A stretch of 35,323 nucleotides of DNA from Salinivirgaceae bacterium (GTDB lineage Bacteria > Bacteroidota > Bacteroidia > Bacteroidales > SZUA-534): the NCBI GenBank assembly GCA_030620515.1, contig JAUXEM010000015.1:1-35323 (forward strand), written 5' to 3'. The notes under the pieces were generated by a model. That model saw nothing but the letters and a program-made list of their open reading frames with translations. It did no database searches and was not told the DNA's origin. Made by a program: the position numbers and the translations under genes. Numbering within the stretch: position 1 is the stretch's first letter; every line of letters starts with the position of its first letter. This document shows positions 1 through 35,323 of the stretch, piece after piece.

Positions 1-203
1 GTTTACCACAAATCAAGTGAAACGAAGATTTGTTAAACTTCCAATTGCTCAGTCGATTGAGCTAATTAGCGATAGCTAATCGCTCAATTTGGGTTGTAAT
101 CAGTTTATAAATAGAAGATTGAAATAAGTATATATTTGAGCATCTCAAAAAAATAAAGGTTCTACCACGAATTTAGTGGAATGCAAACTATAATAAAGTA
201 TTG

Positions 204-388
204 TTAATTATATAGCAGGGCAAAAGCATTTAAAAATATAAAAAATATAATATCCACGAATTAACACGAAAAAATATTTAAAATCACCATTAGTTGATTT
301 GAATTAGTGCTATTCCGTGTTAATTCGTGGAGAAATATATTTAATTTCTGTACTAATCTTTTGAATGCTTTTGCCCTGAATTATATAG
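204..388. repeat. Nested inverted-repeat element, MITE-like
   Basis: The outer arms at about 204-235 and 359-388 are complementary around the core AGGGCAAAAGCATT. The inner arms at 253-270 and 313-331 are complementary around CCACGAATTAACACG, differing by one base. The element can fold into one long interrupted hairpin of about 185 bases and has no coding capacity. Repeats of the CCACGAATTAACACGAA type are, to my knowledge, scattered through many Bacteroidota genomes. Whether it moves, and by which transposase, cannot be told from this sequence. Confidence 0.6.
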
Positions 389-401
389 CCTTTGTTTAAT
401 C

Positions 402-447
402 GTTTATTTGTTTACACTGTTTATGGGTTTGTCTTAAACAAATAAAC
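402..447. repeat. 13-bp inverted repeat
   Basis: Positions 402-414 and 435-447 are exact reverse complements (GTTTATTTGTTTA against TAAACAAATAAAC) with a 20-base loop. There is no following T-run, so it does not look like an intrinsic terminator. It may be part of the repeat load in this intergenic region. Confidence 0.45.
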
Positions 448-564
448 AGTTAAACGGATAAACAGACGTAATTACAAATAGTATAATACAATAACAATAC
501 CCACTAAAATAACAGTAGAACCAAAATAAAATATGAACAGATAAAAAGGTATACATAGAATTTT

Positions 565-572
565 TATCTTCG
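565..572 (+). promoter_or_regulatory. Putative -7 promoter box of the amidotransferase gene
   Basis: TATCTTCG lies 18 bases before the ATG at 590. It is close to the Bacteroidota -7 consensus TAnnTTTG, and the identical octamer sits at 10442-10449, 22 bases before another gene. No clear -33 TTTG element is visible at the expected spacing. Confidence 0.45.
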
Positions 573-589
573 CAGCAGTTTTTTAAGCT

Positions 590-1192
590 ATGATAAAAGT
601 ATTAATAATTGATAATAACGATTCATTTACTTATAATCTGGTAGAGGTCTTTAGACAATTACCTAATTGTAGTGTAGATGTTGCTTTTTTAGAAGATATA
701 GAACATAAATACTTGCTTTTGTTTGATGCTTTCGTGTTGTCTCCTGGTCCAGGATTACCCTCTGAAAGGAAAGCTTTGAGCCATACAATAAAAGATATTA
801 TAGAATTAAATAAGCCATTGCTAGGTGTTTGCCTTGGTCATCAGGCAATTGCTGAGTACTTTACTGGTAAGCTAATACAGTTGAAACGAATAATACATGG
901 CGAAGCTTCTAAAATAAAATTATTTGAAGATTATTTATTTAATGATATGCCAAAAGAAATAGAGGTGGGTAGATATCATTCTTGGGTGGTAGATAAAGAT
1001 TATTTGCCAAAAGAGTTCTCTATTACTTCGGAAACTAAGAGTGGTTTAATAATGAGTGTGCGACATAAAAAATTAAATGTTAGAGGCGTGCAATTTCATC
1101 CCGAATCAATTTTAACTAAATATGGAAACCAGATACTTGCAAATTGGCTTGCTTTTTGTTTAAATAAGGCCGCAAATATTAATAATGAGTAA
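590..1192 (+). CDS. pabA: Class I glutamine amidotransferase, aminodeoxychorismate/anthranilate synthase component II
   Basis: A triad glutamine amidotransferase of the PabA/TrpG family, which hydrolyses glutamine and passes ammonia to a chorismate-using partner (PabB or TrpE). The N-terminus has the family signature NNDSFTYNLV (residues 9-18). The oxyanion segment LSPGPGLP is at 50-57, the nucleophilic cysteine is C81 in GVCLGHQ, and the catalytic His and Glu are H170 and E172 in QFHPES. At 200 residues it is full length. No trp genes and no pabB/pabC are adjacent, so the folate (PabA) role is favoured over tryptophan, but the family is often dual-purpose. Position 10 is Asn where Tyr is usual (DNYDSF), a minor difference. 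The start is the first ATG in frame, 18 bases after a TATCTTCG box. Confidence 0.88.
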   Translation: MIKVLIIDNNDSFTYNLVEVFRQLPNCSVDVAFLEDIEHKYLLLFDAFVLSPGPGLPSERKALSHTIKDIIELNKPLLGVCLGHQAIAEYFTGKLIQLKRIIHGEASKIKLFEDYLFNDMPKEIEVGRYHSWVVDKDYLPKEFSITSETKSGLIMSVRHKKLNVRGVQFHPESILTKYGNQILANWLAFCLNKAANINNE

Positions 1193-1234
1193 ACTTAAAA
1201 TACTATTTTCGTAAAAAATAAAAATCTACAACAA

Positions 1235-1690
1235 ATGATACAACGAATACAATCAATTTACCTTTTTTTAGCTGGAATACTTGTAATGTTAATGTATACC
1301 TTTCCTCTTGCAATATTTAATAGCAATAGTATAATATATGAGCTGCTAGCTTGTCATATAAAGAATCCTGTAACAGGTAATTTATTAGTAAATGTAGTAC
1401 CTATGGCTGTATTACCTCTCTTAAGCTTATTTCTTAGTTTTTTTGCTCTTGTAAAATTTAAGAACAGAATATTTCAAATGAAATTGGGGAAACTAAATAT
1501 GATAGTTTTAGTTGCTTTAGTAGTTGTTGAAGTAATATATTTCCTACGCATTGAATCTATGTTAGAGGTAGATGGTAAACCTGGTTTTTCTGCCATTATT
1601 CCTTTAGTTTCGTTACTTCTTATACTTATGGCTAATAAGGCCATTAAAAAAGATGATAATTTAATAAAATCGGCAGATAGAATACGATAG
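1235..1690 (+). CDS. DUF4293 family membrane protein
   Basis: A 151-residue integral membrane protein that begins MIQRIQSIYLFLA, the hallmark opening of the DUF4293 family found in Bacteroidota. Four hydrophobic segments are visible at roughly residues 8-28, 50-72, 84-104 and 119-135, with a short charged C-terminal tail. The function of the family is unknown. The gene begins 42 bases after the amidotransferase stop; a TATTTTCG box at 1204-1211 could give it its own promoter, though co-transcription is also possible. The ATG used follows an A-rich stretch without a recognisable ribosome binding site, which is normal for this phylum. Confidence 0.85.
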   Translation: MIQRIQSIYLFLAGILVMLMYTFPLAIFNSNSIIYELLACHIKNPVTGNLLVNVVPMAVLPLLSLFLSFFALVKFKNRIFQMKLGKLNMIVLVALVVVEVIYFLRIESMLEVDGKPGFSAIIPLVSLLLILMANKAIKKDDNLIKSADRIR

Positions 1691-1722
1691 AAATAATAAT
1701 GCTAAATTAAAAAAGTAAATTC

Positions 1723-2271
1723 ATGAGAATAATTTATCTTATAGCAATAGTCTCAGCATTGAGTATTTCATGCAGTAATGAGACGAATGTACACTTACAA
1801 CAGATTAATACGCTTGAAAAACAAGTAGATTCTTTATTGGACGTGTACAATACTATTGATTTTGATCATTTTAAAGAAATGACAACTGAGCTAAGTATTA
1901 ACGTAGAATTTATTAAGCATAATCATTCAGAACTAGATATGCAAAGCCGTGAAGTGTCGAAATATATAGGGAATTATGGCGCATTATTCAAAGCTTTAAC
2001 AAGAACATTTAAAAAAGGTGGTTCTACTATTATTAGTGAAATAGAAGCGAGCAAGACTCAGCTTGAAAATCTTAAGTATGATATAAAAAAAGAGTTAATA
2101 TCTCAAGAGGAGGATATTAAAAAATATGTTAATTCAGAAAAAGAAATAGTAGAGCTACTTGTTATTAAAATGAATCTTATTCATAACGAGTTTGACAGGC
2201 ACGAAAAAGAATACGATTTATTAAAAGACCCTGTGACTGAAATTATAAAAGAAATAAAAGAACATAAATAG
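1723..2271 (+). CDS. Putative lipoprotein with coiled-coil
   Basis: An exported 182-residue protein of unrecognised family. The N-terminus is a short signal peptide ending in LSISC (Cys at about residue 17), a relaxed lipobox of the sort accepted in Bacteroidota, followed by SNET. The rest is predicted to be almost entirely helical and charged, with heptad-like patterns around residues 25-45 (INTLEKQVDSLLDVY) and 105-170, suggesting an extended coiled coil. It lies 32 bases after the DUF4293 gene and 8 bases before a TPR protein gene, so it probably belongs to the same transcript. No enzymatic motif is visible and I do not assign a function. Confidence 0.72.
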   Translation: MRIIYLIAIVSALSISCSNETNVHLQQINTLEKQVDSLLDVYNTIDFDHFKEMTTELSINVEFIKHNHSELDMQSREVSKYIGNYGALFKALTRTFKKGGSTIISEIEASKTQLENLKYDIKKELISQEEDIKKYVNSEKEIVELLVIKMNLIHNEFDRHEKEYDLLKDPVTEIIKEIKEHK

Positions 2272-2279
2272 CTACTAGT

Positions 2280-4127
2280 TTGAATAAGGTAATTATATAC
2301 ATAAGCATAATTCTTAGTCTTTTTGTTTTTACAGTAAAGTTTGCTAATGCGCAACAAAAACCGCAAAAAACTCCTGAAAGTCAAATAGCCATGCAATATT
2401 ATCGGAATGGTGAATATTTTAAAGCTGCTGAAGTTTATAAACGATTATACTATACAAACAGATCAAAAGCCTATTTTCAATATTATTTAAAGTGCTTAAT
2501 AAGTATTAAAGAATATATTACAGCGGAAAGTATTGTTAAAGAGCAAATAAAAAACAACAAACAAGACCTTACTTATAGAGTTGAACTGGGCTACTTGTAT
2601 AATATTCAGGGAGATGAATCAAAGGCAAAGTCGACTTATTCTACAGCAATTAAAAAATTACCCACCGATCAGTTTCAAATATCAAGGTTAGCCAATGCAT
2701 TTTTAGGTAAAAGAGAATATACTTATGCTGAACAAACATATCAGCAAGGAAAAAAAATGCTTAAAGGTGCTTATGGTTTTGAATCGGAAATGGCACAGAT
2801 TTATTACTATCAGCGTGACTATAAAAAGATGGTAGAGCAATATATACATCTTTTGAAAATTAGCGATCAATATTTGCAAATGGTGCAAAACAGGCTGCAA
2901 AATGCTGTTTATAACGATATTGATAATAGTTTAAAAGGAATACTTAAAGAGGCTCTGCTTTCTGAACTAAATCAAAACCCTGATATTACTACCATTAGCG
3001 AATTGCTAATATGGCTTTATGTGCAAGAGAGCGACTTTGAGGGTGCTTTTATTCAAGCAAAAGCACTCGATTTGCGTTTAGATGAAGATGGTCGCAGATT
3101 AATTGCTTTGGCTAGAATAGCTACCGACAACTCAAACTTTAATGTTGCTGTTAACGCTTATCAGTACGTAATTGAAAAAGGCAAACATTTAGAATTCTTT
3201 TTCGCTGCTCGTAACGAAATGCTTGAGGTTATGTTCAAACGAATAAAGCTAGGTTTAGATACTACAGATGAAGATTTTTCGCGTTTAGAAGAAAGCTATA
3301 CTACAGCTTTGCAAGAGATGGGAACAAATTCTGAAACAGTGGATATGGTAAAGAACCTTGCACACTTAAAAGCTTTTTATTTAGATAAAACTACCGAAGC
3401 TTGGTTTTTATTGGAAGATGCTGTAAATATTAATGGGATAGACCGAATGACTAAAGGTGGTTTGGAATTGGAGTTGGCAGATATATATTTAGCCGATGGC
3501 AAGGTATGGGATGCAACTTTTGCCTATGCTCGCATCGAGGAGTATAATAAAAATAATGCAGTTGGTGCCGATGCAAAATTCAGAAAAGCAAGGCTGGCTT
3601 ATTATATTGGTAATTTTGAATGGTCCATGTCACAGTTAGATGTGTTAAAAGCTAGCACCTCAAAGCTTATTGCTAACGATGCTGCTCAATTGGCACTATT
3701 TATTTATGATAATACAGGATGGGATTCTGTTGAAACAGCATTAGAGATTTATGCTCGTGCAGATCTATTGCATTATCAATCGAAAGATTCTTTAGCTAAA
3801 ATAACTTTAGATTCGGTACTAACGCTTTTCCCTAGTCATGTATTAGCCGACGAGGTTTGGTTTTTTAAAGCCAATATTTACATGGAGATTAAGAATTTTG
3901 CAAATGCTGAAATGGCATATGCTAAAATCATTGAGCTATACTATGATGATATTTTTGCAGATAAATCGCTTTTTGCTTTAGCTGATTTGTATGAAAATCA
4001 TTTAAATAAAATACAGGAAGCAAAAAAGTATTATCAGCAACTTTTAATGGATTTTCCTGGCAGTATCTATACTGTAGAAGCTCGAAAACGTTATAGAGTA
4101 CTAAGGGGTGACAAGTTGGTTAATTAG
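2280..4127 (+). CDS. Secreted tetratricopeptide repeat protein
   Basis: A 615-residue protein starting at a TTG. This is the only start that keeps the signal peptide (NKVIIYISIILSLFVFTVKF then cleavage near ANAQQ), because the frame is closed by a stop at 2265-2267 and the next in-frame Met (MQYYRNGEYF) lies after the signal. The mature part consists of degenerate TPR-like helical pairs: YYRNGEYFKAAEVYKRL, LGYLYNIQGDESKAKSTY, YYYQRDYKKMVEQY, and near the C-terminus WFFKANIYMEIKNFANAEMAYAKI and a final YQQLLMDFPGS pair. Such proteins usually act as scaffolds in the periplasm. It follows the coiled-coil lipoprotein gene by 8 bases and is probably co-transcribed with it. No partner can be named. 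Confidence 0.8.
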   Translation: MNKVIIYISIILSLFVFTVKFANAQQKPQKTPESQIAMQYYRNGEYFKAAEVYKRLYYTNRSKAYFQYYLKCLISIKEYITAESIVKEQIKNNKQDLTYRVELGYLYNIQGDESKAKSTYSTAIKKLPTDQFQISRLANAFLGKREYTYAEQTYQQGKKMLKGAYGFESEMAQIYYYQRDYKKMVEQYIHLLKISDQYLQMVQNRLQNAVYNDIDNSLKGILKEALLSELNQNPDITTISELLIWLYVQESDFEGAFIQAKALDLRLDEDGRRLIALARIATDNSNFNVAVNAYQYVIEKGKHLEFFFAARNEMLEVMFKRIKLGLDTTDEDFSRLEESYTTALQEMGTNSETVDMVKNLAHLKAFYLDKTTEAWFLLEDAVNINGIDRMTKGGLELELADIYLADGKVWDATFAYARIEEYNKNNAVGADAKFRKARLAYYIGNFEWSMSQLDVLKASTSKLIANDAAQLALFIYDNTGWDSVETALEIYARADLLHYQSKDSLAKITLDSVLTLFPSHVLADEVWFFKANIYMEIKNFANAEMAYAKIIELYYDDIFADKSLFALADLYENHLNKIQEAKKYYQQLLMDFPGSIYTVEARKRYRVLRGDKLVN

Positions 4128-4223
4128 TATCAATTACCTTTAAATTAATTCTATTTTTACTAGCTAACAAATATTAATTCAGTGACAAATGTAAGTTTTT
4201 TAGATAGTAATCGCAATAAAGTT

Positions 4224-4231
4224 TACATTTG
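4224..4231 (+). promoter_or_regulatory. TACATTTG box upstream of the decayed gene and lysO
   Basis: An exact match to TAnnTTTG. A complementary copy (CAAATGTA) lies at 4186-4193, so the two form an inverted repeat around a 30-base spacer. It precedes the glycyl radical enzyme remnant and then the LysO genes by about 260 bases. Activity is inferred only from the match. Confidence 0.35.
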
Positions 4232-4284
4232 CCATTTAGTATCAAGTACCTGAATATCAGCTTGTTTTGTATTTGTCAACAAGC

Positions 4285-4480
4285 CCTACCTATTCCAGAA
4301 TGAATGATTACCATATTCAATTTACTGTATCCAATATTGATACTTTAAAAAATTCTAAAGAAACCCGAAAAATAAAAATATTTAATTATGCGGGTAGCTG
4401 GCTATTCTGATTATTTTAACGATCTTGGTAAACATTTGCAAAATGAAATTATTAACAGAACAGCCAACGAAGGCTGCTAA
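4285..4480 (+). pseudogene. Decayed C-terminus of a glycyl radical enzyme (PFL-like)
   Basis: Two overlapping frames together read as the last 60 or so residues of a pyruvate formate-lyase-type glycyl radical enzyme. The first frame (about 4285-4370) gives PTYSRMNDYHIQFTVSNIDT, which matches the pre-radical strand usually seen as TYFxMNGYHIQFNVVxxxT. A +1 frameshift near 4371-4378 then leads to KYLIMRVAGYSDYF and NDLGKHLQNEIINRT, ending with TAA at 4478-4480. RVAGYSDYF is the glycyl radical motif itself (family pattern [IV]RVxGY[SA]). Only the radical-bearing C-terminus remains; the other 700 or so residues and any radical SAM activase are absent. The stretch ends 13 bases before the LysO gene, so it may now serve only as leader DNA. 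Which subfamily (formate acetyltransferase, glycerol or hydroxyproline dehydratase and so on) cannot be decided. Confidence 0.75.
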
Positions 4481-4493
4481 AATTTGAATATTT

Positions 4494-4808
4494 ATGGTAG
4501 AAGTTTTAGTTATAATGACTCTGGGAATTGCATTGGGAGCATTGTTACGAACAAGAAAACAACTTATAAAAACAGTGAATAAAACAACCATATGGATAAT
4601 ATTTATTCTATTGTTTTTTATGGGAGTTACTGTTGGTGGGAATGCCGAAATAATGAATAATCTAGATACAATTGGGTTACGAGGTCTGCAGCTTTCATTT
4701 GTAGCCATATTAGGTAGTGTAATTCTATCATGGGTGGTTTATAAATTGTTTTTCAATGGTAATGATTCTAGTGTGAATACAATTAAAGAGGGTAAGCATG
4801 AAAGATAG
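4494..4808 (+). CDS. lysO: LysO-type lysine exporter, N-terminal part
   Basis: 104 residues corresponding to the N-terminal third of LysO/YbjE (DUF340, Lys_export), a membrane exporter of L-lysine. Membrane segments are visible at about residues 3-17, 31-49 (TIWIIFILLFFMGVTVG) and 65-88; the GVTVGGNAEIM stretch is typical of the family. The single-gene E. coli protein is about 300 residues; here this gene plus the next give 304 in total. It overlaps the next gene by 11 bases and shifts frame, so the two halves are made as separate chains that presumably assemble. I recall split LysO pairs in other anaerobes, so this is likely natural rather than a sequencing fault. The start follows the glycyl radical enzyme remnant by 13 bases. 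Confidence 0.78.
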   Translation: MVEVLVIMTLGIALGALLRTRKQLIKTVNKTTIWIIFILLFFMGVTVGGNAEIMNNLDTIGLRGLQLSFVAILGSVILSWVVYKLFFNGNDSSVNTIKEGKHER

Positions 4809-5400
4809 TTTATTAATAGTTATGTTCTTTGTAATTGGCTTATTACTAAGCTTCTTTAATTTAATTCCCGAATTATTTTTACATAAAGACATAAGCACTT
4901 ATGTATTGTATATACTTATGCTTGTTGTAGGTATAAGTGTAGGTAGCGATAAGGAATCGTTAAAGATTCTTTTTAAAGCTAATTGGAAAATAATTTTGGT
5001 TCCATTAACTGTAGTTATTGGTTCATTAGGGGCAACAGCTTTACTTTCTTTTGTACTACACGATGTTTCATTAAAAGAAGCTATGGCCGTTGGTGCTGGT
5101 TTTGGCTATTACAGCCTTTCTAGCATCTTAATAACTGAAATGCATGGCGAAACGCTTGGTACAATTGCTTTGTTATCCAATGTTATTCGCGAAATACTTA
5201 CCCTGATGTTTGCACCTGCTTTAGTTTTTGCGTTTGGTAAATTAGCGCCGGTAACAGCAGCTGGTGCAACCGCAATGGATACAACATTACCAATTATTAC
5301 TCGAGTTTCGGGAAATCAATATGGGGTTATTGCCATTTTTAGTGGACTAGTTCTTACTCTATTAGTTCCTGTTATTGTTACATTTATATTATCATTTTAA
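4798..5400 (+). CDS. lysO: LysO-type lysine exporter, C-terminal part
   Basis: 200-residue membrane protein covering the C-terminal two thirds of LysO. About six hydrophobic segments are visible. Conserved family stretches are LMLVVGISVGSDKE (about residues 40-53), AVGAGFGYYSLSSILITE (97-114) and the long TLGTIALLSNVIREILTLMFAP segment; charged residues inside these membrane segments are typical of the family and are probably involved in lysine transport. The ATG lies inside the end of the upstream half (11-base overlap), an arrangement that supports translational coupling and 1:1 production. It ends 178 bases before the S37 peptidase start, with no obvious terminator between. Confidence 0.85.
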   Translation: MKDSLLIVMFFVIGLLLSFFNLIPELFLHKDISTYVLYILMLVVGISVGSDKESLKILFKANWKIILVPLTVVIGSLGATALLSFVLHDVSLKEAMAVGAGFGYYSLSSILITEMHGETLGTIALLSNVIREILTLMFAPALVFAFGKLAPVTAAGATAMDTTLPIITRVSGNQYGVIAIFSGLVLTLLVPVIVTFILSF

Positions 5401-5578
5401 AGATTATCATTACTTTGTATACAAAAAATAAAATATTACACAAATTATCAATTGGTTGTTGTACAACTTTAAAAATATAAAAGATATGAAAATGAATCAA
5501 TGTAAACATTTGCAACATAGTTGCACTGAGTCCCCAAAAAAACAGGGTAGGTATTGCCGATTTATTAATAAAAATCAG

Positions 5579-6874
5579 ATGGTTCGAAGTAAAATAATTA
5601 TTGTAATTGCATTTCTTTTTATTGCATTTAGTTCATGTAAGGAAAGTACCTTTGTTGAACAATTGAGTAATTTACAGGGTGTTGTTGAAGTTAATGAGAT
5701 TAATATAGATACTACTTTTTCTAAGCAGTACGAATTGTATTTTGAACAGCCATTAGATCATAAAAATCCTAAAAAGGGTACTTTTAAACAGAGAGTTTTA
5801 GTTAGTCATAAAAATGAAAACCTCCCCGTTGTAGCAGTTCTTGAAGGATATAGAATATGGTCGCCATATGCCGCTGAGCCAACAAAAATACTAAACTGTA
5901 ACCAAGTTACTATCGAGCATAGGTTTTTTAAAGATAGTAAGCCCGATAGTATTCCATGGAATAAACTTACAATATGGCAAGCGGCTACCGATCAGCATAA
6001 AATAATTACTGCCTTGCACTCTATTTATAAAAATAATTGGTTAACAACAGGTATTAGTAAAGGTGGACAAGCTACGATGTATCACCGTTCCTTTTATCCA
6101 GACGATGTTACCGCTTGTATCCCATATGTAGCGCCTTTGAATTTTGCACGTGAAGATAAACGTATATATGAGTTTTTAAATTCTGTTGGCACAGATGAAG
6201 AAAGAAGTAAGATTTATAATTTTCAGTGTTTATGTTTTGATCATCAAGAAGAATTGATCGAGTTATTGAAGGGTAAGGCAAAGGAAAAAAAATGGAGCTT
6301 TAAGTTTGGATTAAAAAAAGCATTGCAATATACAATATTAGAATATCCGTTTGTATTTTGGCAATGGGGTGGCTTTACAAGTGACGACATTCCTCAAAAT
6401 GAGGCTCTCGTAGCAGAACTTTTTGAACACCTAAATCGTGTTGCTGGATTTACTTTTTTTGAAGATGCTGCCGTAGAAATTAGTAGACCTTTCTTTTGGA
6501 CGGCTTTAACCGAAATTGGAATTTATGGATACGAAACAAAACCCTTTTCTAAATATTTAGGCGACACTACTAATTTTACATTTGATTTTACTGCACCAAA
6601 AGGAGTAGAGACTGTGTATAATCTGGAAGCGATGCAGAAAGTGAAACAGTTTTTAGATGCCGATGGCTCTAATATGCTATACATTGTTGGAGGATTAGAT
6701 ACATGGGGAGCTACCTCATATGAACCTTCTGGTAAAAATAATTCAGTTAGAATGATTTTGCCTGATGGACACCATCGTACTCGTATTAAGGATTTTCCTA
6801 AAAAGGATAGAGAATACATGTACAGTTTATTAGAAGAATGGATGCAGGTTGAGATTGAAGATGTTTTTGAGTAA
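5579..6874 (+). CDS. Secreted S37/PS-10-type serine peptidase, lipoprotein
   Basis: A 431-residue aminopeptidase-like alpha/beta-hydrolase of the PS-10 (MEROPS S37) group, related to tripeptidyl aminopeptidases of family S28. The chosen ATG at 5579 gives MVRSKIIIVIAFLFIAFSSC, a lipoprotein signal with Cys at residue 20; an upstream in-frame TTG at 5456 would bury this signal and is rejected. The nucleophile is S160 in GISKGGQ, the acid is D374 in GGLDTWGATSY and the base is H398 or H399 in DGHHRTRI. The early sequence YELYFEQPLDHKNPKKGTFKQRV is typical of the family. It probably trims peptides at the outer membrane or in the periplasm. It is flanked by LysO and an amino-acid/metabolite-type exporter but shows no operon link to either. 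Confidence 0.86.
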   Translation: MVRSKIIIVIAFLFIAFSSCKESTFVEQLSNLQGVVEVNEINIDTTFSKQYELYFEQPLDHKNPKKGTFKQRVLVSHKNENLPVVAVLEGYRIWSPYAAEPTKILNCNQVTIEHRFFKDSKPDSIPWNKLTIWQAATDQHKIITALHSIYKNNWLTTGISKGGQATMYHRSFYPDDVTACIPYVAPLNFAREDKRIYEFLNSVGTDEERSKIYNFQCLCFDHQEELIELLKGKAKEKKWSFKFGLKKALQYTILEYPFVFWQWGGFTSDDIPQNEALVAELFEHLNRVAGFTFFEDAAVEISRPFFWTALTEIGIYGYETKPFSKYLGDTTNFTFDFTAPKGVETVYNLEAMQKVKQFLDADGSNMLYIVGGLDTWGATSYEPSGKNNSVRMILPDGHHRTRIKDFPKKDREYMYSLLEEWMQVEIEDVFE

Positions 6875-7137
6875 TCTCTGCCCAACTAGAGTCTTTCAGA
6901 CGGGTTTGGTGAAATAGATTGAATGCAAAAGATTGATAGGATTGAAGAATTAGATTGAAGGAGATAGAATATTGAGAAGAAAGATTGAGTTTGTTTAATC
7001 TGTGTTAATCTGAGTAATCTGTGGTGAAATAGATTGAAAAAAAGATTGAAGGAGATTGAATTAACTTGACAACGTTAATAAACTAGAAGATATTGAATGG
7101 AAATATTAATTTATTCAATAATGAAGATTACAAGTAA
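6875..7137. repeat. Degenerate GATTGAA repeats and AATCTGTG repeat
   Basis: Non-coding spacer made largely of short degenerate repeats. TGGTGAAATAGATTGAA occurs at 6907-6923 and again at 7022-7038, and AGATTGAAGGAGAT at 6952-6965 and 7043-7056, so the stretch looks like two diverged copies of one unit. Between them, 6994-7026 contains three staggered AATCTG copies, a kind of dispersed sequence I associate with many Bacteroidota chromosomes. Confidence 0.6.
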
Positions 7138-8022
7138 ATGAAACAACAAAGCAAAGCATTACTAATAGCACTTATTGCAATATTGTTTTGGTCTACGGTA
7201 GCAGTGCCTTTTAAAATTGGATTAAGACATTTCCATTTTATACATTTTCTTTTTGTCACTATAAGTATTGCCGTAATTGTTTCATTTATGAATTTGGTTT
7301 TTCAAAAAAAACTTAAACAAGTTTCCAATTTATCGAAGAAAGAATTATTGTTAGGAGTAGTAGGTGGGTTTTTAAATCCATTTTTGTATTATTTAATGCT
7401 TTTTAAAGCATATTCAATTTTGCCTGCACAAATAGCACAAGCATTAAATTACACATGGCCAATTATAATAGTACTACTATCGGTTCCATTCTTAGGGCAA
7501 AAGCTGAAATTATTAAGTGTTTTAACTCTTATTGTGGGGTTTGTTGGGGTTTATTTTATAGCATCTGAAGGTAATTTGTGGCCGCTTCAGCCATCTAATC
7601 CATTTGGAGTTATTCTAGCTATAAGTACTTCTGTTGTTTGGGCATCTTTTTGGTTGTTAAATACTAAGTCGTCTGCCAATGCATCTGTTAATTTATTTTT
7701 AAATTTTAGTGTTGGCTGGATACTATCTTTACCTCTTATATTCCTAGTGCCTTTCAATTACCAAATACCTAAATTAGCATGGGTAGCAGTTGTTTATTCA
7801 GGTGTGTTTGAAATGGGAATAACCTTTGTTATTTGGTTAACAGCTATGCGATTAACTTCTAGAACAGATAAGATAAGCAACTATGTGTTTTTAGCTCCAT
7901 TCTTATCTTTATTTTTTATTGCTATTTTTCTTAAAGAGCATATTTATACTACCACATTTGTAGGTTTAATATTAATAATTGTATCAATATTTTTGAATCG
8001 ATATTTAGATAAGAAAAAATAG
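7138..8022 (+). CDS. DMT-family (EamA) transporter
   Basis: 294-residue inner-membrane protein of the drug/metabolite transporter superfamily with two EamA repeats and about ten membrane helices. Family features include the opening ALLIALIAILFWSTVAVPFKIGL, the segment YSILPAQIAQALNYTWPIIIVLLS (around residues 95-118), and the second repeat starting at NPFGVILAISTSVVWASFWLL. Members export amino acids, nucleobases or metabolites; the substrate cannot be read from sequence. The gene stands alone, preceded by a repeat-filled spacer and followed by two hairpins, the second a good terminator. Confidence 0.85.
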   Translation: MKQQSKALLIALIAILFWSTVAVPFKIGLRHFHFIHFLFVTISIAVIVSFMNLVFQKKLKQVSNLSKKELLLGVVGGFLNPFLYYLMLFKAYSILPAQIAQALNYTWPIIIVLLSVPFLGQKLKLLSVLTLIVGFVGVYFIASEGNLWPLQPSNPFGVILAISTSVVWASFWLLNTKSSANASVNLFLNFSVGWILSLPLIFLVPFNYQIPKLAWVAVVYSGVFEMGITFVIWLTAMRLTSRTDKISNYVFLAPFLSLFFIAIFLKEHIYTTTFVGLILIIVSIFLNRYLDKKK

Positions 8023-8025
8023 AAA

Positions 8026-8046
8026 AGCCCTGTTGGGAACAGGGCT
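8026..8046 (-). terminator. Perfect 9-bp hairpin, T-tract only on the minus strand
   Basis: AGCCCTGTT and AACAGGGCT pair perfectly around a GGG loop. On the plus strand no T-run follows; read on the minus strand it is followed by TTTTCTATTTTTTC. It could stop antisense transcription into the transporter gene, or act with the next hairpin as part of the transporter mRNA's 3' end. Confidence 0.5.
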
Positions 8047-8062
8047 GCAAATTAGTGTGTGA

Positions 8063-8099
8063 AAAAAAGGGTGTAATGAAACTTTACGCACTTTTTTCT
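8063..8099 (+). terminator. Intrinsic terminator of the DMT transporter gene
   Basis: An A-rich left arm (8063-8076) pairs with 8084-8097 around a 7-base loop, with one G-U pair and one mismatch, and the right arm ends in six Ts followed by CTTT. It lies about 40 bases after the transporter stop codon. Confidence 0.6.
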
Positions 8100-8421
8100 T
8101 TGAGATATTAAGTTAACACAATAATTGTAAAAATGTTTTATCTATCTTATAATCTTATTTTTACTTATGTTTGTGGCGTGAGATTTAGTTATCGGGAATG
8201 CTTTTTGGATAAGTATTAAGCAGCAGTATTTTAGAGATAGTAAAACTCAAGAACTACATAAAAAATATCTAAATAATATTATTTTTCAAACACTAATTCA
8301 ATTAAAAATGATGAGTGTTGCTTAGTATTTTTGAATTAATAATGTACATTTGATAGCCTTTTTGCGATGATAGTGAAGTTGGAATAGAATCCTTAATTGT
8401 TAAATTAAATTGTAAAGGAAT
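8100..8421. other. Non-coding spacer before the DUF4301 gene
   Basis: Nothing coding is seen. The stretch holds an exact TAnnTTTG box, TACATTTG at 8345-8352, about 70 bases before the DUF4301 start, and a short AAAGGA sequence directly before that start (8414-8419) that could act as a ribosome binding site. The rest is AT-rich without convincing structure. Confidence 0.45.
8345..8352 (+). promoter_or_regulatory. Putative -7 box of the DUF4301 gene
   Basis: TACATTTG matches the Bacteroidota -7 consensus exactly and lies 69 bases before the ATG at 8422. A GTTG at 8317-8320 is 24 bases upstream, slightly further than the usual 19-21, so the -33 element is uncertain. Confidence 0.4.
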
Positions 8422-10005
8422 ATGTTTTCAGAGAAAGAACTAACACTAATCAAGAACAAAGGATTAACAGAATATGAAATTGAAGAACAAGTTAATCGAT
8501 TTAAAATTGGCTTTCCCTCCATACAAATAACTAAAGCTGCAACTATTAGCAATGGAATTAAAGTTTTAAAAGAAAAAAAGCTTTATGAAATGATTGATTG
8601 CTATGAAAAGCAAAGTAAAAGGCTAAAAAAAATAAAATTTGTTCCAGCATCAGGAGCTGCCTCAAGAATGTTTAAAGACCTTTTTGAAGTAATGAATAAT
8701 TATAATGAATCCGAAGAAGATTATTTGAAAATAATGGCTAATCGTGAATTTGGTTCTATATACTATATTTGTCATAATATTTGCAATTTTGCCTTTTTTA
8801 GCGATCTAAAAAAAGTTATAGAAAAAAAAGGTTCCAGTTTCGAAGAAATCTCGAAAAAGAAGGATGTTCTTGCTTTTTTAAAAAATTTATTAACTGAGCA
8901 AGGCTTAAATTATGCAAGTTTACCCAAAGGTTTATTAAAATTTCATAGATGCGACGATGGAGAAAAAACTCCAGTTGAAGAGCATATGATTGAAGGAGCA
9001 TTATATGCATCGAGTAACAAAAAGGTAAAAATTCATTTTACAGTTTCTGAAAATCATTTGCAACTTTTCAAAGATCATATTAATGATATAAAAGAAAAGT
9101 ACGAGACGAAGTTTAAGGTGAAATATACTATTGACTTTAGTTTGCAAAAACAGAATACCGATACTATAGCAGTAGATTTGAAAAATGAACCGTTCAGAAA
9201 CAGTAATGGGGAATTAGTTTTTCGCCCAGGAGGACATGGAGCACTTATTCAAAATTTGATGAATTTGGATGCAGACATAGTATTTGTAAAAAACATTGAT
9301 AATGTAATTCAAAGTAGACTTCAAGAAGATACCGTAAAGTATAAAAAGGCTTTAGCTGGAATTCTGATACAAACAAGAAACAGTTCTTTCGAGTGGGTAA
9401 AAAAACTTAAGAAAAAACGAAATACCAAATATATTGAAGATGCAAGTTTGTTTGTGCGTAGATATTTGGGTGTTAGCTTTCCTGATTCGTATGTATTGTT
9501 TAGCAATGATAAAAAAGTGGAATTTTTACTTACTAAACTAGATAGACCAATACGTGTTTGTGGAATGGTTCGTAATGAAGGTGAACCCGGTGGTGGCCCA
9601 TTCTGGGTTGAAAACTCCGATGGTTCAAACGCTTTGCAAATTGTTGAGAGTTCGCAAATTGACGAAAGTAAAAAGAGCCTAATGAAAAAGGCAACGCATT
9701 TTAATCCGGTAGATTTAGTTTGTTCCATAACGAATTATAAGGGTAAAAAATTCAATTTAAATAACTTTATCGATACCGAAACTGGTTTTATAAGCGTAAA
9801 ATCTTATGAAGGAAAAGAGCTCAAAGCATTGGAATTGCCTGGTTTATGGAATGGTGCAATGGCTAATTGGAATACATTGTTTGTTGAAGTGCCTATAACA
9901 ACCTTTTCACCAGTTAAAACAATTAACGATTTATTAAAAACCGAACATCTATATCACAAAGATTTATTGGTTGAAAAAAATAATGAACATTCAGTAATAG
10001 ATTAG
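8422..10005 (+). CDS. DUF4301 family protein
   Basis: A 527-residue cytoplasmic protein of the DUF4301 family, common in Bacteroidota and of unknown function. Around residues 74-84 it has VPASGAASRMF, which resembles the nucleotide-binding GxxxRM loop of sugar-nucleotidyltransferases (GT-A fold). RPGGHGALIQNL at about 268-279 followed by DADIVFVKNIDNV looks like the second part of such a fold, with the DAD acidic motif that would bind metal. The C-terminal half has RVCGMVRNEGEPGGGPFWV and HFNPVDLVC, also strongly conserved. A nucleotidyl- or glycosyltransferase-like activity is therefore inferred, not shown. The gene is monocistronic in appearance, with a long non-coding stretch on both sides. 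Length is normal for the family. Confidence 0.85.
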   Translation: MFSEKELTLIKNKGLTEYEIEEQVNRFKIGFPSIQITKAATISNGIKVLKEKKLYEMIDCYEKQSKRLKKIKFVPASGAASRMFKDLFEVMNNYNESEEDYLKIMANREFGSIYYICHNICNFAFFSDLKKVIEKKGSSFEEISKKKDVLAFLKNLLTEQGLNYASLPKGLLKFHRCDDGEKTPVEEHMIEGALYASSNKKVKIHFTVSENHLQLFKDHINDIKEKYETKFKVKYTIDFSLQKQNTDTIAVDLKNEPFRNSNGELVFRPGGHGALIQNLMNLDADIVFVKNIDNVIQSRLQEDTVKYKKALAGILIQTRNSSFEWVKKLKKKRNTKYIEDASLFVRRYLGVSFPDSYVLFSNDKKVEFLLTKLDRPIRVCGMVRNEGEPGGGPFWVENSDGSNALQIVESSQIDESKKSLMKKATHFNPVDLVCSITNYKGKKFNLNNFIDTETGFISVKSYEGKELKALELPGLWNGAMANWNTLFVEVPITTFSPVKTINDLLKTEHLYHKDLLVEKNNEHSVID

Positions 10006-10131
10006 ATTGCCGTATTTTTGTCATTGAGAGTGGTTATATAATTCCCATTCTAGTAGATGTGTGATGACACTTTTTACTGTATGAGTCAGCTTTTTTGCAC
10101 CTCATCGCAGATACTCAACCAAACTGGTGTC

Positions 10132-10164
10132 ACTCCTTCTTTAGCCTGAGGCTAAAGAAGGAGT
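10132..10164. repeat. Perfect 15-bp palindrome, REP-like
   Basis: ACTCCTTCTTTAGCC (10132-10146) and GGCTAAAGAAGGAGT (10150-10164) are exact reverse complements around a TGA loop. No T-run follows, so it is unlikely to be a terminator. The flanks (GGTGTC on the left, CTGTCAGGTG on the right) are reminiscent of the hairpin at 14336-14355, which also carries GGTGTCAG and is followed by GGCTAAAG. Both may be REP-type elements of the kind moved by the RAYT encoded at 18244. Confidence 0.6.
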
Positions 10165-10441
10165 CTGTCAGGTGTGGAAACGATATTGTGCTAATTTTCA
10201 GAACAACTGATCTAATCGCATTTAAGATGATACCTATCAGTTTAGAATTACATTTACAAAAAAAACTTATTTGCCTGTCTATTTTGCCTAGCGTCAGGTG
10301 CACCAAGATAGGTCGAGTATATAAAACCTAATAATTTATTAACGTTTGATAGCCTCAGCTTAACTGTCAAGTAAGTATGTGTTTTTAATCTATAGTGGTT
10401 TATTTAGATGAAAATACACAAGCTAATTTTATAAATCTTGT

Positions 10442-10449
10442 TATCTTCG
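10442..10449 (+). promoter_or_regulatory. Putative -7 box of the TPR protein gene
   Basis: TATCTTCG, identical to the box before the amidotransferase gene, 22 bases before the ATG at 10471. This supports the ATG at 10471 over the in-frame TTG at 10438, which lies upstream of the box. Confidence 0.45.
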
Positions 10450-10470
10450 CCAATTCATAAAAAGTTAGTT

Positions 10471-11874
10471 ATGCAAGAGCGCACTGGAGACTTATTTGAA
10501 GATAAGGAATTGTCGTCTAAGATTTTACGATACGAGGCAATGAGGAGAAAAGGGGCATCATTATACTTTGATGTGGAAGAGTATTTGAATATTGTGAACT
10601 TTTATATAGATAAAAGTCAATTGAAAAATGCGCATGAGGCTTGTGTTTCGGCTATAACCATTCATCCATCTGCAGCCGATTTAAAATTAAAGAATGCTCA
10701 AATACTTGTGGGACGTGGAAAACCACAAGATGCTATAAACTGGCTTCGTAAGGTAAATGAGCTTAGAATTAGCAGCTTTGAGTATTATGCTACAAAAGGA
10801 ATTGCAAGAGTTTTATTAGGAGATACTGACCAAGCACAAAGCAACTTTGATAGTGCATTGCAATTGTCTGCCATTGAAGATATGGAAGAGTTATTTTATA
10901 ATTTTGGAGAATCGCTTGAAAATTCAGGAAGCTTTTTATTGGCATTAAAATATTACTCTAGAGCTATAAAATCATTTCCATTAAACATTGATTTTGTATT
11001 TCGTAAAGCTTTTTGTTTCGATAAGATTGGACATTTTAATCAGAGTATTAAGTATTACGAAAAATTTTTAGATGCAAATCCATTTTCAGAGAATGCTTGG
11101 TATAATATTGGCATTATTTATAATAAAGTAGATGATTTTTCTAGAGCAATTGAAGCTTATGATTATGCAATAGCACTCGATAATGAACATTATGATGCTG
11201 TATTTAATAAAGCAAATTCAATGGCTAATAACGAGCAATACACTGATGCTATTGATGTTTATAATGATTATCTGAAGATTTATCCAGGAAGCTTTACCGC
11301 GAAATATTATATTGGAGAATGCTTCTATCAGAAAAAAGATTACGATAAAGCTATTCAACATTTTAAAGAATTAATAAAAGAATTTCCCGATTTTCCTGAT
11401 GCCCATTATGGTTTAGGATTAGTACTAAACGAGACTGGGAAATATAACGAAGCTATTGAAAAACTTAAAGAGGCAATAAATAAAGATGAAGAACACTCTG
11501 ATGCTTGGTACACTTTAGGAAGTGTTTATACTGCATTAAAAGCTTGGGATGAGTCGATAATTGCCTACAAAAAGGCAATTAAAATTAATAAGTTCGATGT
11601 TGATGCTTTGCTGGCTTGTGCAAATGCATTTTCACATAATGGCAATATAAACCAGTCGCTTGAAATTATTACCGAAGCAATTGATTTTATTCCTAATAAT
11701 ATTGAGTTAATGTTTTCTTTATCAGGCTATTTGCTAAGAACAGGTTTTACTATCTCAGGGCTTAACTGGTTTAAAAAAGCCTACGATATAAGTCCTGAAG
11801 ATGTTGACATTACTTTTCAAATAATACCAGAAGCAGAAACATTTGAAGAACTTAAGCAGATAATGAATATTTAA
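10471..11874 (+). CDS. Cytoplasmic tetratricopeptide repeat protein
   Basis: 467 residues from the ATG at 10471 (MQERTGDLFEDKELS). An upstream TTG at 10438 is possible but would place the likely promoter box inside the gene. No signal peptide or membrane segment is visible. At least ten 34-residue TPR units are recognisable by their W/Y-G-Y-A-P spacing: for example YYSRAIKSFPLNIDFVFRKA, AWYNIGIIYNKVDDFSRAIE, AHYGLGLVLNETGKYNEAIE and AWYTLGSVYTALKAWDESII. The repeats run nearly end to end, so it is a protein-protein interaction scaffold. It is followed 60 bases later by the PLP enzyme gene. No partner can be named from context. Confidence 0.82.
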   Translation: MQERTGDLFEDKELSSKILRYEAMRRKGASLYFDVEEYLNIVNFYIDKSQLKNAHEACVSAITIHPSAADLKLKNAQILVGRGKPQDAINWLRKVNELRISSFEYYATKGIARVLLGDTDQAQSNFDSALQLSAIEDMEELFYNFGESLENSGSFLLALKYYSRAIKSFPLNIDFVFRKAFCFDKIGHFNQSIKYYEKFLDANPFSENAWYNIGIIYNKVDDFSRAIEAYDYAIALDNEHYDAVFNKANSMANNEQYTDAIDVYNDYLKIYPGSFTAKYYIGECFYQKKDYDKAIQHFKELIKEFPDFPDAHYGLGLVLNETGKYNEAIEKLKEAINKDEEHSDAWYTLGSVYTALKAWDESIIAYKKAIKINKFDVDALLACANAFSHNGNINQSLEIITEAIDFIPNNIELMFSLSGYLLRTGFTISGLNWFKKAYDISPEDVDITFQIIPEAETFEELKQIMNI

Positions 11875-11934
11875 CACAATAATATATTTTCAGAAGTAAC
11901 TAGATGCCTCTGAGAAAAATAAAAAGAAAACACC

Positions 11935-13260
11935 ATGAGCAAATTTCACTTACACTGTACAAAATGCGGATACGATATACCTGATTTTAAAGAATGGTTT
12001 GACTATATGCAAAAGTGTTCAAAATGTGGCTGCACTATTGTTGATGTAGAATACAGTAGAGATTATAGCGAGCTAAAGAACTTAATTAATGCTAAAAATG
12101 GAGATGTTAAAAGTATTTGGAACTATTTCGACTTTTTACCATTAAACGATAAAAATAATGCTATTTCGCGCGGCGAAGGAGTAATTCCTTTAGAACGGTG
12201 GGCTTTTCTTGAGAAATTTGCCAAAGAAGAATATGGAATAAATATTAAAACACATGCTTACCGTAACGACTTAAATCCGGGTACAGGTACTTTTAAAGAT
12301 GTTGCTGCGGCTGTAGCCGCCAGTGTTTTAAAAGAAAATGGAGTTACAGAATTCTGTATTGCCAGTACAGGTAACATAGCTAATGCCTATGCTCACTATT
12401 TGGCCGAGGCGGGTATTAGTATTGCTGTATTTGTGCCACGAGAGGCATTAATGGCAAACGAAGCGGAAGTAAATAGCTATGGGCAGCGTTTATTTAGAGT
12501 AGATGGAGACTATGCCGAAGCTAAAAAAGTTGCAGCAGCTTATTCTAAAAAATATAATATCTTAATGTCGGGTGGTAATACTGACCCAATGCGTGTTGAG
12601 GGTAAAAAAACCATGGTATTTGAGTGGCTACGTCAAATAGGTGAGGTGCCAAATGTATATGTTCAGGCTTTAAGTGGCGGAACAGGACCAATAGCTATCG
12701 AAAAGGCTTATAAAGATTTAAACGGTTTGGGACTGGTTGATAAAATGCCGCGTTTTGTAATGGTTCAGCCTAGCGGTTGCGCTCCAATGACTCATGGCTG
12801 GGAGAAAGCTAAAATGGATGGTTTTCCTGAAGGATGGCTTAGCGATTATCCTTCGTACCAAAACCCACAAACAAAAGTTCCTACATTGGCAACTGGTACA
12901 CCAGGTACTTATCCTATAATTGCCAATTTAGTAAAAAGAACTAATGGTGAAATTATTGAGTTTAACGAAGCTCATCTTGTAGATGTTGCGCGACTTATTG
13001 CTTATGAAACAACCATTCGTATTGGACCCGCAGCCGCTGTTGCAGTAGGTGGTTTCTTTGAGGCGCTTCATAAAGGAGTTTTAAAAGATGGCGATAATGT
13101 ATTGGTTAATGTAGGTGAAGGTGTTGGGCGTGCTCCTGACTTTGTTGAAGAAATGATGTACACTACCAAACATGTTTCAAACGTTGAGGAATGTGAGCGT
13201 TTCGATAGGGAAGTGTACAGACAAGAGCTTTGGGACAAAGTGAAGAATATGTATAAATAA
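11935..13260 (+). CDS. PLP-dependent enzyme of the threonine synthase family (possible cysteate synthase)
   Basis: A 441-residue fold-type II PLP enzyme. The N-terminus has two CxxC pairs (C8/C11 in CTKCGYD, C28/C31 in CSKCGC) that form a likely zinc ribbon. The PLP-binding lysine is K121 in GTGTFKD, the phosphate/substrate loop is ASTGNIANAYAHY, and the glycine-rich loop is ALSGGTGPIAIEKA. The closest named family is threonine synthase, but several features differ from canonical ThrC (GTFKD instead of SFKDR, and the zinc ribbon). Cysteate synthase, a threonine synthase relative that makes cysteate from O-phosphoserine and sulfite and supplies sulfonolipid synthesis in some Bacteroidota, is a real alternative. 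No thrA/thrB genes are nearby, and no sulfonolipid genes are in the window. An intrinsic terminator follows at 13278-13310. Confidence 0.75.
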   Translation: MSKFHLHCTKCGYDIPDFKEWFDYMQKCSKCGCTIVDVEYSRDYSELKNLINAKNGDVKSIWNYFDFLPLNDKNNAISRGEGVIPLERWAFLEKFAKEEYGINIKTHAYRNDLNPGTGTFKDVAAAVAASVLKENGVTEFCIASTGNIANAYAHYLAEAGISIAVFVPREALMANEAEVNSYGQRLFRVDGDYAEAKKVAAAYSKKYNILMSGGNTDPMRVEGKKTMVFEWLRQIGEVPNVYVQALSGGTGPIAIEKAYKDLNGLGLVDKMPRFVMVQPSGCAPMTHGWEKAKMDGFPEGWLSDYPSYQNPQTKVPTLATGTPGTYPIIANLVKRTNGEIIEFNEAHLVDVARLIAYETTIRIGPAAAVAVGGFFEALHKGVLKDGDNVLVNVGEGVGRAPDFVEEMMYTTKHVSNVEECERFDREVYRQELWDKVKNMYK

Positions 13261-13277
13261 TAATAGCTTTATATTGT

Positions 13278-13310
13278 AAAAAAGGGGCTAAATATTAGCT
13301 CCTTTTTTTT
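13278..13310. terminator. Bidirectional intrinsic terminator
   Basis: AAAAAAGGGGCTA (13278-13290) pairs with TAGCTCCTTTTTTT (from 13296) around a short loop, with one G-U pair. The A-run on the left and the eight Ts on the right let it work in both directions. It closes the PLP enzyme transcript 18 bases after the stop. Confidence 0.75.
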
Positions 13311-13379
13311 AATAAATTGCAAACCAATTATGTTTAGCCTTTTGAGGGTTAGTTGTTATACTTCAATATTGAAATAAAT

Positions 13380-14282
13380 ATGAAAGAAAAAATAGCCTTA
13401 ATATTTAAAGGTATGGCCATGGGAGCCGCAAATGTTATTCCTGGAGTATCAGGTGGTACAATAGCACTGATAACAGGTATTTTTGAACGTTTAATTGATG
13501 CTATTAAATCGTTCGATTTGAAAGCAATAAAACTATTGTTGAAAGGTAATTTAAAAGAATTTTTAAAATATACTGATCTTATATTTGTGATTCTAGTTTT
13601 TGGTGGAGCAATAATAAGTATATTCTCTTTGGCTGTTGTTTTAGATTACTTTTTTGAGCATAATGAAGTTGAGCTTATGGCATTTTTCTTCGGACTAATT
13701 TTAGCTTCTGTTTATTTTGTTGCAAAATCAATTGATCGTTGGTCTATTTCTGTTATTGTTTCATTTATTATTGGGGCAGTTTTAGCTTCGGCAATTGCCT
13801 TTTTAACACCTGCAACCCAGAATAGTAGTTTCTTTTATTTAGTATTATGCGGTGTTGTGGCAATTTGCAGCATGATTCTTCCAGGATTATCAGGTTCTTA
13901 TGTATTGCTATTAATGGGAAATTATAAACTTGTAATGATAGATGCAATAAGAAATGTGGATGTTAAAATTATAGTACCTGTTGCTATTGGTGCTGTTTTA
14001 GGATTAATTGTCTTTTCAAGATTGTTGTCTTTTGTTTATAAAAAATTTAAAAACCAAACCATATCGGTATTGTCTGGTTTTATTTTAGGATCGTTGATAA
14101 TAATTTGGCCATGGAAAAATACTTTAACTGAAACTTTTGGAGATAAAATAAAGCCAATAGGGTATGATTGGTTTATGCCATCATTAAATAGTGATTTATT
14201 TATTGCATTAGCTTTAATTATACTTGGTATTGCAACAATATGGGCTACAGAAACTTTTGGTTCAAAAGCACAAAGTAATTAG
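13380..14282 (+). CDS. popT: DUF368 family polyprenyl-phosphate transporter (PopT-like)
   Basis: A 300-residue membrane protein of the DUF368 family, recently identified in other bacteria as PopT, which returns undecaprenyl phosphate across the cytoplasmic membrane for reuse in wall and polysaccharide synthesis. The signature GAANVIPGVSGGTIALITGIF is at about residues 13-33, and its inverted partner MILPGLSGSYVLLLMGNY lies in the second half. This twofold pattern of PGxSG loops is typical of the family. About eight hydrophobic segments are visible. The ATG at 13380 is preferred; an in-frame TTG at 13353 adds nine residues not typical of the family. The gene stands alone after a terminator. 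Confidence 0.83.
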   Translation: MKEKIALIFKGMAMGAANVIPGVSGGTIALITGIFERLIDAIKSFDLKAIKLLLKGNLKEFLKYTDLIFVILVFGGAIISIFSLAVVLDYFFEHNEVELMAFFFGLILASVYFVAKSIDRWSISVIVSFIIGAVLASAIAFLTPATQNSSFFYLVLCGVVAICSMILPGLSGSYVLLLMGNYKLVMIDAIRNVDVKIIVPVAIGAVLGLIVFSRLLSFVYKKFKNQTISVLSGFILGSLIIIWPWKNTLTETFGDKIKPIGYDWFMPSLNSDLFIALALIILGIATIWATETFGSKAQSN

Positions 14283-14335
14283 CGTGCAATAAAACTACAT
14301 CTCTGATAAGAAAGCTACAACATAGCCACAAAGTG

Positions 14336-14389
14336 CCTGTCTGGTGTCAGACAGGGGCTAAAGCTAATAGCCTAGGGCAACGCCCTAGG
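14336..14389. repeat. Cluster of three adjacent hairpins, REP-like
   Basis: Three stems in a row: CCTGTCTG/CAGACAGG (14336-14343 with 14348-14355, loop GTGT), GGCTA/TAGCC (14356-14360 with 14368-14372) and CCTAGGGC/GCCCTAGG (14371-14378 with 14382-14389, loop AAC). There is no T-tract. GC content is far above the surroundings. Palindromes around CCTAGGGC...GCCCTAGG are, to my recollection, dispersed in a number of Bacteroidota genomes; they may be REP sequences. Confidence 0.6.
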
Positions 14390-14497
14390 AATATTGAATG
14401 GTAAAGGTTTTAGCGTTTTACGATACAAAGTTAATTTGAAAAGCAGAGCATACATAAAACGCAATTATTGAGACTTGTTTAATTTATTGACAAACAC

Positions 14498-14650
14498 TAA
14501 TTAGAGCCTGTCCATAAAGTCGAGAGTTTGAACTAGAACGCTCGAATTTAAGGCGTGCCATAAATCTAAACCGCAGAATACTAGTATATTTGAGGACTTA
14601 GATTTTCAGCAACAACGCAAAAGTCAGACTTTATAGACAAACTCTAATTA
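14498..14650. mobile_element. MITE-like element with 24-bp terminal inverted repeats
   Basis: The ends 14498-14521 and 14627-14650 are reverse complements over 24 bases with three mismatches. The left end reads TAATTAGAGCCTGTCC then ATAAAGTC. The element is about 153 bp and non-coding, with a weaker inner stem (AATCTAA with TTAGATT). Ends of the GAGCCTGTCCATAAAGTC / GACTTTATAGACAAACTC kind resemble those of IS elements common in Bacteroidota, so this is probably a non-autonomous derivative. It ends 19 bases before the aroE start and contains a TATATTTG box (14585-14592) reading towards aroE, so it may supply that gene's promoter. Confidence 0.65.
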
Positions 14651-14669
14651 ATATTAAAGCATCTACTAA

Positions 14670-15419
14670 ATGAATACTTTCGGATTAATAGGATACAAAT
14701 TAGGACACTCATTCTCAGCTAAATATTTTGCTAATAAGTTCACTACGCTTAATTTGGAGAACCATGAATATGTGAATTTTGAGCTAGATAATATTAATGA
14801 TTTTCCCAATATATTTAAGAATGATAAAAATATTTGTGGTCTAAATTGTACAATACCCTACAAACAGGATGTAATGCAATTTCTTGACGAAATTGATTCA
14901 GAAGCTGCTGCTGTTGGTGCTGTTAACACAATAAAAACTATTCAAAAAGGAGATAAGCTTATTTTAAAAGGCTACAATACCGATATAGTAGGCTTTAATA
15001 ATTCTTTGACTCCAATGCTTGATTCTTGCCATAAAAAAGCATTAATTTTAGGGACTGGGGGAGCATCTAAAGCAATAAAGCATGTTTTAGAAAGATTGGG
15101 AATAGAGTTTGTATCTGCATCTATTGAAAATAATTTGGAAGATAACGAAGTAAGGTATAGTGACATAAGTAATAACCTTATAAAAAAACATACTATTATA
15201 ATAAATGCAACACCTTTGGGTACTTTTCCAAAAGTTGATGCATGCCCTGATATTCCGTATGGGGCAATAACTGTAAACCACGTGATGTTTGATCTGGTAT
15301 ATAACCCAGAAATTACTTTGTTTCTTCAAAAAGGAATTAATAAGGGTGCAAAAACCAAGAATGGTTTGGAAATGTTACATGGGCAGGCCGAAGCTGCATG
15401 GCAAATTTGGAACGATTAG
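14670..15419 (+). CDS. aroE: Shikimate dehydrogenase
   Basis: NADPH-dependent reduction of 3-dehydroshikimate to shikimate in aromatic amino acid and folate biosynthesis. The 249-residue protein has the substrate-binding GHSFSAKYF motif (residues 12-20, Ser14 and Ser16), the catalytic lysine K65 in NCTIPYKQDV, D105 in GYNTDIVGF, and the NADP-binding loop GTGGASKA at 128-135. The EAAAVGAVNTI stretch (78-88) and the C-terminal KTKNGLEMLHGQAEAAWQIW are standard. Length is slightly short of the E. coli enzyme (272) but usual for Bacteroidota. The gene is not in an aro operon. A MITE-like element ends 19 bases upstream of the ATG. Confidence 0.92.
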   Translation: MNTFGLIGYKLGHSFSAKYFANKFTTLNLENHEYVNFELDNINDFPNIFKNDKNICGLNCTIPYKQDVMQFLDEIDSEAAAVGAVNTIKTIQKGDKLILKGYNTDIVGFNNSLTPMLDSCHKKALILGTGGASKAIKHVLERLGIEFVSASIENNLEDNEVRYSDISNNLIKKHTIIINATPLGTFPKVDACPDIPYGAITVNHVMFDLVYNPEITLFLQKGINKGAKTKNGLEMLHGQAEAAWQIWND

Positions 15420-15483
15420 ATTATCTTAATTTATTTGGGTTATATTTTCCTAGGCTTGTCTTGTTTGTTTTGAAATTTGAAAC

Positions 15484-15528
15484 CCGCCTGACCTGCCCGA
15501 AATATTCAGGCGGACTTATTCGGGCAGG
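15484..15528. repeat. Interleaved palindrome (A-B-A'-B') between convergent genes
   Basis: Four arms are arranged so that the stems interlock: CCGCCTGA (15484-15491) with TCAGGCGG (15506-15513), and CCTGCCCGAA (15492-15501) with TTCGGGCAGG (15519-15528). All pairs are perfect. This is the topology of an H-type pseudoknot or two mutually exclusive hairpins, not a simple terminator. GC content is much higher than the flanks. It sits between the convergent aroE and histidine kinase genes. Confidence 0.75.
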
Positions 15529-15578
15529 TTTGTTTTATTGAATCTTATTACCCATTGGGCTTGTCTTAAGGATGTTTT

Positions 15579-17570
15579 TTAGCTAGCCTGTGCTTTTGGC
15601 AGACTCAATGTAAAACATGTTCCTTGGTTAACTTTGCTTGAGACAGTAATATTTCCATTATTAAGTTTTATAAATTCATGACTTAAGACAAGACCTAAAC
15701 CAGTTCCTTTATTTTTGTGGTTGCCAATTGTGTTTATGTCAATATTCTGATTAAATAATAGAGGAATGTCATGTGCGTTTATTCCAACTCCACTATCGTG
15801 AATATGAATTAAAAGATTATTGTTTTGTATCTCAGAATATATCCTGATTTTACCATCCAATTCAGTGAATTTAATGGCATTGTTTAATAAGTTCCGCAAA
15901 ACAGTATTTATAGTATTTTTATCGGCATAAATTCTGTGTTCTGTATTGCACTGGTTTATTAAATTTATATTTTTAGCCATAGCCATTTCCCTTAATAATC
16001 TATAATTTGACCCAACAAGTTCAGAAATACTTAGCTCTTCAGGAGTTGTTTTTATATTGTGCTTTTGTGACTTTGCCCACTCAACAAGGTTCTCAAGCAG
16101 TAAAAAAAGACTTTTTGATGAGTTGTGTATTTGTTTTGCATACATATTAATCTTATCCCTGTTCTCATCGTTATTATACATTAGTATAAGTTCGGCAAAG
16201 CCACTAATTGTACCTAATGGGTTTTTTATATCATGAGCAATTGTCGATAATAATTTATCACGTGTGCTAACTGTTTTTTCTAATAAAGTATTTTTTTCGT
16301 TGAGCGATACAATTGTTTTTTTAAGATATTCATTATTTATTGATAGTTTTTTTGAATAGTAAAGCCTTATTGTAGTTATAATAAGTATTGCAAATAAAGC
16401 TAAAAGCAAACCCGCAAACCCGTATCGGTGCTTAATAATTTTATATTTTTGCGATTCAATTTTTGCTTCTTGTATCTCAAATTTATTATTTTTAATGTCT
16501 TTTGTGTATTTTAAGTTAATGTCGTTAATTCTTTTTATTTGCTCTTCATTTATTATTGAATCATTACAAATTGCTGATAGTAACAAATTATCATATGCGT
16601 TTTTATAGTCTCTAAATTTGTATTGTATCTCAGCAATATGAAGGTAGTTTTCTTTCAGTGATTTAAAATCGGTACCTTTTTTTGATAATTCTATCGATTT
16701 ATTGAAGTGTTTTTTACTAGTAGTAATGTTACCTTCTTTTTCTGCTATAATTCCAAGTAATAGATGTAATTGTGAACTATAATAAGTATTCTCTGTTTGC
16801 TTGAATGCTAATGCTTTAGTTAGGTGTTTTTTAGCTGAATCAATTAAATTAATTTCAAATAAAATAATTCCAAGATTTAAATGCGCTGTTTGTAAAGATG
16901 CACTATTAGTTTTTTTGCTTAATTTAATTGCTTGAGTGTAGTAAGATATTGCTTTAGTATAATCTTTAATAGTGTCTGAGGCATAAATATTTGCTAAATT
17001 GATAAGACTAATTAGTAACAAATTCTCATCTTTGTGTTTTACAGCAAACGCTTCTACTTCTTTGTAGTATTCTTTTGCTAAATAGAACTGGTTTAAATGA
17101 AAAAATACAGATCCAATAATATTTGTACATTCAATTGATTTTTTTTGTAAATTAAGTGAATCGTAAATTGATTTTGCTTTTAGTGAATTTTCAATTGCTT
17201 TATTATAGTTAGATGAGTAAATATTCACTTTGCTTAAAACGAAGTAAGCTTGAGCAGTTTTTTTTATTTCGTTAAGTTTTTGAAAATCAATAATTGATTT
17301 TTGTAATAGAAACTCAGCTTGCTCTAAATTATTTTGTTCTAAATGAATTTGAGCTGAAATAAAGTAATATTCTGCGGTTATATTTTTCTCTCGTGTTTCA
17401 TCTAAATATAATTTACAGCTGTCTAATAATATTGCTGCATACTCTGTATTTATAAGAATTTGAGACTTTGCTTCTTCTAATAAATTATATGATTTACTTT
17501 CATTAATTTTTCCATAACTAGTAATACTCAGTACTAATAAAATAGATACTATGTAGTTGAATTTGCCCAT
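15579..17570 (-). CDS. Sensor histidine kinase with N-terminal TPR domain
   Basis: 663 residues: signal sequence (1-19), about seven TPR units in the periplasmic or sensory part (roughly 60-345), a coiled linker, one membrane helix at about 383-404 (YGFAGLLLALFAILIITTIR), a second coiled linker, then a HisKA domain with phospho-acceptor H446 in STIAHDIKNPLGTISGF. The HATPase domain follows: N-box NTVLRNLLNNAIKFT, G1 HDSGVGI and G2 GTGLGLVLSHEF. There is no receiver domain and no response regulator gene beside it, so it is an orphan kinase. TPR-containing kinases of this layout are frequent in Bacteroidota and are thought to sense through protein contacts. Start: the first ATG at 17570, which gives the signal sequence. 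Confidence 0.88.
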   Translation of the reverse strand: MGKFNYIVSILLVLSITSYGKINESKSYNLLEEAKSQILINTEYAAILLDSCKLYLDETREKNITAEYYFISAQIHLEQNNLEQAEFLLQKSIIDFQKLNEIKKTAQAYFVLSKVNIYSSNYNKAIENSLKAKSIYDSLNLQKKSIECTNIIGSVFFHLNQFYLAKEYYKEVEAFAVKHKDENLLLISLINLANIYASDTIKDYTKAISYYTQAIKLSKKTNSASLQTAHLNLGIILFEINLIDSAKKHLTKALAFKQTENTYYSSQLHLLLGIIAEKEGNITTSKKHFNKSIELSKKGTDFKSLKENYLHIAEIQYKFRDYKNAYDNLLLSAICNDSIINEEQIKRINDINLKYTKDIKNNKFEIQEAKIESQKYKIIKHRYGFAGLLLALFAILIITTIRLYYSKKLSINNEYLKKTIVSLNEKNTLLEKTVSTRDKLLSTIAHDIKNPLGTISGFAELILMYNNDENRDKINMYAKQIHNSSKSLFLLLENLVEWAKSQKHNIKTTPEELSISELVGSNYRLLREMAMAKNINLINQCNTEHRIYADKNTINTVLRNLLNNAIKFTELDGKIRIYSEIQNNNLLIHIHDSGVGINAHDIPLLFNQNIDINTIGNHKNKGTGLGLVLSHEFIKLNNGNITVSSKVNQGTCFTLSLPKAQAS

Positions 17571-17626
17571 ATATTAATTTAATTATTTTAAAACCCCTTT
17601 TGTAGAATTGAGTAAATCTACTGATA

Positions 17627-17634
17627 CAAAAGTA
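17627..17634 (-). promoter_or_regulatory. Putative -7 box of the histidine kinase gene
   Basis: On the minus strand this reads TACTTTTG, an exact TAnnTTTG match, 56 bases before the kinase ATG. No -33 TTTG is visible at the usual spacing. Confidence 0.4.
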
Positions 17635-17752
17635 CGTAATGTGAGCACTTTATTGTATTTATTACTATTGACATGGCACAGTTTATTGTATGAAATAAGA
17701 TTCTGACATAAAATGTGTTTTTCTGACTAAGTCCGTTGTGTTATTGGGTTTT

Positions 17753-17777
17753 GTTACTTTTTGACGAAAAAGGTAAC
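17753..17777. repeat. GTTACTTTTT hairpin
   Basis: GTTACTTTTT pairs with AAAAAGGTAAC around GACG with one G-U pair or a single bulge. Palindromes around GTTACTTTTTG are, as I recall, common between genes in this phylum. No gene ends here, so a terminator role is not supported. Confidence 0.4.
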
Positions 17778-18243
17778 CTTTGTGTAGTGTATGCTTATTA
17801 TTTAGCAATATAATATGTCAGCTATTACTCCTCGTACTGTATTCATTATTTTTTATTTACAGACAATTCAAGAAAAATAATCCATCCTATTTTATAGCTT
17901 AACATTACCAGTTTGGAAAGTGATGTGCAAAATTGATACATAAGATTTTCATGTGCAACTTTTGCCAACCTTCATTAATTCTACTTTATTAACTTAGTTT
18001 GTGGGGTTTTTCCAATTTTTGTTTGTTGTAATTCCTATCAATATCTGTTTTTTATTTAATGTGTCTTTTATGCGTTTTGATATTTTTTTGGCTCTAGCTC
18101 AATTTGGATTGTGCAAATTTGATTAACAAGAAGCTATTTATCAAGAAAAACGTTTAAATTTGGAAGAATTGAAAAAATAATCTTGCAAAAAGCATTTGAC
18201 GGAGAATTGTAATAATAAATAATTATTTGTTTCAGATAAAATA

Positions 18244-18894
18244 ATGTCAGACAATAATAAAATACATAATCGTAAATCTATCCGTTTAAAAGGATACGAC
18301 TATTCGCAAGAAGGATTGTATTTCATAACCATCTGTACCCGTAATCGGAAATGTCTATTTGGTGAAATATCAAACAATACAATGATATTAAACAATGCAG
18401 GAAAAATTGCAGACCAATGTTGGTTGCAAATACCACAACATTTCCCCAACACCCAATTACATCAATATATAATAATGCCCAATCACATCCACGGCATCAT
18501 CGAAATAGTGGGGGCGAATAATCATTCGTCCAACAATTATTTGTCTAATAATGATTTCAACAATCATTTGTCCAATACCTATACAAAAAACATATCGGAT
18601 AATGGCATGGTAAACATGTCGGATAATGGCATGGTAAATAGGGCGAAAAATATTTCGCCCCTACGTTCACCATCAAAAACCGTTGGTTCTATGGTGCGTG
18701 GATATAAAATTGGTGTTACAAAATGGTTTCGCGAAAATATGGGCGATTTATTTCCTGTTGGCAAATCGGCATGGCAACGTAACTATTGGGAACACATTAT
18801 TCGAAATGAAAATTCCTACATTAATATTTCAGAATATATTATAAATAATCCTTCTAATTGGAAAAACGATAAATTTACCTCTAAAATAAAATAA
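18244..18894 (+). CDS. REP-associated tyrosine transposase (RAYT, Y1/IS200-like)
   Basis: 216-residue HUH single-strand transposase. The opening RKSIRLKGYDYSQEGLYFIT is typical of RAYTs; the HUH metal motif is H81-I-H83 in MPNHIHGIIEI and the nucleophilic tyrosine is probably Y198 in SEYIINNPSNW. Such enzymes cut and join REP palindromes. Between the HUH motif and the conserved SPSKTVGSMVRGYKIGVTKW segment lies a low-complexity linker (about residues 89-140). It is encoded by DNA that contains two REP-like palindromes and a 24-bp in-frame tandem repeat. The catalytic parts look intact. It is a single gene between two minus-strand genes with no terminal repeats of its own visible, as expected for domesticated RAYTs. 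Confidence 0.87.
   Translation: MSDNNKIHNRKSIRLKGYDYSQEGLYFITICTRNRKCLFGEISNNTMILNNAGKIADQCWLQIPQHFPNTQLHQYIIMPNHIHGIIEIVGANNHSSNNYLSNNDFNNHLSNTYTKNISDNGMVNMSDNGMVNRAKNISPLRSPSKTVGSMVRGYKIGVTKWFRENMGDLFPVGKSAWQRNYWEHIIRNENSYINISEYIINNPSNWKNDKFTSKIK
18512..18576. repeat. REP-like palindrome and degenerate copies inside the RAYT gene
   Basis: GGGCGAAT (18512-18519) pairs with ATTCGTCC (18524-18531) with one G-U. It is followed by three degenerate direct copies of an AAYAATYATTYGTCYAAY unit (18517-18534, 18532-18549, 18559-18576). All lie in frame and encode the Asn/Ser-rich linker. Confidence 0.65.
18595..18638. repeat. 24-bp in-frame tandem repeat in the RAYT gene
   Basis: TCGGATAATGGCATGGTAAA occurs exactly at 18595-18614 and 18619-18638, a 24-base period that encodes SDNGMVNM then SDNGMVNR. 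Confidence 0.85.
18641..18660. repeat. Second REP-like palindrome inside the RAYT gene
   Basis: GGGCGAAAAATATTTCGCCC: the outer 7 bases on each side pair exactly. It shares its GGGCGAA arm with the palindrome at 18512 and encodes RAKNISP, directly before the conserved LRSPSKT. Confidence 0.75.
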
Positions 18895-19047
18895 TTGAAT
18901 ACATACGAGACGTAAACAAAAATTTTAACATGAAAGGTTTGATTTACCGTTAGGGAAGGTCTTTAGGTCAATGTTTTAATTTCTTGTTCAAAAACATGCT
19001 GCTTTCTGGCTATGGTAGTTTTTTTATTCTAAAACCTATCTTATCCT

Positions 19048-19797
19048 TTAAATAGCGTAAGGGTATTTTACTAAAGCTAAAAACAATGCATTGCCAGCTG
19101 CCGATGATTTTGCCTCGCATCGGTCTTTGGCTTCAATAATTTGGCAAAATTCATTTACAGTTAATTTGCCTTTTCCAACATCGAGTAATGTTCCTACTAT
19201 TGCTCTTACCATATTTCGCAAAAAACGGTCTGCACTTATAGTGAATATTAAGAGGTCATCTGCTTTGTTCCACTCTGCCTTTTTAATTAAACAGTTATTA
19301 GTTTTTGCATCAGTGTCAACTTTACTAAAACTAGTAAAATCGATATAGTCAAATAGCTTATGTGCTGCATTATTCATAGCTTCTATGTCTAGATTTTGAT
19401 CAACACGCAAACTGTAATCAAAATTAAAAGGATCTTTTTTTAAGCTAATATAATATTTGTAGGTTCGCTCCGTAGCATCAAAACGACTGTGGGCTTCATT
19501 ATGCATTTTAGTTAGTTTGTGTATTACAATTTCTCTAGGTAAAAATGCATTTAGCTTAAAGGCCAAGTTTGTTTCTTGTAAATTATCTTTAGCCGAGTCA
19601 AAATGAGCAATAAAATTTTTCGCATGCACACCAGTATCTGTTCTGCCACAACCTACCAAATTAATTTCTTCCCTCAAAAGTGTCGAAATGGCATGGTTAA
19701 TAGTTCCTTGAACAGTTGTGCTATTTGGTTGAATTTGCCATCCATGGAATGCCGAACCATTGTAATCTAAAAGTATGAAGTAGCGATATTTATTCAT
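19048..19797 (-). CDS. truA: tRNA pseudouridine synthase A
   Basis: Converts uridines 38-40 of tRNA anticodon stem-loops to pseudouridine. 249 residues, full length for the family. The catalytic aspartate is D54 in GCGRTDTGVHA; the opening LLDYNGSAFHGWQIQPNSTTVQG (residues 9-31) and the later RTYKYYI and FLRNMVRAIVGTLLDVGKG segments are canonical. The ATG at 19797 gives the usual N-terminus. A TACATTTG box lies 20 bases upstream on the same strand. It is divergent from the bat operon and not linked to it in function. Confidence 0.95.
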   Translation of the reverse strand: MNKYRYFILLDYNGSAFHGWQIQPNSTTVQGTINHAISTLLREEINLVGCGRTDTGVHAKNFIAHFDSAKDNLQETNLAFKLNAFLPREIVIHKLTKMHNEAHSRFDATERTYKYYISLKKDPFNFDYSLRVDQNLDIEAMNNAAHKLFDYIDFTSFSKVDTDAKTNNCLIKKAEWNKADDLLIFTISADRFLRNMVRAIVGTLLDVGKGKLTVNEFCQIIEAKDRCEAKSSAAGNALFLALVKYPYAI

Positions 19798-20130
19798 GTT
19801 GTTTTATTAGTTTGATGCAAATGTAAAGAAAACAATTGTTTGTTGTAAGCATAAACGAAAATGACAATCATATAACCTGACAATTACAACTTTTTAATGT
19901 AATTTTGTCAGCTTGTAATCGAGTGAGTTATTTATATCGAATATTTATATAAACCCTTGTTTATGTACAATAAAGTGTTAATGAAAAGTTAAAACAAGTT
20001 AAAAAATGTTAATTCTTAGACTTTATCGTTTGGTTTAATAATATTCGCATATTGAAATCGTTTTGGTGGTACAGATATTGTAAGTATCAAAAATGAAATT
20101 GAAAAATAAATTAGTAAAAATATAAGAAAT
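19798..20130. other. Divergent promoter region of truA and the bat operon
   Basis: No gene is seen. It contains the truA -7 box (19818-19825, minus strand) and a hairpin in which CTGACAATTAC (19877-19887) pairs with GTAATTTTGTCAG (19899-19911) apart from a two-base bulge. AT-rich sequence leads to the moxR start; a TTTGG at 20030-20034 may be part of the bat promoter, but no exact -7 box follows at the right distance. Confidence 0.5.
19818..19825 (-). promoter_or_regulatory. Putative -7 box of truA
   Basis: Reads TACATTTG on the minus strand, an exact TAnnTTTG match 20 bases before the truA ATG. Confidence 0.5.
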
Positions 20131-21126
20131 ATGAGCGAAATCGTTGATATTAAAGAGTTGAATGAGCGAATTCAAAAAGAGAGTGCTTTCGTTGACATGA
20201 TAAGCATTGAAATGAATAAAGTAATTATTGGTCAAAAGCAATTGATAGAGAGTTTATTAATAGGTCTGCTTTCCGATGGTCACGTTCTGTTAGAGGGATT
20301 ACCTGGTTTAGCAAAAACACTGGCTATTAATACACTGGCAAAAACTATTGATGCTGGATTTAGTCGCATTCAATTTACTCCTGATTTATTACCTGCCGAT
20401 GTTGTAGGTACTATGATTTATAGTATGAAAACGGAGGAGTTTTCTGTTAAACGTGGACCTATCTTTACTAATTTTGTATTAGCCGATGAAATTAACCGTG
20501 CTCCTGCAAAAGTGCAAAGTGCGTTACTTGAAGCTATGCAAGAAAAACAGGTGACAATTGGAGACCAAACCTTTAAATTAGAAAGACCATTTTTGGTTTT
20601 GGCAACACAAAACCCAATTGAGCAAGAAGGTACTTATCCGTTACCCGAAGCTCAGGTTGACCGTTTTATGCTTAAAACAATAATTAATTATCCTAAAAAA
20701 GAAGAAGAGAAATTAATTATTCGTCAAAATCTTGCTAAAAACTTCCCTGAACCTAATACTATATTAAACGCTAAAGATATAATGAAGGCTCGCGATGTTG
20801 TGAAAGAGGTTTACATGGACGAAAAAATTGAGCGCTACATTGTCGATATTGTATTTGCTACTCGTAATCCTGAAGATTATGGTCTTGAAAGTTTGAAAGA
20901 GATGATAAGCTTTGGTGGTTCGCCACGTGCAAGTATCAACTTATCGAAAGCAGCTAAAGCATATGCATTTATTAAGCGTAGGGGTTATGTAATTCCTGAA
21001 GATGTACGTGCTGTTTGTTATGATGTAATGCGTCATCGTATAGGGCTAACTTATCAGGCTGAGGCCGAAAATATGACATCGGTAGATATTATTAACCAAA
21101 TATTAAATACAGTTGAGGTACCATAG
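20131..21126 (+). CDS. moxR: MoxR-family AAA+ ATPase
   Basis: 331-residue cytoplasmic AAA+ ATPase of the MoxR class, thought to act as a chaperone for von Willebrand factor A (VWA) domain proteins encoded next to it. Walker A GLPGLAKT is at residues 56-63, Walker B LADEINRA at 117-124 (D119, E120), sensor 1 is in LATQNPIEQEGTYPLPEAQ, and the arginine-rich lid domain follows (FGGSPRASI). First gene of the bat operon; 47 bases of TAATTACCAATT-type repeats separate it from the DUF58 gene. Length and motifs are complete. Confidence 0.93.
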   Translation: MSEIVDIKELNERIQKESAFVDMISIEMNKVIIGQKQLIESLLIGLLSDGHVLLEGLPGLAKTLAINTLAKTIDAGFSRIQFTPDLLPADVVGTMIYSMKTEEFSVKRGPIFTNFVLADEINRAPAKVQSALLEAMQEKQVTIGDQTFKLERPFLVLATQNPIEQEGTYPLPEAQVDRFMLKTIINYPKKEEEKLIIRQNLAKNFPEPNTILNAKDIMKARDVVKEVYMDEKIERYIVDIVFATRNPEDYGLESLKEMISFGGSPRASINLSKAAKAYAFIKRRGYVIPEDVRAVCYDVMRHRIGLTYQAEAENMTSVDIINQILNTVEVP

Positions 21127-21173
21127 TAGTAATTATTAATTACTAATTACCAATTATTAATTACCAATTGAAA
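21127..21173. repeat. TAATTACCAATT short tandem repeats between moxR and DUF58 gene
   Basis: The spacer is made of imperfect repeats of AATTATTAATTAC and CCAATT units. Such AT repeats are frequent between genes of one operon in this phylum. No terminator is visible. Confidence 0.55.
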
Positions 21174-22043
21174 ATGGAAACTTCAGAATTATTAAAAAAG
21201 GTACGGCATATTGAAATTAAAACCCGCGGCTTATCTAATCAGATATTTGCTGGGGAATACCATAGTGCATTTAAAGGTAAAGGTATGACCTTTAGCGAGG
21301 TGCGCGAATATCAGTATGGCGATGCTATTCGTGATGTTGACTGGAATGTAACAGCTCGTTTTAACCATCCTTACGTAAAGGTTTTTGAAGAGGAGCGTGA
21401 GTTAACTGTAATGCTAGTAGTAGATGTGAGTGGCTCTAAAAACTTTGGAACGGAGAATCAGTATAAGCAAGAAATTATGACGGAAATTGCCGCAGTACTT
21501 TCTTTCTCAGCCATTACTAACAACGATAAAATTGGAGTAATTTTGTTTAGCGATAAAATTGAGAAATTTATTCCTCCGCAAAAAGGTCGCAAGCATATTT
21601 TACGAATTATTCGTGAACTTTTACACTTTGAACCGGAAAGTACCAAAACTGATATTGCTGGTGCCTTAGAGTATTTAATGAATGTTATTAAGAAACGAAG
21701 TATCGCATTCTTGCTATCCGATTTTATCGATAAAGATTTTAAAAACGCAATGACAATTGCCAATCGTAAACACGATTTGGTGGCATTGCAGGTTTACGAT
21801 AAGCGTGAAACTGAAATTCCATCAATGGGTTTAGTAAAAGTAGTAGATGCCGAAACAGGTAGAACTAATTATATTGATACATCGAGTAAAAAAGTACGTA
21901 ACAAATACGCTGAATGGTGGCATAATCATAACGAAATGCTGACACAAACTTTTAAACAAAGTGGAGTAGATCATGCATCGGTAACTACTGGCGACGACTA
22001 TGTTAAACCTTTAATTTATCTATTTAAACACCGAGGAGCTTAA
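21174..22043 (+). CDS. DUF58 domain protein of the bat operon
   Basis: 289-residue protein with the DUF58 core: VRHIEIKTRGLSNQIFAGEYHSAFKGKGMTF near the N-terminus, the REYQYGDAIRDVDWNVTAR motif (about residues 45-62), then a VWA-like domain whose MIDAS motif is DVSGSKNFGT (about 90-99), with IGVILFSDKIEKFIPP following. Metal binding by this DxSxS-like site is inferred. Standard partner of MoxR. ATG 21174 is chosen; an in-frame TTG two codons earlier (21168) is less likely. Followed by the next gene after 2 bases, so translational coupling is probable. Confidence 0.9.
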   Translation: METSELLKKVRHIEIKTRGLSNQIFAGEYHSAFKGKGMTFSEVREYQYGDAIRDVDWNVTARFNHPYVKVFEEERELTVMLVVDVSGSKNFGTENQYKQEIMTEIAAVLSFSAITNNDKIGVILFSDKIEKFIPPQKGRKHILRIIRELLHFEPESTKTDIAGALEYLMNVIKKRSIAFLLSDFIDKDFKNAMTIANRKHDLVALQVYDKRETEIPSMGLVKVVDAETGRTNYIDTSSKKVRNKYAEWWHNHNEMLTQTFKQSGVDHASVTTGDDYVKPLIYLFKHRGA

Positions 22044-22045
22044 CA

Positions 22046-23059
22046 ATGAAGAATACAATAACTAAGATGTATACAGTAGGATTACTATTTTCAATAATTG
22101 TTTTTTCACAACCACTGAATGCTCAGGTTGCAATTAATGTTAAAATGGACACTAATATGATGTTAATTGGTGACCAAACAAACATTACACTTGAGGTAGT
22201 TATTCCTGCAGATTATAGTGTAGACTTTCCTGTTTATAATGATACAATTATAGAAAAACTAGAAATTCTTGATATTATGCCATTCGACACAGTTGTGGAG
22301 AATGATTTGTTAAAAATTAAACAACAGTATTTAGTTACTAGTTTTGATAGTGGGTGGTATGCAATTCCTCCAATGGAGTTTGTAATTGCGTGCAGTGCAG
22401 ATAGTTTAGTGGATACTTTGCTTTCAAATCCTTTGTATTTTGGAGTAATGACGATGCCACTTGATTCTGTAAATGCAGATTCCGTTACTGATATTAAAGC
22501 ACCAATTGGTGCGCCGCTAACATTTCGTGAAGTTTTACCTTTTGCAAGTATTGGTCTAGGTATACTACTAATATTATTTTTGGTTTACTTCCTTTATATG
22601 AAATTCGCTCGTAACGAAGCTATTTTTGTGAAGAAAGAGAAGCCTAAAGAGCCAGCTCATCTTATTGCATTTAGGAGCTTAGATGCACTTAAAGAAGCTA
22701 AATTATGGCAGCAAGGTAAAAATAAGATCTTTTATTCACAACTTACCGATATTATAAGAACTTACATTGAAGATAGGTTTGGTATTTATGCTATGGAAAT
22801 GACCACCGACGAGATTATTGAATCGGTAATTTCAGAGAGTGTTTTAGAGAAAGAATTAAAGAACGAGTTATTTGATACATTAGTTCGCGCCGATTTTGTA
22901 AAATTTGCAAAAGCAACAACTTTAGATAACGAAAATGAGTTAAGCATAAAATTTGCTTATGAATTTGTTATTAAAACTAAACTTGCTGAAATTATTGAAG
23001 AAGAATTAGATGAAGAGCAAGATGAAAGTCAGAATCAAATAAGCCAAGAAAATAGATAA
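22046..23059 (+). CDS. BatD-like membrane protein of the bat operon
   Basis: 337 residues: signal peptide (about 1-26, ending LNAQ), an extracytoplasmic beta-rich domain (VAINVKMDTNMMLIGDQTNITLEV, then IKQQYLVTSFDSGWYAIPPMEF) resembling the first domain of BatD, one membrane helix at about 166-187 (LPFASIGLGILLILFLVYFL), and a cytoplasmic helical tail (SLDALKEAKLWQQGKNKIFY) similar to those after the membrane segment in BatD-type proteins. Acidic C-terminus. It is found between the DUF58 and batA genes in Bacteroidota bat operons, but no activity is known to me. Two-base gaps on both sides. Confidence 0.8.
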   Translation: MKNTITKMYTVGLLFSIIVFSQPLNAQVAINVKMDTNMMLIGDQTNITLEVVIPADYSVDFPVYNDTIIEKLEILDIMPFDTVVENDLLKIKQQYLVTSFDSGWYAIPPMEFVIACSADSLVDTLLSNPLYFGVMTMPLDSVNADSVTDIKAPIGAPLTFREVLPFASIGLGILLILFLVYFLYMKFARNEAIFVKKEKPKEPAHLIAFRSLDALKEAKLWQQGKNKIFYSQLTDIIRTYIEDRFGIYAMEMTTDEIIESVISESVLEKELKNELFDTLVRADFVKFAKATTLDNENELSIKFAYEFVIKTKLAEIIEEELDEEQDESQNQISQENR

Positions 23060-23061
23060 AA

Positions 23062-24057
23062 ATGGAGAATATCACTTTTCATAATACGGAATTATTGTAT
23101 TTGCTTTTAATACTTGTGCCTATGATTGCATGGTACATATGGAAAAAAAGCAAACTTCAAGCATCAATCCGACTATCAACTATCGATGGCTTTAATAATG
23201 CACCTCGTACTTATAAGTACTATTTAAGACATGCGCCTTTTGCACTAAAAATACTTGGTATGGTAGCCTTAATTGCAGCATTAGCTCGACCACAATCTAC
23301 CGATAGTTGGAATAATACATCAACTCAAGGTATTGATATTGTGGTGGCACTTGATATTTCAAGCTCTATGCTAGCCGAAGATTTTAAGCCTAACAGACTT
23401 GAAGCTGCAAAAAGCGATGCTATAAAGTTTATATCGGGTCGTCCGAACGATAGGATAGGTCTGGTTGTATTTGCCGGCGAGAGTTTTACGCAATGCCCTT
23501 TAACAACAGATCATGCTGTTCTTATTAATCTTATTAACGATGTAAAATCGGGTATGATTGAAGATGGTACCGCGATTGGTTTAGGTTTGGCAAATGCCGT
23601 AAGCAGATTAAAAGATAGTCAGGCAAAAAGTAAAGTCGTTATTTTAATGACAGATGGTGTTAGTAACCGAGGCGAAGTGCCTCCACTTACTGCTGCCGAA
23701 ATAGCTAAAACATTTGGTGTTCGTGCCTATACTATTGGTGTAGGGTCAATGGGTAAAGCCCCTTATCCATTTACTGATGCGTTTGGCAGAAAAAGATATC
23801 AGCAAATGGATGTGGAGATAGATGAGGAAGTACTTACGCAAATTGCTCATTTAACCGATGGTATGTATTTTAGAGCTACAAATAATGAAAGGCTAGAAGA
23901 TGTTTATACGGAGATTGACCGCTTAGAAAAATCAAAAATAGAAGTAAAAGAATACAGCAAAAAGAATGAGGAGTATTTGCTGTTATTATTATTAGGAGTA
24001 ATTCTATTATTGAGCGAGTTGCTTATGAAGAATACAATTTTAAGAAATGTACCATAA
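23062..24057 (+). CDS. batA: BatA, VWA domain membrane protein
   Basis: 331-residue inner-membrane protein with helices at about 12-27 and 60-75 (FALKILGMVALIAALAR), a VWA domain between about 90 and 285, and a C-terminal helix (LLLLLLGVILLLSELLM). The MIDAS site is D98-I-S100-S-S102 (ALDISSSMLAEDF), with the further T in TTDH and D in LMTDGVSN completing the usual metal-binding set. Part of the Bat complex first described for aerotolerance in Bacteroides fragilis; its molecular role remains unclear. Start ATG two bases after the previous stop. Confidence 0.93.
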   Translation: MENITFHNTELLYLLLILVPMIAWYIWKKSKLQASIRLSTIDGFNNAPRTYKYYLRHAPFALKILGMVALIAALARPQSTDSWNNTSTQGIDIVVALDISSSMLAEDFKPNRLEAAKSDAIKFISGRPNDRIGLVVFAGESFTQCPLTTDHAVLINLINDVKSGMIEDGTAIGLGLANAVSRLKDSQAKSKVVILMTDGVSNRGEVPPLTAAEIAKTFGVRAYTIGVGSMGKAPYPFTDAFGRKRYQQMDVEIDEEVLTQIAHLTDGMYFRATNNERLEDVYTEIDRLEKSKIEVKEYSKKNEEYLLLLLLGVILLLSELLMKNTILRNVP

Positions 24058-24072
24058 ATTACAGTAAAAAAT

Positions 24073-25122
24073 ATGTTTCAGTTTTCGAATCCACAATATT
24101 TATATGGTTTATTAACAGTTCCAGCTTTGTTGGTTGTGTTTATTATATACTGGCAAAAGCGCAATAAAGCTTTAAAAGCATTTGGCGATGCTAAATTAGT
24201 TCAAGGACTAATGCCAGAAGCTTCTGAAGCCAGACCATGGGTAAAGTTTATTATTGCTGAGTTAGCTCTGGTATTAATCTTTATTGGAATGGCTGGCCCT
24301 CAATTTGGTACTAAACTACGTGAAATTAAACGCGAAGGAATTGAATTGGTTATTGCTTTAGATGTTTCAAATAGTATGTTAGCTGAGGATATTGCTCCTA
24401 GCAGATTAGAAAATGCAAAGCGTGCCATAGCAAAGTTAACCGACAGGTTGAACAGCGATAAAATTGCACTTATTGTTTTTGCAGGCGATGCTTTTGTGCA
24501 ATTACCTATGACAACAGATTATTCAGCGGCAAAAATGTTTTTACAAACCATAACTCCTAAATTAGTCACTAATCAGGGAACAGCAATTGGTGAAGCAATA
24601 AAGCTTGGCATGAAATCATTTACGCCTGGCGATGAAAAGAATAAAGCATTAATAATATTAACCGATGGTGAAAACCACGAAGATAATGCTTTAGATATAG
24701 CAAGTAGTGCTAATGATGCTGGTATTATTATTCATACAATAGGTATGGGTTTATCAAAAGGTGCTCCTATTCCTATTTATAATAAATATGGTCAAAAAGA
24801 TTATAGAACAGATAATAGTGGAAATGTTGTTATATCAAAACTTGACGAAACTATGCTTAAGAAAATTGCTGCTTCTGGCGGCGGTAAGTATATACGTGCA
24901 AACAATACAAAATCAGGTTTAAATGCGCTGTTCGATGAGCTTAATGACATGGATAAAGTTGAGATGGATTCAAAAGTTTATTCTGAATACGAGGAGCAAT
25001 ATCAGTATTTTATAGGTTTTGCTTTACTATTATTGGTAATTGAGTTTTTAATTCTGCAAAGAAAAAATAAACGATTAATTGCGGTTGAGTTCTTTAAAAG
25101 TAATTTGATAAAAAGAAACTAG
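24073..25122 (+). CDS. batB: BatB, VWA domain membrane protein
   Basis: 349 residues, paralogous to BatA. N-terminal helices at about 10-27 and 58-74, MIDAS D97-V-S99-N-S101 (ALDVSNSMLAEDI), then TTDYSAAK and ILTDGENHED. C-terminal helix at about 315-331 followed by a short basic tail. The pair BatA/BatB is thought to form a heteromeric complex with TPR proteins BatC and BatE. Fifteen bases after batA and two before batC. Confidence 0.93.
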   Translation: MFQFSNPQYLYGLLTVPALLVVFIIYWQKRNKALKAFGDAKLVQGLMPEASEARPWVKFIIAELALVLIFIGMAGPQFGTKLREIKREGIELVIALDVSNSMLAEDIAPSRLENAKRAIAKLTDRLNSDKIALIVFAGDAFVQLPMTTDYSAAKMFLQTITPKLVTNQGTAIGEAIKLGMKSFTPGDEKNKALIILTDGENHEDNALDIASSANDAGIIIHTIGMGLSKGAPIPIYNKYGQKDYRTDNSGNVVISKLDETMLKKIAASGGGKYIRANNTKSGLNALFDELNDMDKVEMDSKVYSEYEEQYQYFIGFALLLLVIEFLILQRKNKRLIAVEFFKSNLIKRN

Positions 25123-25124
25123 AA

Positions 25125-25910
25125 ATGACTAATAAGTTTATATATATATTAATTCCATTTTTATTCTTGTCGTTTTTAAGCAAAGCGCAACAAGAGCGTA
25201 AACATATACGACAAGGTAATCGTGATTACGAAAAAGCAACAATTGATTCTGTAACAACAGATACAGTTAAATATCAAGATGCTGAAGTAGATTATCGTAA
25301 GGCTTTAGATAAAGACCCAAATAATTGGGACGCATCATACAATTTAGCAAACGCATTGTATAAGCAGGCGAAATATGAGGATGCAACAAAGCAGTTTCAA
25401 GCTGTTTCGGCTCTTGAAAGTGGCGATAAGCTTAAAACAGCAATGGCTTATCATAACCTGGGAAATTCTTTTTTGCAGGCAAGCAAGCTTGAGGAAGCTA
25501 TTGAAGCATATAAAAATTCGTTGAGACAGAATCCAAAAGACTTAGAGACTAAATATAATTTATCTTGGGCACAAAATAAGCTAAAGGAACAACAACAGGA
25601 AAATCAAGATCAAAATAAGGATCAGGATAAGAAAGATCAGGATAAGAAAGATCAGGAGCAAGAAAATAAAGATCAGCAGAAACAGGATCAAGAGCAGGAT
25701 CAAAATAAAGAAGAACAGCAGCAAAATCAACAACAGAAGCAGGATCAACAACAACAAGATCAGCAGCAACAACAACCGAAAGATCAGATTTCGAAAGAAG
25801 ATGCTATGCGGATACTAGAAGCTTTACAAAACGACGAAAAAGAAGTGCAGGATAAAGTGCAAAAACAAAAAGCAAAACCAAAGAAACGAAATACTGAAAA
25901 AGATTGGTAG
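25125..25910 (+). CDS. batC: BatC, TPR protein with Gln/Asp/Lys-rich tail
   Basis: 261 residues: signal peptide (about 1-21, LSFLSKAQ), two to three TPR units (VDYRKALDKDPNNWDASYNL, AYHNLGNSFLQASKLEEAIE and AYKNSLRQNPKDLETKYNLS, roughly 55-150), a low-complexity Q/D/K/E-rich stretch of about 65 residues (155-220), then the conserved ISKEDAMRILEALQNDEKEV and a basic tail ending DW. The low-complexity part is encoded by DNA with an exact 15-base tandem repeat (25620-25634 and 25635-25649), suggesting it varies in length by slippage. Such a Q-rich segment is common in BatC homologues. Confidence 0.88.
   Translation: MTNKFIYILIPFLFLSFLSKAQQERKHIRQGNRDYEKATIDSVTTDTVKYQDAEVDYRKALDKDPNNWDASYNLANALYKQAKYEDATKQFQAVSALESGDKLKTAMAYHNLGNSFLQASKLEEAIEAYKNSLRQNPKDLETKYNLSWAQNKLKEQQQENQDQNKDQDKKDQDKKDQEQENKDQQKQDQEQDQNKEEQQQNQQQKQDQQQQDQQQQQPKDQISKEDAMRILEALQNDEKEVQDKVQKQKAKPKKRNTEKDW
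25620..25649. repeat. 15-bp tandem repeat in batC
   Basis: GATCAGGATAAGAAA occurs twice without a gap, in frame (encoding DQDKK twice), inside a longer run of GATCARxAxx-type near-repeats up to about 25780. Confidence 0.85.
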
Positions 25911-25939
25911 GTTGGCAGATAGGTGTTGCTATAAAGTTT

Positions 25940-25947
25940 TATATTTG
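25940..25947 (+). promoter_or_regulatory. Possible internal promoter before batD
   Basis: TATATTTG, an exact TAnnTTTG match, lies in the 90-base gap between batC and batD, 53 bases before the ATG at 26001. This is the only sizeable gap from batA to batE. No clear -33 element was found. Confidence 0.4.
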
Positions 25948-26000
25948 AAAAAAATTAGAATACTATATTGATGGATCATAAAATGGATGTAATATTTAAT

Positions 26001-27830
26001 ATGAGCATATTTAAGAAAACAGTTAAAAGCTTGGTTCTATTTTTAGGTGCATTGTTTTTTAGCGCATCAGTTTTAGCGCAAAATGTTGAATTCAATGTTT
26101 CTGCACCGCAAGTTGTTGAAGCAGGGGAGCAATTTAGATTGAGCTATACACTTAATTCTAAGGGTAGTAAATTTGAAGCTCCAATATTAGAGGGATTCAA
26201 AATATTATCGGGGCCAAATGTTTCTTCAAGTAGTAGCGTGCAGATTGTCAATGGGAAAATGACTCAGAGTGTAAGCTATAGTTATAATTATATTTTGGTT
26301 GGCTACGAAGCAGGTAAATTAATTATTACACCGGCAAAAATACAGGTAAAGGGAAAAAGCTATTCTACAAAAGCTACCGTAATTGAGGTGGTTAAAGAGG
26401 CAAGTACTGCAAATCAGAATGGTAGCTCAACTAGCTCTGGTGCTAATAAAAACATTTCGGGTAGTGGAAATTTATTTGCATCTGTACGTGTCGATAAAAA
26501 GAATGTATATCAAGGTGAGAAAATAATAGCTACAATAAAAATTTATACGCGTGTTGATATTGGTGGTTTCGAAGAATATAAATTCCCTCCTTATACAGGT
26601 TTTTGGAGTCAAGATATTGAATCGCCTACGCAATTAACATTAAAGCGCGAAAATATTAATGGTGCAATATATAATACTGCCCTACTTAAGAAAACATTAA
26701 TTGTACCTCAACGATCTGGTGAGCTAATAATAGATCCTTTTACAGCAACTATTCAAGTTAGAGAAAGAGTACGTAGTACAAACCCGTTCGATGATTTCTT
26801 TGGTGGAGGACACCGAACAAAATTAGTGAAAGTTAAAAGTAAGCCTGTTAAAATTAATGTGAAACCATTGCCAGGAAACAAACCTGCCGATTATACTGGA
26901 GCTGTAGGTCGCTTAAAAACATCGTCATCATTAGATAAAACTGAAGTAAAAGCCAATGAAGCTATTACACTGAAAATTAAAATCTCTGGAAATGGGAACC
27001 TAAAATTTATTAGCCCACCAAAGGTTGATTTTCCACCAGATATGGATGTGTATGACCCTAAAACCTCTCTTAATACAAAAGCAAGTGAGGGTGGAATTGC
27101 TGGTAATATTACTTTCGAATATTTATTTATCCCTAGGTATCCGGGAACCTTTCGGATTGCTCCAATAACTTTTAGTTATTTCGATTTAGCATCAAAAAAA
27201 TATAAAACATTAACTACGCAGGAATATCAAATTGTAGTAAATAAAGGAGAGGGAAATCAGGAAATGTCATCGGGTGTTGTGCAAGGATTTACCAAACAAG
27301 ATGTTAAGCTACTGGGTAAAGATATACGTTTTATACATACTAATTTTGAAGTAAAAAGAATACAAAGTAGAATATTTGGTTCACTTCTTTTTTGGTTAGT
27401 TTATTCCATTTCGACCGTATTATTTTTAATTATTTTGTTAGTTCGCCGATCGCAGATTAAGCAAAATGCTAATCAAGCCAAAGTTAAAAACCGAAAGGCA
27501 AATAAGCTCTCGAAAAAAAGATTAAAGATTGCTGCTAAGAATATGAAACTTGGTAATCAAGAAGAGTTTTACGATGAAGTACTGAAAGCAATTTGGGGAT
27601 ATTTAAGCGATAAATTAGCCATACCTGTAGCAGAGTTATCTAAAGATAATATTATAGATATTCTTACTAAAAATGGAGTTGATGAAATGGGTATAAAGCA
27701 ATTAACTGATTTGCTTGACACCTGTGAATTTGCTCGCTATGCTCCATCAGCTGTGTCAAGTAAGATGGAAGATATTTATAAAAAAGCAGGTGAGTTGATA
27801 TCGAAACTAGATCAAAAAATTAAAAAGTAA
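26001..27830 (+). CDS. batD: BatD, oxygen tolerance family membrane protein
   Basis: 609 residues from ATG 26001 (MSIFKKTVKSLVLFLGALFF, signal peptide to about VLAQ). Upstream in-frame starts (25968 TTG, 25971, 25983) would add a charged stretch before the signal and are less likely. The extracytoplasmic part has the repeated beta-domains of the BatD family (VSAPQVVEAGEQFRLSYTLN; ASVRVDKKNVYQGEKIIATI; SSLDKTEVKANEAITLKIKI). A single membrane helix follows at about 465-482 (LLFWLVYSISTVLFLIILLV), then a cytoplasmic helical domain (KLGNQEEFYDEVLKAIWGYL). It is considered the large periplasmic component of the Bat complex. Confidence 0.92.
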   Translation: MSIFKKTVKSLVLFLGALFFSASVLAQNVEFNVSAPQVVEAGEQFRLSYTLNSKGSKFEAPILEGFKILSGPNVSSSSSVQIVNGKMTQSVSYSYNYILVGYEAGKLIITPAKIQVKGKSYSTKATVIEVVKEASTANQNGSSTSSGANKNISGSGNLFASVRVDKKNVYQGEKIIATIKIYTRVDIGGFEEYKFPPYTGFWSQDIESPTQLTLKRENINGAIYNTALLKKTLIVPQRSGELIIDPFTATIQVRERVRSTNPFDDFFGGGHRTKLVKVKSKPVKINVKPLPGNKPADYTGAVGRLKTSSSLDKTEVKANEAITLKIKISGNGNLKFISPPKVDFPPDMDVYDPKTSLNTKASEGGIAGNITFEYLFIPRYPGTFRIAPITFSYFDLASKKYKTLTTQEYQIVVNKGEGNQEMSSGVVQGFTKQDVKLLGKDIRFIHTNFEVKRIQSRIFGSLLFWLVYSISTVLFLIILLVRRSQIKQNANQAKVKNRKANKLSKKRLKIAAKNMKLGNQEEFYDEVLKAIWGYLSDKLAIPVAELSKDNIIDILTKNGVDEMGIKQLTDLLDTCEFARYAPSAVSSKMEDIYKKAGELISKLDQKIKK

Positions 27831-27831
27831 A

Positions 27832-28584
27832 ATGAGACAGATAATAATATTTATAAGTTTACTGCTAGTGGCAAATGTTGGTTCTGCAACAACACATGCA
27901 TTAATTGACTCTGCTAATAATTATTATTCAAATGATATGTTTGAAGAATCTATTGTTACTTATGAACAAATTATAGAAGAAGGATATGAATCAGCAGACT
28001 TATATTACAATTTGGGTAATGCATACTATAAGTCAAATAAAATAGCTTATGCTGTTGTTAATTACGAACGCTCTTTAAATTTAAACCCAAATGATGAAGA
28101 TGTTGCTTTTAATCTTAGAATGGCAAATACGCATGTAGTTGATAAAATTGATGTATTACCAGAGTTTTTTCTATCATCATGGTTACAAAGGCTAATTCAG
28201 TATTTTGATACAAATATTTGGGCTCTAGTTAGTATGGCTGCTTTTGTTGTAGCGTTAGTATTATTGTTACTTTTCTTTTTGTCAAATAGTGTAGTTACTC
28301 GAAAAATATCTTTTTGGCTTGGTGTGTTTGTGTTAATTGTTTCTGTAATAACATTTAACTTTTCAAAAAAGCAAAAATGGGCAGTCGAAAATGAACCCGA
28401 AGCTGTTGTGTTAACCCCTTCGGTAGTTGTTAAAGGTTCACCCGATGAAAGTGGTACCCAGTTATTTTTAATTCACGAAGGATTAAAGCTTAACGTTATA
28501 GATGAAGTTGGTGTGTGGCGTGAAATTAAACTATCTGACGGTAATGTTGGTTGGGTAAAAATAAGCGATTTAATTATTATATAA
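27832..28584 (+). CDS. batE: BatE, TPR and SH3b membrane protein
   Basis: 250 residues: signal peptide, two TPR units at about 24-95 (SANNYYSNDMFEESIVTYEQ; DLYYNLGNAYYKSNKIAYAV), two membrane helices at about 131-151 and 158-176, then an SH3b domain (VVLTPSVVVKGSPDESGTQL ... IHEGLKLNVIDEVGVWREIK ... GNVGWVKISDL). The layout matches BatE of Bacteroides. One base after batD, so co-translated; last gene of the operon. Confidence 0.9.
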   Translation: MRQIIIFISLLLVANVGSATTHALIDSANNYYSNDMFEESIVTYEQIIEEGYESADLYYNLGNAYYKSNKIAYAVVNYERSLNLNPNDEDVAFNLRMANTHVVDKIDVLPEFFLSSWLQRLIQYFDTNIWALVSMAAFVVALVLLLLFFLSNSVVTRKISFWLGVFVLIVSVITFNFSKKQKWAVENEPEAVVLTPSVVVKGSPDESGTQLFLIHEGLKLNVIDEVGVWREIKLSDGNVGWVKISDLIII

Positions 28585-28928
28585 TTACTCTGGTTTATCT
28601 TTCCTTTTGCTTGGTAATATATAGGGTCTTAAAAAGACTATTTATAATTCGCAGAAGTATTTTACAAGGATACAGAATCATAAATATCCTTTATTTAGCT
28701 GTGCCATGCAGTAGCTCACATTTTAATTGTTATACCTGTTGCTGGCTAAAATGTTAAATATTTTCAGTCGTATTGTGATTGTATAACGCCATTACACCAT
28801 AATTTTATGATTTACCTAACTACATATTGGGTAAATATAATTGTTGATTATTTAGATAAGAATCCAAATATAAAATAAGTAATCAAATGATATGCAACCA
28901 ATTTGTGTAGATGTAAATAATTAAGCAT

Positions 28929-28952
28929 AAAAAAAGCCCCTATATAAGGAGC
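28929..28952 (-). terminator. Minus-strand intrinsic terminator
   Basis: On the minus strand AGCTCCT pairs with AGGGGCT (one G-U) and is followed by seven Ts. On the plus strand the same stem has a C-A mismatch and no adjacent T-run. It implies a minus-strand transcript ending here, yet no intact minus-strand gene lies to its right. Confidence 0.5.
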
Positions 28953-28978
28953 TAAAATAATGTTTTTTGAAAAAAAAT

Positions 28979-29122
28979 GCTTGCTGTAAGGTGTTTGTCC
29001 AATATTATTCAACCAAATTAATTAACCCATGAAAAAAAATTACTGTAGCCTTTGATGAAAGATTATAGTAATAAACGTAGATCCGTACAACAAGCATTTC
29101 AATGAACTATAATCTTTATACA
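28979..29122. repeat. Copy 1 of a duplicated ~145-bp sequence
   Basis: Closely similar to 29578-29722. The shared core ATTCAACCAAATTAATTAAC (29008-29027) is identical in both copies. The copies also share CTTGCTG..AAGGTGTTT at the left and AACGTAGATCC..ACAACAAGC at the right. The left end ATGCTTG (28978-28984) and CAAGCAT (29091-29097) are complementary. An inner 9-bp inverted repeat joins AGATTATAG and CTATAATCT. Confidence 0.75.
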
Positions 29123-29219
29123 TGTAAAAGTAATACTAAGATCTTAATGAGGCAATTTTTTAGCACTGCTTTCGCTTAGCAATTTTTCATGTATTGCTTT
29201 TAAAAAAAAATGAGCTATA

Positions 29220-29601
29220 TCATGTTTGTAAAAACACAAGTAAAAGTAGCTTTAGTTTCAAATCAACTAACCCTGTGGGCTTAACTTGATGTATATCCAG
29301 TTTTAATCTCTCCTCAAATCCGTAAGTCTTTTTGTAAACAAACTCTCGTAGGGTATGTGTAATTGTGAATCTCTTTGAGCCATTCCCTCGCCTCCTTGTG
29401 ACGTTAAGAATAAATCCGTAGATGATAACCTGTCCACTTGCGACGTAGTAGTTCATTTTTCATACTACATTCTGTGCAAATGTGTATTTGAAATCGACTT
29501 AAAAATATATTCTTAGTTGGAGTTGTATTTTTATTAAAAGAAAGGATTAATGAATAGTAAAAAGAAAGAAATATAAAGCTTGCTGCAAGGTGTTTATTCA
29601 A
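29220..29601 (-). pseudogene. Possible minus-strand gene remnant, unidentified
   Basis: On the minus strand two overlapping short frames look more protein-like than the surroundings: one ends CTECSMKNELLRRKWTGYHL then RIYS and stops; in another frame the sequence continues RHKEAREWLKEIHNYTYPTR before further stops. Base composition is higher in GC than the neighbouring DNA. This could be a fragment of a transposase or other gene broken by frameshifts, lying between the two copies of the duplicated sequence. I do not recognise the family and the call may be wrong. Confidence 0.3.
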
Positions 29602-29722
29602 TATTATTCAACCAAATTAATTAACCCATGAAAAAAAAATTACTGTAACCTAAAGGATAGGTATAGTAACTAAACGTAGATCCCCACAACAAGCTTTTTC
29701 AAAGAACTATTATCTTTTTGTT
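29578..29722. repeat. Copy 2 of a duplicated ~145-bp sequence
   Basis: Second copy, see 28979-29122. Here the complementary ends are AAGCTTG and CAAGCTT: relative to copy 1 one pair has changed on both sides (T-A to A-T), so pairing is kept. Both copies contain an ATG followed by an A-run (29628 here, 29029 in copy 1) that opens only a very short frame, and on the minus strand a TTG-N21-TACGTTTA arrangement resembling a promoter. Confidence 0.75.
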
Positions 29723-29805
29723 GATACAAATATAACATTAAGAAATATTTTATTTAACTTTTGTAATATTATTTTAACCCCTCCTAATGTGTTATTCGTC
29801 GTAAA

Positions 29806-29829
29806 AAAAACTGAGGGATATCAGTTTTT
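29806..29829. terminator. Free-standing bidirectional terminator-like hairpin
   Basis: AAAAACTGA pairs exactly with TCAGTTTTT around GGGATA, with an A-run on the left and Ts on the right. No gene ends within 1.2 kb upstream on the plus strand, so it may end a short transcript from the duplicated sequence. Confidence 0.5.
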
Positions 29830-30088
29830 ATAAAAAAAACATTATCGTAAATATTATGCAGATTCATTCAAACGTGTAATTATAACTAATCCTAGTTTCA
29901 TGCTATTTGTTGTATGTTAGGATAATAGGATTTAAGTTTGAATAATTAAATGTATTTATTGTTGTTTTTATAATTATTTTCTAGTTTTATTAGAATAGAG
30001 ATATTCATTTACTGCAAATTATAATTTGATATTAGCTAATAAATAATGTAAATTTATTTCATCAATTCAACTACTTATAGCATTATTC

Positions 30089-31822
30089 ATGAAACAAATT
30101 TTCTATTTAATTATTCTATTATTTTTAATTCAAGCGTTTGGTTATTCTCAAAACGACAGTGGTATAACTAGTAATAGCGTAAAAGCTATTTCTGAGTACA
30201 ATAGAAATGCGATTACTGTACTTATATTAGAAAATACATCGAAATATAATAACGATCTCAAAAAAGCTTCCAATTTTATTAATATTCCTGATAAATTTGA
30301 TGATAATACCCTTAGTATTAGAACCATGAAGGTGTATGATAAGGATGCTGCTGTTATTAAACAAGAATTATTGCATAATAAAATTCCGAATGAGATTCTA
30401 ACGAAATGGTTTTCACGTAAAGAAAATGGTGAGTTTGATATGTCGGTAATTTATGATAGAGGAATGTATAATGCCACCGATGATGAAGTGATAAAAGCAT
30501 CATCAAGTAAAATTGGAATCGCAAAATTAAAAGATGCCGGAGAAGCGCTTATTGATCATAGTTATATATTAGTACTCGATTATTATGGGATACAGTCTAT
30601 GAGTCAAAAATATAATAAGCGAGATGCTGCCAGAAAAATAAAAGCAGAACGTACAAATACTGAATTTAAAAGATCTAAGCGAATAAAAAATGGTTGGGAA
30701 GGACAAGCAAGAGCCTATTTATTTAAACTTAGTTTTACCGATACAATAATAGATGTTTTTTACAATGATTTGTGGATTTATGAAGACGATAAAGAGGATG
30801 TAAGAGAAGCAAAGAAGATTAGATTTAATAAAACAGATTTTCCTATTCAATTTATTATGAATGCTAGTGGTGATGCAGATGGTACACAATACAATGCTGG
30901 ACAAATTCTGGCTCCTGCAAAACAACGAACGAGGGAAGAGCTTTTTCAAAAAATGATTGCCACAAGTATTCAAAGTGTTATTTTTAAAATAGAAAAAGAT
31001 TTAGAAGATTTTAAAATTAAAACACCAGTTTATAAGGCGAAACCTATAAGTGCTAAAATAGGACGAAAAGAAGGATTGAAAACCGACCAGCGATTTTTTG
31101 TGGTAGAAATGAAACAAAAAAGAAGTGGAGATATAGTTGCAAAGAGAAAAGCAGTAGTACGTGCAAAGAAAATTATTGATAATAGAAATGTTGCAACAGG
31201 CAATTCCAATGAGTTTTCAACTTTTTATCAGACCTCTGGGCTGGGTATAGAGCCAGGTATGCTTATGCAGCAGCGAAACGATTTAGGTATTGGATTATCA
31301 GCAGGCTATTCTTTTGGTGGAATGGGAGGCGGCTATGCGAAGCTTGAATTTAATATTGCTCGCTTTGCTGCTAGTATGGTTGATATTGGTATAACACAAT
31401 TAAAATTATTTGGTGCAGCTGCTTTTGATTATCAAGATTATGATATTTCTAATACAAGTTATGATATGAGTTTTACTCGTTGGCAAATTGGTTTATCTAA
31501 AGGTTTTTACATAGCCCGAAACTTTTCAATTGCTCCACTTATTTCTTATGGGCAGGAAATGGCAACACAAGAAGATTTATTAGTAAATTTAGGTCGCGAA
31601 AAAGATGATTATATTAACATAGAATTTATGAATTTTGGAGGATATGCTACAATAAATATAACTCATTTTTTACAACTTATGGGTACTTTTAACTATTATA
31701 CATTAATTGGATCGCCTTACGATAAAGAAAGAGATAGCTTTAATGGATACAGTAAATATACTGACTTTTTTGATGATCGTTATGGAATGTCAATTGATGT
31801 TGGTATACGTTTAGAGTTTTAA
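30089..31822 (+). CDS. Exported protein with C-terminal outer-membrane barrel, cluster gene 1
   Basis: 577 residues of a family I recall as conserved in Bacteroidales but without assigned function. A signal peptide (about 1-20, LIQAFGYSQ) is followed by a roughly 370-residue periplasmic region (VLILENTSKYNNDLKKASNF; the GMYNATDDEVIKA, YILVLDYYGIQSM and DVFYNDLWIYEDD stretches). The last 170 residues alternate hydrophobic and polar residues like a small beta-barrel (IGLSAGYSFGGMGGGYAKLEF, and later strands such as RWQIGLSKGFYIARNFSIAP) and end in RLEF, with the terminal aromatic typical of outer-membrane proteins. It is the first of four co-directional exported-protein genes. A role as the outer-membrane part of an envelope complex is inferred. 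The upstream leader is AT-rich without a clear box. Confidence 0.75.
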   Translation: MKQIFYLIILLFLIQAFGYSQNDSGITSNSVKAISEYNRNAITVLILENTSKYNNDLKKASNFINIPDKFDDNTLSIRTMKVYDKDAAVIKQELLHNKIPNEILTKWFSRKENGEFDMSVIYDRGMYNATDDEVIKASSSKIGIAKLKDAGEALIDHSYILVLDYYGIQSMSQKYNKRDAARKIKAERTNTEFKRSKRIKNGWEGQARAYLFKLSFTDTIIDVFYNDLWIYEDDKEDVREAKKIRFNKTDFPIQFIMNASGDADGTQYNAGQILAPAKQRTREELFQKMIATSIQSVIFKIEKDLEDFKIKTPVYKAKPISAKIGRKEGLKTDQRFFVVEMKQKRSGDIVAKRKAVVRAKKIIDNRNVATGNSNEFSTFYQTSGLGIEPGMLMQQRNDLGIGLSAGYSFGGMGGGYAKLEFNIARFAASMVDIGITQLKLFGAAAFDYQDYDISNTSYDMSFTRWQIGLSKGFYIARNFSIAPLISYGQEMATQEDLLVNLGREKDDYINIEFMNFGGYATINITHFLQLMGTFNYYTLIGSPYDKERDSFNGYSKYTDFFDDRYGMSIDVGIRLEF

Positions 31823-31860
31823 AGATTGAATTAACACATGGTAAATTAAATTATAAAAAA

Positions 31861-32394
31861 ATGAAGAAAATTAAAAACATAACATCTTTATTGGTTGTAG
31901 TAGTGCTTTTTGCTGTTAATTGTTCGGCTCAGAGCAAAAATAAAGTTCGAAAACTTGAATACAACAGTACATATAATTATGAAGTTGCAACCGTAGCTGT
32001 TGGTGTAGATGGTACAAAACTAATTAAAGTTTGGGGCTATGGTAAAAAAGTTGAAGATGCTATTCGCAAAGCTAAACAAGATGCCGTTGCTTGTGCTATA
32101 TCAAGAGGTTTTCCAGCTGGTGCAGGTGGACGTGCAGCTGCAACTCCTGCTATAGTAACTGATAGCGATGTTTTTACAAAAAACGAAGCCTATTTTACTA
32201 CATTTTTTGAACCAGGAGGTAAGTATCTGCAATATGTGAATTTAAGTACCGATGCACCGCCATCAGGCGCCGATAGGGTAAAAGTAAATAAAAAAACATA
32301 TAAGGTTGGTGTAACCATATCCATTGCCTTCAACGAATTAAGAAAAGAAATGGAGAAAGAAGGTATAGCCCGTAGTTTAGATTCCGGATTTTAA
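31861..32394 (+). CDS. Exported LPP20/FlgT-like protein, cluster gene 2
   Basis: 177 residues: signal peptide (about 1-23, FAVNCSAQ; the Cys may be a lipid site but the following context is weak), then a single domain with VATVAVGVDGTKLIKVWGYG followed by KKVEDAIRKAKQDAVACAIS and, further on, GGKYLQYVNLS and KVNKKTYKVGVTISIAFNEL. The pattern of a strand, a helix rich in Ala with 'A...A..DA', and later strands recalls the LPP20/FlgT-N fold found in proteins that work with CsgG-like outer-membrane channels. That resemblance is by eye only. It starts 38 bases after gene 1, suggesting one transcript. Confidence 0.72.
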   Translation: MKKIKNITSLLVVVVLFAVNCSAQSKNKVRKLEYNSTYNYEVATVAVGVDGTKLIKVWGYGKKVEDAIRKAKQDAVACAISRGFPAGAGGRAAATPAIVTDSDVFTKNEAYFTTFFEPGGKYLQYVNLSTDAPPSGADRVKVNKKTYKVGVTISIAFNELRKEMEKEGIARSLDSGF

Positions 32395-32506
32395 AAAAAA
32401 TAGTGTGCAAAAATAAATAAAATTTGTAGCTGTAAGTGACAATATTAATCTAATTAATACTATTAATCTCGCTTAAAGGGCTACAATTTTTAATAAATTT
32501 ATATTT
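32395..32506. other. Structured 112-base spacer inside the envelope cluster
   Basis: AAAATTTGTAGC (32419-32430) and GCTACAATTTT (32480-32490) are complementary apart from one bulged base and enclose about 50 bases containing two TATTAATCT copies (32443-32451 and 32461-32469). No T-run, no start codon and no promoter box is seen. It could be an RNA structure setting the expression of genes 3 and 4 relative to 1 and 2. Confidence 0.45.
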
Positions 32507-33472
32507 ATGAAAAAAATTTTAACAATTTTACTTGTAGTTGCTGCCATAGCTAATAGCTATGGTCAAGCAAAGAAACCTACCATTATGGTAGTACCCAGCG
32601 ACAGACTGTGTATTAGCAAAAATTTTAGTATGACTTTCGATAATCAGGGAACTGAGATTGTTTTACCCGATTACAAAAAAGCTTTGCAAACCGATGGCGA
32701 TTTAAGACTTATTATTTCAAAGATGAGTGGTATTATGGCCGACCGTGGTTTTCCATTGAAAGATTTGGAGCAAGAACTCAAAAATTTAGAACAACAAGCT
32801 GCCGAAACTAGTATGATGATGAGTAAAGGCGGTAGTGAGCTGGCCGAATCGCCAATTGATATGCTAAAGCGTACTGCTAAGGCCGATATTATTATGGACT
32901 TAGACTTTGAGATAAAGCAGCAAGGACCACGTAAATATATTGTATTTACTTTAAATGGTTTAGATGCCTATACCAGTAAAAATGTTGCAAGTGCAGCCGG
33001 TACTGGTGCACCTAGTTCTGCAGCAGCACCCGAATTGTTACTTGAAGAAGCTGTATTAAGCTATATGGATGAGTTTAACGGTCGTTTAATGACTCATTTT
33101 GAAGATATGTTTGCCAAAGGACGCGAGGTTAAAGTTATGGTTAAAGTATGGGACTCGGCTGAATATGACCTTGAAGATGAATTTGACCTTAATGGCGAAA
33201 CCGATGAGTTTGGTATTTTTATAGAAGATTGGATGGCTGATAATACTGTTGAAGGTCGTTTTAATTTATCGGATGGTACAAGTAACTTTCAAAAATACGA
33301 GCAAGTACGTATTCCTATGTTTTATGAACGTAATGGTAAGCAAAGAGCTATGGATACACGCCGTTTTGTAAATAACTTACGTAAATATTTAGCCAAGGAA
33401 CCATTTATGATGGAGTGTAAAGTTTATATGCGTGGTTTAGGAGAGGCTCATTTAATTATAGGTGAAAAATAA
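32507..33472 (+). CDS. DUF6175 family exported protein, cluster gene 3
   Basis: 321 residues with signal peptide (about 1-19, IANSYGQ). The mature start KKPTIMVVPSDRLC, the ADRGFPLKDLEQELKNL segment, and ADIIMDLDFEIKQQGPRKYI match what I recall of the DUF6175 family of Bacteroidota. The alternation of a PxIMVxPS strand with an amphipathic helix resembles the nucleotide-free fold of CsgG/LpoB-type periplasmic proteins, but this is inference. The C-terminal half (VKVMVKVWDSAEYDLEDEF ... FMMECKVYMRGLGEAHLIIG) may be a second domain. The next gene begins 5 bases after its stop, so they are coupled. Confidence 0.78.
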   Translation: MKKILTILLVVAAIANSYGQAKKPTIMVVPSDRLCISKNFSMTFDNQGTEIVLPDYKKALQTDGDLRLIISKMSGIMADRGFPLKDLEQELKNLEQQAAETSMMMSKGGSELAESPIDMLKRTAKADIIMDLDFEIKQQGPRKYIVFTLNGLDAYTSKNVASAAGTGAPSSAAAPELLLEEAVLSYMDEFNGRLMTHFEDMFAKGREVKVMVKVWDSAEYDLEDEFDLNGETDEFGIFIEDWMADNTVEGRFNLSDGTSNFQKYEQVRIPMFYERNGKQRAMDTRRFVNNLRKYLAKEPFMMECKVYMRGLGEAHLIIGEK

Positions 33473-33477
33473 GAATT

Positions 33478-35031
33478 ATGAAAAGACTATTAGTTTTTCT
33501 AACAGTAATTGCCTTTGGTTTTTCGGGAACCCTTTTTGCCCAAAATAGTGAAGGTAAAGCCGACGATGCGGCACGAATTTCTATTACTCCACAAGTTACG
33601 GCTCAGGAGATACCTCAAGGAGCAAAGAATATGCTTATGAATAAAATGAAACAGATTTGCACTAAAAATGGTTTGGCCGGCGACGGAAATAATCCTTTCT
33701 TTATTATGGATGCTACTGTCGATATTTTATCGAAAGAGCTAACTCCTACGGCTCCGCCAATGCATGCTTTATACTTATCGGTTAACTTTTTTATTAAAGA
33801 TGCTAAAAGTGGTGCTATATATAGTGAGTCGAGTATTGAAATAAAAGGAGTTGGAAAAAACGAAACCAAAGCATACTCACAAGCTCTGAAAAATATAAAT
33901 ACTAGTAAAGGGCAATTTAAAGCCATGGTTGAAAAAGGTAAAGTTAAAATCATTGAATTTTATAATTCAGAGTGCGATTTCATTATCTCAAAAGCTACAG
34001 CATTGCATAAACAAGGAAACAATGCAGATGCTATTAAAGTATTAGAATCGGTGCCTTCAGTTAGTAAAGAATGTTTTGCAAAGTGTATGGAGCTTTTATC
34101 GGAAATAGAACCACCTGTTGAACCTGTTGCCACAACAACAGCAGCTTCATCTGGTAGTACTCCAACAAATGCAATAAGTGGCGAAATGGAAATTGACACC
34201 GATATTTTCTTAGTTTACTTGGGTAGCAAAACCCTTGGTGATAAAATGCTACTTAATTTTGAGTTTGAAAATAGAGGAGATAAAGATTATGAACTTGACG
34301 ATTATGTATTTGATACACGCATTGTTGACCAAAACGGAGCTGCTCACAAAACACTTTCTCAAAGCGTTGGTGAAAATGTTGGAGCAAAAGCACGCTTCAC
34401 TATTATACCAGGTGTTCCGGTGAAATCGGCTTTTGAGTTTCCTGTAGTAGATGCTGTTACTATGTTTGAATACAAGTATAAAGACCGCATTTTTAGGTTA
34501 AAAGATGTTCAACTTACCGGTAGTACTCAAAAAAGTAATGGTAATTCAACATCAAATGCAAGTGCATCCGTTAGCAATTCTGGTAGTTATTCTAATCTTG
34601 TGGGTTACGATGGAGCAAAAGTGGTTTTTAATAAAACTACAAAATATGGAAATTTAAGACTACCCATGAATGAGTTTGGAGAATTCGGTGGTGATAGATC
34701 TTTTAAAGGGAAAATAGTTAGATACCAGTTTTCGACATCTGCTGATAATAACCCTGAGTATATTTTAATGATGGCAAAAAAAGCACTGGCGAATAAAGGC
34801 TATGAAATTTTAGTCTCGCAAGAGAGTCTGGATCAGTTTTTTGAGGAGAAGTATTTTAAAAGACTTGATAATCATAGGTTTGGAAGTAAATGGGGATTTT
34901 TTCAAAATTCTAATTGTACATATCTAATAGCTAAAACAAGTAGTGGCAATAAGGATATTTATGTATCGATTTATATATGGGCAGAAAAGGATTATACCGG
35001 TATTAATCAAGATGTGGTTGAAGTAGAATAA
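33478..35031 (+). CDS. Exported multidomain protein with DUF4892-like C-terminus, cluster gene 4
   Basis: 517 residues in at least three parts after the signal peptide (about 1-21, GTLFAQ). Residues 30-205: a FlgT/CsgG-accessory-like domain (ARISITPQVTAQEIPQGAKN; APPMHALYLSVNFFIKD; KGVGKNETKAYSQALKNIN) ending in a short helical repeat (HKQGNNADAIKVLESVP). Residues 235-345: a beta-sandwich (GDKMLLNFEFENRGDKDYELDDYVF) of DUF4352-like look. Residues 375-517: a domain resembling DUF4892 (SFKGKIVRYQFS ... MMAKKALANKGYEILVSQ ... DIYVSIYIWAEKDYTGINQDV then VEVE), which in other proteins precedes OmpA-type domains. Serine/threonine-rich linkers separate the parts. Last gene of the cluster; a terminator follows at 35052-35090. 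Confidence 0.72.
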   Translation: MKRLLVFLTVIAFGFSGTLFAQNSEGKADDAARISITPQVTAQEIPQGAKNMLMNKMKQICTKNGLAGDGNNPFFIMDATVDILSKELTPTAPPMHALYLSVNFFIKDAKSGAIYSESSIEIKGVGKNETKAYSQALKNINTSKGQFKAMVEKGKVKIIEFYNSECDFIISKATALHKQGNNADAIKVLESVPSVSKECFAKCMELLSEIEPPVEPVATTTAASSGSTPTNAISGEMEIDTDIFLVYLGSKTLGDKMLLNFEFENRGDKDYELDDYVFDTRIVDQNGAAHKTLSQSVGENVGAKARFTIIPGVPVKSAFEFPVVDAVTMFEYKYKDRIFRLKDVQLTGSTQKSNGNSTSNASASVSNSGSYSNLVGYDGAKVVFNKTTKYGNLRLPMNEFGEFGGDRSFKGKIVRYQFSTSADNNPEYILMMAKKALANKGYEILVSQESLDQFFEEKYFKRLDNHRFGSKWGFFQNSNCTYLIAKTSSGNKDIYVSIYIWAEKDYTGINQDVVEVE

Positions 35032-35051
35032 TATTTTAAGTATAAAAGTTT

Positions 35052-35090
35052 AAGGCTTTCTAGTTAATTTTTGACAGCCTTTTCTTTTTT
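35052..35090 (+). terminator. Terminator of the envelope cluster
   Basis: AAGGCT (35052-35057) pairs with AGCCTT (35076-35081) around an 18-base loop, followed by TTCTTTTTTTATTTTTCTTT. The stem is short but the T-rich tail is strong. It lies at the junction with the convergent minus-strand gene. Confidence 0.55.
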
Positions 35091-35323
35091 TATTTTTCTT
35101 TAATGTTTTTCAGTAAATCTCTAATCTCTTTTAATAATTCAACTGATTCACCTTCTTGGACTGATTGTTTCTGAATTGACATAAACCCTTCGGTTTTAAG
35201 CAGAGTTCGCTGGTTTAAAACCGCCTTTTTAAATTCTAAAGCATTAATTATACCAACCAAACGCATATCACTCATGCCTTGTGGATTACTTTGCCCAGCT
35301 GTTTCAACTTTTAAAACTCGTAA
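35090..35323 (-). CDS. Partial minus-strand gene, C-terminal end only
   Basis: The frame is open from the right window edge to the TAA at 35090-35092, giving at least 77 residues; the start lies outside the window. An internal Met (35273-35275) could also be taken as a start, but the open frame continues upstream of it with plausible residues (LRVLKVETAGQSNPQG). The end is acidic and helical (ESVELLKEIRDLLKNIKEK), possibly a short coiled coil. I do not recognise the family. It is convergent with the envelope cluster and shares the terminator region. Confidence 0.45.
   Translation of the reverse strand, partial: LRVLKVETAGQSNPQGMSDMRLVGIINALEFKKAVLNQRTLLKTEGFMSIQKQSVQEGESVELLKEIRDLLKNIKEK

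Follow-up and report, generated by a model that had tools for sequence, protein, structure and literature searches.

Four consecutive genes of a Salinivirgaceae genome, located at positions 30,089 to 35,031 (+ strand) of the DNA analyzed here, form a strongly conserved cassette that is shared by many uncultured Bacteroidota and probably encodes an undescribed cell-envelope machine or collar. In our opinion, the chances are about even that this is a non-flagellar complex anchored in the outer membrane, most likely a ring or a collar, embedding FlgT-, CsgG- and LPP20-type parts. The window, that is, the whole stretch of 35,323 nt, corresponds to an entire contig (C147) of an assembly of 3.93 Mb in 319 contigs that is 96.5% complete.

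The four ORFs are genuine, lie on the same strand and are separated by only 38 nt (genes 1 and 2), 112 nt (genes 2 and 3) and 5 nt (genes 3 and 4). The cassette is preceded by a MoxR/DUF58/BatA/BatD operon and then by 1.5 kb without any long ORF; on its 3' side, a gap of 58 nt separates gene 4 from the end of a convergent ORF running off the contig. The first-pass annotation had assigned a signal peptide to each of the four products, and inspection by eye agrees with this, since all of them begin with a K/R-rich, hydrophobic N-terminus ending near a Q, which is typical of exported Bacteroidota proteins. The closest named relatives of the four genes belong mostly to Salinivirgaceae and other Bacteroidales MAGs. 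The NCBIfam scan gave no family name for any of them; their matches to Cas4, FliH, a T9SS sortase and others in Pfam and NCBIfam (E of 0.018 or higher, below cut-off) were discarded as noise, and searches of PDB sequences with the profiles of the cassette families returned chance matches only.

Conservation and Fusions of the Cassette Genes

The profiles of the four genes were used to search a phylum-wide sample of 395 Bacteroidota genomes. Gene 3, coding for a DUF6175 protein, is present in 19 of them (about 5%), and the other three are nested almost perfectly within this set: gene 1 matches 17 genomes, 16 of which also possess gene 3 (the exception being G280), while gene 2 (10 genomes) and gene 4 (9 genomes) are found exclusively in gene 3-positive ones. 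The hypergeometric probabilities of this nesting, uncorrected for relatedness, are 1e-24 for gene 1, 4e-15 for gene 2 and 2e-13 for gene 4. In eight sampled genomes besides the host the cassette genes adjoin, with their order mostly kept. The same picture emerges from 80 named loci retrieved by similarity to gene 3 and spanning Salinivirgaceae to Flavobacteriales, where the order gene 1-gene 2-gene 3-gene 4 is near-invariant wherever the contig extends far enough, and the intergenic gaps are mostly shorter than 130 nt. The statement in the first-pass annotation that homologues of these genes lie together in Bacteroidales is borne out by both sets of genomes, and the four families co-occur and stay together across Bacteroidota.

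Further evidence comes from gene fusions. The four families, aligned over their full length and compared with each other, matched only in the common signal peptide, and for this reason the mature domains were used for the hhalign comparisons. In a distant family, the gene 2 domain and DUF6175 are found in one ORF, and the next gene embeds an LPP20 domain at its start and the N-terminal domain of gene 4 at its end. The mature domains match these fusions at 96.5% (gene 2), 93.8% (gene 3) and 96.0% (gene 4 N-domain), unrelated pairs reaching at most 5%.

LPP20 proteins are also found next to the cassette. Two further genes, here called 5 and 6, flank it, mostly just downstream, the former in 43 and the latter in 32 of the 80 loci. 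Both families are relatives of LPP20, as revealed by Pfam matches for 4 of 28 members of the first and 12 of 25 members of the second, and by hhalign values of 97% and 98%. Salinivirgaceae lack these flanking genes at the cassette, and neither is present in the window. As for the rest of the host assembly, the only trace of gene 5 is its 3' end, 130 aa long, with which contig C218 begins and which does not adjoin the window, and a search for gene 6 gave no match; on contig C230, a CsgG/LpoB-TPR lipoprotein gene adjoins one coding for an LPP20 protein.

Predicted Folds and Domains of the Cassette Products

Gene 3 (32,507 to 33,472, + strand; 321 aa) is the only one of the four with a Pfam name, and its identification as DUF6175 proved correct over the full length of the family (PF19672; E=2.7e-110, 368 bits against a cut-off of 23, positions 1-293 of 293). 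This name gives no function, and we found no paper naming the family in the open literature. The AlphaFold2 model (51 sequences, pLDDT 84.7) consists of a strand, helices, three strands and a helix, followed by a second domain, and the first of these domains has the CsgG-type alpha/beta fold. Indeed, the top structural matches of residues 22-204 (32,570 to 33,118), according to Foldseek and VIA-align, are CsgG, PelC, FlgT, TolB, LptE and LpoB. The alignment of residues 22-199 with CsgG (Z 9.7, rmsd 3.5 over 125 residues; Foldseek probability 1.00) is closely followed by those with PelC (Z 9.3, rmsd 2.5 over 113 residues) and FlgT (Z 8.5). At the level of sequence families, the CsgG profile (PF03783) matches none of the window genes 1-4. 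Moreover, a lipobox-like motif is absent from all 79 gene 3 homologues, and no long CsgG-like membrane-spanning hairpins are seen in the strand list of the model.

Gene 1 (30,089 to 31,822, + strand; 577 aa) codes for a protein whose model (49-sequence alignment, pLDDT 89.3) comprises, after the signal peptide, a soluble part of alpha/beta type, then a small beta domain and finally an eight-stranded barrel. The C-terminal region (residues 399-577; 31,283 to 31,819) is predicted to form an OmpA-type outer-membrane barrel of eight antiparallel strands within residues 401-576, ending with an F, which upholds the earlier annotation of a barrel with a terminal aromatic residue. It aligns with the barrels of OprF (Z 16.3) and OmpA (Z 15.4); among the homologues, 7 of 49 have a Pfam OMP_b-brl match and 54 of 74 end with an F. 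The preceding region (residues 37-398; 30,197 to 31,282), predicted to be periplasmic, may share the fold of the middle and C-terminal domains of FlgT. In the Foldseek list for the whole model, FlgT (3w1e) ranks fourth (E 5.7e-5, probability 1.00), the rest of the top list consisting of outer-membrane barrels. The alignment of residues 37-399 with FlgT has a Z of 8.9 over 225 residues, barely above the background quoted for VIA-align, and its rmsd of 11.3 is what would be expected if the domains were hinged differently; the match to the cryo-EM structure of the LPHT ring (8z5n) has a Z of 8.7. The FlgT Pfam profile matches neither gene 1 (E≤5) nor its 49 homologues (E≤0.05). The likeness to FlgT can be considered, on the basis of the models, a fold-level lead of moderate strength.

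The architecture of gene 1 varies among the homologues, which fall into two size classes: proteins of about 540-600 aa, with a barrel and mostly ending with an F, and proteins of about 440 aa without it. In the host itself, contig C228 carries another gene 1, which lacks the barrel. In two distant cassettes (G318 and G154) the position of gene 1 is occupied by an LpoB/CsgG protein; both proteins exceed the cut-off of the CsgG profile (PF03783), one of them also exceeding the curated cut-off of LpoB. In G351, a separate gene coding for a small outer-membrane barrel lies between genes 1 and 2; it is not matched by the profile of the gene 1 barrel at E≤0.01, so it is equivalent to that barrel in position only.

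Gene 2 (31,861 to 32,394, + strand; 177 aa) codes for a small exported protein that has a lipobox in some lineages. Gene 4 (33,478 to 35,031, + strand; 517 aa) is composed of a conserved N-terminal domain (residues 25-165; 33,550 to 33,972), matching the C-terminal domain of distant LPP20 proteins (hhalign, 96%), and of a C-terminal region (residues 206-517; 34,093 to 35,028) that varies between lineages. Within the latter, a stretch conserved in Salinivirgaceae may be a beta-sandwich. The DUF4892-like domain formerly attributed to gene 4 was not detected by profile searches. The LPP20/FlgT-like domains proposed for genes 2 and 4 did not hold up in profile comparisons: there is no Pfam match, and the hhalign values against LPP20 are 1.7% for gene 2 and 0.4% for the gene 4 N-domain. 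An enlarged gene 2 profile reached 2.3% against LPP20 and 7.4% against LPP20 together with genes 5 and 6; its score against LPP20 (23.7) exceeds the shuffled maximum (12.2), yet the gene 4 N-domain scored 24.0. In the two models, the CsgG-like part is that of gene 3 and the FlgT-like part, less firmly, that of gene 1, in place of genes 2 and 4; both folds recur in outer-membrane ring proteins. It is known that FlgP, Lpp20 and Vibrio FlgT have in common an SHS2-like fold, and that in this family ring formation goes with an insertion after a helix (PMC12222027). If gene 2 were SHS2-like, the fusion of genes 2 and 3 would mirror the domain order of FlgT.

A Candidate Structured RNA Upstream of the Cassette

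The region upstream of gene 1 contains two copies of an element of about 143 nt (28,975 to 29,117 and 29,575 to 29,717, both on the + strand), which are 86% identical to each other and are the only ones in the host assembly. Fourteen other loci, almost all of them labelled Salinivirgaceae, share an exactly conserved core of 25 nt, nearly always about 400-500 nt 5' of gene 1; in L045 it lies 220 nt 5' of this gene, measured to the first start codon, and in L034, where gene 1 has no match, it lies 5' of gene 2. In the proposed fold of the element, a closing stem of 14 bp and a candidate pseudoknot helix of 9 bp are paired in 91.5% of cells; both sides have changed in 7 of 23 pairs, more than in any of 500 shuffles, the sequences being related. 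This pattern of pairing and covariation supports, without proving, an RNA structure. The reading frame following the element's ATGAAAAAAA is not conserved, no Rfam family matches the element, its covariance model gave no clear match in loci of the other families (best E 0.05), and the core pattern has no match in viral contigs. We consider it a candidate for a conserved structured RNA, associated with the cassette in Salinivirgaceae, that might regulate these genes or have its role elsewhere.

What the Cassette Might Build

Outer-membrane ring folds are repeatedly joined with a barrel in these loci, and a non-flagellar outer-membrane complex is, on these grounds, the best explanation. The complex would sit on the inner side of the outer membrane. 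Gene 1 might act as the anchor, with its OmpA-type barrel in the membrane and the FlgT-like part hanging into the periplasm, and the gene 3 product, a subunit of the CsgG/PelC/FlgT fold without a lipid anchor, would assemble with it together with the gene 2 product, most likely in a ring or collar comparable to the Vibrio H ring or to PelC. Gene 4 would dock via its conserved N-domain, presenting a lineage-specific C-terminal module, and in other Bacteroidales the two LPP20 proteins might join the complex. The whole structure might act as a brace or a gate of the outer membrane where something passes through it.

The resemblance to PelC, which has been solved as a dodecamer, concerns the fold of gene 3; the differences are that the cassette lacks exopolysaccharide genes and that gene 3 has an additional C-terminal domain and no lipobox. 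However, not all proteins of this kind build rings: LpoB, TolB and LptE use the CsgG/FlgT fold yet form none. An envelope-maintenance module, in which adaptors of the FlgT/LpoB/TolB/LptE type connect the outer membrane with peptidoglycan or with lipid transport and no ring is formed, would fit these folds, as well as the architecture of gene 1, which is that of an outer-membrane-anchored adaptor, and the fact that no cargo is linked to the cassette. Nevertheless, the Pfam scan revealed no peptidoglycan-binding domain in the four products, and the occurrence of gene 3 in so small a share of the sampled Bacteroidota disfavors a housekeeping role. We regard this alternative as rather unlikely.

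Somewhat less probable still is a curli-like secretion pore or surface-fibre assembly, in which gene 3 would be a CsgG-like channel and another product would be exported or guide export. This idea is in agreement with CsgG being the best structural match of gene 3, with the LpoB/CsgG proteins at the position of gene 1 in related cassettes, and with the variability of the C-terminal region of gene 4. However, PelC and FlgT match gene 3 about as well as CsgG, the Pfam scan of the four genes recognized no curli gene, neither an amyloid nor a CsgE/F-like one, and curli-type secretion is less likely because gene 3 lacks both the lipobox and visible membrane hairpins. Of the first-pass interpretation, the co-occurrence of the genes is upheld, and so is the sharing of folds with ring proteins, by gene 3 and, less firmly, by gene 1. 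A role in secretion, adhesion or a surface fibre would be speculative: no substrate, enzyme, inner-membrane part or energizer was recognized in the cassette, and gene 3, unlike CsgG, has no lipobox.

One of the closest known parallels to the proposed outer-membrane collar comes from Vibrio, in which FlgT, FlgO and FlgP form or support the H ring associated with the outer membrane (PMC6504787). The likeness lies in the tentatively FlgT-like middle and C domains of gene 1, in the CsgG/FlgT fold of gene 3, in the LPP20 relatives adjoining the cassette in other Bacteroidales (two flanking genes in many of them, comparable to LPP20/FlgP lipoproteins) and in the exported-protein N-termini throughout; unlike the Vibrio proteins, gene 1 adds an OmpA-type barrel and has no sequence-family match to FlgT, and genes 2 and 4 themselves are unmatched by LPP20 profiles. 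The host genome contains no match to FlgI and FlgH, while E. coli and other controls do; since the assembly is 96.5% complete, flagellar genes are probably, although not certainly, absent. We know of no counterpart of DUF6175 or gene 4 in the Vibrio H ring, and neither DUF6175 nor an OmpA-type barrel is, to our knowledge, a flagellar part, which also counts against a flagellar ancestry of the cassette. A relic of H-ring genes kept for a different purpose is thus very improbable, because, even though the FlgT-like fold and the LPP20 (FlgP-type) neighbors recall the FlgO, FlgP and FlgT set (PMC6504787), FlgI and FlgH are unmatched and the likeness is one of fold only, the sequence families being neither FlgT nor FlgP.

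More specifically, and only tentatively, the cassette might represent an undescribed non-flagellar outer-membrane nanomachine of Bacteroidota that shares its ring-building parts with the H ring and the curli pore and has a barrel anchor of its own, a lineage-specific gene 4 module and, in Salinivirgaceae, a conserved structured RNA. DUF6175 gains a predicted fold and a gene context, and a recurring envelope cassette of four to six genes is indicated. The fusions (gene 2 with gene 3, LPP20 with gene 4) and the flanking LPP20 genes suggest the existence of a common kit of FlgT/CsgG/PelC/LPP20 parts for outer-membrane assemblies other than flagella and curli. In this way, ideas on how the flagellar H ring and the basal disk originated can be tested from a non-flagellar starting point.

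Structured element upstream of gene 1

Upstream of gene 1, whose product is predicted to have a FlgT-like part and an OmpA-type barrel, lie two copies of a structured element of about 143 nt (window 28975-29117 and 29575-29717). The element, which has no match in Rfam, is conserved and is built of a closing stem and a candidate pseudoknot; its unpaired stretch is nearly invariant and resembles a Bacteroidota translation start. It occupies an equivalent position in 14 Salinivirgaceae-type loci.

Related genes on other host contigs

A second copy of gene 1, a paralogue without the barrel, is found on host contig C228 (L155 3047-4336), where it is solitary among unrelated genes. The 3' end of an LPP20-type gene 5 opens contig C218 (L190 2-394), the gene being truncated by an assembly break. 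Contig C230 carries a second CsgG/LPP20 pair of this genome, consisting of overlapping genes for a CsgG/LpoB-TPR lipoprotein and an LPP20 protein (L115 1740-4467); the latter is alike in overall architecture to the LPP20 proteins adjoining the fusion of genes 2 and 3 in distant relatives.

Arrangement and extent of the cassette

The cassette is rearranged in locus L023 (8917-14712), where genes 3, 4, 1, and 2 are interspersed with two others, one encoding a WG-repeat protein and the other a small outer-membrane barrel as a protein of its own. Two further exported-protein genes, whose products (about 360 and 880 aa) have no Pfam match, come after the cassette in L087 (6772-10487), and likewise in L096 and L099. 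Because of these additional genes, the full system may comprise eight genes in some Bacteroidales.
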